A stretch of 64,000 nucleotides of DNA from an uncultured Pelagibacteraceae bacterium (lineage in GTDB: Bacteria > Pseudomonadota > Alphaproteobacteria > Pelagibacterales > Pelagibacteraceae), in assembly GCA_902560855.1 (NCBI GenBank), contig CACENJ010000001.1:110935-174934 (forward strand), written 5' to 3'. Of the stretch, positions 1 to 64,000 are shown piece after piece. Each line of letters opens with the position of its first letter. Position 1 is the first letter of the stretch. Made by a program: the position numbers and the translations under genes. The notes beneath the pieces were generated by a model that searched no databases, was not told where the DNA came from, and worked only from the letters and a program-made list of their open reading frames with translations.

Positions 1-651
1 TCTATCTTTATCTAATTTTTTGTCACTTAATGCATCCCATAATCTACACGTGTCAGGGCTTATTTCGTCTGCCAATATAATACTTTTTTTTCCATTTTGA
101 TTTAATCTTCCAAATTCAAGTTTAAAGTCTACAAGTTTAATACCAACACTTTTAAACATCCCTTGCATAAAATCATTTATTCTAAAACATTGTTCAGTTA
201 TCCAATCTAATTCCATGGCATTACTCCATCCAAAAGCATAAATGTGTTCTCTAGCAACTAATGGGTCATTTAATTCATCATTTTTGTAACAAAATTCTAC
301 TAATGGTCTTTCAAAAACAGTTCCATCTTCTATACCCAACCTTTTTGTTAAAGAACCTGTAGCAATATTTCTTACAATAAATTCAATAGGAATAATTTCT
401 ACTAGCTTAACCAATTGTTCTCTCATATTAATTCTTTTAATTAAATGAGTTTGAATACCTATTTGATTCAAACTTGATAAGATATGCTCAGAAATTCTAT
501 TATTTAAAATGCCTTTTCCCTCAATTATTGTTTTTTTTTGATTGTTAAAGGCAGTTGCATGATCTTTAAAATGTTGTATTGCAGTACCTTTTTCAGGGGC
601 AGCATAAAGAATTTTAGCTTTACCTTCGTATAATTTTTTACCTTTTTTCAT
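1..651 (-). CDS. purC: Phosphoribosylaminoimidazole-succinocarboxamide synthase, C-terminus cut by window edge
   Basis: Reverse-strand translation begins MKKGKKLYEGKAKILYAAPEKGTAIQHFKDHATAFN..., typical PurC N-terminus; adjacent to purB. Confidence 0.93.
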   Translation of the reverse strand, partial: MKKGKKLYEGKAKILYAAPEKGTAIQHFKDHATAFNNQKKTIIEGKGILNNRISEHILSSLNQIGIQTHLIKRINMREQLVKLVEIIPIEFIVRNIATGSLTKRLGIEDGTVFERPLVEFCYKNDELNDPLVAREHIYAFGWSNAMELDWITEQCFRINDFMQGMFKSVGIKLVDFKLEFGRLNQNGKKSIILADEISPDTCRLWDALSDKKLDKDR

Positions 652-1943
652 TATTTAAACACTCTATTAAAAATCAAATTAACATTTTTAAAGTGTGAAG
701 AATAATTAAATATTTTTTTTAGTTTATTCAAAGGTATTTTATTGGTTATTAAATTATCATTTTTTACAACTTCAAATAGATTTAAATTTTGCGATAAGCA
801 TTTTTTTGCATGTGACTGAACTAATCTATATGATTTTTCTCTGCTTAGTCCAGATTTTGTAAGTTCTAGCATTAGCTCCTGAGAAAAAATAATACCTTTC
901 GTTATATTAAGATTATTTGCCATTTTTTTTGGAAAAATAATCATATTTTTTAAAATGTTTGATAATCTGACTAGTGCAAAGTCTAATGTTATATTTGCAC
1001 CAGGACCAATATTTCTTTCTACGCTTGAATGAGAAATATCTCTTTCGTGCCATAGAACTATATTTTCTAAAGCAGGAACTACATAGCCTCTAACTATTCT
1101 AGAAAGTCCAGTTAAATTTTCACTCAAAATAGGATTTTGTTTATGCGGCATCGCAGAAGATCCTTTTTGTTTATTTGAGAAATATTCTTGCAATTCATAA
1201 ACTTCGGTTCTTTGCAAATGTCTTATTTCTGTTGCAATTCTTTCTACTGACCCAGCTATAATTCCTAATATTGAAAAATAAAAAGCATGTCTATCTCTAG
1301 GAATCACTTGAGTAGAAATTGGTTCAACTCTAAGACCAAGTTTTTTTGCTACATATTTTTCAACATTCGGATTAATATTTGCAAAAGTGCCCACAGCACC
1401 TGAAATTGCACAAGTTGAAACCTCATCAATTGCACTTGTTAATCTTTTTTTATTTCTTTTAAACTCTTCGTAAAAAGAAGCTAATTTTAATCCAAAAGTT
1501 AGAGGCTCAGCATGGATACCATGACTTCTTCCTATACAAGGAGTAAATTTGTATTTTTTTGACTGTTTTTTTAAAATATTTAATATTTGTTCTATATCTT
1601 TTAAAAGTATTTTACCTGACTGTATTAATTGTATGTTGAAACTCGTATCTAATACGTCCGATGAAGTCATACCTTGGTGGAGGTATCTTGCTTTGATTCC
1701 TGCTTTTTCAGTAATAGAAGTTAAAAAAGCGATAACATCATGTTTTACTTTAGATTCAATTTCATGAATTCTTTTAACATTAATCTTACCCTTTTTTTTT
1801 ACTACAGACGAAACTCCTTTTGGAATAAAACCTAATTTTTCCATAGCTTCCGAGGCTGCTATTTCAACGTCTAGCCAAATTTTATATTTGTTCTCTTCCG
1901 ACCAAATATTTGTAAGCTCTTTTCTAGAATATCTTAATATCAT
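651..1943 (-). CDS. purB: Adenylosuccinate lyase
   Basis: 430 aa; fumarase/ASL signature GSSAMPHKQNP; TSSDVLDT motif. Confidence 0.96.
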   Translation of the reverse strand: MILRYSRKELTNIWSEENKYKIWLDVEIAASEAMEKLGFIPKGVSSVVKKKGKINVKRIHEIESKVKHDVIAFLTSITEKAGIKARYLHQGMTSSDVLDTSFNIQLIQSGKILLKDIEQILNILKKQSKKYKFTPCIGRSHGIHAEPLTFGLKLASFYEEFKRNKKRLTSAIDEVSTCAISGAVGTFANINPNVEKYVAKKLGLRVEPISTQVIPRDRHAFYFSILGIIAGSVERIATEIRHLQRTEVYELQEYFSNKQKGSSAMPHKQNPILSENLTGLSRIVRGYVVPALENIVLWHERDISHSSVERNIGPGANITLDFALVRLSNILKNMIIFPKKMANNLNITKGIIFSQELMLELTKSGLSREKSYRLVQSHAKKCLSQNLNLFEVVKNDNLITNKIPLNKLKKIFNYSSHFKNVNLIFNRVFK

Positions 1944-2716
1944 TGTTTGTATGGAGGCTTTAAATAGTTTTTATCAGATTTTGTAAATATTTCATAACCA
2001 TTTTCTGTAATTCCAATAGTATGTTCAAATTGTGCTGATAAAGATTTATCTTTTGTAACAGCTGTCCAACCATCTTCTAAAACTTTTACATCATATTTTC
2101 CAGCATTAATCATTGGTTCTACGGTAAAAGTCATACCAGATTCTAACTCAAGGCCTGTATTTTTTTTTCCATAATGTAGAATATTTGGATATTCATGAAA
2201 AACATTACTTATTCCATGTCCGCAAAAATCTTTTACAACTGAAAAACCTTTATCTTCCACATAAGATTGTATTTCATGACCAATGTCACCTAATTTAATT
2301 CCAGGTCGTAAAATATTTATGGCTTTCATCATAGCTTCATATGTGGCGTTGATTAGATTATTTGCTTTAACCGAAGTTTTTCCAACGCAAAACATTCTAC
2401 TAGTATCACCATGATAATTATCAACAATAGCTGTTACATCAATATTTAATATATCACCTTCATCCAAGGTACGATCAGCTGGAACTCCATGACATACTAC
2501 ATGGTTTAATGAAGTACATAAAGATTTTTTATATCCTCTATAAAATAGTGGAGCAGAGTAACCTTTGTTATCTCTTATAAATTCATAGCAAAGGCGATCA
2601 ATTTTATTTGTTGATATACCTGGTTTTACATGTTCGGTAATCATATCTAAAGTTTGTGCAGCTAACTTACCAGCAGCACTCATTTTTTCAAATTTTTCTA
2701 AATAATTTTTATTCAT
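1940..2716 (-). CDS. map: Type I methionine aminopeptidase
   Basis: 258 aa; metal-ligand motifs (NIDVTAIVDNYHGDTSRMF, CGHGISNVFHEYPNI, FTVEPM). Confidence 0.96.
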   Translation of the reverse strand: MNKNYLEKFEKMSAAGKLAAQTLDMITEHVKPGISTNKIDRLCYEFIRDNKGYSAPLFYRGYKKSLCTSLNHVVCHGVPADRTLDEGDILNIDVTAIVDNYHGDTSRMFCVGKTSVKANNLINATYEAMMKAINILRPGIKLGDIGHEIQSYVEDKGFSVVKDFCGHGISNVFHEYPNILHYGKKNTGLELESGMTFTVEPMINAGKYDVKVLEDGWTAVTKDKSLSAQFEHTIGITENGYEIFTKSDKNYLKPPYKQ

Positions 2717-3395
2717 TAATAATTTTTATTTTTTTTTCAATTTTAATTTCTTTAGAATTTACAGTACATTTATATGCCAAAAAATTAACACCAGCTTTTT
2801 TTGCAAGAAGATAATTTTTATAATAATTATAATCTATATCTTTAGCTATTTTAAAGTATTCTATATCGTGAATTTGAGTTAAAAATAAGACATAGGGATC
2901 ATATTTTTTCTTCATCGAATCAACTAATTTTATCAAGTGTTTTGTGCCTCGTGATGTTACAGCATCGGGAAATTCTGCTATTTTATTTGAACGTGTTAAT
3001 GTAACGTTTTTTACTTCTATTATTTTTTTATCACATAAAAAGTCAAATCTTGTATCCTTTGAAAATTTGAATTCTGGTTTAATTGATTTTACTTTTTTAA
3101 ATTCATAAATGAATTTATTATTCAATCCATGTTCTACTATTCTGTTTGTCCTATGAGTATTTACACCGATTAAATTTTTGTTAACTTTAATAATTTCTAA
3201 TGTATATTTTAGTTTTCTTTTTGGATCGTCAATTTTAGAAACCCAGACCTCATTATCCTTATCTAATAAACCCATCATTGACCCAGTATTAGGGCAGTGA
3301 GCAGTTATTATTTGATTATTTACTTTGATATCTGTAAAAAATCTCTTATACCGTTTGATAAGTTTGCCTTTAATTAAAGTACTGGTAAATTTCAT
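2709..3395 (-). CDS. sfsA: SfsA family (sugar fermentation stimulation) protein
   Basis: 228 aa; AHCPNTGSMMGLL and EVKNVTL...FPDAVTSRGTKHL motifs. Confidence 0.93.
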   Translation of the reverse strand: MKFTSTLIKGKLIKRYKRFFTDIKVNNQIITAHCPNTGSMMGLLDKDNEVWVSKIDDPKRKLKYTLEIIKVNKNLIGVNTHRTNRIVEHGLNNKFIYEFKKVKSIKPEFKFSKDTRFDFLCDKKIIEVKNVTLTRSNKIAEFPDAVTSRGTKHLIKLVDSMKKKYDPYVLFLTQIHDIEYFKIAKDIDYNYYKNYLLAKKAGVNFLAYKCTVNSKEIKIEKKIKIINE

Positions 3396-3417
3396 ATTAA
3401 TTTATTTATATTTGTAA

Positions 3418-4170
3418 ATGACAAATAAAAAAGAAATAATTGCATCGATTATTATTATTGGTAATGAAGTTCTTTCTGGAAGAACAAAGGATTTAAATAC
3501 TAGTACACTCTCAGTATGGTTGAATTCTATTGGTATTAGTGTCCGGGAAGTAAGAGTAATACCCGATGTTGAAAAAATAATTGTAGATACAGTCAATGAA
3601 TTAAGAAATAAATTTGATTATGTGTTTACTACCGGCGGTATAGGACCAACTCATGACGATATAACGGCACAGTCCATATCAAAAGTATTTAATTTAGAAT
3701 ATGGTTTTCATAAACAAGCTTTCTCAATTTTAGAGAAGTATTATGAGCCTGGAGAATTTAACGAAGGAAGACAAAAAATGGCGAAAATGCCCACTACAGC
3801 TAAACTTATTTTAAATCCTTCTAGTGGCGCACCTGGCTTTTATATAGAAAACGTATTTTGTCTTCCAGGAGTTCCATCAATTTTAAAAGCAATGCTTGGT
3901 GGATTAAACAATGTTTTAGTTGGTGGTGACCCAATTTTGAGCAAAACTATTAATTTAAGAACCTATGAAAGTGAAATAGCAGAATCTTTAACAAATGTTC
4001 AGAATAACAATAAAGATGTTGAAATTGGAAGTTATCCTTTTTTTAGACAAGGTAAATTAGGTGTATCTATAGTTTTAAGATCGGTGGATCAAAGTAAAAT
4101 AGATAATTGCAATTCTCAAATTTTAGAATTTATTAAAAAAAAAAATATCGAGGTAGTTGAAATAGATTAA
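3418..4170 (+). CDS. CinA N-terminal / MoaB-Mog-type molybdopterin-binding domain protein
   Basis: 250 aa; IIGNEVLSGRTKDLN, TTGGIGPTHDDIT, GAPGFYIENVFCLPGVP. Confidence 0.9.
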   Translation: MTNKKEIIASIIIIGNEVLSGRTKDLNTSTLSVWLNSIGISVREVRVIPDVEKIIVDTVNELRNKFDYVFTTGGIGPTHDDITAQSISKVFNLEYGFHKQAFSILEKYYEPGEFNEGRQKMAKMPTTAKLILNPSSGAPGFYIENVFCLPGVPSILKAMLGGLNNVLVGGDPILSKTINLRTYESEIAESLTNVQNNNKDVEIGSYPFFRQGKLGVSIVLRSVDQSKIDNCNSQILEFIKKKNIEVVEID

Positions 4171-4622
4171 TGTTTTATTTTGCTTACGGAAGTAATCTTA
4201 ATTGGCATCAGATGAAAAAAGAAAGATGCCCAGGTTCAAAATATATACAACCATATATTCTCAAAGGTTATAAATTAATATTTAGCCATCGCAATGCAAA
4301 CAATAAATATGGACATGCAAATATTGAAAAAAATAAAAATTTTTCTGTTCCAGGAGCTATTTGGAGTCTTACAAAAACACATGAAAAAGTTTTAGATGTT
4401 TATGAAGCTACAAATTACAATCCACCTTATTATTATAAAGAATATTTTACCTGGAAAGGAAAAAAAATTTTAGTTTATATTCAAAAAATTTATACAAAGA
4501 GGAAACCTTCTTATTCATATTTGCATACAATTATAGAAGGTTATAAAGATTGTAATTTAGATATAAATTATTTAAAAAAGAGAATATCAAATTATACTTT
4601 GAACTACAAAGTTCATTGGTAA
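4170..4622 (+). CDS. Gamma-glutamylcyclotransferase (AIG2/GGCT-like) family protein
   Basis: 150 aa; FAYGSNLNWHQMKKERCPGS motif. Confidence 0.85.
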   Translation: MFYFAYGSNLNWHQMKKERCPGSKYIQPYILKGYKLIFSHRNANNKYGHANIEKNKNFSVPGAIWSLTKTHEKVLDVYEATNYNPPYYYKEYFTWKGKKILVYIQKIYTKRKPSYSYLHTIIEGYKDCNLDINYLKKRISNYTLNYKVHW

Positions 4623-4624
4623 TT

Positions 4625-5599
4625 TCATTCTATATGTTTCAAGATATCTTCCAGGGTAATTTTTGAAATATCATTAGAGTTGTACAATTTTTTACTGTCT
4701 AAAATTATTACATGGTCTTTTTTAGGAGCAAATTTTTCTGAGCTCGTTGGTCCAAATAATACAATCATAGGAGCGTTTGACAAATTTATCATATGCATAA
4801 CTCCATTATCTATAGAAATAGCTTTTTCAAGTCTTGAGCTTAATGCAGTTACTAGAGCAGGTCCTGCTAAATTTGAATTATGTTCTGGAAATAATGAATT
4901 AGTCACTTTTGATTTAATTTGCTTAACTATTTCATTGCTTTTTTTTTCAATAAAAAAAACTGGAGTTTTATTTTTTTTTTCGATTTTTTGAGCCAAATTA
5001 ATAAAATTTTCTAAAGGCCAACTTTTTTTTCTGTATTCATTTCCTTGTGTAATTGAAAATCCAATATAATTGTTGTTAGGTAGTAATTTTTTTGCCTCAT
5101 TTATATATGTTTCATCTAGGTTATCTAAATTAAAATCAGTGTATTTAATATTTATATCAAATAATTTTTCTAAATTTAAAATAGTTTTTTTACTTATGTT
5201 ATCATTAGGCAAATAGTTTTTCTTAATTGAACAATATCTATAGTTAAAAGTTGATGAATAAAAATTTATTGAAGGAATTCTTTTTAATATTAATGTATTT
5301 CTTAATTTTGATTGTAGATCAATAATTAAATCAAATTTTTCTAAATTTAATTTCGAAAAACTATTTTTAGCTTTAAATAAGTGCCACCACCTGAAACCAA
5401 AATATTTCAACCCTAAATCTAAAGTTTTAATGTCTATATTGTAATTTTTTAATTTCCCCATGAAGTGGTTTTCGTGGGCTCCTAAATAATACAAATCTAC
5501 CAATTTAAAATTTTTTTTAAGACTTAAGATTAATGGTATTATTTGAATGCTATCGCCAAGCCCACCACCTGAATTGTAAATAAGTATTTTTTTAAGCAT
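4625..5599 (-). CDS. Glycosyltransferase family 9 (heptosyltransferase-like)
   Basis: 324 aa; GGGLGDSIQ N-term, SIDNGVMHMINLSNAPMIVLFGPTSSEKFAP C-term typical of GT9. Confidence 0.85.
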   Translation of the reverse strand: MLKKILIYNSGGGLGDSIQIIPLILSLKKNFKLVDLYYLGAHENHFMGKLKNYNIDIKTLDLGLKYFGFRWWHLFKAKNSFSKLNLEKFDLIIDLQSKLRNTLILKRIPSINFYSSTFNYRYCSIKKNYLPNDNISKKTILNLEKLFDINIKYTDFNLDNLDETYINEAKKLLPNNNYIGFSITQGNEYRKKSWPLENFINLAQKIEKKNKTPVFFIEKKSNEIVKQIKSKVTNSLFPEHNSNLAGPALVTALSSRLEKAISIDNGVMHMINLSNAPMIVLFGPTSSEKFAPKKDHVIILDSKKLYNSNDISKITLEDILKHIE

Positions 5600-5680
5600 A
5601 TAAGACTATAAACTATAATTTACCCTTGTTAATTAATCCTTGATTTTTTTGGTTATATATGGGCAAAATATGTAAATTAT

Positions 5681-7042
5681 ATGTCAGACAAAACGAAATT
5701 TTTCTTGGAAGAAAGTAAAATGCCTAAGTCTTGGTATAATATTTCTGCTGATCTTCCAAAGCCACTTAGTCCAGTACTTCATCCAGGAACACTTAAACCT
5801 GTTGGTCCAGACGATTTAGCACCGTTGTTTCCAATGGCTCTTATAGGTCAAGAAGTATCACAAGAAAGAGAAATAGAAATTCCAGAACCAGTTAGAGAAA
5901 TTTATAAACAGTGGAGGCCATCACCACTATATAGAGCAAGAAGACTTGAAAAAGCTTTAGATACTACAGCAAAAATTTACTATAAATATGAAGGCGTGAG
6001 TCCAACAGGTAGCCACAAGCCCAATACAGCAGTAGCTCAAGCTTTTTATAACAAAGAAGAAGGTACAAAAAAAATTACAACTGAAACAGGCGCAGGACAA
6101 TGGGGTAGCTCACTTGCATTTGCGTGTTCAATTTTTAAAATCGAACTTGATGTCTATATGGTTAAAGTCAGCTACGAACAAAAACCATATCGAAAAATGA
6201 TTATGCAAACTTTTGGTGCAAATTGTTATGCTAGCCCATCAAATCGTACTCCAACAGGTAAAGCTATTTTAGAAAAAGATCCAAATAGTTCTGGAAGTTT
6301 AGGAATAGCTATATCCGAAGCCGTAGAAATGGCGGCCCAAGATGAATCAACAAAATATTCTCTAGGAAGTGTTTTAAACCACGTATTAATGCACCAAACA
6401 ATTGTTGGTAATGAAGCAATACTGCAAATGGAAATGGCAAATGATTATCCAGATATATTAGTAGGGTGCACAGGTGGAGGAAGTAATTTTTCTGGATTAG
6501 TATTTCCATTCCTTGGAAAAAAATTTAGAGAAAAAAAAGATGTTAGAGTTATTGCTTGTGAACCAAAATCTTGTCCTTCATTAACTAAAGGTAAATTTGC
6601 TTATGATTTTGGAGACACTGGAAATCGTACGCCACTTGTTAAGATGCATACATTAGGATCTTCATTTATGCCACCATCAACTCATTCTGGTGGATTGAGA
6701 TATCATGGAATGGCACCAATGGTCAGTCATTTAACAGACATAGGTGCAATTGAAGCAAAAGCTTTTGGTCAAAAAGAATGCTTTGAAGCAGGAGTAAAAT
6801 TTGCAAATGCAGAAGGTATTGTTCCAGCTCCAGAGGCAACACATGCAGTTAAAGGTGCTATTGATGCTGCGCTGGAATGTAAAAAAAATGGTGAAAAGAA
6901 AACAATTCTTTTTAATTTATGTGGTCATGGACATTTTGATATGCAAGCATATGGCGATTATTTTAACAATAAACTTTCTGAAGATAAATATAATGAATCC
7001 GAAGTAAATAAAGCTCTCGAAAAACTACCTAAAATTGCATAG
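5681..7042 (+). CDS. TrpB2-type tryptophan synthase beta-like PLP enzyme
   Basis: 453 aa; TrpB2 signatures LHPGTLKPVGPDDLAPLFP, WRPSPLYRARRLE, YYKYEGVSPTGSHKPNTAVAQAFYNKEEG, TETGAGQWGSSLAFAC. Confidence 0.93.
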   Translation: MSDKTKFFLEESKMPKSWYNISADLPKPLSPVLHPGTLKPVGPDDLAPLFPMALIGQEVSQEREIEIPEPVREIYKQWRPSPLYRARRLEKALDTTAKIYYKYEGVSPTGSHKPNTAVAQAFYNKEEGTKKITTETGAGQWGSSLAFACSIFKIELDVYMVKVSYEQKPYRKMIMQTFGANCYASPSNRTPTGKAILEKDPNSSGSLGIAISEAVEMAAQDESTKYSLGSVLNHVLMHQTIVGNEAILQMEMANDYPDILVGCTGGGSNFSGLVFPFLGKKFREKKDVRVIACEPKSCPSLTKGKFAYDFGDTGNRTPLVKMHTLGSSFMPPSTHSGGLRYHGMAPMVSHLTDIGAIEAKAFGQKECFEAGVKFANAEGIVPAPEATHAVKGAIDAALECKKNGEKKTILFNLCGHGHFDMQAYGDYFNNKLSEDKYNESEVNKALEKLPKIA

Positions 7043-7081
7043 AAATAATATTTATCAATATTAGCAACAATTATATCTAAA

Positions 7082-7100
7082 AAATAGAGTTGTTCTATTT
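7082..7100 (+). terminator. Small hairpin between TrpB2 and DUF1015 genes (terminator or processing hairpin)
   Basis: AAATAGA-GTTGT-TCTATTT perfect 7-bp inverted repeat in intergenic DNA. Confidence 0.35.
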
Positions 7101-7123
7101 AGTACTATTAATTAAATATCTAC

Positions 7124-8326
7124 ATGTATTTTATAAATCCATTTAAAGGTTTAAGACCATCAAAAGAAAAAGCCTCTTCTATAGCTATTACTAGCACTGA
7201 CCATTTATCAAAAAAACTTATTGCTGATCATAAAAAAAATAATCCTTGGAGCTATCTAAATGTTTTTTCAGCAGAAAATAATTCTAAATCAAAAGAACAA
7301 TTTGAATTAATGAAAAAAAAATCAATACTTAGCAAAGATATTAATAATTCATTTTACATTTACAAAATTTCTACAGGAAATCATGCACAAATTGGCATAG
7401 TCGGAACTGCAAAATTGTCTGCTTATGACAATTTACATATCCGAGGTCATGAAGAAATTTTTTTTGAAAGATCTCAAAGAAGAATGAAGCAAATGGATAA
7501 TTTAAATGCACAAATAGGTCCTATATATGCGGTTTATCCTGATAATAAAATGCTTAATGACTTAGTTGATAAAGAGTTGATTAACTCTCCTGTATATTCT
7601 TTTAAAGGTATGGATGGAAGCAAGCATGAGATGTGGGTAATAGATGATGAAAAAAAAATTTCAAAAATACGAGATTTATTTAATTCTATAAACAGAATTT
7701 ATATAGCCGATGGTCATCACAGAATGGATGCATTGTTAAAACTTTCAAAATTTAAACAGCATCAAAATCCCAATCACACTGGTGAAGAAGCATACAATTT
7801 TTTTATGATAGCAATTTTTCCTAAAAGCCAAGCAAGAATACTTGATTATAATAGACTTATAAAAGATTTATATGGTTATTCACCTAAAGATTTTATTAAA
7901 GAAATTAAAAAAAAATTTAAAGTGGAAAAACAAAATTCTTCATTTAAACCAAAGAAATCTCAAATATTTGGAATGTATTTAGAAAAACAATGGTATTCTT
8001 TGGAACTTAAAGAAAAACCTCATCAAAATTTATTTCACATTATTAATTTAGATATAAATTTATTGCACTACTATTTGCTAGAACCTTTTTTAGGTATCGG
8101 AGACCCTAGACAGGATAATAGAATAGATTTTTTAGCAGGCTTTCATGGTTTAGAAGGAATCGAAGCAAAAGTAGATTCTGGAGAAGCCAAAGTTGGTTTT
8201 GCTTTGTTTGCTACGCAAATGGAAAATGTAATAAGTTTTGCTGATAAAAAATTAAATATGCCACCAAAGTCCACTTGGTTTGATCCTAAACCATTAGACG
8301 GTCTAGTCGCTTATGATTTTGAATAA
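7124..8326 (+). CDS. DUF1015 family protein
   Basis: 400 aa; IYIADGHHRMDALLKL motif, start INPFKGLRPSKEKA. Confidence 0.88.
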   Translation: MYFINPFKGLRPSKEKASSIAITSTDHLSKKLIADHKKNNPWSYLNVFSAENNSKSKEQFELMKKKSILSKDINNSFYIYKISTGNHAQIGIVGTAKLSAYDNLHIRGHEEIFFERSQRRMKQMDNLNAQIGPIYAVYPDNKMLNDLVDKELINSPVYSFKGMDGSKHEMWVIDDEKKISKIRDLFNSINRIYIADGHHRMDALLKLSKFKQHQNPNHTGEEAYNFFMIAIFPKSQARILDYNRLIKDLYGYSPKDFIKEIKKKFKVEKQNSSFKPKKSQIFGMYLEKQWYSLELKEKPHQNLFHIINLDINLLHYYLLEPFLGIGDPRQDNRIDFLAGFHGLEGIEAKVDSGEAKVGFALFATQMENVISFADKKLNMPPKSTWFDPKPLDGLVAYDFE

Positions 8327-8416
8327 TAAAATTATTCTTGTTTAGATCTAAAAAATATATATAAAAAAAATAGTGATAAGTTTTTTTAAAAAGAAATATA
8401 TCTAAAAATTATATTT

Positions 8417-9571
8417 ATGGAAAAACCGAGTATAAAACCAAAGAATCCAAATTTTTCTAGTGGGCCATGTGCAAAACGTCCAGGTTGGAGTATTGATGTA
8501 TTAAAAAATACACCAATAGGAAGATCTCATAGACATAAAGTCTGTAAAGAAAAACTTAATGAAGTAATAATTAAATCTAAAGAAATTCTTCAATTACCTG
8601 ATGGATATAATGTAGGTATAATGACAGGATCAAACACGGGAGCTTTGGAAGCTGCACTATGGTCTCTTTTGGGCTGCAAGGGTGTTGATATTTTAGCTTG
8701 GGAAAATTTTGGAAAAGATTGGGTAATAGACATACTTGATCAACTAAAAATAAAAGATGTAAACAGTTATATAACCGATTATGGAAATCTTCCTGACCTA
8801 TCAAAAGTGAACTTTAAAAATGATGTAGTATTTACTTGGAATGGTACAACAGCTGGAGTAAAAATTCCAAACGGCGACTGGATACCTGAAGACAGAGAAG
8901 GTTTAACGATTTGTGACGCAACATCAGGTATTTTTGCAATGGATATCGAATATAGCAAACTTGATGTAATTACATGGTCTTGGCAAAAAGTTTTAGGGGC
9001 AGAAGCAGCCCATGGAATGATAGCATTGTCTCCTCGCGCAGTTCAAAGGTTGGAAACTCATGTTCCTTCTTGGCCTATTCCAAAATTATTTAGATTGGCG
9101 AACAAAAAAAAATTAATCAAAGGTATTTTTGAAGGAGGAACCATTAATACTCCATCAATGATTTGTGTTGAAGATGGTCTAGATGCTTTAAATTGGGTTG
9201 AATCTATAGGGGGAACAAAAGAATTAATAAATATTTCAAATGAAAATTTAAAAATAGTAGAGGATTGGGTTAGTAAAAATGATAGTTTTAAATTTATGTG
9301 TGAAGACAAAAAATCAAGATCTTCAACAAGTATTACTTTATTAATTAAAGATGAATGGTTTAATAAATTTAATGAAGAGGATCAAAGAGGATTATTAAAA
9401 AAATTGTTTTCCGTATTAGAAAAAGAAGGCGTGGCTAATGACATTAATGGCTATGCTAAAGCACCTCCAAGTATAAGGATTTGGGGAGGATCAACTGTAC
9501 AGAATAGCGATATGAAAGCACTATTGCCATGGATAGACTGGGCATATAACTCTGTAAAAAATAATGCCTAA
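8417..9571 (+). CDS. serC: Phosphoserine aminotransferase
   Basis: 384 aa; [47 protein letters not shown]. Confidence 0.95.
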
Positions 9572-10499
9572 AGTTTTAATCTCAGATTCAATGAGCAAAG
9601 TTGCTCAAAAAATATTTGAAAAAAATAATATTTCCATAGATGTAAAAACTGGCCTTTCAGAAGATGAAATTATTAAAATTATTCCTGAATATGATGGATT
9701 AGTTGTTAGATCAGCAACAAAAGTAACAAAAAATATTATTTCAGCAGCAAAAAAATTAAAAGTTATAGGTAGAGCAGGTGCTGGCGTTGACAATATTGAT
9801 ATACCTTTTGCAAAAGAAAATAATATGATTGTTATGAATACACCAGGTGGAAATGCAAATGCAACAGCCGAACATACTTTTGCATTAATAATGTCTGTAT
9901 TAAGAAAAATTCCTTTTGCAAATGAAACTACTCATAAAGGACAGTGGGAAAAAAAAAATATTAAAGGCAACGAACTATCTAAAAAGACACTTGGAATAAT
10001 AGGTTTTGGAAATGTTGGGGTTAGATTAAGCAATTTAGTTAAAGGTTTTGATATGAAAATATTAGTAAATTCAAAATCATTAGAATCTAGAAAAAAAGAT
10101 TTTCCACATGTTGAAAATGTTAGTTTTGATGAAATAATAAACAAAAGTGACATTATTAGCTTTCATTGCAAAGCTCCTAAAGATGGCAAACCTTTAATAA
10201 CTAAAGAACACTATACCAATATGAAACCTACAGCTTATTTAATAAACGCAGCAAGAGGCAATATAGTTGATGAAAAAGATTTAAATAACGCTCTAAATGA
10301 AAATTTAATTGCTGGAGCAGCAATAGATGTATTTTCAAAAGAACCTGCCAAAGAAAACATTTTGTTTAATAATCCAAAAGTTGTTTTAACACCGCATATA
10401 GCTGCATCTACAAGCGAAGCATCTGTAGTAGTTGCAGAAATGGTAGCTAACCAAATATCAGATTTTTTATTAAAAGGTACAAAAATCAATACCGTTTAG
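9564..10499 (+). CDS. serA: D-3-phosphoglycerate dehydrogenase, short form without ACT domain
   Basis: 311 aa; [45 protein letters not shown]; directly coupled to serC. Confidence 0.92.
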
Positions 10500-10505
10500 A
10501 TTGTT

Positions 10506-10544
10506 ATTGTTTATTTTTTCATTTTTTATTTAAAAATAAACAAT
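10506..10544 (+). terminator. Terminator-like inverted repeat downstream of serA
   Basis: ATTGTTTATTTTT ... AAAAATAAACAAT, 13-bp perfect inverted repeat with 13-nt loop, just after serA stop. Confidence 0.6.
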
Positions 10545-10572
10545 AGAATGAATATCTATATAGTTACCAACT

Positions 10573-11619
10573 ATGAGAAACTTTTTTAAAATTTTAATTA
10601 TCAACTTTTCAGTTTTTATTTTTTTAATAGCAATAATAGAAATTTTTTTTGGTTATTGGTTTGATAAGTATAATTTTGGTTATCTGATGAGAGAACATAG
10701 ATTAAAAAATTCAACTTACAAAGTTAAACATTTTGAAAATGAATATGTAGTAAATTATAGGAGAAATTTTCATGGTTTTAGAGGTAAAGAATTAAATCCA
10801 AGTGACGTTAAATCTGTTTTTATTGGAGGCAGCACTGGAAATCAAAGATATACTCCAGAAGAATTTACTATTGTAGAACTTTTAAACAAAAGTTTTATAA
10901 AAAATAATATTAATTTAAAATTATATAATGCTTCAATGGATGGTAAATCTACATTTGGAATAATTAATGATTTTGAGCATTGGTTTACAAAATTAGAAAA
11001 ATTTTCTCCTAATTTATTTATTTTTTATATTGGACTTAATGATAAATTTTACAGGGGTAATTGCGATGAAAATAAAGGAACATTTGACGGAAGTGATTGT
11101 CACTATGATCCAAAATTGCTAGGCAAAATAAGAGATTATATAAAAAATAATAGTTTTTTTTCATTCAAGATAAAACAATTACAAAGTAAATATAATAAAA
11201 AAATAAAGCTTAGATATGGTTTATTTGGATATACAGAAAATTTGTATGAAGACTACGATTTTATAAATTATGAATCGGCTAAAAAAAAACACAAATCTAA
11301 AGAAAATAAAGAAGAAATTTTTGTAAAAAAAGAACTTGTTAAAAGATTGAACAGGATAATGAGTTATGTAGAAAGATATAATGCTAAAGCCATTTTTATT
11401 ACTCAGATAGAATTTAATGGCTTATCCAATAGAAATTTATTTTTAGCTAATGAAACAGTTAAAAAATTTTGCGAAGAAAACAACGTTGATTTAATAAGAC
11501 TCGATGAAGATTTAGAAATGTCAAAATTTGATTTTTATGACCCATGGCACACTACAGTTGAGGGTTCAAAAAAAATTTCAAGATATATTTTTGATGAGTT
11601 AATAAAATATATTAATTAG
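10573..11619 (+). CDS. SGNH/GDSL-like hydrolase family protein with N-terminal membrane anchor
   Basis: 348 aa; VFIGGST, YNASMDG, YIGLNDKF, DPWHTTVEGS blocks resembling SGNH blocks I/II/III/V; N-terminal TM segment. Confidence 0.65.
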   Translation: MRNFFKILIINFSVFIFLIAIIEIFFGYWFDKYNFGYLMREHRLKNSTYKVKHFENEYVVNYRRNFHGFRGKELNPSDVKSVFIGGSTGNQRYTPEEFTIVELLNKSFIKNNINLKLYNASMDGKSTFGIINDFEHWFTKLEKFSPNLFIFYIGLNDKFYRGNCDENKGTFDGSDCHYDPKLLGKIRDYIKNNSFFSFKIKQLQSKYNKKIKLRYGLFGYTENLYEDYDFINYESAKKKHKSKENKEEIFVKKELVKRLNRIMSYVERYNAKAIFITQIEFNGLSNRNLFLANETVKKFCEENNVDLIRLDEDLEMSKFDFYDPWHTTVEGSKKISRYIFDELIKYIN

Positions 11620-11628
11620 AAGATAAAA

Positions 11629-13062
11629 TTAGAATGATAGTGGATCGTATTTTGTAAAAATTATTTTTTTTGAAATACTTTTGTAATCATTTAAATTATT
11701 AATTTTTTTATAAATTTTTTTTGTAATATTTAAATTTTCAAGATGTAATCTTTTTTTATTTATCCTTTCAACAGGCGCATTAAAATTTGGATATGATGTA
11801 TATTCATAAATAAATTTGCTATCAAAGTTTACAATATGGACAGAATAAAGATTCATTGAGTTTATATGATCTTTTGAGCGTAAGTAGCCACCTAATATAG
11901 CAACAAACATTGTACAAAAAATAAGTAATGAAAATATAATTTTTTTATATAAATGTATTTCGTTTAGCATTAATTTAAATAAATTTTTTAAAAAAATAGT
12001 AATTATTGCTAAAACAAATATACTTGGTAAAAAAATTCCAAAAGATCTAAGGATAGCTATATGAGGAGCACAAAGTAATATTATTAAAAAAATAAAAATT
12101 AATATTTTATTAAAATTCAGCGGTGCTTTTTTATTGAAAACATAGTTTGTTATGCAAATGAGTATTAATAATATTAACCAAATTATTTGAAAGTAATATT
12201 GGCCTAAATTGAAATTTCTTATACTAAAAAAACCCATTGGAAACCAAGATGCTTTGAAAGCCTTGATTAAACCTCCAAATCCAATAATTTCATTTCCATA
12301 TTTTATGTAATCAAGAGTTATTTCAAAACCAGGTGCTTCAGGCACAAACTCTTTTCTTAAATACATATGAAAAATGACTAATAAAACTAATGGCAATGTT
12401 CCAAAAAAAATTCTTTTTACCTTATTTTCCATTTCAAATGTTATTAACAGTGAAGAAAGAAAAATAAATATAGGTAAGACGTACAGCTCTTCTCTTGTAA
12501 AAATAGATAGAATAGCAAACAAAAAACAAAAAATGTAATTTTGTATTTTTTTATTTTTGAGCCATGAAATAAAAAAAATAATTGAAAGTAAAGCATTTAT
12601 GTATGTAAATATAAGGGCACTTAAAGTTATCCATGATAATAATGTGCTATAGATTTTTGAAAAAGTTATTAATAATGTAAAAAATAATAATTCTAATTTA
12701 TTAAATCCTATTTGGTAAAGAAAAAAATTAACTAAAATAATCAAAGCAATCATCATAAGAAAAATAAAAAATCTTAAATAAAAAGTATTCTCACCAAAGA
12801 TTAATCCTAGAAAATTGTAATATAGTATTGCGACTGGTCTATAGCTTGGTGTTTCAATTTTATTTGGTATCCAATTACTAAACCAGCTATTATATATTTC
12901 TTCGATCGAATACACTTTAATTAAATGCAAATCATCCCAAACAAATGGTTGATATATTAAATTGTAACCACTTAACAAAAACCATGCTAAAAATGTTGCT
13001 ATTGTAACTAAAATTATGAATGAAACAGTACTTGAACTACTTATTTTTTTTTGATCAAACAT
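11629..13062 (-). CDS. Polytopic membrane protein, possible GT-C type glycosyltransferase
   Basis: 477 aa with many TM segments; periplasmic FVWDDLHLIK near N-terminus resembling GT-C acidic motif. Confidence 0.5.
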   Translation of the reverse strand: MFDQKKISSSSTVSFIILVTIATFLAWFLLSGYNLIYQPFVWDDLHLIKVYSIEEIYNSWFSNWIPNKIETPSYRPVAILYYNFLGLIFGENTFYLRFFIFLMMIALIILVNFFLYQIGFNKLELLFFTLLITFSKIYSTLLSWITLSALIFTYINALLSIIFFISWLKNKKIQNYIFCFLFAILSIFTREELYVLPIFIFLSSLLITFEMENKVKRIFFGTLPLVLLVIFHMYLRKEFVPEAPGFEITLDYIKYGNEIIGFGGLIKAFKASWFPMGFFSIRNFNLGQYYFQIIWLILLILICITNYVFNKKAPLNFNKILIFIFLIILLCAPHIAILRSFGIFLPSIFVLAIITIFLKNLFKLMLNEIHLYKKIIFSLLIFCTMFVAILGGYLRSKDHINSMNLYSVHIVNFDSKFIYEYTSYPNFNAPVERINKKRLHLENLNITKKIYKKINNLNDYKSISKKIIFTKYDPLSF

Positions 13063-13165
13063 AAATTTAAAAACAATGAATATATTAGAAATATAGATAA
13101 TATACCTTAAATAAACAAATTAATTAGTTTTAAAAATTAGAGATATATTTACATTACATAATAGA

Positions 13166-14530
13166 ATGAATTTTTTTATTTTAGATCCTTATACAAATAA
13201 CAATTGGAGATTAGTTAAAGATACAGCCGGAGGTTACGGAACCGGTAATGACTTTGGAGATAATTTTCTATCTAAAGGTTTAAATAAATTTGTTTCAAAA
13301 ATGATAAGTATGCCTCCTATGTATTCTATGTATGTATATTCAATATTAAAAATGAAAAATTGTAAAACAGAGTATTCAAAGGAATTTGAGGAAGAAAAAA
13401 TTAAAAATGCAGATTATGTTATTTTGACATCTTCTATTATTTGTCATGAAACTGAAATTGAAACATTAAAAAAACTTAACTCTATTGGAAAAAAAGTTTT
13501 CGTCATTGGAATATTTGGAAATGTAATGAAGGAAAGGTACAAGTTAAAAAATACTCATGTAGTAAAAGGTGAACCCGAAAGTTTTTTTTTAAATTTAAAC
13601 ACAACAGAAAAAAAATTTGTAGATATATTCTTTACCGATGATAAATCAGAAATATCAAATTCTCTAGTTGTAGAAAATTTAGACTCCTTACCATTCCCAG
13701 ATTGGAAATATTACAGTAGTAAATACGATCTAAAAAATAATTTTTTAGCTTTTAACTCTAAAATTGCTATTCCAATAGTAGCAACAAGAGGATGTCCGTA
13801 TTCATGTTTTAATTATTGCACTTATCCGCTACAACAAGGACGTAAAGTTAGATTCAGATCAGTAAAAAATGTAATTGAAGAAATTAAGTACTGGATTAAA
13901 AATTTAAACACTAATAAATTTATTTTCAGAGATCCAGTCTTTTCTATAAATAGAAAGTATACAGAAGAATTGTGCAAAGAAATTATTAATGAAAATTTAA
14001 AAATAAATTTTCTTATCGAAACGCATTTAAAAAACTTGGATGATGAATTAATTGATTTATTAAAAAACGCAGGCCTTGAAATGGTTTATGTTGGTATTGA
14101 ATCGTCCAATTCAGAAGTTTTAGGAGATATAAAAAGATTTACAATAAATAATGATGAACAGTACAAAATAATAAAAAAATTAGTTGATAAAAATATTTAT
14201 GTTAAATCAATGTTTATGTTCGGAAATCCAGGTGATGACGAAAATACAATAAAAAAATCGATCGAATATTCTGCTTTTTTGCCAAATCAATTTGTTCAAT
14301 ACAGTGTTTTTACACCATACCCAGGCACACCTGTTTATAATCTTTTTGAAAAAAAAATAATTGAGCAAAAATATGAAAAATTTAATCAATACAATCTTAT
14401 ATATAAACATGAAAATCTAAATAATTCTAAAATAACTAAATTAAAAAACTACGCATATAGAAAATTTTATTTTAGAGTTAGCAAATTTCCAATAATAGCT
14501 AAATCTATTTTAAGCTTAGTAATACGTTAA
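13166..14530 (+). CDS. Radical SAM protein (B12-binding-domain family architecture) with unusual cysteine spacing
   Basis: 454 aa; VATRGCPYSCFNYCTYPLQQGRKVRFRS; YVGIESSNSEVL; FMFGNPGDDENT. Confidence 0.82.
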   Translation: MNFFILDPYTNNNWRLVKDTAGGYGTGNDFGDNFLSKGLNKFVSKMISMPPMYSMYVYSILKMKNCKTEYSKEFEEEKIKNADYVILTSSIICHETEIETLKKLNSIGKKVFVIGIFGNVMKERYKLKNTHVVKGEPESFFLNLNTTEKKFVDIFFTDDKSEISNSLVVENLDSLPFPDWKYYSSKYDLKNNFLAFNSKIAIPIVATRGCPYSCFNYCTYPLQQGRKVRFRSVKNVIEEIKYWIKNLNTNKFIFRDPVFSINRKYTEELCKEIINENLKINFLIETHLKNLDDELIDLLKNAGLEMVYVGIESSNSEVLGDIKRFTINNDEQYKIIKKLVDKNIYVKSMFMFGNPGDDENTIKKSIEYSAFLPNQFVQYSVFTPYPGTPVYNLFEKKIIEQKYEKFNQYNLIYKHENLNNSKITKLKNYAYRKFYFRVSKFPIIAKSILSLVIR

Positions 14531-14539
14531 CAATTATAG

Positions 14540-15355
14540 ATGAAAGAAAAAAATATTATAGTTACTGGTGGAACAGGAGGCATAGGTTTAGCCTTAGTTA
14601 AAAAACTAATTAATAAAAATAATAGAATTTTTATTATTGGTAAAAATGAAGACAAAGGTAATAAAGTTGTTTCAGATCTCTTTTCTTATAAAATAGAATT
14701 TTTTAAATGCGATTTATCTGAAAAGGAAGAAATAAAAAAGTTTATCAAGAACATTTCACATTTAAATAAAATTGATTTATTGGTTAACAATGCCGGAGCT
14801 CTTTTTTTAAATAGAGAAACAAATAGCGATAATGTAGAAAAAACATTTTCATTAAATCACTTATCATATTTTCATATGTCATTATCTTTGATTGATAAAT
14901 TAAAAAATTCTTATGAACCAAAAATAATGAATATTTCTTCAAACGCACATAAATTTTATTCTTTAGATTTGAACGATCTAGAAAATGCATTAAATTATAA
15001 TTCGTGGAAAGCCTATTGTAGATCGAAATTATTAAATATTTATTTTACTTACGAATTTAATAGAAAAATTAACAATAATGTTATTTGCAATTGTATACAC
15101 CCAGGTTTTGTTGATTCAGATTTTGGTAATGTTAAAAAATCTTTTTATCGTCAAGGAGCCAAAATGATAAAAAAAATTTTTGGTATTTCCACTGAAAGAG
15201 CAGCAATCCCTATATATAATTTATGTAATGATGATACATTAAAAAAATCAGGACAGTATTTTTTCAAGGGCATTGTTAAAAAAAGTTCTAATATTTCTTA
15301 TGATAAAAAAATAGCTGATTTTGTATGGAAAGAGTCATTAAAATATATAGTTTAA
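14540..15355 (+). CDS. Short-chain dehydrogenase/reductase (retinol dehydrogenase/WWOX-like)
   Basis: 271 aa; TGGTGGIG, NNAG, YCRSK (YxxxK), HPGFV. Confidence 0.88.
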   Translation: MKEKNIIVTGGTGGIGLALVKKLINKNNRIFIIGKNEDKGNKVVSDLFSYKIEFFKCDLSEKEEIKKFIKNISHLNKIDLLVNNAGALFLNRETNSDNVEKTFSLNHLSYFHMSLSLIDKLKNSYEPKIMNISSNAHKFYSLDLNDLENALNYNSWKAYCRSKLLNIYFTYEFNRKINNNVICNCIHPGFVDSDFGNVKKSFYRQGAKMIKKIFGISTERAAIPIYNLCNDDTLKKSGQYFFKGIVKKSSNISYDKKIADFVWKESLKYIV

Positions 15356-15410
15356 TATTTTTTTATTGTAAAAAAATAGAGTTAACATAAACATTATGAA
15401 AATAACTAAT

Positions 15411-15457
15411 GCCCTCGTGGTGAAATTGGTAGACACAAAGGACTTAAAAGCCGAGGG
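15411..15457 (+). pseudogene. Truncated tRNA-Leu copy (5' half to end of anticodon loop, then GCCGAGGG)
   Basis: First 39 nt identical to the intact tRNA-Leu at 16850-16888; anticodon 3' strand, variable arm and T arm missing. Confidence 0.88.
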
Positions 15458-15575
15458 ATTCACAAGTGAGTCAGTCCGTGGTAGTCCAGAGCAGTCTAAA
15501 CATCCTATAAAATCTCTTAAATTTAAATTAGCTTTCTATTATGATTAGAAAATAAGGCTTAATTAATTTGTTCAA

Positions 15576-15606
15576 ACTGGAGCAAGACTGGAGCATAGGG
15601 AGATAA
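15576..15606 (+). repeat. 31-bp direct repeat copy 1, containing two ACTGGAGCA sub-repeats
   Basis: ACTGGAGCAAGACTGGAGCATAGGGAGATAA; 28/31 identical to copy at 16747. Confidence 0.92.
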
Positions 15607-15623
15607 TATAATAAGCTTTAATT

Positions 15624-16718
15624 ATGAAAAAACTTTTAGGGATCGTGGTTCTGGGTTTGTTGTGGTGTAATGTTGGATTTGCTTTGTCGCAATCAACAGC
15701 GATAGATCAATATTTGTCAGGAAAGAAACTAGATACAATCGAAGGCATCTGGTTAACTCACAGGGGTAATTTACTTGTATTTTATAAATCAGGATCAAGC
15801 TATGTTGGCAAAACTCTTGAGCAACACGAGTTTCTTAATCCAGGAACAGTAGCTGTCACATTAACGAAAAGTTCAAATAGTTTATATATGGGTCCTCAAA
15901 TTTGGCCCATGGTTAATAACTCAAACAGAGTTGTTAGCACACAAAGATTTAAAATGATTTATAATGTTTATGGAAATAGCATAACATTAAGATTTGGAGA
16001 TGGTAGCGGAGGAACAAGAACTTTTAGAAGAGTATGGCCAGAAAATTTGAATGCACATAACTCTCAATTCGAAAAGAAAAAAGTTGCTGAGAAAGATAAA
16101 GATAAAAATAAAATACAAGCATCATCAGGTACAGCTTTTTTTGTAACCAATAAGGGTCACACAATTACTAATTATCATGTTGTAGAAGGTTGCAAAGGTA
16201 AATCTAAGATCATTTACCAAGACAATGAATATAAAGCTAAACTAATTGCTAAAGACAAATATCTTGATTTAGCTTTACTAAAATCTGAGCTTAATAATGA
16301 ACATTATATCGCACTATCAAATAAATCTCCAAAAAAACTTCAAAGAATAATTGCTGCAGGTTATCCTTTAGGTAAAGAATTAAGTGATGATTTAAAATTT
16401 ACATCCGGGATAGTAAGTTCATTAAAAGGTCTTGAAGATGATTCAACACGTATACAAATTGATGCAGCTTTAAATTATGGGAACAGTGGAGGACCAATAG
16501 TTGATGAAAAAACAGGAGAACTTGTTGCAGTTGCTGTTGCAGGGTTAGATAAACAAGTAACCGAGAGCATTAACTTTGGTATAAAAGCTGGATCAGTTAA
16601 AAACTTTTTAGACTCTAATCAGATAAACGTGAATTTAAATGCTAAAAAATTTAGTTTAGGAGATATTGATCTTGCTTCAATTTTAGAAAACGCAACTGTT
16701 TACACTTTTTGTAAATAA
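15624..16718 (+). CDS. Secreted trypsin-like (HtrA/DegP-type S1C) serine protease
   Basis: 364 aa; signal peptide MKKLLGIVVLGLLWCNVGFA; triad context NYHVVEGC (H), YLDLALL (D), GNSGGPIV (S); no PDZ domain recognisable. Confidence 0.85.
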   Translation: MKKLLGIVVLGLLWCNVGFALSQSTAIDQYLSGKKLDTIEGIWLTHRGNLLVFYKSGSSYVGKTLEQHEFLNPGTVAVTLTKSSNSLYMGPQIWPMVNNSNRVVSTQRFKMIYNVYGNSITLRFGDGSGGTRTFRRVWPENLNAHNSQFEKKKVAEKDKDKNKIQASSGTAFFVTNKGHTITNYHVVEGCKGKSKIIYQDNEYKAKLIAKDKYLDLALLKSELNNEHYIALSNKSPKKLQRIIAAGYPLGKELSDDLKFTSGIVSSLKGLEDDSTRIQIDAALNYGNSGGPIVDEKTGELVAVAVAGLDKQVTESINFGIKAGSVKNFLDSNQINVNLNAKKFSLGDIDLASILENATVYTFCK

Positions 16719-16746
16719 TAGAAAGTTTATAGGATAATATAGGACA

Positions 16747-16777
16747 ACTGGAGCACAACTGGAGCATGGGGAGATAA
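16747..16777 (+). repeat. 31-bp direct repeat copy 2
   Basis: ACTGGAGCACAACTGGAGCATGGGGAGATAA; same orientation as copy 1. Confidence 0.92.
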
Positions 16778-16849
16778 ATTAAAAAAATTTTACTTATTAA
16801 CCTTGTTCAATTATAAATATTAGCATAAATACTCATGAAATTCACAAAT

Positions 16850-16935
16850 GCCCTCGTGGTGAAATTGGTAGACACAAAGGACTTAAAATCCTTGCCCTTT
16901 TGGGAGTGCCAGTTCGAGTCTGGCCGAGGGCACCA
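16850..16935 (+). tRNA. tRNA-Leu (TAA), CCA encoded
   Basis: GCCCTCG...CGAGGGCACCA acceptor; AAGGA-CTTAAAA-TCCTT anticodon arm; long variable arm; T arm GCCAG-TTCGAGT-CTGGC. Confidence 0.96.
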
Positions 16936-16943
16936 CAAAAAAT

Positions 16944-17720
16944 ATGATTAAACCACATATAGTTTTTGATAAAAATAAAAAGTCTTTAAAAATAAAATTA
17001 ATTTTGGAAAAAAAAATTAATTTTTTGCCAGTATCCAAATCAAATTTAATTATTGTCATTGGAGGTGATGGCTTTATGCTTCAGACACTAAAAAAATTCT
17101 ATAGGCTAAAAAAACCTTTTTATGGAATTAATTCAGGTGATTATGGATTCCTGATGAACAAATTTTCAAAAAAAAATACTGTGAAAAATTTAACTAAATT
17201 AAAAAAGGTTACTATTTATCCTTTGGAAATGATTGTTAAAAATAAGTCAGGAAAAATTAAAAAATCAATAGCCATAAATGAAGTTTCAATTTTAAGACAA
17301 AGTAGACAAGCAGCATCAATTTCAATTTATTCTGGATCTAAAAAAATTATTAAAAAGTTAATTTCAGATGGTGTTTTAGTCTCAACTCCCGCAGGAAGCA
17401 CAGCTTATAATTTGTCTGTTCACGGTCCAATATTAAATTTGGATTCAAAAAAATTATCTATATGTCCAATTAGTCCTTTTAGACCACGTAGATGGAAAGG
17501 AAAAGTAGTTGGCGAAAGATCAATAATAAATATAAATAATTTAAATCCCAAAAAAAGGCCAATAAGCGCAGTAGCTGATAATGTCGAAGTTAGAAATTCA
17601 AAAAAGATTGTAATTAAAATTAATAAGAAAATTTATTTCAATTTACTGTACGATAAAAATAATAGTTTACAAAAAAAAATTAAAATAGAACAGTTAAGGA
17701 AAGAAACTAATCTTAAATAA
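16944..17720 (+). CDS. nadK: NAD kinase
   Basis: 258 aa; VIGGDGFMLQTLKKF, GINSGDYGFLMN, STPAGSTAYNLSVHGPIL. Confidence 0.94.
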   Translation: MIKPHIVFDKNKKSLKIKLILEKKINFLPVSKSNLIIVIGGDGFMLQTLKKFYRLKKPFYGINSGDYGFLMNKFSKKNTVKNLTKLKKVTIYPLEMIVKNKSGKIKKSIAINEVSILRQSRQAASISIYSGSKKIIKKLISDGVLVSTPAGSTAYNLSVHGPILNLDSKKLSICPISPFRPRRWKGKVVGERSIININNLNPKKRPISAVADNVEVRNSKKIVIKINKKIYFNLLYDKNNSLQKKIKIEQLRKETNLK

Positions 17721-17721
17721 T

Positions 17722-17796
17722 GGTGCCCCCACACGGAGTCGAACCGCGGACCTACTGATTACAAATCAGTTGCTCTACCAGCTGAGCTATAGGGGC
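17722..17796 (-). tRNA. tRNA-Thr (TGT), CCA encoded
   Basis: Reverse complement GCCCCTATAGCTCAGCTGGTAGAGCAACTGATTTGTAATCAGTAGGTCCGCGGTTCGACTCCGTGTGGGGGCACCA. Confidence 0.96.
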
Positions 17797-17834
17797 TTGG
17801 GAAGTTTTTTAAAGAGAATTTAAATATTATCAAG

Positions 17835-18572
17835 TTATTTTTTATGTTGATTTATATAATGAAAAACTATTGATGCTGAATTAGAAACGTTTAAACTCTC
17901 AATTTTTTCGTTAATGTTAATTTTAACTAAAAAGTCGGCATATTTTTCTGTATGTTTTTTTATTCCGTATCCTTCTGAACCAAACAAAAGAACTATATTT
18001 CCTTTCCATTTAACTTTTGTAAAATCTTGTTTTGTTTTAGAATCGAAAGCATATATCCAGAAATTATTATCTCTTAAGTATTTTAAAGTTGTATTTATAT
18101 TTGCTACAGTAAATATATTTATATACTCCATACATCCGCTCGAAGATTTGTACATTAGTTTGCTTTTAGCCGGATAGTGTCTATCTTTAAATATTAAACC
18201 ATCAATATTGAACGAAGCAGCACTTCTAATTATTGATCCAATATTTCTTGGATCTGTAACTTCATCTAAACAAACTAATGTTAAGTTGTCTTTTTTTTTA
18301 ATAAATTCTTTTAATTCTAACTTTTCCAAATGTTCTATTTCGGCTACAAAACCTTGATGAAGTATGTCATCATTTTTACAGTAATTATCTAGTTCTTTTT
18401 TTGTTTTAAAAAAAATTTTTATATTTTTTAATAAATCTCTATTTTGATTTTCTCTATGTATAGTTTTTTTTGATTCTTCAGTTAAAAAAACTCTTAAGAC
18501 TTTTCTATTTGGGTTTTTTAAGGCTTCTATAACCGCATGTTTCCCTACTATAAAAAAAGCTGAATTGTTCAT
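17835..18572 (-). CDS. rlmB: SpoU/TrmH family 23S rRNA 2'-O-methyltransferase (RlmB-like)
   Basis: 245 aa; VCLDEVTDPRNIGSIIRSAASFNIDGLI, VLLFGSEGYGI, LNVSNSASIVFH. Confidence 0.88.
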   Translation of the reverse strand: MNNSAFFIVGKHAVIEALKNPNRKVLRVFLTEESKKTIHRENQNRDLLKNIKIFFKTKKELDNYCKNDDILHQGFVAEIEHLEKLELKEFIKKKDNLTLVCLDEVTDPRNIGSIIRSAASFNIDGLIFKDRHYPAKSKLMYKSSSGCMEYINIFTVANINTTLKYLRDNNFWIYAFDSKTKQDFTKVKWKGNIVLLFGSEGYGIKKHTEKYADFLVKININEKIESLNVSNSASIVFHYINQHKK

Positions 18573-18625
18573 TATTTTTCTCTGTTTTTACACATTTTCT
18601 CAGTATTTTACCTCTATTTCTCATA

Positions 18626-18653
18626 TTGCATTTATGCAATAAAAATATATAAA
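18626..18653 (+). promoter_or_regulatory. Candidate sigma70 promoter for tRNA-Tyr/tRNA-Gly/tuf
   Basis: TTGCAT -16 nt- TATAAA; -35 lies inside inverted repeat TTGCAT-TT-ATGCAA. Confidence 0.5.
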
Positions 18654-18709
18654 ACCCCTGTTGTTTAAAGCTTTATTGAACAAGGGGACGCTTTCCCCTG
18701 ACTTTGTTA

Positions 18710-18795
<86 letters not shown>

Positions 18796-18837
18796 TAAAT
18801 AAAATTTTATACAACATTGGAGTGCGCACTTGGGTAT

Positions 18838-18911
18838 GCGGGTGTAGTTCAGTGGTAGAACACTAGCCTTCCAAGCTGGTTGCGTGAGTTCGATTCTCAT
18901 CACCCGCTCCA
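18838..18911 (+). tRNA. tRNA-Gly (TCC), CCA encoded
   Basis: GCGGGTGTAGTTCAGTGGTAGAACACTAGCCTTCCAAGCTGGTTGCGTGAGTTCGATTCTCATCACCCGCTCCA. Confidence 0.96.
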
Positions 18912-18955
18912 AAAAAATAAAAAGTAAATGAATATATAAAGAGGTAAAAAAAGTA

Positions 18956-20146
18956 ATGTCGAAGGAAAAATTTGTAAGAAATAAACCGCATTGTAACATT
19001 GGTACAATCGGACACGTTGACCATGGTAAAACTACTTTAACGGCAGCTATAACAAAAGTATTAGCAGAAGCTGGTGGGGCAAAGTTTGTTGCGTATGACC
19101 AAATAGATAAAGCTCCAGAAGAAAAAGAAAGAGGAATAACTATATCAACCGCACACGTTGAATATGAAACAGAAAAAAGACATTACGCTCACGTAGATTG
19201 TCCAGGTCACGCAGACTATGTAAAAAATATGATTACTGGTGCTGCTCAGATGGATGGAGCTATACTAGTAGTTAATGCAGCAGATGGGCCAATGCCTCAA
19301 ACAAGAGAACATATTCTTTTGGCAAGACAAGTTGGAGTACCAGCGATAGTGGTATTTTTAAACAAAGTAGATCAAGTTAAAGACAAAGAATTGATTGATC
19401 TTGTAGAAGAAGAAATTAAAGAATTGTTAACTTCTTATAAGTTTCCAGGAGATAAAACTCCAATTATTAAAGGATCAGCATTAAATGCAGTAGAAGGAAA
19501 AGATGAAGCTACTGGAAAAAATGCAATTTTGGAATTAATGAAAGCAGTTGATGAACATATACCTCAACCTGACAGACCAAAGGATAAACCTTTTTTAATG
19601 CCTGTAGAGGACGTTTTTTCAATTTCAGGAAGGGGAACTGTAGTAACTGGTAGAGTTGAACAAGGAACTGTTAAAACTGGTGAAGAAATTGAAATTGTTG
19701 GAATTAGAGATACTAAAAAATCTGTTTGCACAGGAGTCGAAATGTTTAGAAAACTTTTAGATAGTGGTGAAGCTGGAGACAATATAGGGGCTTTATTAAG
19801 AGGTGTAGAAAGAACAGATGTTGAAAGAGGACAAGTTCTGGCAAAACCAGGATCTGTAACACCTCATACTAAATTTGAATGTCAGGCTTATGTTTTAAAA
19901 AAAGAAGAAGGCGGAAGACATACTCCTTTCTTTACAAAATATAGACCACAATTTTATTTTAGAACAACCGATGTTACTGGTGAAGTAGAATTACCGTCAG
20001 GTACTGAAATGGTAATGCCAGGTGATGATTCTAAGTTCACTGTTAAATTAATAACACCCATCGCGATGAGTGAAAAATTAAACTTCGCAATTCGTGAAGG
20101 TGGAAAAACAGTAGGAGCAGGTGTAGTAACAAAAATTTTAGAGTAA
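18956..20146 (+). CDS. tuf: Elongation factor Tu
   Basis: 396 aa; [41 protein letters not shown]. Confidence 0.99.
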
Positions 20147-20154
20147 CCTCCTTT

Positions 20155-20230
20155 AGGAGTGTAGCTCAATTGGTAGAGCGCCGGTCTCCAAAACCGGAGG
20201 TTGGGGGTTCGATTCCCTCCGCTCCTGCCA
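20155..20230 (+). tRNA. tRNA-Trp (CCA), CCA encoded
   Basis: AGGAGTGTAGCTCAATTGGTAGAGCGCCGGTCTCCAAAACCGGAGGTTGGGGGTTCGATTCCCTCCGCTCCTGCCA. Confidence 0.96.
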
Positions 20231-20249
20231 AAAATATAGAATTATTATT

Positions 20250-20441
20250 ATGAGAAATCCTTTAAAATTCATTCAAGAAGTTAAACAGGAAGCTTTTAAA
20301 GTTACATGGCCAACAAGCAAAGAAACTTTACAAGGGACTTTAATGGTGGTTGCAATGGCGATCATAGCTTCATTATTTTTTTTGCTTTTAGATCAAATAT
20401 TAAAATTTTTATTGGAAATATTACTTAGAGTGAGTATTTAA
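20250..20441 (+). CDS. secE: Preprotein translocase subunit SecE
   Basis: 63 aa; FIQEVKQEAFKVTWPTSKET plus TM; upstream of nusG. Confidence 0.95.
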   Translation: MRNPLKFIQEVKQEAFKVTWPTSKETLQGTLMVVAMAIIASLFFLLLDQILKFLLEILLRVSI

Positions 20442-20971
20442 TGAAAAATTGGTACATCGTTCAATCTCATTCAAACTTTGAAAACAAGGTAGCAAAATCT
20501 ATAAAAGAGGAAGCAGAAAAAATGAAATTTTCAGAAAAAATAGAGGAAATTATTGTTCCCACTCATGATATTACTGAAGTAAGAAGAGGAAAAAGAGTAC
20601 AAAGGAAAAAAAAATATTTTCCCGGCTATATACTAATGAAATCAGAAATGAATAACGATCTATATCATATGATTAAAAATATTAAAAAAGTTAGTGGTTT
20701 TTTGGGATCTAAAGGTATGCCCACTCCTGTATCAGATAAAGAAATTGAAAAAATATTAGGCCAAATAAAAGATGGAGTTGCTCAACCAAAATCTGCTATA
20801 GATTATACGGTTGGAGAAAAAGTTCAGGTTATCGATGGACCTTTTGCTTCGTTTAATGGATTAATAGAAGATATAGATGAAGACAAATCGAGATTAAAAG
20901 TGTCAGTTTCCATATTTGGTAGACCAACACCAGTCGATTTGGAATATAATCAAGTAGAAAAGGTAAGCTAA
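20441..20971 (+). CDS. nusG: Transcription termination/antitermination factor NusG
   Basis: 176 aa; [31 protein letters not shown] motif. Confidence 0.97.
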
Positions 20972-21399
20972 TGGCTAAAAAAGAAATTAGTGGATATGTT
21001 AAATTGCAAATAAAAGGTGGTCAGGCAAATCCTGCACCTCCCGTTGGTCCAGCACTAGGACAAAGAGGAATAAATATTATGGAATTTTGTAAAGCATTTA
21101 ATGAGAAAACAAAAAATTTTATGGGAAAGCCTGTCCCAGTAATAATTACAGTTTATAAAGATAAAAAATTTGATTTTATAATAAAATCACCTCCCGCATC
21201 GCATTTTATAAAAGAAGCAGCAAAGTTAAAAGGTGGATCCAGCGAACCTGGTAGACAAATAGTTGCTTCAATTACAAAAAAACAAGCCGAAGAAATTGCT
21301 AAAAAAAAAATGTCAGATTTAAATGCTAATGACTTAGATCAAGCAGTAAAAATTATAGCTGGGTCAGCAAGATCAATGGGAATTGAGGTAAAGGAATAA
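20971..21399 (+). CDS. rplK: 50S ribosomal protein L11
   Basis: 142 aa; [35 protein letters not shown]. Confidence 0.98.
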
Positions 21400-22088
21400 T
21401 GTCTTCAAAAAGATTTAAAGATTTATTGAAAAATAAAAAAATAGCTTCAACAGATGTTATTGAAAAAATAATACCAGAAGCTAAAAAAAATTGTACATCT
21501 AAATTTGATGAGTCAATAGATTTAAATTTTCAGATCAATAATAAACAAAAAAAAGGAGAAATAAATTTAAGAACAATTGTTAATATGCCAGCTGGAATTG
21601 GAAAAAAAATTAAAATTGCCGTAGTTTGCGAAGATACAAAAACTGATGAAGCAAAAAATTCTGGAGCTGACGAGGTAGGTGGAGATGATTTTATTGAAAA
21701 AATTAAAGATGGATATTTGAATTTTGAAAAACTCATATGTACCCCTACAATGATGGTTAAATTATCTAAACTCGGAAAAGTTTTAGGTCCAAAAGGCTTA
21801 ATGCCGAACCCAAAACTTGGTTCGGTAACAAATAATCTTAAAAAAGCAATAACTGATGCTAAATCTGGGCAAGTAGAAATTAAGAATGATAAAGATGGCA
21901 ATATAGGCCTAAGCATAGGTAAGAAAAGTTTTTCGGATGAAAAATTAATAAAAAACTTTAATGCAGTTTTTGAAATACTTGAAAAGGAAAAAGGAAATAA
22001 TACAGTTAAGGGTGAGTTAATAAAAAGTGCTTATTTAACTTCAACAATGGGAATTTCTTATAAAGTTAAGTTACCTAAAAATATTTAG
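21399..22088 (+). CDS. rplA: 50S ribosomal protein L1
   Basis: 229 aa; LGKVLGPKGLMPNPKLGSVT. Confidence 0.98.
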   Translation: MSSKRFKDLLKNKKIASTDVIEKIIPEAKKNCTSKFDESIDLNFQINNKQKKGEINLRTIVNMPAGIGKKIKIAVVCEDTKTDEAKNSGADEVGGDDFIEKIKDGYLNFEKLICTPTMMVKLSKLGKVLGPKGLMPNPKLGSVTNNLKKAITDAKSGQVEIKNDKDGNIGLSIGKKSFSDEKLIKNFNAVFEILEKEKGNNTVKGELIKSAYLTSTMGISYKVKLPKNI

Positions 22089-22090
22089 TT

Positions 22091-22600
22091 ATGATGAACA
22101 AAGAACAAAAAAAAATTTATATAAAAGATATGACAACTCAATTTGAAGAAAGTGAAGCGGTATTGGTTGCCCATTACCAAGGGTTAAACATGAAACAGCT
22201 CGATGATCTTAGAAAACAAATGAGAGAACATGGTATAAAATTTAAAATTACTAAAAATAGAATTACTAAATTGGCTTTAGAAAAAACTCGCTGTAAAGAT
22301 TTAGCTAATTTATTTACAGGTCCTACAGCAGTTGCTTTGTCAAAAGATGCTATATCGTCAGCAAAAATTTTAACGAAATTTTCTAAAGACAATAAAAATT
22401 TAAAGATTCTTGGTGGCATCATGGGTAAAGATGTTTTAGATGTCGCAGGAGTTGCAAAAGTAGCGACTTTACCAACATTAGATGAAGCAAGAGCGAAAAT
22501 TGTTGGTATTTTGAGGTCTCCTGCACAAAAAATTACTAGTATTTTACTTGCACCAGCTTCAAAAATCGCTATTTTAGCGCTCGAAAAAAGTAAAAAATAA
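22091..22600 (+). CDS. rplJ: 50S ribosomal protein L10
   Basis: 169 aa; position and [24 protein letters not shown]. Confidence 0.97.
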
Positions 22601-22623
22601 ACCCTACAAAAATACAAAATATT

Positions 22624-22992
22624 ATGGCAGACCTAAATAAAATAATCGAAGATTTATCAAGTTTGACTGTTGTTGAAGCAGCTGAACTTTCAAAACAACT
22701 TGAAGAAAAATGGGGAGTTACAGCAGCAGCAGCAGTTGCAGCAGCACCCGCAGCAGCAGGAGCAGCTCCAGCAGAAGAAAAAGATGAATTTACAATAGTG
22801 CTAGCAGCAGCAGGAGACAAAAAAATTAACGTAATAAAAGAAATTAGAGCGGTTACTTCTCTCGGACTAAAAGAAGCAAAAGATTTAGTTGAGGGAGCGC
22901 CAAAAGAAGTTAAGTCAGGTGTAAACAAAAAAGAAGCTGAAGAAATTAAGAAAAAATTAGAATCAGCTGGCGCAAAAGTAGAACTTAAGTAA
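22624..22992 (+). CDS. rplL: 50S ribosomal protein L7/L12
   Basis: 122 aa; Ala-rich hinge and [32 protein letters not shown]. Confidence 0.98.
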
Positions 22993-23045
22993 ATAATTTT
23001 AAAATTTTAAATGTCAGTTATTTTTTAATTGGCATTAAGGTGTAG

Positions 23046-26000
23046 ATGCAACTATCTTTTACTGAGAAAAAAAATATTAGGAAAAATTTTGGTAAACTTA
23101 AAGAAAGTTTATCAATACCAAACCTTATAGAAGTTCAAAAAAATTCATACAAAGAATTAACAGAATATAAAACTGATCCAAATATAAATTTAACAAAAGG
23201 CTTTAATAGAGTTTTTAAAAGTATTTTTCCAATTGAAGATATTAATGAAAAAGCAACTTTAGAATATGTTTCTTACAGATTAGAAAAACCAAAGTTTGAT
23301 ACTGAGGAGTGCATACAAAGAGGACTTACTTATTCTTCAGCTTTAAAATGTACATTAAGACTAGTTGTTTATGAGATAAATCAGGAAAATAATACTAAAG
23401 ATATTTTATCAGCAAAAGAACAAGAAGTTTATATGGGTGAAGTTCCAATGATGACAAACAGCGGAACGTTCATTACTAATGGCGTTCAAAGAGTAGTGGT
23501 AAATCAAATGCACAGAAGCCCAGGAGTATTCTTTGATCATGATAAAGGAAAGTCTCATGCAAGTGGTAAATTGTTGTTTAACTGCAGGGTTATACCAAAT
23601 AGAGGTTCATGGCTAGATTTTGAGTATGACGTTAAGGATTTATTGTATTTTAGAATTGACAGGAAGAAAAAACTTTTAGTCTCAACTTTATTAATGGCTT
23701 TAGGTTATTCAAAAACCGAAATTGTTAATGAGTTTTATGAAAAAGAAAATTTTACATATAATGAAGAATTAAAAAAATGGAAAACTAATTTTAATCCAGA
23801 AAATTATAAAGCAAAAAATTTTTCAGAAGAAATTATAGATGCTAAAACAAAAAAAATTATAGTAAAACTTGGTGAAAAAATAAATTTTTTAAGTGCAAAA
23901 AAACTTTTTAACGAAGGCTTAAAACAAATATATATCTCAAACCAATCTCTTTACGGAAAGTTTCTTCAAAAAGAAATAATTATAGGTGATGAAATTTTTC
24001 CAATTGGAACTGAATTAAACGAAGCTATTTTACAAAAAGTAATTGAGTCAAATAATTCGTCACTCGATGTAGCCATAACAAATTCAATTAATAAGGGGCC
24101 ATATTTACTACAAACTTTAATAAATGATAAAAATAATTCAAAACAGGAAGCAATAACTGAAATTTATAAAGTTTTAAGACCTGGGGAACCTCCCACAGCT
24201 GATATTGCAAATCAAATTTTTCAAAATTTATTTTTTAGTTCAGAAAGATACGATCTGTCAGATGTTGGCAGAGTAAAAATGAATTCTAGACTTAATTTAG
24301 AATGCTCTGACAAAATAACAATTCTTAGAAATGATGATATTTTTGCAATAATAAAAAAAATGTTAGATCTTAGAGATGGTAAAGATGAAGTTGACGATAT
24401 AGATCATTTAGGAAATAGAAGAGTTAGATCAGTGGGTGAGTTAGTTGAAAATCAAGCAAGAATTGGCGTTTATAGAATGGAGAGAGCAATAAAAGAAAAA
24501 ATGACAACATTGGATGTAGAATCAGCAATGCCCCAAGATTTAATTAATGCTAAACCATTAACTATTTCTTTAAAAGATTTTTTTGCAACTTCTCAGTTGT
24601 CGCAATTTATGGATCAAACTAATCCATTATCTGAAATTACTCATAAAAGAAGAGTTTCAGCTTTAGGCCCAGGAGGTTTGACTCGTGAAAGAGCAGGGTT
24701 TGAAGTTAGAGACGTTCATCCAACTCACTATGGGAGAATTTGCCCTATAGAAACACCCGAAGGACCAAATATTGGTTTGATAAATAGTTTGTCAACATAT
24801 TCTAAAATAAATAAGTACGGATTTATCGAAAGCCCATATAAAAAAGTAAAAAATGGTGTTGTTGAAAATAAAATAGAATATTTATCAGCAATGGAAGAAA
24901 CAAAATACACAATAGCTCAAGCGAACTCAAAAATTGATAAAAGTGGAAAGTTCATTGAAGATTTAGTTTCATGCAGGCAAAATTTAAATTTTATTTTATC
25001 AAAACCTGAAAATATAGATTACATAGATGTTTCACCAAAGCAATTGGTTTCAGTAGCCGCTTCTTTAATACCATTTTTAGAAAATGATGATGCTAATAGA
25101 GCATTAATGGGATCGAACATGATGAGACAAGCTGTTCCACTTTTAAAACCAGAATCTCCTTTAGTTGGAACAGGGATAGAAGGAGACGTAGCATTAGATT
25201 CTGGCGTTACAATAGTAGCAAATAGAGATGGTGTCGTTGATAAAATAGATGGAAAAAGGATAGTTATCAAAGCTTCGAGCGAAACAGATTTAAAAAAATC
25301 TGGTGTTGATATTTATAATTTGCAAAAATTTAAGAGATCAAACCAAAACACTTGTATAAATCAAAAACCTTTAGTTAGAGTTGGAGATATTGTTAAAACT
25401 GGAGATATAATTGCTGATGGACCTTCAACTAGACTTGGCGAGTTAGCTTTAGGAAAGAATGTGACAGTAGCTTTCATGCCTTGGCAAGGTTATAATTTTG
25501 AAGACTCAATTCTAATATCTGAACGTTGTGTAACAGATGATGTTTTTACTTCAATCCACATAGAAGAATACGAAGTTATGGCAAGAGATACAAAGCTTGG
25601 TGAGGAAGATATTACAAGAGATATTCCAAACGTTAATGAAGATCAATTAAGAAATTTAGATGAATCCGGCATTGTATATATTGGAGCTGAAGTTAAACCT
25701 GGAGACATACTAGTTGGAAAAGTGACTCCAAAAGGAGACTCAGCATCAGGACCAGAAGAAAAATTATTAAGGTCAATCTTCGGTGAAAAAGCTATAGATG
25801 TAACAGATACATCTTTAAAAATGCCAAGTGGAAGTGGTGGAATTGTAGTTGATGTAAGAGTTTTTAATAGACATGGTATAGAAAAGGATGAGAGATCTAT
25901 AACTATAGAAAGAGCTCAAATTGAATCAGTTCAACAAGACAAAATCGTAGAAGAAGAAATATTGGAAAGAAGCATTAAACAAAGAGTTGGTCAAATTTTA

Positions 26001-27128
26001 AATGGTCTAAATTTAACAAAAAAAGTTAAAAATATAAATTTAGGCGAAAAAATAGATCAGGAGAAAATTGAAAACTTAAGTATTACTGATGTTTTTAAAC
26101 TTATTGTAGATAGTGAGAAAAAAAATTCATCTATAATAGAACTTAAAGATCAATACAATAATGCAAAGCAAGACATTCAAGAAAGATTTGAAGATAAAGT
26201 ATTAAAAATTAGAGAAGGGGATGATTTGTTACCTAGCGTTATGAAAATGGTAAAAGTTTTTGTTGCAATTAAAAGAAGATTAAGACCAGGGGATAAAATG
26301 TCAGGCCGCCATGGTAATAAAGGTGTGGTTAGCAAGATAGTGCCGGTAGAAGATATGCCATACAGGGAAAATGGCAAACCTGTAGATATCGTTTTAAATC
26401 CTTTAGGAGTTCCTAGTAGAATGAATGTGGGACAAATTTTAGAGACCCACATAGGATGGGCATGCACAGAGCTTGGCGATAAAATTAAAGATTTAATAAA
26501 CACCAATCAAAAAGTAGCAGAAAAAAATGAAAAGATATCAAGTTTTTTAAAATCAGTGTATGGACAGGAAATTTTTAAAGATACAGTAGACAACCTTAAT
26601 AAAACTGAGTTTGAAGATTTGTACACAAATTTACAAAATGGAATTCCTATAGCGACTCCTGTTTTTGATGGAGCTAAAGAAACAGATGTAACTAAAATGT
26701 TAGAACTTGCTAATTTACCAAATTCTGGTCAAACATATTTATGGGATGGTAGAACAGGTGATAAATTCGACAGGCCAGTTACTGTAGGAACTATATATAT
26801 GTTAAAACTACATCATTTAGTAGAAGATAAAATTCATGCTAGATCAACTGGTCCATATAGTTTGGTAACCCAACAACCTTTGGGAGGCAAAGCACAATTA
26901 GGAGGTCAAAGATTTGGAGAAATGGAAGTTTGGGCTTTAGAAGCTTACGGTGCATCTTATACTTTGCAAGAAATACTAACAGTCAAATCTGATGATGTTG
27001 CTGGAAGAGTTAAAGTTTATGAAACTATTGTTAAAGGTGAAGAAAATTTTGAATCAGGCATACCAGAATCATTCAATGTTTTGGTTAAAGAAATTAAAGC
27101 TTTAGCTTTAAATGTTGAATTAAGTTAA
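23046..27128 (+). CDS. rpoB: DNA-directed RNA polymerase subunit beta
   Basis: 1360 aa; [64 protein letters not shown]. Confidence 0.99.
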
Positions 27129-27130
27129 AT

Positions 27131-30100
27131 ATGAAAAAAGAAATTACAAACCTATTTAAAAGCTCTGAAATTTCAGAATCTCAAAATTTTAGCAGCATTA
27201 AAATTACATTAGCAAGTCCAGAAAAAATTAAATCTTGGACTTATGGCGAGATAAAAAAACCTGAAACAATTAATTATAGAACATTTAGACCAGAAAAGGA
27301 TGGACTTTTCTGTGCAAGAATTTTTGGTCCAATTAAAGATTACGAATGTTTATGCGGAAAATATAAAAGAATGAAGTTCAGAGGAATTATATGTGAAAAG
27401 TGTGGTGTTGAAGTTACTAAATCAAATGTAAGAAGAGAAAGAATGGGACATATCAATTTAGCTACACCAGTAGCTCATATATGGTTCCTAAAATCTTTAC
27501 CTAGTAGAATTTCTCTTGCCATTGACATGAAACTTAAGGAAGTAGAAAGAGTTTTATACTTTGAGAATTTTATAGTTATTGAACCTGGTCTTACAGGATT
27601 GAAAAAAAACCAATTGTTAGGTGAAGAAGAACTGGTCAAATACCAAGATGAATATGGAGAAGAGTCTTTTACAGCTGGAATTGGAGCTGAAGCTATTTTA
27701 GAAATTTTAAAATCCATTAATCTCGAGGATGAAAGAAATTTACTTATTAAAGCAATAAAAGAAACAAAATCTAAAGTTGCAGAAGAAAGAGCTATTAAAA
27801 GATTAAAACTTATAGATTCTTTTATTGAGACTGGAAATAAACCAGAATGGATGATTCTTACAGTAGTACCGGTAATACCACCTGAGCTAAGACCTTTAGT
27901 TCCTTTAGATGGAGGAAGATTTGCTACATCTGATTTAAATGATTTGTATAGAAGAGTTATAAATAGAAATAACAGACTTAAAAGATTAATAGATCTTAAA
28001 GCTCCAGATATAATTATTAGAAATGAAAAACGAATGTTACAAGAATCTGTTGATGCATTGTTTGATAATGGAAGAAGAGGAAGAGTAATAACAGGAACAG
28101 GAAAAAGACCATTAAAATCTCTTGCTGAAATGCTTAAAGGTAAGCAAGGCAGATTTAGACAAAATTTATTGGGTAAAAGAGTTGACTATTCAGGAAGATC
28201 AGTAATTGTAGTAGGACCAGATTTAAAATTGCATGAGTGTGGTCTTCCAAAAAAAATGGCATTGGAATTATTTAAACCTTTTTTATATGCAAGACTTAAT
28301 AAATTAGGATTAGCATCAACTATAAAACAAGCAAAAAAAATAGTCGAAAAAGAAAGAAATGAAGTTTGGGATGCTTTAGAAATTATTGTTAGAGAGCATC
28401 CAATACTTTTAAATAGAGCTCCTACTTTACATAGATTGGGTGTGCAAGCATTTGAACCAAAATTAATAGAGGGTGATGCTATAGAATTACATCCCTTAAC
28501 TTGCGCAGCTTTTAACGCTGACTTTGATGGCGATCAAATGGCAGTTCACATACCTTTAAGTTTAGAAGCCCAATTGGAAGCAAGAGTTTTAATGATGTCA
28601 ACTAATAATATACTAAGTCCTTCAAACGGAAAGCCAATTATTGTACCAAGCCAAGATATGATACTTGGTATTTATTATTTGTCACAGCAACCTTACCAGA
28701 CAGATAAAATTGAAGGTTATTTTGTAAATAATTCTGAAATACTTCATGCTCTAGAAACAAGAGAGATAAAAGTTCATTCTAGAATTATTTCAAGATTTGA
28801 AACTGTTGATGAAAAAGGAAACGTAAAATTTGAAAAATATACAAGTACAGCAGGAAGATTTTTATTAGCTAATGTTTTGCCTAAAAATAAAGATATTAAA
28901 TTTTCTTTAATAGATAGATTACTACCAAAAAAGATAGTTTCAGAAATAATTGATATTGTTTTTAGGTTTACAGGTCAAAAAAGTACAGTAATATTTTGTG
29001 ATAAATTAAAAGACTTAGGTTTTAAACATGCATTTAAGGCTGGAATTTCTTTTGGTAAAGATGATTTAATTATTCCAAAAAATAAAGCTCAATTAATTGA
29101 TGAAACAAAAAAGTTAATATCTGACTATGAGAATCAATATGCAGAAGGACTAATCACTAGAGGAGAAAAATATAATAAAGTAGTTGATGCTTGGTCTAAA
29201 TGTACAGACAGAGTAGCTGCTGAAATGATGAAAGGCATTTCTGCTACAGAAAATACTGAAGATGGTTTAAAGATTAATTCAGTATTCATGATGGCTGATA
29301 GCGGAGCAAGGGGATCAGCTGCTCAAATGAAACAATTAGCTGGAATGAGAGGTTTAATAGCCAAACCATCAGGAGAAATAATTGAGTCACCAATCACTTC
29401 AAATTTTAAAGAAGGATTAACCGCTCTTGAATATTTTAATTCAACGCACGGAGCAAGGAAAGGTTTAGCTGATACAGCGCTAAAGACTGCAAATTCTGGT
29501 TATTTAACAAGAAGACTATGCGATGTAGCTCAAGATCTAACCATAACGAAAAAAGAATGTGAAAAACCAGGAAATTTAAAACTTTCTGAAATTATTGAAG
29601 GAGGAAACGTAATTGTAAGTCTATCAGAAAGAGCACTTGGAAGAGTTACCGCTGATGATATTAAAAATCCAATAAATGGTGAGCTAATATTAAAAAAAAA
29701 TGAAATGATAGATGAAGCGATTTGTGAAAAAATTGATGCCGCAGGAGTCAAGATTATAAAAGTATATTCTGTAATTACATGCAGTTTAAAAGAAGGTGTT
29801 TGCGCAAGATGTTATGGTAGAGATTTAGCTAGAGGAAAAATAGTTCATGTTGGTGAAGCTGTAGGAATGATCTCAGCTCAATCTATTGGCGAACCTGGTA
29901 CACAATTGACCATGAGAACTTTTCACGTAGGTGGTACCGCTCAAATTAAACAAGAATCCCAAATAATTTGTAAAAATGAAGGTGTTTTAAAAATTATAAA
30001 TACAAACTTACTTGAAGATTCCAAAAAAAATCTAGTAGTAATGGGAAGAAATACACAACTTTCTATTGAAGATGATAAAGGAGCTCAAATAGCACTTTAT

Positions 30101-31294
30101 AAAATTCCTTATGGATCAAAATTATTATTTCAAAGCGGTGATAAAATTAAGAAGAATTCAAAAATTTGCGAATGGGATCCATATACAACACCTGTAATAG
30201 CAGAAAAAAGCGGAACGGTAAGTTTCGTTGACTTAATTGATGGAGTTTCACTAACAGAAACCGTAGATGATGCTACTGGAATATCCTCAAAGTCTGTAAT
30301 TGATTGGAGATCACAATCAAAAAATACAGATTTAAAACCAAGAATAACTTTAAGAGATGATAAAGGAAATGTTATCAAAAAAGCTGATGATAATGAAGCA
30401 AGATATTATTTAGTTCCAGATTCAATACTATCGGTTAAAGATGGCCAAAAGATTTTTGCTGGAGATGTATTAGCAAGATTACCAAAAGAAACATCCAAAA
30501 CAAAAGATATAACAGGAGGTTTACCTCGTGTAGCAGAATTATTTGAAGCAAGAAAAGCAAAAGATAGCGCAATAATTGCTGAAAATAATGGCAAGGTAAT
30601 GTTTGGAAAAGAAGTAAGAGGAAAACAAAGAGTCTCAATAATTGCTGATACAGGGGAAACATCGAACTATCTAATTCCAAAAGGCAAACATATAAATTTT
30701 AACCAAGGTGAAGAAATTAAAAAAGGAGAATATCTTCTAGATGGCCAACCTTTACCGCATGATATTTTAAGAATTTTAGGAGTTGAAGAATTAACTGAAT
30801 ATTTTGTTAACCAAGTTCAAGAAGTTTATAGACTCCAAGGTGTAGTTATTAATGACAAACATATTGAAACAATATTAAAACAGATGCTCAAAAAAATTGA
30901 AGTAAAAGAACCTGGCGATTCTAATTTATTACCTGGGGAAATTATTGATAGAGTAAAATTCAATAATATAAATGAAAAATTAAAATCTGATGGAAAAAAT
31001 GAAGCAAAAGGAGAACGAGTTTTAATGGGTATAACTAAAGCTTCATTGCAAACAGAATCTTTTATTTCTGCTGCTTCATTCCAAGAAACCACAAGAGTTT
31101 TAACAGATGCGGCAATTAGAGGGAAAACTGACGTGTTACAAGGTTTGAAAGAAAACGTAATAGTTGGCAGATTAGTCCCTGCAGGAACAGGTTCTATAAA
31201 AAATAATTGGAACAAAAAAGCACTTGAAGACGATCAAAAATTTCTTACTGAAAAAGAGCAGATAGAAACGTCAGAAACCCAAGTAAATCAATAA
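27131..31294 (+). CDS. rpoC: DNA-directed RNA polymerase subunit beta'
   Basis: 1387 aa; [12 protein letters not shown] catalytic motif. Confidence 0.99.
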
Positions 31295-31318
31295 AAAACA
31301 TCAGATTTTAGATGTTTT
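31295..31318 (+). terminator. Hairpin immediately after rpoC stop
   Basis: AAAACATC-AGATTTTA-GATGTTTT 8-bp inverted repeat. Confidence 0.45.
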
Positions 31319-31323
31319 AGAGT

Positions 31324-31351
31324 TTGACAAAAACAAATTCTATAGTACTTT
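31324..31351 (+). promoter_or_regulatory. Candidate promoter for rpsL-rpsG-fusA and downstream ribosomal genes
   Basis: TTGACA -16 nt- TACTTT in the only long (176 nt) gap inside the super-cluster. Confidence 0.45.
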
Positions 31352-31470
31352 GTGCGTGTTTTTGGTTGGAATGTAGTGCCTTGAGTACTAAACGCTGCCA
31401 CAAAATATCGTAGATATATTGCAGTTATTTCCACTCAAAAAAATAAATTAATAATTAATGATTAGGAATT

Positions 31471-31842
31471 ATGCCAACAATTAATCAGTTGTTAAGAAAA
31501 AAAAGAGTAAAGCCCAAATTAAGAGATAAAGTTCCAGCATTGGAAAAATCTCCACAAAAAAGAGGTGTTTGCACTAAAGTTTATACAACAACTCCAAAAA
31601 AACCTAATTCTGCATTAAGAAAAGTAGCACGTGTAAGATTATCAAATGGACACGAAGTTACATCTTATATACCTGGAGAAGGACACAATCTTCAAGAACA
31701 CTCTGTAGTTCTTATACGTGGTGGAAGAGTTAAAGATTTACCTGGTGTTAGATATCATATTCTTAGAGGAAACCTTGATACACAAGGAGTTACAGCTAGA
31801 AAACAACAACGTTCGAAATATGGGGCAAAAAAAGGTAAATAA
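31471..31842 (+). CDS. rpsL: 30S ribosomal protein S12
   Basis: 123 aa; [32 protein letters not shown]. Confidence 0.99.
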
Positions 31843-31845
31843 AAA

Positions 31846-32316
31846 ATGTCTAGAAAAAGAAACGCTCCAAAAAAAATTTCAATTTTAGATCCTAAATACA
31901 AATCTGCAATTATTCCCAAATTAATTAATTGTATTATGTATGATGGAAAAAAAACTGTAGCGGAAAAAATTATATATGATGCTATGGAAAAAATTAAAAC
32001 TAAGTCAAAAGATGAACCAATCAATGTGTTTAACGAAGCAATAAACAACATCAGACCAACTGTAGAAGTTAGATCTAGGAGAGTTGGTGGAGCTACGTAT
32101 CAAGTTCCAGTAGAAGTTAAAGCTAACAGGTCACAAGCCTTAGCTTTAAGATGGTTGATTGATGCATCAAGAAAAAGAAAAGATAAGAAAATGTCTGATA
32201 AAATATTCAACGAAATATATGATGCTTATCAGAGTAGAGGAGCAGCAATTAAGAAAAAAGAAGATACACACAAAATGGCAGAGTCAAATAAAGCTTTTGC
32301 TCATTTTAGATGGTAA
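31846..32316 (+). CDS. rpsG: 30S ribosomal protein S7
   Basis: 156 aa; MSRKRNAPKK, EVRSRRVGGATYQVPVEV. Confidence 0.99.
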   Translation: MSRKRNAPKKISILDPKYKSAIIPKLINCIMYDGKKTVAEKIIYDAMEKIKTKSKDEPINVFNEAINNIRPTVEVRSRRVGGATYQVPVEVKANRSQALALRWLIDASRKRKDKKMSDKIFNEIYDAYQSRGAAIKKKEDTHKMAESNKAFAHFRW

Positions 32317-32322
32317 TAATTT

Positions 32323-34398
32323 ATGCCTAGAACTCATACTTTAGATAAATATAGAAATATTGGTATCATGGCTCACATTGATGCTGGCAAAACTACTACA
32401 ACTGAAAGAGTTCTTTATTACACTGGCAAGAGTCACAAGATTGGGGAAGTTCATGATGGCGCAGCAACTATGGACTGGATGGAACAAGAGCAAGAAAGAG
32501 GCATCACAATTACTTCAGCCGCTACAACTTGTTTTTGGAAAGAACATAGAGTTAATATTATTGATACACCTGGTCATGTAGATTTTACAATTGAAGTTGA
32601 AAGATCATTAAAAGTCCTTGATGGTGCAGTTGCCGTATTTGATGGAGTTGCCGGTGTTGAGCCTCAATCAGAAACAGTATGGCGACAAGCTGATAAATAT
32701 AAAGTTCCTAGAATTTGTTTTGTTAATAAATTAGATAGAACTGGTGCTGATTTTTTTAGATGTGTTGATATGATTAAAGAAAGATTAGGAGCGAAACCTT
32801 TAGTAATGCAAATACCTATAGGCATAGAAGCATCTTTGCAGGGAGTAGTTGATTTAGTACGAATGAAAGCAATAACTTGGAAAGATGAAACTCTTGGTGC
32901 TGAGTTTGAAATAAAAGACATATCTGATGATTTAAAAGAAAGCGCAAATAAATATAGACAAGAACTAGTTGAAACAGCTGTTGAACAAGATGAGAAATTA
33001 ATGGAAAGTTATCTAAATGGAGACGAAATTAAAGATGAAGATTTAATTAAATGTATTAGAAAAGGATGTTTAAATTTTGATTTTGTCCCAGTTTTAACAG
33101 GTTCAGCTTTTAAAAATAAAGGCGTTCAGCCGTTATTAGATGCCGTTGTAGACTATCTTCCAAGCCCTGTAGATATTGGATCTATAAAAGGAACTAAACC
33201 TGGTTCAAAAGAAGAATTGGAAATGAAATTTGAAGATACCGCTCCTTTTTCCGCTTTAGCATTTAAAGTTGCAAATGATCCTTTTGTTGGATCTTTAACT
33301 TTTATTAGAATTTATTCAGGTACGCTTAAAACCGGAACAGGTATTTATAATACCTCAAAAGATAAGGAAGAAAGAGTTGGTAGAATGCTTTTGATGCATG
33401 CAAATTCTAGAGAGGATATAAAAGAAGCTAACGCAGGAGATATAGTTGCTCTAGCAGGGTTAAAACATACAATAACTGGACATACACTTTCAGATGAGGA
33501 TAAGCCAGTTCTTTTAGAACCAATGGAATTTCCAGATCCTGTGATTGAAATTGCCGTTGAACCTAAGACAAAAGCTGACCAAGAAAAAATGGGCGAGGCT
33601 TTAGGAAGATTAGCCAAAGAAGATCCTTCTTTTAGAGTAAGTTCCGATGAAGAGTCTGGGCAAACGATAATTAAAGGAATGGGAGAACTTCATTTAGATA
33701 TAATCGTTGATAGAATGAAAAGAGAGTTTAAAGTAGAAGCTAATGTAGGAGCTCCACAAGTAGCTTACAGAGAAACGATACAAAATTCATCTGTATTTGA
33801 CTATACTCACAAAAAACAAAGTGGTGGTGCTGGACAATTTGCAAGAGTTAAACTTTCAATAGAACCTCTAGAACCAGGAAAAGGTAGAGAAGTTGAAAGT
33901 AAAATTAAAGGAGGCGCAATACCAAAAGAATTTATACCTGGTGTAGAAAAAGGTATAGAAACAGTTTCTGATGCTGGAATTTTAGCTGGCTTTCCTATTA
34001 TAGATTATAAAGTTATAATTTTAGATGGTTTACATCATGATGTTGACTCAAGTGTATTAGCCTTTGAGCTAGCTTCTAGACAATGTTTTAAAGAAGCTTG
34101 CAATAGAGCAGTATTAAAATTACTGGAACCAGTAATGAGAGTAGAAGTTGTTACACCTGAAGATTATATGGGAGATGTAATTGGTGATTTAAATAGTAGA
34201 AGAGGCCAAATTAATACTCAAGAACAAAGAGGCAATGCAACTGTAATTACAGCTATGGTTCCATTAGCAAATATGTTTGGATATATAAATAGTTTAAGAT
34301 CAATGTCACAGGGGCGAGCACAATATTCAATGTTTTTTGATCATTATGCTAAAGTGCCGCAAAATGTTCAGGATGAAGTTACAAAAAAAGCAGGTTAA
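32323..34398 (+). CDS. fusA: Elongation factor G
   Basis: 691 aa; [24 protein letters not shown]. Confidence 0.99.
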
Positions 34399-34401
34399 TT
34401 A

Positions 34402-34710
34402 ATGGATAAACAAAATATTAGAATAAAATTAAGAGCTTACGATAATAAAATCCTAGATAAGTCTACGGAAGAAATCGTAAACACAGTAAAAAGAACTGGA
34501 GCTAATATAAAAGGTCCTATTCCTTTACCAACAAAAATTGAAAAATATACAGTTTTAAGATCACCACATATAGATAAAAAAAGTAGAGAACAATTTGAAA
34601 CCAGAACACATAAAAGGCTTATAGATATAATAGAACCAACGCCACAGACAGTTGAAGCTTTAATGAAATTAGATTTAGCTTCAGGAGTTGATGTGGAGAT
34701 AAAGATATAA
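34402..34710 (+). CDS. rpsJ: 30S ribosomal protein S10
   Basis: 102 aa; [28 protein letters not shown]. Confidence 0.98.
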
Positions 34711-34712
34711 CA

Positions 34713-35426
34713 ATGAGCGAAATAGGACTTATAGGTAAAAAGGTAGGAATGACAAGGGAATTTTATAAAGGCGGTCAGTCTGTGCCAGTGACAGTAATAA
34801 GATTAGAAAAAGCTAGAGTAATACAAGTTACCGATGAAACAAAAAGGGGATATAAAGCAGTTCAAATGGGTTTTGGAAGCATCAAATCTTCTAAAGTTAC
34901 AAAGTCAATGAAAGGGTTTTTTTCTAAAAAAAACACACAACCAAAAAAACATTTAAAAGAATTTAGGGTAAACAATTTAGATAATTACAAAGAAGGAAAC
35001 GAATTTGGTATTGAAATTTTTAAAGATGTGAAATTTGTTGATGTAAAATCCAAAACGATTGGAAAAGGTTTCGCTGGTGTAATGAAAAGGCATAATTTCT
35101 CAGGTTTAAGAGCTACTCATGGGGTATCAGTTTCACACAGATCACACGGTTCTACTGGTCAAAGACAAGACCCAGGTAAAGTTTTTAAAGGTAAAAAAAT
35201 GGCAGGCCATATGGGGAGTAAAATCAGAACAATGCAAAATCTTGAAATCATTAAATCTGATATAGACAATAGCTTACTGTTCGTAAAAGGTTCAGTTCCA
35301 GGATCAAAAAATTGTCAAATCTTGGTAAAGAAAGCAATAAAAAACACTAAAAAATTAACCATGAAAGAAAAAATAGAAGCAATAGAAAAATTAAAAAAAA
35401 TACCAGATAAAAAAAAAAAGAAATAA
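34713..35426 (+). CDS. rplC: 50S ribosomal protein L3
   Basis: 237 aa; [36 protein letters not shown]. Confidence 0.98.
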
Positions 35427-35429
35427 AAA

Positions 35430-36053
35430 ATGAAATTAAATACAATTGATATAAATGGAAAAAAAAGTTCGATAGAAGTTTTAGATACTTTCATATCAGA
35501 CAAAGTAAATAAGAAACTAATTGACGTTGTCTTATATAAGACTATTGCCAATTTTAAAGGAAGAAAAGCTAAAACAAAACAAAAAAATGAGATTGTTGGA
35601 TCTACAGCAAAAATTTATGCACAGAAAGGTACTGGAGGAGCAAGACACGCTAGTAGAAAAGCTCCTTTATTTGTAGGTGGAGGTGTTGCCCATGGACCTA
35701 AAGGTGAGCTTTCTTACAAGAAAAGAAAATTAAATAAAAATGAAAAAAAACAAAGTGTTGCATCATTAATTTCAGAAAAAAATAAGCAAAATGAATTAAT
35801 TATTTTTAATGATTTTAAAAATGAAATTAAAAAAACAAAAGAAATGAATGATATTCTAAAAAAATTAGATGCAACTAATTCTTTAGTTATTTTAGATAAA
35901 ACTTCTAAGGAAAACATTATTAGATCAGTAAAAAACATACCAAACGTTAAAGTCACAGATATAAATCATTTTAGCGCTTTTGATATTGTAAGGTTTAAAA
36001 AAATTATTTTTACAGAAAGTTCAATAAAGGAATTAGAAAAGAGATACGCATAA
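35430..36053 (+). CDS. rplD: 50S ribosomal protein L4
   Basis: 207 aa; KGTGGARHASRKAPLFVGGGVAHGP. Confidence 0.97.
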   Translation: MKLNTIDINGKKSSIEVLDTFISDKVNKKLIDVVLYKTIANFKGRKAKTKQKNEIVGSTAKIYAQKGTGGARHASRKAPLFVGGGVAHGPKGELSYKKRKLNKNEKKQSVASLISEKNKQNELIIFNDFKNEIKKTKEMNDILKKLDATNSLVILDKTSKENIIRSVKNIPNVKVTDINHFSAFDIVRFKKIIFTESSIKELEKRYA

Positions 36054-36346
36054 TGCAAAAAATACATCTTTACGATAAAATATTATTTCCAGTAGTTACA
36101 GAAAAATCAACAAATTTATCTGAACAAAATAAAATTGTCTTTAAAGTACCTGCTACTTCAAATAAAAAAGTTTTAAAAAAAAATATTGAGAAAATATTTA
36201 AAGTAAATGTAATAAAAGTTAATATAATTAATAAGAAATCAAAAGAGAAAATCGTAAGAAATAGAAAAGTTAGAGTTGTTGGTTATAAAAAAGCAATAAT
36301 AACACTTAAAAAAGGTCAAAATATTGATCTAACGACTGGAATATAA
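36053..36346 (+). CDS. rplW: 50S ribosomal protein L23
   Basis: 97 aa; PVVTEKSTNLSEQNKIVFKV. Confidence 0.97.
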   Translation: MQKIHLYDKILFPVVTEKSTNLSEQNKIVFKVPATSNKKVLKKNIEKIFKVNVIKVNIINKKSKEKIVRNRKVRVVGYKKAIITLKKGQNIDLTTGI

Positions 36347-36349
36347 TTA

Positions 36350-37183
36350 ATGACATTAAAAAATTTTAAACCATATACAAAATCAAGAAGATCTACTGTT
36401 CTAGTTGATAGATCTGATTTATGGAAAGGGAAGCCATATAAAGCATTAACTGAAAAGAAAAAATCCTCAAAGGGTAGAAATAACATGGGTAGAATTACAT
36501 CAAGAAATACAGGTGGTGGTCATAAGCAAAAATATAGAGTTGTTGATTTTTATAGAAAGAAAAAGGATATGACAGCACAAGTAGAACGTATCGAGTATGA
36601 TCCAAATAGATCAAGTTATATCATGCTGGTTAAATTTGAAGATGGGGAAAAATTTTACTATTTAGCACCACAAAATATTAAAGTTGGTGACATCATTCAA
36701 AACGGGTCTAATATAGAAATTAAAAATGGTAACTGTATGCCATTAAGCGAGATACCTTCAGGCATTAATATACACAATGTTGAAATTCAACCTGGCGGGG
36801 GAGGAAAAATAGCAAGATCTGCTGGTACATCTGTTAGTATTTCTGGAATAGATGGTAATTATTCAATAATTAAAATGACTTCTGGAGAAATTAGAAGAAT
36901 AGATTCGAGATCAAATGCAACTATTGGTGTTTTGTCTAATCCTGACCAAAAAAATATTAGCATTGGTAAAGCTGGAAGATCTAGATGGTTAGGTAGAAGA
37001 CCTCATACTAGAGGAGTCGTTATGAACCCAGTTGATCACCCACACGGTGGAGGTGAAGGTAAATCTGCTGGAGGAAGACATCCAGTTTCACCTACAGGTG
37101 TATCAGCAAAAGGTTTAAAAACTAGAGACAACAAAAGAACTGACAAATTTATAATAAGAAGAAGAAAGAATAAAAAGGTATAA
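36350..37183 (+). CDS. rplB: 50S ribosomal protein L2
   Basis: 277 aa; GRNNMGRITSRNTGGGHKQKYR, GVVMNPVDHPHGGGEG. Confidence 0.98.
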   Translation: MTLKNFKPYTKSRRSTVLVDRSDLWKGKPYKALTEKKKSSKGRNNMGRITSRNTGGGHKQKYRVVDFYRKKKDMTAQVERIEYDPNRSSYIMLVKFEDGEKFYYLAPQNIKVGDIIQNGSNIEIKNGNCMPLSEIPSGINIHNVEIQPGGGGKIARSAGTSVSISGIDGNYSIIKMTSGEIRRIDSRSNATIGVLSNPDQKNISIGKAGRSRWLGRRPHTRGVVMNPVDHPHGGGEGKSAGGRHPVSPTGVSAKGLKTRDNKRTDKFIIRRRKNKKV

Positions 37184-37186
37184 TTT

Positions 37187-37498
37187 ATGGCACGAGCAGT
37201 ATGGAAAGGACCATTTGTAGAAGAAAGCATAATTAAAAAAGTTGAAAAACAAAAAAATGAAACTAATAGAAAACCAATAAAAACGTGGTCAAGAAAGTCT
37301 ACAATAATTCCTGATTTTGTTGGAACAAGTTTTTTAATTTATAACGGAAAAAAGTTTATTCCAATAACTATATCGGAAGATATGGTAGGACATAAGTTTG
37401 GTGAATTTGCTCCAACCAGACAATTTGCTGGCCATACACCCGCAGATAAAAAAGCTGCTGCAGAAGAATCTGCTCCAAAAAAAGATGATAAAAAATAA
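37187..37498 (+). CDS. rpsS: 30S ribosomal protein S19 with charged C-terminal extension
   Basis: 103 aa; [25 protein letters not shown]. Confidence 0.97.
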
Positions 37499-37501
37499 TT
37501 T

Positions 37502-37921
37502 ATGAACAAGTCAACGAAAAGTATTGAAAATAAAATTAAACTAGTAAGATCTGTAAATAAAAATATTAGATCAAGTACAAGAAAATTAAATCCTATTTTA
37601 AGAGCAATTGTTGGAAAAAAAGTAGATGTAGCAATAAGAGATTTAACATTTTCTGATAAAAGAATTTCTAAAGATATTAAAAAAACATTATCATCTGCAA
37701 TAGCTAATGCTGAGAATAATTTTCAATATGATATTGATAGATTAATTGTGAAGGAAGCTTATTGTGGGAAACAAATAATTATGAGAAGATTTAGGCCAAG
37801 GGCAAAAGGAAGAGCAGCACCTATTAAAAAACCTTATTCTAATTTAACAATAATTTTATCAGAATTAAAGAAAGTAGAAAAACAATTAAAGAAAGTAGAA
37901 AAACATGGGACAAAAAGTTAA
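37502..37921 (+). CDS. rplV: 50S ribosomal protein L22
   Basis: 139 aa; position and [25 protein letters not shown]. Confidence 0.97.
37863..37904 (+). repeat. Perfect 21-bp x2 in-frame tandem duplication at the rplV 3' end
   Basis: AATTAAAGAAAGTAGAAAAAC twice back to back; ends one base before the rpsC ATG. Confidence 0.95.
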
Positions 37922-38564
37922 CCCCGTTGGCCTAAGACTAGGAATAAATAGAGGCTGGGACTCGGTTTGGTACGCAAAAAAGAAAGATTTTGGAAGATAC
38001 TTAATTGAAGATTTTAAAATTAGAAAATATATTAAGGAAAACGTAGTAAACTCTGGAGTTTCTAAAGTTATGATTGAAAGAGCTGCACAAAAATGTTTTG
38101 TTACTATTTATACTTCAAGACCTGGATTTGTAATTGGTAAAAAGGGTAGCGACATTGAAAAAATAAAAACAAAACTATCAAAATTTACTAAAAACGAGAT
38201 AACTTTAAATATTAAGGAAGTAAAAAAACCTGAAACTAACAGTTTCTTGGTGGCTGAAAACATAGCTCAGCAATTAGTAAAAAGAATTTCTTACCGTAGA
38301 GCCATGAAAAGAGCAATGCAATCTGCACTTAGATTGGGAGCCAAAGGTATAAAAGTTTCTATAAGCGGCAGATTAGGAGGTAATGAAATTGCCCGTACTG
38401 AATGGTTACGAGATGGAAGTATACCATCACACACATTAAGAGCTGACATTGATTACGCTGAAGCAGAAGCTTTAACTACATATGGTGTAATTGGTATTAA
38501 AGTATGGATTTATAAAGGTGAAATTTTTACAAAAGAATTTAGCCAGGAGACAAATAAAAAATAA
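37905..38564 (+). CDS. rpsC: 30S ribosomal protein S3
   Basis: 219 aa; [22 protein letters not shown]; overlaps rplV by 17 bp. Confidence 0.98.
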
Positions 38565-38566
38565 AT

Positions 38567-38977
38567 ATGCTACAACCAACTAGAACAAAATTTAGAAAAG
38601 CTCACAAAGGAAGAATTCATGGAAAATCTTCAAGAGCCAATTTAATGAATTATGGTGCTTATGGATTAAAAGCATTACAACCAGATAGAGTTATTTCTAA
38701 ACAAATTGAAGCTGCAAGAGTAGCATTAACAAGATTTATGAAACGTCAAGGAAGAGTATGGACAAGAATCTTTCCAAATATACCTGTTTCAAAAAAACCT
38801 GTAGAAGTAAGAATGGGTAAAGGAAAAGGTTCACCAGAATATTATGCATGCAGAGTTAAACCTGGTAGGATATTATTTGAGGTAGATGGAGTATCTGAAG
38901 AAATTGCGAGAGAAGCTTTATATAAAGCATCAGCTAAACTTCCTATAAAAACAAAATTTATTAAAAGGTTTTCCTAA
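38567..38977 (+). CDS. rplP: 50S ribosomal protein L16
   Basis: 136 aa; [19 protein letters not shown]. Confidence 0.98.
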
Positions 38978-38978
38978 A

Positions 38979-39170
38979 ATGAAAAAGAAAGAAATAAATA
39001 AATTGACTAAAAGCCAAGCAATTAAAGATATAGATAAGTTTAAAAAAGACCTATTTAACTTTCGTTTTCAAAAATCAAACGGTCAATTAACTAGCCCATC
39101 GAAAATTAAGGAGTCAAAAAAAACAATTGCAAGACTTAAAACTTTGATAGAAAGAAAATTTAATGCCTAA
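38979..39170 (+). CDS. rpmC: 50S ribosomal protein L29
   Basis: 63 aa; [23 protein letters not shown]. Confidence 0.95.
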
Positions 39171-39399
39171 AAAAATATTAACAGGTGTCGTTGTAAGTGA
39201 TAAACCAAATAAAACTATAACAGTTTTAGTTGAAAGAAAGTATCAACACCCAGTTCTTAAAAAAATTATTAAAGTGAAAAAAAAATACCATGCACATGAC
39301 GAAAATAATAAATTTAAAAATGGAGATAAAGTTTCAATTATTGAAAGCAAGCCATATTCAAAAAATAAAAAATTTGAAGTTATGGGAGATAACAAATGA
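39163..39399 (+). CDS. rpsQ: 30S ribosomal protein S17
   Basis: 78 aa; [25 protein letters not shown]. Confidence 0.97.
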
Positions 39400-39764
39400 T
39401 ACAAGTACAAACAGAATTATTAGTTGCAGATAATACCGGTGCAAAAAGAGTTGAATGTATAAAAGTTTTAGGTGGTTCAAAAAGAAGATACGCTAGTATT
39501 GGAGATATTATAGTTATAGCTGTTAAAGAGGCAATTCCAAAAGGTAAAGTAAAAAAGGGAAGTGTGCATAAAGCTGTTGTAGTACGTGTAAAAAAAGGCA
39601 TCCATAGAAAAGACGGATCTAAAGTAAAATTTGACAATAATGCTGCAGTCCTTGTTGATGAAAAAGGAGAACCAGTAGGTACTAGAATTTTTGGTCCTGT
39701 AACAAGAGAACTTAGAACTAGAGGACAAATGAAAATAATTTCACTAGCGCCGGAGGTTTTATAA
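39396..39764 (+). CDS. rplN: 50S ribosomal protein L14
   Basis: 122 aa; [27 protein letters not shown]. Confidence 0.98.
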
Positions 39765-40012
39765 TGAAAATTAAGAAGGGCACAAAAGTTAAAGTATTAA
39801 CTGGAAAAGATAAAAAAAAAGAAGGTGAAGTGATAGAAATTGACAGACAAAATTATAGAGCAAAAATAAAAGGAATTAATATTGTAAAAAAACATATTAA
39901 AACTACTAAAGAAAAAAAAGGTGGTATTATAGAAAAAGAAAACTTTATAAATATTTCAAACTTGATTGCCAGTGAACCTGTAAAAACCACTAAAAAAGAG
40001 GTTAAAAAATGA
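39764..40012 (+). CDS. rplX: 50S ribosomal protein L24
   Basis: 82 aa; [25 protein letters not shown]. Confidence 0.95.
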
Positions 40013-40563
40013 CGCCAAGATTAAAAAATCTGTACGCTAAACAAATTAGACCTGAGTTAAAAGAAATGTTTTCTTTTAAAAACCTATATATGGCTCCTGA
40101 AATTAAAAAAATAGTTATAAATATGGGTTTGGGTGTGGACGGCACTGATAATAAAATTATAAAATCTTGCGAAGAAGACATAAGCAAAATCGCAGGTCAA
40201 AAACCTGTTATAACAAAATTTAAAAAATCAATATCAAACTTTAAAACGAGAAAAGGCTCTAACGCAGGTTTAAAAGTAACTTTAAGAAAAGACAAAATGT
40301 ATGAATTTATAGATCGTTTAGTAAATATTGCTTTACCAAGAATAAAAGATTTTAAAGGATTGACAGAAAAAGGTTTTGACAAATTTGGCAATTATACATT
40401 TGGAATTAAAGAGCATATTATATTTCCAGAGGTAAATTTTGATAAAGTTGAAAGAATTAGAGGTTTAGATATAACAATTGTAATATCATCTTTAAACAAA
40501 AATCATAGTCTAGAGCTATTAAAGAAATTTAACTTTCCATTCAAACAAAAAGGGGCAAATTAA
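40009..40563 (+). CDS. rplE: 50S ribosomal protein L5
   Basis: 184 aa; [32 protein letters not shown]. Confidence 0.97.
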
Positions 40564-40564
40564 A

Positions 40565-40870
40565 ATGGCAAAACTCAGTTCTATAAACAAAAATAACAGA
40601 AGAATTAAACTATCTGACAAATTTTTTAAAAAAAGAAAAGCTTTAAAAAAAATCATTATGGATAAAAAATTACCACTTGAAGAAAGATTTAAAGCACAAC
40701 AAAAACTTTCAAAACTACCAAGAAATTCAGCTAAAATTAGAGTTAGAAATAGATGTCAAATAACAGGAAGACCTCATGGGGTCTACAGGAAATTAAGAAT
40801 TTCAAGAATAGCTTTAAGAAAACTAGGACTTGAAGGAAAAATTCCTGGAATGGTAAAATCAAGTTGGTAG
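40565..40870 (+). CDS. rpsN: 30S ribosomal protein S14
   Basis: 101 aa; RNRCQITGRPHGVYRKLRISRIALR. Confidence 0.98.
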   Translation: MAKLSSINKNNRRIKLSDKFFKKRKALKKIIMDKKLPLEERFKAQQKLSKLPRNSAKIRVRNRCQITGRPHGVYRKLRISRIALRKLGLEGKIPGMVKSSW

Positions 40871-40882
40871 AAAGGATTTATT

Positions 40883-41281
40883 ATGAGCTTAAGTGACCCA
40901 ATTGGAGATATGATAGCAAGAATAAAGAATGCACAATTAAGAAATCACAAAATTATAAAACTTCCTTCATCTGGATTTAAAGTTAAAATTGCAGAAGTAT
41001 TAAAAAAAGAGGGTTTTATAATTGATTATAAAGTAGAAAATCAAAAATCAAATAATTTTGATTTATTAATTAATCTTAAATACAATCTTGGTTCTCCAGT
41101 AATAAACACTATTGAAAGAATATCTAAGCCTGGAAGAAGAATATTTTCTAGTGCAGAAAGTTTGCCTAAAATAAATAACGGGCTAGGAATTGCGATCATA
41201 TCTACACCTAAAGGAGTAATGACTGATATTGATGCGAGAAAACAAAGATTAGGTGGAGAAATAATTTGTAAGGTATTTTAA
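40883..41281 (+). CDS. rpsH: 30S ribosomal protein S8
   Basis: 132 aa; DPIGDMIARIKNAQ, GLGIAIISTPKGVMTD. Confidence 0.98.
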   Translation: MSLSDPIGDMIARIKNAQLRNHKIIKLPSSGFKVKIAEVLKKEGFIIDYKVENQKSNNFDLLINLKYNLGSPVINTIERISKPGRRIFSSAESLPKINNGLGIAIISTPKGVMTDIDARKQRLGGEIICKVF

Positions 41282-41820
41282 TGTCTAAAATAGGAAAAAT
41301 AAATATTAATGTTCCGGAAAAAGTTAAGGTAGCAATATCTGGTGGCGTATTAAATATAGACGGACCACTAGGGAAAAGAACATTAAATATAGATACTGAT
41401 ATTTTTGACTTTAATATAAAGGAAGGAAAGGAAATAAGCATTAAGCCTAAAAAAATTAATGATGAGACAAAAAGACTGTGGGGAATGAACAGAAGTTTAG
41501 TTAATAATGCTATTATAGGAGCAAGCTCAGGGTATGAAAAAACACTTGAACTTACTGGAGTTGGTTATAGAGCTGCATTAAAAGGCAAACAGTTGAACTT
41601 ACAACTTGGATTTAGTCACGATATAAATTTTGATATTCCTGAGAATATTAAAATAGCTGTTGAGAAACAAACTATAATTAAAATTGCAGGTGCAGATAAA
41701 CAACTTGTTGGTATGATTGCTGCAAAAATTAAAACTATGCGACCACCAGAACCATACAAAGGAAAAGGAATTAAAGAAGTTGGTCAGTACATATTAAGAA
41801 AAGAAGGTAAGAAAAAATAA
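41281..41820 (+). CDS. rplF: 50S ribosomal protein L6
   Basis: 179 aa; [33 protein letters not shown]. Confidence 0.98.
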
Positions 41821-42176
41821 TGAAAATTACTACAACTGAAAGAAAAAAATATAGAGTTAGAAATAAACTAAAAAAAGTTTCTGATTTCGACAGATTTAGA
41901 TTAAGTATTTTTCGTTCATCTAAAAATATATCTGCACAAATTATAGATGATAGAGAAAATATTACTTTATTATCAGTTTCTTCAATCGAAAAAGATATTA
42001 GGTCATTAAAAAATAATAATAAAATTGAATTATCTAAACTAGTAGCAGAAAAGTTAGCAAAAAAAGCTCAAGAAAAAAATATATCAAAAATATATTTTGA
42101 TAGAGGTGTTTACAAATACCATGGTAGAGTCAAAGTTTTTGCTGAAACATTAAGAAAAAATGGAATGAAATTATAA
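41820..42176 (+). CDS. rplR: 50S ribosomal protein L18
   Basis: 118 aa; [42 protein letters not shown]. Confidence 0.97.
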
Positions 42177-42179
42177 AAT

Positions 42180-42680
42180 ATGGAAAAAAAAGACGATTAT
42201 TTAGAGAAACTTGTTCACATTAATAGAATAACTAAAGTTGTTAAAGGAGGACGTAGATTTGGATTTTCAGCTTTGGTTGTTGTTGGTAATCAAAATGGTA
42301 AAATAGGTATAGCTCATGCTAAAGCTAAACAAGTACCAGATGCTATTAAAAAAGCCAACGATCTTGCGAAAAGAAACATGATACAAATACCTTTAAGAGA
42401 GAGCAGAACAATTCATCACGATTCATTTGGAAAAGATGGTTCTGGAAAAATTAAATTAAGATCTGCCCCAAAAGGTACTGGAATTATCGCTGGTGGACCT
42501 GTTAGAGCTGTATGTGAGGTATTGGGAATAAAAGATATTGTTGCTAAATCTATGGGTACAGCCAACCCTCATAACGTTATTAGAGCATGTATAAAAGCTT
42601 TAAAAAACCAGCACTCACCTAAACATATCTCAATACTAAGAAGCAAAAAAATTTCTGAAATAGTAGAAAAGAGAGGATAA
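42180..42680 (+). CDS. rpsE: 30S ribosomal protein S5
   Basis: 166 aa; VHINRITKVVKGGRRFGFSALVVVG. Confidence 0.98.
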   Translation: MEKKDDYLEKLVHINRITKVVKGGRRFGFSALVVVGNQNGKIGIAHAKAKQVPDAIKKANDLAKRNMIQIPLRESRTIHHDSFGKDGSGKIKLRSAPKGTGIIAGGPVRAVCEVLGIKDIVAKSMGTANPHNVIRACIKALKNQHSPKHISILRSKKISEIVEKRG

Positions 42681-43183
42681 TGACGACATTAAACAGCTTA
42701 AATCGTATTAAAGAAAAAAAAATGAGAGTTGGAAGAGGTATTGGTTCAGGAAAAGGAAAAACTTCTGGAAGAGGACACAAAGGTCAGAAATCTAGATCTG
42801 GTGTTGCAATTAAAAGTTTTGAAGGTGGCCAAATGCCTCTATATAGAAGATTGCCAAAAAGAGGTTTTAATCCGATTAAAAATAAAAAAAAACATATTGG
42901 AAAAATAAATTTAGGAAAAATTCAGTATTTTATTGAAAAAAAATCTATAGATAACAAAGAAAAAATAAATTTAGAATTGTTAAAAAAGTTAAACATAATT
43001 AATAAGAATTCAGCCAAACTTAAAGTTTTAGGAACTGGTGAGATAAAAAGTAAAATTATTATCGAAGCTGATTCTTTCTCTAGTTCAGCCAAAAGTAAGC
43101 TGGAAAAAATTGGAGCAACAGCCTCTAATTCAGCTAAAATCAAGCTGGAAAAAATTGGAGCAACGGCTGAAAAGTTAAAATAA
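42680..43183 (+). CDS. rplO: 50S ribosomal protein L15
   Basis: 167 aa; RVGRGIGSGKGKTSGRGHKGQKSRSG. Confidence 0.97.
   Translation: MTTLNSLNRIKEKKMRVGRGIGSGKGKTSGRGHKGQKSRSGVAIKSFEGGQMPLYRRLPKRGFNPIKNKKKHIGKINLGKIQYFIEKKSIDNKEKINLELLKKLNIINKNSAKLKVLGTGEIKSKIIIEADSFSSSAKSKLEKIGATASNSAKIKLEKIGATAEKLK
43076..43165 (+). repeat. 45-bp x2 imperfect in-frame tandem duplication in the rplO 3' end
   Basis: Encodes FSSSAKSKLEKIGAT-ASNSAKIKLEKIGAT. Confidence 0.9.
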
Positions 43184-43195
43184 TAAAAATTAGCT

Positions 43196-44476
43196 ATGAG
43201 TACATCACCTCAATCTAATGATTTAAGAAATCGTATAGTATTTACGATATTAATATTAACAATATATAGACTTGGAACTTTTGTTCCATTACCCGGTATA
43301 GACCCACAAGAATTACAAATTTTGATGGAAGGAAATCAAAAAGGTTTGTTAGGAATGTTCAATGTTTTTGCAGGTGGGGCTGTATCACGAATGGCTATTT
43401 TTGCGTTAGGTATAATGCCTTATATTTCCTCTTCAATTATAGTTCAATTGTTAACTGGAACATCTGACTATTTTAAAAACTTAAAGAGCCAAGGAGAAAT
43501 AGGTAGAAAGAAAATTTCGCAAATTACTAGATATGGAACGGTTTTATTAGCTACAGTTCAAGGTTATGGATTAGCTGTTGGATTAGAATCTTCAGCTAAT
43601 TTAGTTATAAACCCTGGAGTTTACTTTAAGGTTTCAACTGTAACATCAATAGTAGCCGGAACAATTTTTTTAATGTGGCTAGGTGAGCAAATTACTCAAA
43701 GAGGTATTGGAAATGGAATATCATTAATTATATTTTCTGGAATTGTTGCAGAAATTCCAAGAGCTTTATTAACTACTTTTGAACTTGGTAGAACAGGAGC
43801 AATATCTACTGTAATGATAATTGGTCTATTTATTTTATTGATAGTAACAATAATGTTTATTGTGTATATGGAGAGAGCGCTTAGAAAAATTCTCATAAAT
43901 TATCCAAAAAGACAAATGGGAAATAAAATTTATGGTGGTGAATCTTCACATTTACCTTTAAAAATTAACCAAGCCGGTGTTATACCCGCAATATTTGCTT
44001 CTGCATTATTGCTACTACCAGTAACTTTTTCAAACTTTAATTTTTCAAATAATGAAACTTTTTTAAACATATCTTCATATTTTTCTCAAGGACAGCCTCT
44101 TTATATGATTTTATATGCTTCCGGAATTATATTTTTTACCTTTTTTTATACCTCAATAACTTTTAACCCAACTGAGACAGCTGAAAATTTAAGAAAATAT
44201 GGTGGATTTATACCAGGAATAAGACCAGGTGAGAGCACAGCTATGTACATAGATAATATTTTAACCAAACTAACAACAATAGGTGCACTTTATTTAACAT
44301 TAGTTTGTTTAATGCCTGAATTTTTAATTGCAAATTATCCAATACCTTTTTATCTAGGAGGTACATCAATTTTAATTGTTGTGGTTGTTGCTATTGATAC
44401 AGTAACTCAAGTTCAAACTAGACTTATGAGCGCACAATATGAACAACTGATTAAAAAAACTAAATTTGGAAGATAA
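43196..44476 (+). CDS. secY: Preprotein translocase subunit SecY
   Basis: 426 aa polytopic; LGTFVPLPGID, LGIMPYISSSIIVQLL. Confidence 0.98.
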   Translation: MSTSPQSNDLRNRIVFTILILTIYRLGTFVPLPGIDPQELQILMEGNQKGLLGMFNVFAGGAVSRMAIFALGIMPYISSSIIVQLLTGTSDYFKNLKSQGEIGRKKISQITRYGTVLLATVQGYGLAVGLESSANLVINPGVYFKVSTVTSIVAGTIFLMWLGEQITQRGIGNGISLIIFSGIVAEIPRALLTTFELGRTGAISTVMIIGLFILLIVTIMFIVYMERALRKILINYPKRQMGNKIYGGESSHLPLKINQAGVIPAIFASALLLLPVTFSNFNFSNNETFLNISSYFSQGQPLYMILYASGIIFFTFFYTSITFNPTETAENLRKYGGFIPGIRPGESTAMYIDNILTKLTTIGALYLTLVCLMPEFLIANYPIPFYLGGTSILIVVVVAIDTVTQVQTRLMSAQYEQLIKKTKFGR

Positions 44477-45119
44477 AGTGAATGTAATAATTTTTGGTCC
44501 CCCAGGAGCTGGTAAGGGTACCCAATCTCAAAATATAGTAAATAAATATAATCTTTTTCAAATTTCTACCGGAGATATTTTGAGAAATGAAATAAAAAAT
44601 AAAACTGAAATTGGTATTAAAATAGATAAATTAATTTCCGAAGGAGGTTTTGTTAACGATGAGATTGTTGATGAAATGCTTAAAAATTTCGTAACAAATC
44701 ATAAATATAGAAATAGAATTATATTTGATGGTTACCCAAGAAATATTAAACAAGCTAAAAATTTAGAATCCATGCTTAATAGTGATAACCAATCAATAAA
44801 CTTTATTTTTAATTTAAAAGTAAAAAGAGAAATTATTGAAAAAAGAATTTTAGGAAGAGTTGTATGTGAAAAATGTAATAAAACTATGAATGAATATTTA
44901 AATAAAGATGAAATAGAAAATCACGAATGTGGTAAAAATTTTTTAAAAAAAAGAAAAGATGATAATCATGAAACTATAGTAACCAGATATGATGAATATA
45001 TGAAAAAAACTAAACCAGTTTTAGATTATTACTCATCCAGGTCTTATTTTCATGAAATAGATGGAAGTGAAAAAATTCAAGTAATAACTACCAAAATTGA
45101 CCATATTCTAAGGGTATAA
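44466..45119 (+). CDS. adk: Adenylate kinase
   Basis: 217 aa; IFGPPGAGKGTQSQ, FDGYPRN, CEKCNKTMNEY zinc lid. Confidence 0.97.
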   Translation: MEDKVNVIIFGPPGAGKGTQSQNIVNKYNLFQISTGDILRNEIKNKTEIGIKIDKLISEGGFVNDEIVDEMLKNFVTNHKYRNRIIFDGYPRNIKQAKNLESMLNSDNQSINFIFNLKVKREIIEKRILGRVVCEKCNKTMNEYLNKDEIENHECGKNFLKKRKDDNHETIVTRYDEYMKKTKPVLDYYSSRSYFHEIDGSEKIQVITTKIDHILRV

Positions 45120-45123
45120 TACG

Positions 45124-45151
45124 TTGACTTTGAATAAACTTCTTATATAAA
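45124..45151 (+). promoter_or_regulatory. Candidate internal promoter for rpsM-rpsK-rpoA-rplQ
   Basis: TTGACT -16 nt- TATAAA in the 56-nt adk/rpsM gap. Confidence 0.5.
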
Positions 45152-45175
45152 AGGCTAAATTTATTCTCAAAAAAT

Positions 45176-45559
45176 ATGGCTCGTATAGCAGGTGTTAACA
45201 TTCCTACAAATAAGATTGTCCAAACTGGCCTTACTTATATTTATGGCATAGGCGATAGGTTTTCAAAACAAATATGTGATGCATTAAATATACCAAAATC
45301 GATGAGAGTAAATCAATTAACCGATGAACAGATCTTAAAAATAAGAGAATATATAGATAAAAATTTTACCGTAGAAGGAGATCTTAGAAGAGAAACATCT
45401 TTAAGTATAAAGAGACTAGTTGATTTAGCAAGTTATAGAGGTTCAAGACATAAAAAAAAATTACCTGTAAGAGGTCAAAGAACAAGATGCAATGCTAGAA
45501 CACGTAAAGGAAAAGCTATTGCGATTGCAGGAAAAAAATTAACCCCACTTAAAAAATAA
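45176..45559 (+). CDS. rpsM: 30S ribosomal protein S13
   Basis: 127 aa; [30 protein letters not shown]. Confidence 0.98.
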
Positions 45560-45560
45560 A

Positions 45561-46013
45561 ATGAAAACTGAAGAAAAAAAAGATAATAAAAAAGTTGAGA
45601 CTGAAGACACTAAATTAAAAACTTCTAAAAAAAGTTCGTATTTAAAAAAAAAGAAAACAAAAAAAAATATATTAAACGGTATTGCTTATGTTCAATCAAC
45701 TTTTAACAACACTATTATATCAATAGCAGATACTAGTGGCAACGTTATATCATGGGCATCTGCAGGACAAAAAGGTTTTAAAGGATCTAGAAAATCTACA
45801 CCTTATGCAGCACAAGTAGCAGCTGATGCTGCGGCTGCTAAAGCTATTGAATGTGGCATGAAAGTTTTATCTGTTGAAGTAAAAGGTCCTGGAGCTGGTA
45901 GAGAAACTGCTCTAAGAGCTTTGCAGGCTAGAGGATTTAAGATTTTATCTATAAAAGATACAACACCTCTACCACACAATGGGAGCAGACCACCAAAAAG
46001 AAGGAGAGTTTAA
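45561..46013 (+). CDS. rpsK: 30S ribosomal protein S11 with Lys-rich N-terminal extension
   Basis: 150 aa; [40 protein letters not shown]. Confidence 0.98.
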
Positions 46014-47042
46014 ATGCAAAATACTGAAGTGAATATAAAAAACTGGAAATCATTAATTAAACCAACAAAACTAGATATTAAACTTAGCGACGACAAATCT
46101 TATGCAAAAGTGATCGCTGAGCCTTTAGAAAAAGGATACGGTCTTACTCTAGGTAATTCTTTAAGACGTATTCTATTATCTTCAATAAGAGGCGCTGCTG
46201 TTACCAGTATACAAATAGATGGAGTTCTTCATGAGTTTACATCTATTAAAGGTATTAGAGAGGATGTTACTGATATTGTGTTGAACGTTAAATCTTTAGC
46301 ATTAAAGAGTTCATCTGAAGGTACTAAAAAATTAATTTTGGATGCTAAAGGTCCTGGAGAAATAAAAGCTTCAAATATAACTCCAGTAGCTGATGTTGAA
46401 ATACTTAATCCAGACCTAGTTATTTGTAATCTAGATGAAAATACTAAGTTTCATATGGAAATGAATGTTGGAACTGGAAAAGGATATGTTTCAGCAGAAC
46501 TTAACAAACCTGAAGATCCACCACTAGGGTTAATTCCAATAGATTCATTATTTAGTCCCGTAAAAAAAGTATCTTATTCTGTTAGCACCGCTAGAGAAGG
46601 TAAAGCTCTTGATTATGATAAATTAACAATGGAAGTTGAAACAAATGGATCTATATCTGCTGAAGACGCAATAGCATATTCTGCAAGAATTTTCCAAGAT
46701 CAACTGGGAATGTTTATAAATTTTGATGAACCTCAAGAAGTAGTGGTACGAGAAAAACCTGCAGAGCCTGAGTTTAATAAAAATTTATTAAGAAAAGTAG
46801 ATGAACTTGAATTATCAGTCAGGTCTATGAATTGTTTAAAAAATGACAATATAATTTATATCGGTGATTTAGTGCAAAAATCTGAAGGTGAAATGTTAAG
46901 AACACCTAATTTTGGACGTAAATCTTTAAACGAAATTAAAGAAGTTTTGACTGGGATGTCATTGTATTTAGGAATGGAAATACCTAATTGGCCGCCAGAC
47001 AATATAGCCGAATTATCAAAGAAACTCGAAGAATCCATATAG
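46014..47042 (+). CDS. rpoA: DNA-directed RNA polymerase subunit alpha
   Basis: 342 aa; [35 protein letters not shown]. Confidence 0.99.
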
Positions 47043-47046
47043 TAAA

Positions 47047-47493
47047 ATGAGACACGGTATAAGTCATAAAAAATTAAATAGAACATCAGAACATAGAAAA
47101 GCTTTATTGAAAAATATGTTAAATTCATTAATAAAATATGAACAAATCACAACTACATTACCAAAGGCAAAGTTTTTAAAACCTCAGGCTGATAAAATAA
47201 TTTCTTTAGGCAAGAAAGAAACATTACAAAATACAAAAATTTTAATCTCAAAACTTCAAGATAAAATTTCAGCAAATAAAGTTATTAAAAAATTGTCCAA
47301 AAGATATTCTAACCGAAAAGGTGGATATACAAGAATAATTAAAGCTGGTTTTAGATATGGAGATAACGCTCCAATGGCGGTAATAGAATTTGTAGATAGA
47401 GATGTTGATGCAAAAAGAGTAGATAAAAAGAAAAAAGAAGTTCTAAAAGAAGATAAAGATAAAAAAGAACAAAAGAAAACAGCAACAGCTTAA
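47047..47493 (+). CDS. rplQ: 50S ribosomal protein L17
   Basis: 148 aa; MRHGISHKKLNRTSEHRKALLKNM. Confidence 0.97.
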   Translation: MRHGISHKKLNRTSEHRKALLKNMLNSLIKYEQITTTLPKAKFLKPQADKIISLGKKETLQNTKILISKLQDKISANKVIKKLSKRYSNRKGGYTRIIKAGFRYGDNAPMAVIEFVDRDVDAKRVDKKKKEVLKEDKDKKEQKKTATA

Positions 47494-47522
47494 TTTCAGC
47501 TCGATATTACAATAAATAGAGA

Positions 47523-48437
47523 ATGAAAAATTCTTACAAAGTTGACCATCCATACAATGAGATGCGCCTTGATAGATGGATTAGAAATAATATTGGAAAA
47601 ATTCCTCAAGGTTTAATTGAAAAAAAACTAAGAAAAGGAATTATAAAAGTAAATAAAAAAAAGGTAAAAAGCTCATATAAAGTTAAAACGAACGATCTTA
47701 TAGATTTTTTTAATTTTAAATTTGAGAATAAAATAAATCTCAAAACGAATAAATTTAATCCCACTAAAGAAATAATTAAATCTAACGAAAACTTAATTAT
47801 TGATAATAATAATGATTTTATTGTAATAAATAAAAACTCAGGAATTTCTGTTCAAGGCGGAACAAAATCAAAAAAAAACTTAATAGATATATTTTCTAAA
47901 AGTAAAATTTTTGAAAAGTCAAAGCCATTTTCAGTACACAGACTTGATAAAGATACATCAGGTGTCTTTTTAATAGCAAAAAATCGTGAAACTGCTCAAC
48001 TTCTTACATCATTATTTAGGTTAAGAAAAGTTTATAAAACTTATTTAGCAATATGTCATGGAGAAATAATTAAAGATTCAGGAGAGTGGAAAAATTATTT
48101 AATTAGATATGAAAACAATAAGCCAATAAAAGAAGAAGCGAAAACTATTTATAAAGTTTTAGATAAAAACTCATTATGCAGCTTAGTTGAAATGAAGCCA
48201 ATAACAGGCAGAAAACATCAGTTAAGAAAACAATTATATTCCATTGGACACCCAATTATTGGAGATCAAAAGTACAAGTTAAATGTTTTAAATAAGTCAA
48301 TAAATAAAAATCTTATGCTTCATTCTTATAAAATTAAATTCATGATAAATAGAAAAAAATACACCTACACAGCACTGTTACCAGATTATTTTAAAAAGTT
48401 AATTAAAACTAAAAGACTTTCTTTTTCAAATTTTTAA
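47523..48437 (+). CDS. RluA-family (RluC/RluD-like) pseudouridine synthase
   Basis: 304 aa; SVHRLDKDTSGVFLIAK, TGRKHQLRKQL; S4-like N-terminus. Confidence 0.92.
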   Translation: MKNSYKVDHPYNEMRLDRWIRNNIGKIPQGLIEKKLRKGIIKVNKKKVKSSYKVKTNDLIDFFNFKFENKINLKTNKFNPTKEIIKSNENLIIDNNNDFIVINKNSGISVQGGTKSKKNLIDIFSKSKIFEKSKPFSVHRLDKDTSGVFLIAKNRETAQLLTSLFRLRKVYKTYLAICHGEIIKDSGEWKNYLIRYENNKPIKEEAKTIYKVLDKNSLCSLVEMKPITGRKHQLRKQLYSIGHPIIGDQKYKLNVLNKSINKNLMLHSYKIKFMINRKKYTYTALLPDYFKKLIKTKRLSFSNF

Positions 48438-49038
48438 TAAAATTTTTAACTAATTCTTTTTTAATATTATTATAATTTTGATTTTTAATTAATTTTAGCG
48501 TTGTAATATTTTTATCTTTTATACCGCATGGAACTATTTTTTTATATTCATTTAATTCGTTAGTAATGTTTATTGAAAAACCATGATAGACAATCCATTT
48601 TTTTACTTTTAATCCAATTGCTGCAACTTTTTTTAACTTTTTTTTGTCTTTTATCCAAATACCAATATTTTTTCTATCACTGAAAGAACTTATATTTTTT
48701 TTTTTTAATGTTTCTATTATTGTTTTTTCAATTAATTTTAAAAACTTTCTTATGTCTCTCTTTCTTTTATTCAAATCAATAACAAAATATACAATTAGCT
48801 GTCCCGGTCCATGCCAAGTAATTTTACCTCCTCTAGACGTGTGTATTATTTTGATTTTTTTATCAATTATTTCTTTTTCGTTATATGTTTTTCCAGCTGT
48901 GAATGTAGATGGATGTTCCAATATCCATATTAATTCATTTGCTTTTTTCAAATTTACATCCTTTGCTCTTTTTTCAAGAAATTTAATAGCATAAATATAA
49001 TTAACTGGCTTTGTTGATTTTTTTATATCAATATTCAT
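48409..49038 (-). CDS. lipB: Lipoyl(octanoyl) transferase
   Basis: 209 aa; WILEHPSTFTAGKT, RGGKITWHGPGQLIVY, PCGI. Confidence 0.94.
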   Translation of the reverse strand: MNIDIKKSTKPVNYIYAIKFLEKRAKDVNLKKANELIWILEHPSTFTAGKTYNEKEIIDKKIKIIHTSRGGKITWHGPGQLIVYFVIDLNKRKRDIRKFLKLIEKTIIETLKKKNISSFSDRKNIGIWIKDKKKLKKVAAIGLKVKKWIVYHGFSINITNELNEYKKIVPCGIKDKNITTLKLIKNQNYNNIKKELVKNFIKNLKKKVF

Positions 49039-49102
49039 ATTAATAAGAATTGTATTATTTGAATTTTGTATTAATAGTGCTTTATTAATTTATAAGGAAT
49101 TT

Positions 49103-50482
49103 ATGACTTTAATAAAAAAATTAAAAGATAAAAAAGTCAATTTTGAATTTAACAAGGAATATATAAGAGTAGTAAACGAAAAAATTCAAAAAAATGATGC
49201 AGAATTTATTACAAATTCATTTAAAGAAATGCACCCCGCTGATACTGCGGACATAATTGAGCATCTTAATGAAGATGATAGAGAAAAATTAATTAAGCTC
49301 AACAATTTTAAAATTGACCCTGAAGTTTTTATTGAGTTAAACGAATCTATACAATCTGAAATAATTAAATATTTATCCACTGATACAATTGTCTCTATAC
49401 TAAAAAATCTTGAGTCTGACAATGCAATCAAAATACTCGAAAATATCGATGAAAAAAATAAAGATATTATTTTAAATTCTTTACCACCAAAAGATCGTTT
49501 TGCTCTTCAAGAAAGTTTAAGTTATCCAGAAGATACAGCTGCACGATTAATGCAAAGAGAATTTACTGCTATACCAAGCAATTGGTCTGTAGGACAAACA
49601 ATTGATTATCTTAGAGAAAATAAAGATTTACCTGAAGAATTTTTAGAAATATTTATTGTTGATAACGAATTCAAACCTATTGGTACAGTACCTTCTTCTA
49701 AAGTTTTGAGAACTTCAAGAGATGCAAATATGCAATCAATTATGCTTGAAACACAATTATCAATTCCTGTTGATATGGACCAAGAAGAGGTCGGACATTT
49801 ATTTGAAAATTATAATTTAAACTCAGCTTGTGTTGTAGATAAATCAAATAAGTTAGTTGGCATGATAACAAGTGACGACGTTTTGACTGTATTAAAAGAA
49901 GAAGCCGAAGAAGACGCTCTAAGATTAGCAGGAGTTGGCGATGAAGAAATTACAGATGGAGTAATTAAAAAAACTAAAAGAAGATTTAACTGGCTTTTGC
50001 TAAATTTACTTACGGCTTTTTTAGCAACTTGGGTCATTAGTATATTTGGAGCAACAATAGAACAAATGGTAGCACTTGCTTTTTTAATGCCAATTGTTGC
50101 ATCAATGGGTGGAAATGCTGGAATGCAAACTTTAGCTGTAACTATTAGGACATTAGCTACAAATGAATTAACCAAAAATAATTTTATGAAAACAGTTTCA
50201 AAAGAATTTAGTATAGGTATATTAAATGGTGTTATCTTTGCCGCTATAAGTGCTTTAGTTGTACATTTATGGTTTAAAGATATTAAGCTTTCACTAATTA
50301 TATCAATTTCTATGATTTTAAATATGATTGTTGCTGGCTTGTTTGGAATATTAGTTCCTGTAACTTTGAAGAGAATGAAAATAGATCCTGCGATAGCATC
50401 TAGTGTTTTTGTCACAACAATTACAGATGTTATTGGTTTTTTATCTTTTTTAGGTATAGGTGCTTATTTTTTCCTAAATTAG
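49103..50482 (+). CDS. mgtE: Magnesium transporter MgtE
   Basis: 459 aa; N-domain, CBS pair, TM region MPIVASMGGNAGMQTLAVTIR. Confidence 0.95.
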   Translation: MTLIKKLKDKKVNFEFNKEYIRVVNEKIQKNDAEFITNSFKEMHPADTADIIEHLNEDDREKLIKLNNFKIDPEVFIELNESIQSEIIKYLSTDTIVSILKNLESDNAIKILENIDEKNKDIILNSLPPKDRFALQESLSYPEDTAARLMQREFTAIPSNWSVGQTIDYLRENKDLPEEFLEIFIVDNEFKPIGTVPSSKVLRTSRDANMQSIMLETQLSIPVDMDQEEVGHLFENYNLNSACVVDKSNKLVGMITSDDVLTVLKEEAEEDALRLAGVGDEEITDGVIKKTKRRFNWLLLNLLTAFLATWVISIFGATIEQMVALAFLMPIVASMGGNAGMQTLAVTIRTLATNELTKNNFMKTVSKEFSIGILNGVIFAAISALVVHLWFKDIKLSLIISISMILNMIVAGLFGILVPVTLKRMKIDPAIASSVFVTTITDVIGFLSFLGIGAYFFLN

Positions 50483-51291
50483 AAATTATCAATTAATCTT
50501 ATCCCATCTATGTTGTAGGCAACAAATAATCTGAAATTATTTCTATTATAACTAAATGATAAATTTTTTTCATTTCTTAATTCTAAATAATCGATTTTAA
50601 TTGGATAATTTGTTGTTAAATAATTTTTATAAAAAATAATCTTTTTTTTATAATTATAATTATTTTTTATCATTTTTTTTAATTTATATAAAGTTTTTGC
50701 AATTTTTTCGACCATATACATTGATTTTTTGGTTAGTAATAAATTTCTACTTGATAAAGCGGCAAAATTTTTATTTCTTACTGTTTTGCATGAAATGATT
50801 TTAGTGTTAAATTTCTTATCAACATATTTTTTAATTAAAAAAAGTTGTTGAAAATCTTTTTCACCTAAAAAAATATACTTTGGTTTTATTATATTCAAAA
50901 ACCTATCTATTATGTCTACTACACCTTCGAAATGACCTTTTCTAAACTTACCACACAATATTTTTTTTTTAATATGGATTTTAATTTTTTTTGATCTTTT
51001 TTTTTTATAAATTTCCTTTGTCTTTGGAATAAAAATATAATCAACATTTATTTTTTTAAGTAATTTAATGTCATTATTTATATTTCTTGGATATTTAGAA
51101 AAATCTTTTTTATTGTTAAATTGAGTTGGATTTACGTAAATTGATACTATAGTTTTATCACATTTTCTTAAAGATTTTTTGATTAATGACAAATGTCCTT
51201 TATGAAGGCCCCCCATAGTTGGGACAAAGCCAAGATTATCGACTTTAGAAATATTTTTTTTTATATTTTTTATAGTTCTTATTATTTTCAT
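50479..51291 (-). CDS. panC: Pantothenate synthetase
   Basis: 270 aa; GFVPTMGGLHKGHLSLIKKS, SIYVNPTQFN, FLGEKDFQQL, SSRN. Confidence 0.95.
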   Translation of the reverse strand: MKIIRTIKNIKKNISKVDNLGFVPTMGGLHKGHLSLIKKSLRKCDKTIVSIYVNPTQFNNKKDFSKYPRNINNDIKLLKKINVDYIFIPKTKEIYKKKRSKKIKIHIKKKILCGKFRKGHFEGVVDIIDRFLNIIKPKYIFLGEKDFQQLFLIKKYVDKKFNTKIISCKTVRNKNFAALSSRNLLLTKKSMYMVEKIAKTLYKLKKMIKNNYNYKKKIIFYKNYLTTNYPIKIDYLELRNEKNLSFSYNRNNFRLFVAYNIDGIRLIDNF

Positions 51292-51325
51292 TTGTAATAA
51301 TCTATTTTATAAGTAAAACATTTAA

Positions 51326-52141
51326 ATGATTAAACAAGCAATAATTCCTCTAGCAGGATTAGGTACCAGATTACTTCCTTTAACTACAGTTATTCCAAAA
51401 GAATTACTACCTATTAATGGTAAGCCAGGCTTAGAATATATTTTAGATGAATGCATTGAAGCAGGAATTAAAGAGGTAATTTTGATAATTTCAAATAAGA
51501 AAAAAATGATCAGAAGCTACTTTCAAAATGATCTTTTCTATAAAAAAATAATTAAAGAAAAGAAAGATAAAAGAATTTCAAATGAATACAAAAAAATTTT
51601 AAAATATAAAAAAATAATAAAATTTGTTTATCAAAATAAACCTTTAGGAACTGGCGATGCAGTTTTAAAAACGAAAAAATTTATAAAAGATAATTTTTTT
51701 TTAATGTTGTTGCCAGATGATCTTATTATAAGGAATAATTGTTCAAAAGAAATGATTTCAGTTCATAAAAAATACAAATCATCAGTAATGGCTAGTATGA
51801 ATGTTGATAAAAAAACAGTATCCAGGTGGGGAATTTTTAAAATAAGAAAAAAATTGAATAATAGTAATTTTTTAATTGATAATGTAATCGAAAAACCATC
51901 TGTTAAAAAAGCACCTTCAAATAAAGCAGTAATAGGAAGGTATATTTTGCCAAAAGAAATATTTAAAAAATTAAATAAACAAAAGAAAGGCAAGGGTGGA
52001 GAAATACATATCACAGATGCAATTCAAAAACTTATTTTAGATAAAAAAAAATTTATTGGTCATAATTTTGCCGGCAAATATTTGGATTGTGGTACAATGA
52101 ACGGATATATTAAATCTACGATTAGAATTTCAAAAAAATGA
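51326..52141 (+). CDS. galU: UTP-glucose-1-phosphate uridylyltransferase
   Basis: 271 aa; PLAGLGTRLLPLTTVIPKELLPI. Confidence 0.93.
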   Translation: MIKQAIIPLAGLGTRLLPLTTVIPKELLPINGKPGLEYILDECIEAGIKEVILIISNKKKMIRSYFQNDLFYKKIIKEKKDKRISNEYKKILKYKKIIKFVYQNKPLGTGDAVLKTKKFIKDNFFLMLLPDDLIIRNNCSKEMISVHKKYKSSVMASMNVDKKTVSRWGIFKIRKKLNNSNFLIDNVIEKPSVKKAPSNKAVIGRYILPKEIFKKLNKQKKGKGGEIHITDAIQKLILDKKKFIGHNFAGKYLDCGTMNGYIKSTIRISKK

Positions 52142-53430
52142 AAATTTGTATTATTGGTACTGGTTATGTAGGTCTTGTTAGCGGCGTTTGTTTCTCTGAT
52201 CTTGGAAACGATGTGATATGTGTTGATACGAATGTTAATAAAATTGAAGATTTGAAAAAAGGATTAATACCAATTTATGAACCAGGTTTAGAAGAATTGG
52301 TAAAAAAAAATTACAAAGCTGGAAGATTAAATTTTACTACAGATTTAAGTAACGCAGTAAAAAATTCAAATATCATATTTATTTGCGTAGGAACACCGAC
52401 TAAAAAAAAATCCTATTCCGCTGATTTAAGACAAATTTACAAAGCAGTAAATAATTTACGTAAATATATAAATAGTTTTAAAGTTATTGTAACCAAGTCA
52501 ACAGTCCCTGTTACAACAGGTGATAAAATTGAAAGTCTAATATCTAAAAAAAAATCAAAAAAAATGTTTTCTGTTGTTTCTAATCCAGAATTTTTAAGAG
52601 AAGGAGAAGCTATAAGAGATTTTATGTTTCCAGACAGAATAATTGTTGGCACTGACAATACTAGAGCAAAAAATCTATTAAAAAATTTATATGATCCGCT
52701 TATTAAACGAGGAAGAAAATATTTAATAACTTCTCGTAGAGGAGCCGAGTTAATTAAATATGCATCCAATGCATTTTTAGCAACAAAGATAAGTTATATA
52801 AATGAAATTTCCAATTTATGTGAAAAAGTAGGTGTAGATATTGAGGATATTTCGATTGGTATGGGTTTAGATCAAAGAATAGGGTCAAGATTTTTAAGAC
52901 CCGGGCCCGGTTATGGTGGATCATGTTTTCCAAAAGATACTAGAGCTATAATTGATACTGCAAAAAAATTTAATACTAATCTATCCATAATAGCTTCAAC
53001 CATCAAATCTAACAATGATAGATATAATATTTTATTTAGTAAAATTAAAAAAATTATGAAAGGTAAAATTGCAAAAAAAAAAATAACTTTTTTGGGAGTC
53101 ACTTTCAAACCAAATACCGACGATATGAGAGAATCGCCAGCATTAAAACTTATACCCAAATTAAACAAAATCGGAGCAAAAATTTCTTACTACGATCCAT
53201 CAGGATCAAAATCAATTCTTGAAAAATACAAAAATGTTAGCTTTGCGAATAAAATATCTTCAGCTTGTGTTCATAGTGATTTGATAATTATTCACACTGA
53301 ATGGAACGAATTCAAAAATCTAAATTTTAAGCGATTAGTAAAAACTAGCAAGTTTTCCATATATGACATGAGAAATATTTACTCTCAAAAAAAAATGAAA
53401 AATAGTGGAATTAAATATTTTAAAATTTAA
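52138..53430 (+). CDS. ugd: UDP-glucose 6-dehydrogenase
   Basis: 430 aa; IIGTGYVGLVSGVCFSDLGNDVICVD, GPGYGGSCFPKDTRAI. Confidence 0.93.
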   Translation: MKICIIGTGYVGLVSGVCFSDLGNDVICVDTNVNKIEDLKKGLIPIYEPGLEELVKKNYKAGRLNFTTDLSNAVKNSNIIFICVGTPTKKKSYSADLRQIYKAVNNLRKYINSFKVIVTKSTVPVTTGDKIESLISKKKSKKMFSVVSNPEFLREGEAIRDFMFPDRIIVGTDNTRAKNLLKNLYDPLIKRGRKYLITSRRGAELIKYASNAFLATKISYINEISNLCEKVGVDIEDISIGMGLDQRIGSRFLRPGPGYGGSCFPKDTRAIIDTAKKFNTNLSIIASTIKSNNDRYNILFSKIKKIMKGKIAKKKITFLGVTFKPNTDDMRESPALKLIPKLNKIGAKISYYDPSGSKSILEKYKNVSFANKISSACVHSDLIIIHTEWNEFKNLNFKRLVKTSKFSIYDMRNIYSQKKMKNSGIKYFKI

Positions 53431-53888
53431 TTAATTTCGAAAATTGCATCAACTTCAACAGCAACTCCTAAAGGCAAGCTATTTGCACTAACAGCTGCTC
53501 TAGTATGTTTGCCAATATTACCAAAAACAGATGAAATTATATCTGATGCACCGTTTATAACTTTTGGCTGCTCTATAAAATCATCAGTAGAATTTACATA
53601 TCCTGTTAATTTAATGCATGATTTAATTTTAGATAAATCATTATTACAAGCTTTTTTTGTCTGAGAAATTATATTCAACGCACATCTTTTAGCAGCTTCA
53701 TAACCTTCTTCTACATTTAATTCTTTTCCAAGCTTGCCTTTGATAAATTCCCCATTTTCATTAATTGATATTTGTCCAGATACGTATAATAACTTACCTA
53801 CAATTTTAGTTGCAACATAAGATCCGACTGGATCTGGCGCATTAGGTAAATTTATATTCAGCTTTTTTATATTTTCTTCAATTGTCAA
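53427..53888 (-). CDS. RidA/YjgF family protein
   Basis: 153 aa; GQISINENGEFIKGKLG, AAKRCALNII, HTRAAVSANSLPLGVAVEVDAIFEI. Confidence 0.9.
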   Translation of the reverse strand: MTIEENIKKLNINLPNAPDPVGSYVATKIVGKLLYVSGQISINENGEFIKGKLGKELNVEEGYEAAKRCALNIISQTKKACNNDLSKIKSCIKLTGYVNSTDDFIEQPKVINGASDIISSVFGNIGKHTRAAVSANSLPLGVAVEVDAIFEIN

Positions 53889-53904
53889 TTGTTAAAATTT
53901 ATAT

Positions 53905-54120
53905 TTATTTGTTTTCTACTTTAGATTTTAAATTTTTTGCTGTATCTGATATTTTTTCTTTAGTTTCAGCTTGCTTTTCATTTAGTTTTGTTTTTAAATT
54001 TGTTGCTTTGCAATTTATTTTTTTTAAAAAATTAGTTTCTTTAGAGCAATCAATTATTTCTGCTGAATATGAATAAGTAGTTATAAATAAGCTTATAGTA
54101 ATAAAAAATAAAATTTTCAT
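53905..54120 (-). CDS. Small secreted/periplasmic hypothetical protein
   Basis: 71 aa; signal peptide MKILFFITISLFITTYSYSAE, then Lys/Glu-rich helix; 4-bp overlap with topA stop. Confidence 0.65.
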   Translation of the reverse strand: MKILFFITISLFITTYSYSAEIIDCSKETNFLKKINCKATNLKTKLNEKQAETKEKISDTAKNLKSKVENK

Positions 54121-56663
54121 TTTTTCCTTTTCTTTTTATTTTTATCGTATTCTTTTCTTTTTTCAATTAATATTAATGCATCCTCCATATTAATATCAGT
54201 AGGGTCTTTTTCTTCAGGTATTGTAGCATTTAATGATTTATATTTAATATAAGGACCGTATTGACCTTTCATAATTCTTACTGGTTTTTTGTCTTCAGGA
54301 TGTTCACCCAAATCCTTTATTAAAGATGATGAGATTCTACCAGGCTTTGCTTCAGCTATTAATGTAATTGCTCTATTTAAACCTATTGAAAATATTTCAT
54401 CTACATTATCTAATCTTGCTGATTTTTTTTCACATTTAAGATAAGGACCAAATCTTCCCACATTTAAAGTAATATCTTGATCATTATCAGGATTTTTTCC
54501 TAGGGAAATGGGTAATGAACATAAAAATTTTGCTTTTTCTATGTCAATTGTGTCAATAGAAATTCCTTTTGGTATAGAAACATTTTTTAAACCATTATCT
54601 TTTTTTTTCTTTTTATTCACTTTTTGTGCACTTTCAGTTTCTATTTCAAATTGCAGATAAGGTCCAAATCTGCCGTTTTTTAAAAAAATATCTTTACCTT
54701 TATCATTTTTACCAATTAGTTTTGGTTCAGATAAATTTGATTGTTCAGCAGCTTTAGCTTTAGATAAAGGTCTTGTAAATTTACATTCGGGATAATTAGA
54801 ACATCCTATAAAAGCTCCTCCTCTAAAACTATTTTTAAGACTTAATTCACCGTTATTGCATAACTTGCAATTACGATCGATTTTACCATTCGCATCAACA
54901 TCAAATACTAGGTCACCTAAACTTTCGTTTAACAAATCTAAAACTTCACGTGTTCTTTTTTCTTTTACATTATTAACATTTTTATTAAAGTCAGACCAAA
55001 ATTGTTCAAGAACCTCTGTCCAATCTTCTTTACCACTAGTTATATTATCTAATTGATCTTCTAGATTTGCAGTAAATCCATAATCAACATACTTAGTAAA
55101 TAATTTTTCTAAAAATGCAGATAAAAGTTTTCCCCTATCTGTGGGAAAAAATCTTTTATTATTTATATCAGCATAGCCACGGTTTGATATTACTGATATT
55201 ATGCTAGCATAAGTCGAGGGCCTTCCTATTCCTAATTCTTCTAACTTTTTAACAAGACTAGCTTCTGAATATCTTGGAGGAGGTTGTGTAAAATGTTGTT
55301 CATCTATAAATTCATCTAAGTCTACATTTCCTTTAGATACTTCTGGAAGAATTTTTTCATCATCATTTTCAATCTCATTTTTGTAAAGTTTTAAGAATCC
55401 GTCAAACTTAATAACTGATCCTGATGCTTTAAAGATATTGGATTTATCTTTAGACTCTATAACTATTGTGTTTCTGTCAAATTTTGCCGATTCCATTTGT
55501 GAAGACAAAGCTCTTGACCAAATTAAATTATATAATTTATATTGATCTGTGCTTAAGTATTTTTTTAAGCTATCTGGATTTCTTTCAATATCGGTAGGTC
55601 GTATTGCTTCGTGAGCTTCTTGAGCATTTTTAGCTTTTTTACCTGAATAATTTAAAGGTGTGTCGGGTAAATAATTTTTTCCAAAATTATTTTCAATATA
55701 ATTTCTGAATATTTTTATGCTATCATTAGATATATTTGTTCCATCAGTTCTCATATATGTTATTAAACCAACGGCATCACCTTCAATATCAATTCCTTGA
55801 TAAAGTCTTTGAGCTATTTGCATAGTCCTTGAAGCGCCAAATCCAAGTTTGCTCGATGCAGATTGTTGAAGAGTTGATGTTGTGAATGGCCCGGATGGAT
55901 TTCTAGTATAAACCTTTGATGAAATATCTGTAATTTCATAATCCTTCTTTTTAAGATCTTGTATTATATTATTTATGTCATTTTTATTTATGAAAGAAAA
56001 TTTTTCAATTTTTTTATTATTTATTTGGTAAGGACTTGTATTAACTATATTTCCATTTTTGTTTTTAAAGTTAACGAATAATTTCCAAAATTCTTCTGGT
56101 TTAAAATTTTCTATCTCATGCTCTCTTTCAGTTAGAAGTCTCAGCGCAACTGATTGAACTCTTCCAGCAGACTTTGATCCCGGAAGTTTTGTCCATAATA
56201 TTGGTGATATATTGAATCCAACAAGATAATCTAATGCTCTTCTTGCCATATAAGCATCTACCAGTTGAGGCTCAATGCTTCTAGGATTTTCAATTCCATT
56301 TGTAACTGCTTTTTTTGTAATTTCGTTAAAAATAACTCTTTCAATTTTTTTATCTTTTAATAGTTTTTTTTCATCTAAATATTCTTTTACATGCCAAGCA
56401 ATAGCTTCACCTTCACGGTCTGGATCAGTGGCAAGAATAATTTTATCAGAATTCTTAACAACATTTACTATTTCATTTAGATATTTTTTTGAAAAACTAT
56501 CAACTTCCCAAATCATTTTAAATTTATTTTCAGGATCTACGGAACCATTTTTAGATGGAAGATCTCTAATATGCCCATAGCTAGCAAGTACTGTATAATT
56601 ATCGCCAAGATATTTATTTATAGTTTTAGCTTTTGCAGGACTTTCAACAATTACTAAATTCAT
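54117..56663 (-). CDS. topA: DNA topoisomerase I
   Basis: 848 aa; VIVESPAKAKTINKYLG, DPDREGEAIAWH, YMRTDGTNIS, C-terminal Zn and repeat domains. Confidence 0.97.
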   Translation of the reverse strand: MNLVIVESPAKAKTINKYLGDNYTVLASYGHIRDLPSKNGSVDPENKFKMIWEVDSFSKKYLNEIVNVVKNSDKIILATDPDREGEAIAWHVKEYLDEKKLLKDKKIERVIFNEITKKAVTNGIENPRSIEPQLVDAYMARRALDYLVGFNISPILWTKLPGSKSAGRVQSVALRLLTEREHEIENFKPEEFWKLFVNFKNKNGNIVNTSPYQINNKKIEKFSFINKNDINNIIQDLKKKDYEITDISSKVYTRNPSGPFTTSTLQQSASSKLGFGASRTMQIAQRLYQGIDIEGDAVGLITYMRTDGTNISNDSIKIFRNYIENNFGKNYLPDTPLNYSGKKAKNAQEAHEAIRPTDIERNPDSLKKYLSTDQYKLYNLIWSRALSSQMESAKFDRNTIVIESKDKSNIFKASGSVIKFDGFLKLYKNEIENDDEKILPEVSKGNVDLDEFIDEQHFTQPPPRYSEASLVKKLEELGIGRPSTYASIISVISNRGYADINNKRFFPTDRGKLLSAFLEKLFTKYVDYGFTANLEDQLDNITSGKEDWTEVLEQFWSDFNKNVNNVKEKRTREVLDLLNESLGDLVFDVDANGKIDRNCKLCNNGELSLKNSFRGGAFIGCSNYPECKFTRPLSKAKAAEQSNLSEPKLIGKNDKGKDIFLKNGRFGPYLQFEIETESAQKVNKKKKKDNGLKNVSIPKGISIDTIDIEKAKFLCSLPISLGKNPDNDQDITLNVGRFGPYLKCEKKSARLDNVDEIFSIGLNRAITLIAEAKPGRISSSLIKDLGEHPEDKKPVRIMKGQYGPYIKYKSLNATIPEEKDPTDINMEDALILIEKRKEYDKNKKKRKK

Positions 56664-56700
56664 AAATCACGAAACTACATAAATGATTTAGATAGTCAAA

Positions 56701-57279
56701 TTAATAAATTTTTGTCTTAGATTCTTCCTTATTTATCAGACGTTTAATATTTTCTCTATGTGTAAAAAATATTAAAACAAACATTATAAGAAAAAAAAAT
56801 ATATTTTGTCCGTTTAAAAAAAATAATAAATACATTGGAACACTTAATGATGCTATCAGTGAAGATAATGATGAATATTTAAAAATAAGAAAAAATATCA
56901 TCCAAATAAAAATAAATACAAAACCAAATATAATATTTATAGAAAACAATATTCCAACGTATGTGGCCACACCTTTGCCTCCTTTAAATTTCAGCCATAA
57001 AGGAAATACGTGTCCAATAAATACACATAAAGCACAAATATAAATAAATTCATTATAATAAAATTTTATAAAAATTACTGGCAGTACAGCTTTTACTATA
57101 TCTAAAATCAATGTACTGTATCCAACAGCTTTATTGCCTGTCCTTAGAGCATTTGTAGCACCAATATTTCCAGAACCTATATTTCTTATATCTATTTTTA
57201 AAAATATTTTAGTTAAAAGATAACCAAAAGGAATTGATCCGATTGTATAGGAACATAAAACTATTATTAATAATTCCAT
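56701..57279 (-). CDS. plsY: Acyl-phosphate glycerol-3-phosphate acyltransferase
   Basis: 192 aa; GSIPFGYLLTK, NIGSGNIGATNALRTGNK, FKGGKGVATYVG. Confidence 0.95.
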   Translation of the reverse strand: MELLIIVLCSYTIGSIPFGYLLTKIFLKIDIRNIGSGNIGATNALRTGNKAVGYSTLILDIVKAVLPVIFIKFYYNEFIYICALCVFIGHVFPLWLKFKGGKGVATYVGILFSINIIFGFVFIFIWMIFFLIFKYSSLSSLIASLSVPMYLLFFLNGQNIFFFLIMFVLIFFTHRENIKRLINKEESKTKIY

Positions 57280-57281
57280 TT

Positions 57282-58568
57282 TTATAATTTATATAACTCC
57301 TCACCATTAACAAAAGTATTTGTTACTTTGCCTTGAAGTTTTTTATTTTCAATTGATGTATTTTTCGATTTTGAAAGCAAATTTTCCTTTTTAACAATCC
57401 AAGGTTTGCTTATGTCTACTATACAAAAGTCAGCATTATTTCCAATGTTTAAATTTCCTTTGTTTATTTTTAAGATTTTAGCAGGATTACTAGTTAGTGC
57501 TTCTATGATGGTGTACAATTTTACTGATTCATTATGAAATAATTCTAGAGATAAAGATAATAAAGTTTCAATACTTGAAGATCCAGTAGCCGCTTTAGAA
57601 AAAGTTAGTCTTTTTTGTTCCTCATCTTCTGGTTTATGATCTGAAACAATTACATCTATGGTTTTTTTGTTTAATCCTTCAACTAAAGCCAATCTATCTT
57701 TTTCGGTTCTTAGCGGCGGAGAAAGTTTTAAAAAAGTTCTGAAATTACCTATGTCATTTTCATTAAGTGATAAATTATTTATTGAAACGCCACATGAAAA
57801 TTTTAGAATTTCTTTTTTTTCTTTAATTAGATCAATAGATTTTGCTGATGATATTTGTGATATATGATATCTGCATTTGTATTCTTCTAATAATGATAAA
57901 TCTCTCTCTATTATTATTTTTTCCGCAACATCAGGAATGCCTTGCAAACCAAGTTTAGTGGAGATTATCCCATCATTCATCATTCCATTTTCTGCTAGTT
58001 CAAAATCTTCAGCGTGTTGAATTACTAATGAATTTAAATCATTAGCAGAATTCATTATTTTAGACATTAAACGAGTATTTTGTATTGTTTTTATTCCATC
58101 AGTAAAACCAATAATTCCTTTTTTTTGTAGCAAACCAAACTCCGTCATATTTGTTCCTTCAAGATTTTTTGTTAGTGAAGCTGTAGGAAAAATATTTATT
58201 TTTGATTTATCTCTTCCTCTTCTTTTAAGAAAATCTACCATAGAAACATTGTCTATTATTGGATTCGTATTTGGCATAGTAACAACTGAAGTTACACCTC
58301 CCGATAGAGCAGCGTTGCTCAAAGTTCTAAAATTTTCTTTATATTCGTAACCTGGTTCGCCTACAAAAACTCTCATATCAACTAATCCTGGAAATATATA
58401 TTTACCTTTAAGATCGATATATTTTTCTCTAGAAGGTATATTATTTTTATTAACTTTTTTACCTACAGCTTCAAATTTACCATTTTCATCAATTATCAAT
58501 CCTCCAATTTCATCTAATGAATTAGAAGGGTCAATTATATTTGCATTTAGAAAATATTTTTTTTTCAT
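57282..58568 (-). CDS. pyrC: Dihydroorotase, class I type
   Basis: 428 aa; FPGLVDMRVFVGEPG, SDHKPEDEEQK; adjacent pyrB. Confidence 0.88.
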   Translation of the reverse strand: MKKKYFLNANIIDPSNSLDEIGGLIIDENGKFEAVGKKVNKNNIPSREKYIDLKGKYIFPGLVDMRVFVGEPGYEYKENFRTLSNAALSGGVTSVVTMPNTNPIIDNVSMVDFLKRRGRDKSKINIFPTASLTKNLEGTNMTEFGLLQKKGIIGFTDGIKTIQNTRLMSKIMNSANDLNSLVIQHAEDFELAENGMMNDGIISTKLGLQGIPDVAEKIIIERDLSLLEEYKCRYHISQISSAKSIDLIKEKKEILKFSCGVSINNLSLNENDIGNFRTFLKLSPPLRTEKDRLALVEGLNKKTIDVIVSDHKPEDEEQKRLTFSKAATGSSSIETLLSLSLELFHNESVKLYTIIEALTSNPAKILKINKGNLNIGNNADFCIVDISKPWIVKKENLLSKSKNTSIENKKLQGKVTNTFVNGEELYKL

Positions 58569-59510
58569 TTAATTACAAAAAATTTTTAAACAAGCCATTC
58601 TTACAGCAACTCCTAGCTCTACTTGTTCTTGAATTACACTTTTATTAATATCATCAGCTAGATTTGTATCTATTTCAATTCCTCTGTTCATTGGACCTGG
58701 GTGCATAATTAGTGCATCATCTTTGGCACAATCTAATTTATCTGGAGTAAGCCCGTAGTATTCATAATATTCACGATTTGATGATAAGAATGAACTGCTC
58801 ATTCTTTCATTTTGAAGTCGAAGCATCATAACAATATCACAATCTTTTAAACCTTTTTTCATATCTGAAAATTTGTTAACACCAAATTTTTCAAGATCTT
58901 TAGGCATTAAGTTTGTCGGAGCAACTATGTTTACTTCTGCTCCCAACATGGTTAACAAATAGATATTTGATCTAGCTACTCTTGAATGGAGAATGTCACC
59001 ACATATTGCAATTCTTAACCCTTGAATTTTTTCTTTTTTTTCAATTATTGTTAAAGCATCTAATAATGCTTGAGTAGGATGTTCTCTTCTACCATCACCC
59101 GCATTTATAACTGCACATCTAACTTTTTGTGATAGTAAATTACAAGCTCCTGAATCTTGATGTCTGACTACAATTAAATTCGGATGCATTGCATTTAATG
59201 TCATTGCTGTGTCGATTAAAGTTTCACCTTTTTTTATTGCAGAATTAACTATATTCATTGACATTACATCTGCCCCAAGTCTTTTTCCTGCTAATTCAAA
59301 TGAGCTTTGAGTTCTTGTAGAAGGTTCGAAGAAAAGATTTATTTGAGTTTTACCCCTAAGTGTATCTAATTTTTTATTTTCACTTCTATTTAATTTAATA
59401 AATTGCTTTGCTTCAGAAAGTATAAAATTAATATCAGAAACTGTTAAATCCTGGATTCCTAAAAGGTGTTTTTGAGAAATTTTAACAGCTTTATCTGATT
59501 TAGTTGCCAT
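58569..59510 (-). CDS. pyrB: Aspartate carbamoyltransferase catalytic subunit
   Basis: 313 aa; [48 protein letters not shown]. Confidence 0.96.
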
Positions 59511-59552
59511 TAAAACTAACTCTATAACTATTAATCTTCAATAGCGCAAGTA

Positions 59553-60008
59553 TTAATTTTTTAAATAATCAATAGCACCTTGTAAAATGAATGCAGCAGC
59601 ATTTTTATCTATGTTTTTAACTTTTTTAGAAGTATTTATATCCAACTGACTAGATAAATTATAGGCACCAACAGTAGATAATCTTTCATCCCAAAGACAT
59701 ATTGGAGTGTCTACATGTTTGCTTATATTTTTGCACACATCTTTTATCGATTGTGACCTTCGGCCTAAAGTGCCATCCATCTTAATAGGATTGCCAACAA
59801 TAATTCCTTCAATAGAATTTTCTTTTATTATCAATTTCAAATTGTCAATAAATTTAGTGCTATCTTCTTTTTTTATCATACTAAATGGTGTCGCTACTGA
59901 TTGCTGATCATCGCATATAGCTACTCCGATTCTTTTTGACCCTAAATCTAAACCTAATAATCTTGATTTTTTAGTAATTTTATTTTTGAATTCCTCTATA
60001 GTGATCAT
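59553..60008 (-). CDS. ruvX: Putative pre-16S rRNA nuclease / YqgF Holliday junction resolvase-like
   Basis: 151 aa; LGLDLGSKRIGVAICDD, GNPIKMDGTLGRRSQ, WDERLST. Confidence 0.94.
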   Translation of the reverse strand: MITIEEFKNKITKKSRLLGLDLGSKRIGVAICDDQQSVATPFSMIKKEDSTKFIDNLKLIIKENSIEGIIVGNPIKMDGTLGRRSQSIKDVCKNISKHVDTPICLWDERLSTVGAYNLSSQLDINTSKKVKNIDKNAAAFILQGAIDYLKN

Positions 60009-60057
60009 ATTGTATCTTTCAAACTTAAGTGGTAGTTTGCTAATACTTAACTATCAC

Positions 60058-60345
60058 ATGACAATTGATCTTAAAACAGTAAAACATATATCTAAATTAG
60101 CTAGAATTTCTATTGACGATGAAAAAGCTAAAAAACTAGCGAATGATTTAAATTCAATATTTGAATTTATTGAAAAATTAAACAAACTTAATACAGAAAA
60201 AGTAGAACCTTTAACATCAATTGCTGAAACTACTCTTAAATTAAGAATTGATGAAGTTAAATCAAAGAATATAAGAGAACAAATATTGAAAAATTCCCCA
60301 GACAAAAATAAAGACTTTTTTGTAGTACCAAAGGTGGTCGAATAA
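60058..60345 (+). CDS. gatC: Asp/Glu-tRNA amidotransferase subunit C
   Basis: [24 protein letters not shown]; internal ATG preferred over the track start 59986. Confidence 0.92.
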
Positions 60346-61802
60346 TGAACGATATAACTTCACAAAATTTAAATGAATTAATAAAAAATATTAAAGATAA
60401 AAAAGTTTCATCAGAAGAAGTGACCAAAAGTTTTATAAAAAGAGCAGAAAAATCTAAAACTTTAAACTGTTATATTACAGAAGATTTTGATAGTGCTATC
60501 AATAAAGCAAAAAAATTTGATAATAAACCAAACTTTAATTTAAAATTACCTGGTATACCTATAGCAGTTAAAGATTTGTTTTGCACAAAAGATGTTAAAA
60601 CTACTGCTGGTAGCAAAATATTAAATAATTTTATTCCTACTTATGAATCGACGGTTACTCAGAATCTTTGGGATGAAGGTGCAATATTACTCGGTAAATT
60701 AAATTGTGATGAATTTGCAATGGGCTCATCTAACGAAACTAGTTTTTTTGGTAATGTACAAAACCCAATTGATTTAAATTTAGTCCCTGGTGGTTCATCG
60801 GGTGGATCATCAGCTGCGCTTGCATCTAATCTTACTCCGGTAACTATTGGTACTGATACGGGTGGCTCTATAAGACAACCAGCATCATTTACTGGAACTG
60901 TTGGACTTAAACCTACTTATGGTAGTTGTTCAAGATATGGAATAGTTGCCTTTGCATCATCTTTAGATCAAGCAGGACCTATGGCAAAAAATGTTAAAGA
61001 CTGCGCATTACTGCAAGAAGTAATTAGTTCTTATGATTCTAAAGATTCCACATCAATTGATTTTAAGAGAAATAATTATAGTAAACTTTTAAAAAATGAC
61101 ATCAAAGGTAAAAAAATAGGAATACCAAGAGAATACAGAGTTGAAGGAATGCCAAAAGAAATAGAAGATCTATGGATTAAAGGTAAAGAGCTTGTTAAAG
61201 AATGTGGAGCTGAAGTTATTGATATATCTTTACCACACACTAACTTTGCATTACCAGCTTATTATATTGTTGCTCCAGCAGAAGCATCGTCTAATTTAGC
61301 GCGTTACGATGGTGTTAAATATGGCTTTAGATCACAAGGAGAAAATTTAATTGATATGTATGAAAAAACTAGATCAGAAGGCTTTGGAAACGAAGTCAAG
61401 AGAAGAATAATGATTGGAACATATGTATTATCCTCAGGCTATTATGATGCCTATTATCTTAAAGCACAAAAAGTAAGAAAACTTATTAAAAATGACTTTG
61501 ATGAGGCATACAAAACTGTTGATGCCATTATAACTCCATCTACACCAAGTTCAGCATTTAAAATTGGAGAAAAAACGAACGATCCTGTTTCAATGTATCT
61601 TAACGATATTTTTACAGTTCCAGTAAATTTAGCGGGATTACCAGGAATTTCTATTCCTGCAGGATTAGATAATAAAGGTTATCCATTAGGATTACAAATA
61701 ATCGGTAAAGCATTTGATGAACAAAATTTACTAAACATCGCTTATGCTTTAGAAGAAAAAATTAATTTTCAAAATAATATTAAAGAATGGTGGATAAAAT
61801 GA
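60345..61802 (+). CDS. gatA: Asp/Glu-tRNA amidotransferase subunit A
   Basis: 485 aa; [33 protein letters not shown] amidase signature. Confidence 0.97.
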
Positions 61803-63265
61803 GTGAAGATTTGAGTCAATATTTAATAACTAGAAATAAGAATGTATATGAAGTTATTATAGGTTTAGAAGTTCATGCTCAAGTTCTTTCAAAATCAAAA
61901 TTGTTTTCATCTTCATCAACAAAATTTGGCGCTGAGCCAAACACTCAAGTAAGTTTAGTCGATGCAGCTTTTCCTGGGATGCTTCCAGTAATAAATGAGT
62001 TTTGTATAAAACAAGCGATAAAAACTGGAATAGGATTAAAAGCTAAAATAAATAATAAATCAGTTTTTGATAGAAAAAATTATTTTTACGCAGATCTTCC
62101 TCAAGGATATCAAATTTCTCAATACAAATATCCAATAGTGGGAGAGGGTGTAGTTATTTTAGATATGCCTTATGGTCAACGAGAAATTGGAATTGAAAGG
62201 CTTCATTTAGAACAAGATGCAGGTAAAAGCATACACGATATTGACCCAGAAAACACTTTTGTTGATTTGAATAGGTCGGGTGTAGCATTAATGGAAATTG
62301 TTAGCAAACCAGACTTGAGAACATTAAACGAAGTTAATGTCTATATTAAAAAACTCAGATCAATAATGAGATATTTAGGCACATGTGATGGAAATATGCA
62401 AGAAGGATCACTTAGAGCCGATGTTAACGTCTCAGTTAAAAAAAAAGATTCAAAGACACTTGGTACAAGATGTGAAATAAAAAATGTTAATTCAATCAAA
62501 TTTATGCAATTAGCTATAGATTATGAAGCTAACAGACAAGTAGATATAATCGAAGAAGGAAAAAAAATTGATCAAGAAACAAGATTGTTTGACACTAAAA
62601 AGAACGAAACTAGATCTATGAGGTCAAAAGAAGATGCTCATGATTATAGGTACTTTCCAGACCCAGATCTTTTGCCATTAGAAATAAATGACAAATTTAT
62701 TAAAGATTTAAAAAAAGAAATACCTGAATTACCAGATGAAAAAAAAAAAAGATTTATAGAAAAATTTAAATTATCAGCTTATGAGGCAAACATATTAGTG
62801 TCAGATATAGAAACTTCTAAATATTTTGAAGAAGTTATAAAGAAATCGGATATAAAACTTTCTACAAATTGGATTACAGGGGCTTTATTCGCATTATTAA
62901 ATGAAAAAAACTTAGAAATATCGCAAAGTCCAATTAGCGCAAAAAATTTGTCAAAAATGATTAATTTAATTAAAGATGGGACAATCTCAGGAAAAATTGC
63001 AAAGTCAGTTTTTGAAATCATGGCAAAAGGCGACATTGATCCCGAAAAAATAATTAAAGAAAAAGGCCTTAAACAAGAAAGTGATCCAAAAGAATTAGAA
63101 AAACTAATTGATAAAGTCATCAATGATAACCAAGACAAAGTAATGGAATATAAATCTGGAAAAGAAAAATTATTTGGTTACTTCGTTGGACAGGCTATGA
63201 AAGTCTCTGGAGGTAAAGCAAATCCACAATTAATAAATGAGATTTTAAAAAAGAAGCTAAAATAA
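61799..63265 (+). CDS. gatB: Asp/Glu-tRNA amidotransferase subunit B
   Basis: [31 protein letters not shown] overlap with gatA suggests start at 61799. Confidence 0.96.
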
Positions 63266-63266
63266 A

Positions 63267-63728
63267 ATGGGTTCAAATCTCATTATTGATAAAGAAATCG
63301 AGAATTATATTAATAATCATTCATTGGAATTGAGTCCAATTCAAAAAGAAATAATTGAATACAATGATAGCTTGGGAACTATTAAAAGAATGCAAATTTC
63401 AGTTTCTCAATGTCATTTTTTACATTTAATTATTAAAACATCTAATATTAAAAAAATTTTAGAAATAGGTACATTTACAGGTTTGAGCACATTATCAATG
63501 GCATTAGCTCTATCCAAAGAAGGTAAATTAATTGCTTTGGATAATAATGAAGAAACAAATAAAATTGCGATTAATTTTTTTAAGAAAGCCAAACAAGAAA
63601 ACAAAATTCAAACTATTATTAAACCTGCTTTAGAAAGTTTAAAAGAAATGATAAAACTAAAACATTCCGGTAAGTTTTTGTATCACCTTCGGCATGAAGT
63701 AAAGAGTTTAAAGAAACAACCAATATAA
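63267..63728 (+). pseudogene. Class I SAM O-methyltransferase, 3' end replaced at a junction
   Basis: N-terminal ILEIGTFTGLSTLSMALAL motif I; after ~ESLKEMIK the reading frame runs antisense through MATE-like codons, and the expected FDxxFIDADK block is absent. Confidence 0.7.
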
Positions 63729-64000
63729 ACAAAAAAGAACCTGAATAAATAATATTTGTATATTCAAGTCCTAAATATGCAACTTCTTCAGTTGAACCCA
63801 TTAAAAAAAATACTTGCTCAGAAAAATACAAACCTAAAAAAGTAATAAAAATAGAAATTAAAATTCCATAATAAATAATATGAGAAAAATAATTTAATGT
63901 TTTTTTATTATCTTTTTCTCCAATGCTATTTCCTATTAAAGATGTCCCAGCAACAGTCACACCAATAGATGTTGCAATAATAATAAAATATATTGGAAAA
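63619..64000 (-). CDS. MATE-family efflux transporter fragment; begins beyond right edge and is truncated at its 3' end
   Basis: SIGVTVAGTSLIGNSIGEKDNKKT, LEYTNIIYSGSFLFILVVSLNSLLHAEGDTKTYRNVLVLSFLLNFL, then KQV stop. Confidence 0.72.
   Translation of the reverse strand, partial: FPIYFIIIATSIGVTVAGTSLIGNSIGEKDNKKTLNYFSHIIYYGILISIFITFLGLYFSEQVFFLMGSTEEVAYLGLEYTNIIYSGSFLFILVVSLNSLLHAEGDTKTYRNVLVLSFLLNFLKQV

Follow-up and report, generated by a model that had tools for sequence, protein, structure and literature searches.

We propose that the tRNA-Leu(TAA) gene of SAR11 bacteria hosts a family of small integrase-less elements, which are probably moved in trans by the integrases of satellite elements, with short iterons acting as the address of the helper. 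The unit in the window (the whole 64,000-nt stretch of DNA analysed) is a representative of this family, and its features are collected in Table 1. It spans 1,439 bp (15450-16888), from the end of the broken tRNA copy to the end of the restored half, and the only intact tRNA-Leu(TAA) reported by ARAGORN is the proximal one, the upstream copy being a half only. The half-tRNA and its upstream sequence form a 57-nt direct repeat with 93% identity, in agreement with a first-pass annotation of this DNA, which had pointed out both the exact recurrence of the first 39 nt of the tRNA and a similarity of about 25 bp upstream of each copy. The stretch at 15386-15410 is probably a remnant of an earlier tRNA upstream region. 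The same annotation had described 31-bp direct repeats with two units each; both repeats are present, built as ACTGGAGCA-N2-ACTGGAGCA-N2-GGGAGATAA over 31 bp, but they agree at 28 of 31 positions and are therefore near-exact rather than exact. The single secreted serine protease gene proposed as cargo was confirmed, since the product matches Trypsin_2 (PF13365, E 5.3e-25) and has the H, D and GNSGGP motifs. Also as proposed, the ORFs between the two tRNA copies include no integrase; phage genes were not found inside the unit, where no structural or packaging gene remains. The cargo is bounded by attL-like and attR-like sites without a recombinase, as expected for an integrase-less element mobilised in trans. 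The conserved right end, cttgttcaattataaatattagcataaa, which is missing 5' of the tRNA in the unit-free genome G012, would supply the promoter for the restored tRNA.

Table 1. Features of the integrase-less unit at tRNA-Leu(TAA), in window coordinates.
Feature	Position	Strand	Remarks
Sequence 5' of the distal half-tRNA	15386..15410	+	Resembles the sequence preceding the intact tRNA; within the 57-nt direct repeat (93%)
Distal attachment core, 39-nt 5' half of tRNA-Leu(TAA) through the anticodon loop	15411..15449	+	Exact copy of 16850-16888
Core-proximal arm, type A, three AGTC-containing repeats	15450..15500	+	Compared with integrase-bearing elements
Left iteron site	15576..15606	+	ACTGGAGCAAGACTGGAGCATAGGGAGATAA; two ACTGGAGCA units at 11-bp period, then GGGAGATAA; putative arm-type integrase sites
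Cargo ORF, 364 aa, secreted trypsin-like serine protease	15624..16718	+	PF13365
Right iteron site	16747..16777	+	ACTGGAGCACAACTGGAGCATGGGGAGATAA; again two ACTGGAGCA units followed by GGGAGATAA; -103/-92 relative to the tRNA core
Conserved right end of cargo-only elements	16801..16849	+	cttgttcaattataaatattagcataaa...; conserved ahead of the tRNA copies of these elements
Intact tRNA-Leu(TAA), restored at the proximal junction	16850..16935	+	ARAGORN

Two further observations concern the surroundings of the unit. The sequence just after the broken half (15450-15465, GCCGAGGGATTCACAA) resembles the 3' end of the tRNA (16923-16938, GCCGAGGGCACCACAA) at 81%, as if the arm had arisen from a tRNA with its middle deleted. 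In addition, four genes, including those for radical-SAM-like and SDR proteins, lie between serA and the broken tRNA (10573-15355) and may be older content of a flexible island.

The first-pass annotation had remarked that a mobilised unit with one protease gene as cargo would be unusual; the arrangement is not peculiar to this locus. In the sample of 399 genomes of the genus, in which most relatives are partial genomes, 270 have the exact 39-nt core, and about 92 of the 399 (counted from a table) carry at least two copies on the same strand. Further half-tRNA copies 5' of the intact gene came to light when relatives were searched at the DNA level, and 60 candidate units, two of which are the integrase-bearing elements of G144 and G191, were parsed from the fetched regions. 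Nearly all are 1-6 kb long (range 1.0-11 kb), the largest giving no integrase match, and their cargo varies. The usual order is core, AGTC-repeat arm, left iterons, cargo, right iterons, conserved right end and the next tRNA copy, with three types of core-proximal arm (A, B and C). Elements in which no left arm could be recognised (e.g. L101, L112 and L120) were left out of the interpretation; L112 and L120 are units of about 1,067 bp at the same tRNA in which another repeat, TTCTAGTGTAGTT, stands close to each end and no arm is recognisable, and they are possibly another element type. Empty sites were observed as well, with tRNA genes lacking an upstream half copy in genomes including the complete genome G012. 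The iteron site of the window (one mismatch at most) was found in only five of the 399 genomes, twice each in the window genome (G000), G168 and G147, where it adjoins this tRNA core, and once each in G237 and G179. Because the site is so rare, its pairing in the window is not a matter of chance.

The cargo within the units is turned over. The ACTGGAGCA address encloses three different cargoes, namely the protease in the window, a multi-gene cargo in G168 and a pair of 159-aa and 94-aa proteins in G147, so that other cargo does occur between the same repeats, as the first-pass annotation had suggested might be seen in relatives. The window protease is of HtrA type, gave no match to a PDZ domain and also matches the protease region of PADLOC RT-Protease_XI (E 1e-23). 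Among the 25 commonest Pfam families of 95 cargo proteins are trypsin-like proteases (5), N6 methylases (4), prepilin signals (4) and type I specificity subunits (3), together with MmeI-type methylases, autotransporters and caspase-like domains, and PADLOC detected type I, II and IIG restriction-modification proteins. One 2,852-bp cargo element is present in G031, G104 and G391 at different positions of the array and is 89-91% identical among them, compared with 75-85% for the flanks; a further cargo gene reaches 99.5% identity between genomes whose flanks agree at 75%. Identity of the cargo above that of its flanks shows horizontal spread, judged from these alignments, and does not tell the mechanism. 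Other features of the cargo were also observed. The DNA of the signal-peptide start (ATGAAAAAACTTTTAGGGATCGTGGTTCTGGG; window 15624-15663 and 1549-1590 of the G147 locus L158) recurs in related genomes at many places, with about 88-100% identity, and the similarity between the elements of the window and G147 runs from the left iterons into the signal peptide, after which the encoded proteins differ, as if cargo had been swapped behind a fixed leader. Runs of prepilin-like genes (xxRKAFTLIELLVVVAIIGILAAVGVVAYNGYT) are the cargo of some units and flank others (L026, L106, L107 and L127).

Integrase-bearing elements occupy the identical tRNA-Leu site, integrated in G144 (8.8 kb), G191 (7.8 kb) and G634 (8.8 kb), and G225 has a 10.2-kb element with an integrase of a second lineage. 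The G144 element encodes an integrase, a DNA primase and a RusA-like resolvase. The 39-nt core was also detected in 23 IMG/VR stretches, among which terminal overlaps show L041, L056 and L060 (about 7.7-8.9 kb) to be circular, although circularity does not prove virion packaging; in these contigs iterons, core, arm and integrase are contiguous, the integrase is a 545-549-aa tyrosine integrase and a primase/helicase gene lies further along. Thus, a compatible recombinase is carried by elements sharing the attachment site in G144, G191, G634 and the circular contigs, with addresses other than the exact ACTGGAGCA. A profile of the integrase gave a long match in only five of the 399 genomes, one of them (G182) broken by stops, and weak or fragmentary matches in four more, against the roughly 92 with two or more cores. 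PF00589 was searched in 16 genomes, of which 15 contain a Xer-type recombinase (about 310-325 aa) and one, G027, gave no match; a second match above threshold occurs only in G144 and G191, and since PF00589 misses the G225 integrase, the integrase count is a lower bound. In the window genome, the sole tyrosine recombinase found is a 323-aa Xer-type protein on a different contig; this genome is 75% complete, and a helper may therefore have been missed. G408 and G321 (99% complete), each assembled as one contig, contain cargo-only elements and a single Xer-type recombinase, with no satellite-type integrase. Scans of viral and genome collections with the integrases gave few further members, and the satellite integrase had no match among 50,697 phage records. 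The second lineage of satellite integrases (L139 189-10392; L057 and L059) is associated with GGTTCCACA or AGTTGCCCA/AGTTACCCA iterons at the same tRNA, and the integrases of L057 and L059 share 97% identity in the catalytic part and 50% in the arm domain.

The site geometry is common to both element classes. In each class the right iterons stand at -104/-93 or -103/-92 relative to the core, the latter being the offset in the window and in G144, G191, L041 and L060. The left iterons of the integrase-bearing elements lie at +166/+178 from the core start, within the integrase ORF, and are followed by another copy at +203/204; those of the cargo-only elements lie at about +165/+176, so that the offsets of the two classes agree to 1-2 bp. 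A GAGATA-like motif follows the iterons in both. The first 37 nt past the core are identical between the window arm and that of the integrase-bearing element L145 (AG-909-L14), and over 50 nt the window arm matches L145 at 44 positions and G144 at 41. The proposal of a site-specific integrative unit with arm-type sites at tRNA-Leu is supported by this anatomy and shared geometry. Within an element, moreover, the left and right iterons match at 14.65 of 16 positions, as compared with 10.54 of 16 between elements; the mean within elements was reached in none of 100,000 permutations (permutation maximum 11.89). Divided by arm type, the permutations reaching the observed match numbered 0 for A, 140 for B and 6,745 for C of 100,000, so that the matching is weaker for B and C; no integrase-bearing element shares the arm of either of these two types. 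Among the cargo-only elements, 25 addresses were read, of which a few may be mis-registered. Four of the six integrase-bearing addresses (CCAGCACA, CCAGTACC, CTAGAAAC and CTAGGATC) are identical to cargo-only addresses elsewhere (p = 0.0013 under a column-wise null, which takes no account of shared ancestry). CCAGCACA is the address of the G144 (AG-414-K15) integrase, and CTGGAGCA is another iteron sequence of these elements. The idea that the repeat site of the window would stand beside integrases holds for the class of site, which flanks integrase-bearing elements, and not for the exact address, as no integrase with ACTGGAGCA iterons was found in the 399 genomes or, by iteron pattern, in viral contigs. 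Twenty matches to ACTGGAGCA pairs in viral contigs were rejected as unrelated; the contigs have 48-67% GC, many have more ACTGGAGCA copies nearby and none has a tRNA core within the 260-nt contexts. The dense ACTGGAGCA repeats of the GC-rich viral contigs L067-L086 are unconnected with the tRNA-Leu site.

The N-terminal domain of the integrase is a candidate reader of the iterons. An AlphaFold model of the G144 integrase has a mean pLDDT of 78.5 and a pTM of only 0.43, with pLDDT 80-90 in the domains, and in Foldseek its N-terminal strands and helix matched the arm-binding domains 3jtz, 3ju0 and 3rmp at target-normalised TM scores of 0.64-0.77. The model also matches the Tn1549, Xer and lambda integrases, and the sequence matches the phrog_1 integrase (E 2e-21); a profile search against PDB sequences gave no match, whereas the fold comparison did. 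The modelled fold thus assigns the helper integrase to the P4-like arm-binding type, with predicted N-terminal arm-binding and tyrosine recombinase domains. Five pairs of integrases with 94-97% identity in the catalytic part were compared: residues 55-126 are 96% identical where the iterons are the same and only 50-75% identical where the iterons differ at one or two positions. Beyond residue 160, the integrases of AG-414-K15 and AG-909-L14 are 90-100% identical in each block of 40 residues, the N-terminal domain covering roughly residues 1-150. This divergence bears on a variant of our explanation, in which the iterons are needed but unselective, any satellite integrase of the family acts on any element, and a recent common origin keeps the two ends alike while the iterons drift. 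The one-base differences between some addresses, the loose iteron consensus and the small number of close integrase pairs are compatible with this variant, but the arm domain diverges where the iterons differ, between integrases whose catalytic parts are 94-97% identical, and we regard unselective iterons as rather unlikely, if the strongest of the competing accounts.

Herein, we favor trans mobilisation by satellite integrases. Mobilisation in trans was among the readings offered by the first-pass annotation and is the most likely of them; the interpretation given there is partly supported overall. The window unit would be a non-autonomous integrative element, with a cargo gene between attachment-site arms and no integrase. 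Site-specific recombination in the anticodon loop would insert the element on the 5' side of the tRNA gene. As the anatomy suggests, the incoming element would bring its own tRNA 5' half and upstream region, and the old 5' half would be left as the broken copy; because the repeated part is the 5' half, the upstream region of the tRNA, which differs in unit-free G012, would be replaced. The recombinase would be supplied in trans by satellite or plasmid-like elements with an integrase, an AEP primase and a RusA-like resolvase, which use the same site and have circular forms in viral catalogues; the sequence data contained no cargo-only element in circular form. The iterons may be arm-type sites bound by the P4-like N-terminal domain, and an element-specific iteron sequence might tie each cargo element to the integrases with a matching domain. 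As a counterpoint, the cassettes could also be spread by homologous recombination. A bolder extension, which we put forward tentatively, is a compartmentalised cassette economy in SAR11, in which satellite arm domains diversify together with 8-9-bp iterons into mutually exclusive addresses, a separate, long-lived lineage of integrase-less cargo elements evolves to match them, and delivery of a given cargo depends on a helper that has its code.

Three other explanations were weighed. The units might be remnants of satellites or prophages after deletion of the mobility genes, immobile and spread by vertical descent and homologous recombination. Degenerate half copies with 3-4 mismatches (L021, L028 and L032) and the lack of an integrase in many genomes are in line with such decay. 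However, dozens of units keep exact cores, the common geometry and iterons matched at both ends, the cargo protease remains an open reading frame with its catalytic motifs, and the same cargo element stands at different array positions between genomes. Moreover, the right end is common to the cargo-only elements and unlike that of the integrase-bearing elements, and the units are therefore not independent deletions. The decayed prophage or island also considered in the first-pass annotation is thus improbable. Temperate pelagiphages, rather than satellites, might supply the integrase, as HTVC105P and the uncultured phage S35-C6 have the same 39-nt core beside an integrase; their attachment regions, however, have neither the AGTC arm nor the iteron pairs of 11-bp period, both of which are present in the satellite elements, and this source is very unlikely. 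In these two phages (L064 and L065), the core lies directly after the integrase gene and the arms are different; since the core is the same, phages, satellites and cargo elements would compete for one site. Least credible is that the host Xer recombinase does the work, as for IMEX elements: each genome with a match has a Xer-type recombinase (about 310-325 aa), but the target is a tRNA anticodon loop, satellites of the same site geometry encode their own integrase and, to our knowledge, arm-type iterons are not a feature of Xer sites.

Several known systems resemble parts of this one. CIMEs are hitcher elements without a recombinase of their own. CALINs and MITEs are likewise cargo or short DNA bounded by recombination sites and served by a helper enzyme in trans (PMC11389934). 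The present elements differ from all three in their tRNA tyrosine-integrase sites, which take the place of integron attC sites or transposon ends, and in their paired element-specific iterons and tandem stacking at one tRNA. The 13-kb microcin H47 island of E. coli is also small and repeat-flanked and lacks recombinase genes, its excision and integration having been shown to use functions elsewhere in the genome; it is a single island, and the abstract mentions no iteron address system (PMC3191183). VEIMEs and tycheposons are tRNA-targeted marine integrative elements with cargo, like the integrase-bearing relatives here (PMC10803314, PMC10872708), and tycheposons are 4-200 kb long and carry a tyrosine recombinase (PMC10872708). 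The window element and most of its relatives lack a recombinase; the window element therefore falls outside these groups, for which the integrase-bearing relatives are better candidates. The additive flexible genomic islands of Methylophilaceae also consist of tandem cassettes separated by recurring tRNA pieces, but there the tRNA-Lys 3' end recurs, whereas here it is the tRNA-Leu 5' half, the arm sites are matched and integrase-bearing partners were identified (PMC10872708). P4-like integrases (3jtz, 3ju0 and 3rmp) have the same N-terminal fold and direct-repeat arm sites; unlike in these, the arm domain here keeps pace with the iterons and diverges far more rapidly than the catalytic part. 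Islands without recombinases and tandem cassettes at tRNA genes were thus already known (PMC10872708, PMC3191183, PMC11389934), and no description of an integrase-less cassette family with paired iterons matching particular integrase-bearing elements was found in the open-licence papers searched.

A tRNA-Leu site that stacks and exchanges single genes and small operons, including proteases, restriction-modification enzymes, pilins and autotransporters, without a resident integrase may be a route for accessory gene turnover in SAR11. These bacteria are among the most abundant in the ocean and have streamlined genomes. If the iterons are indeed addresses read by a fast-evolving integrase domain, these elements would provide natural pairs of integrases and arm sites for direct tests of specificity, and sequence alone would predict which helper moves which cargo.
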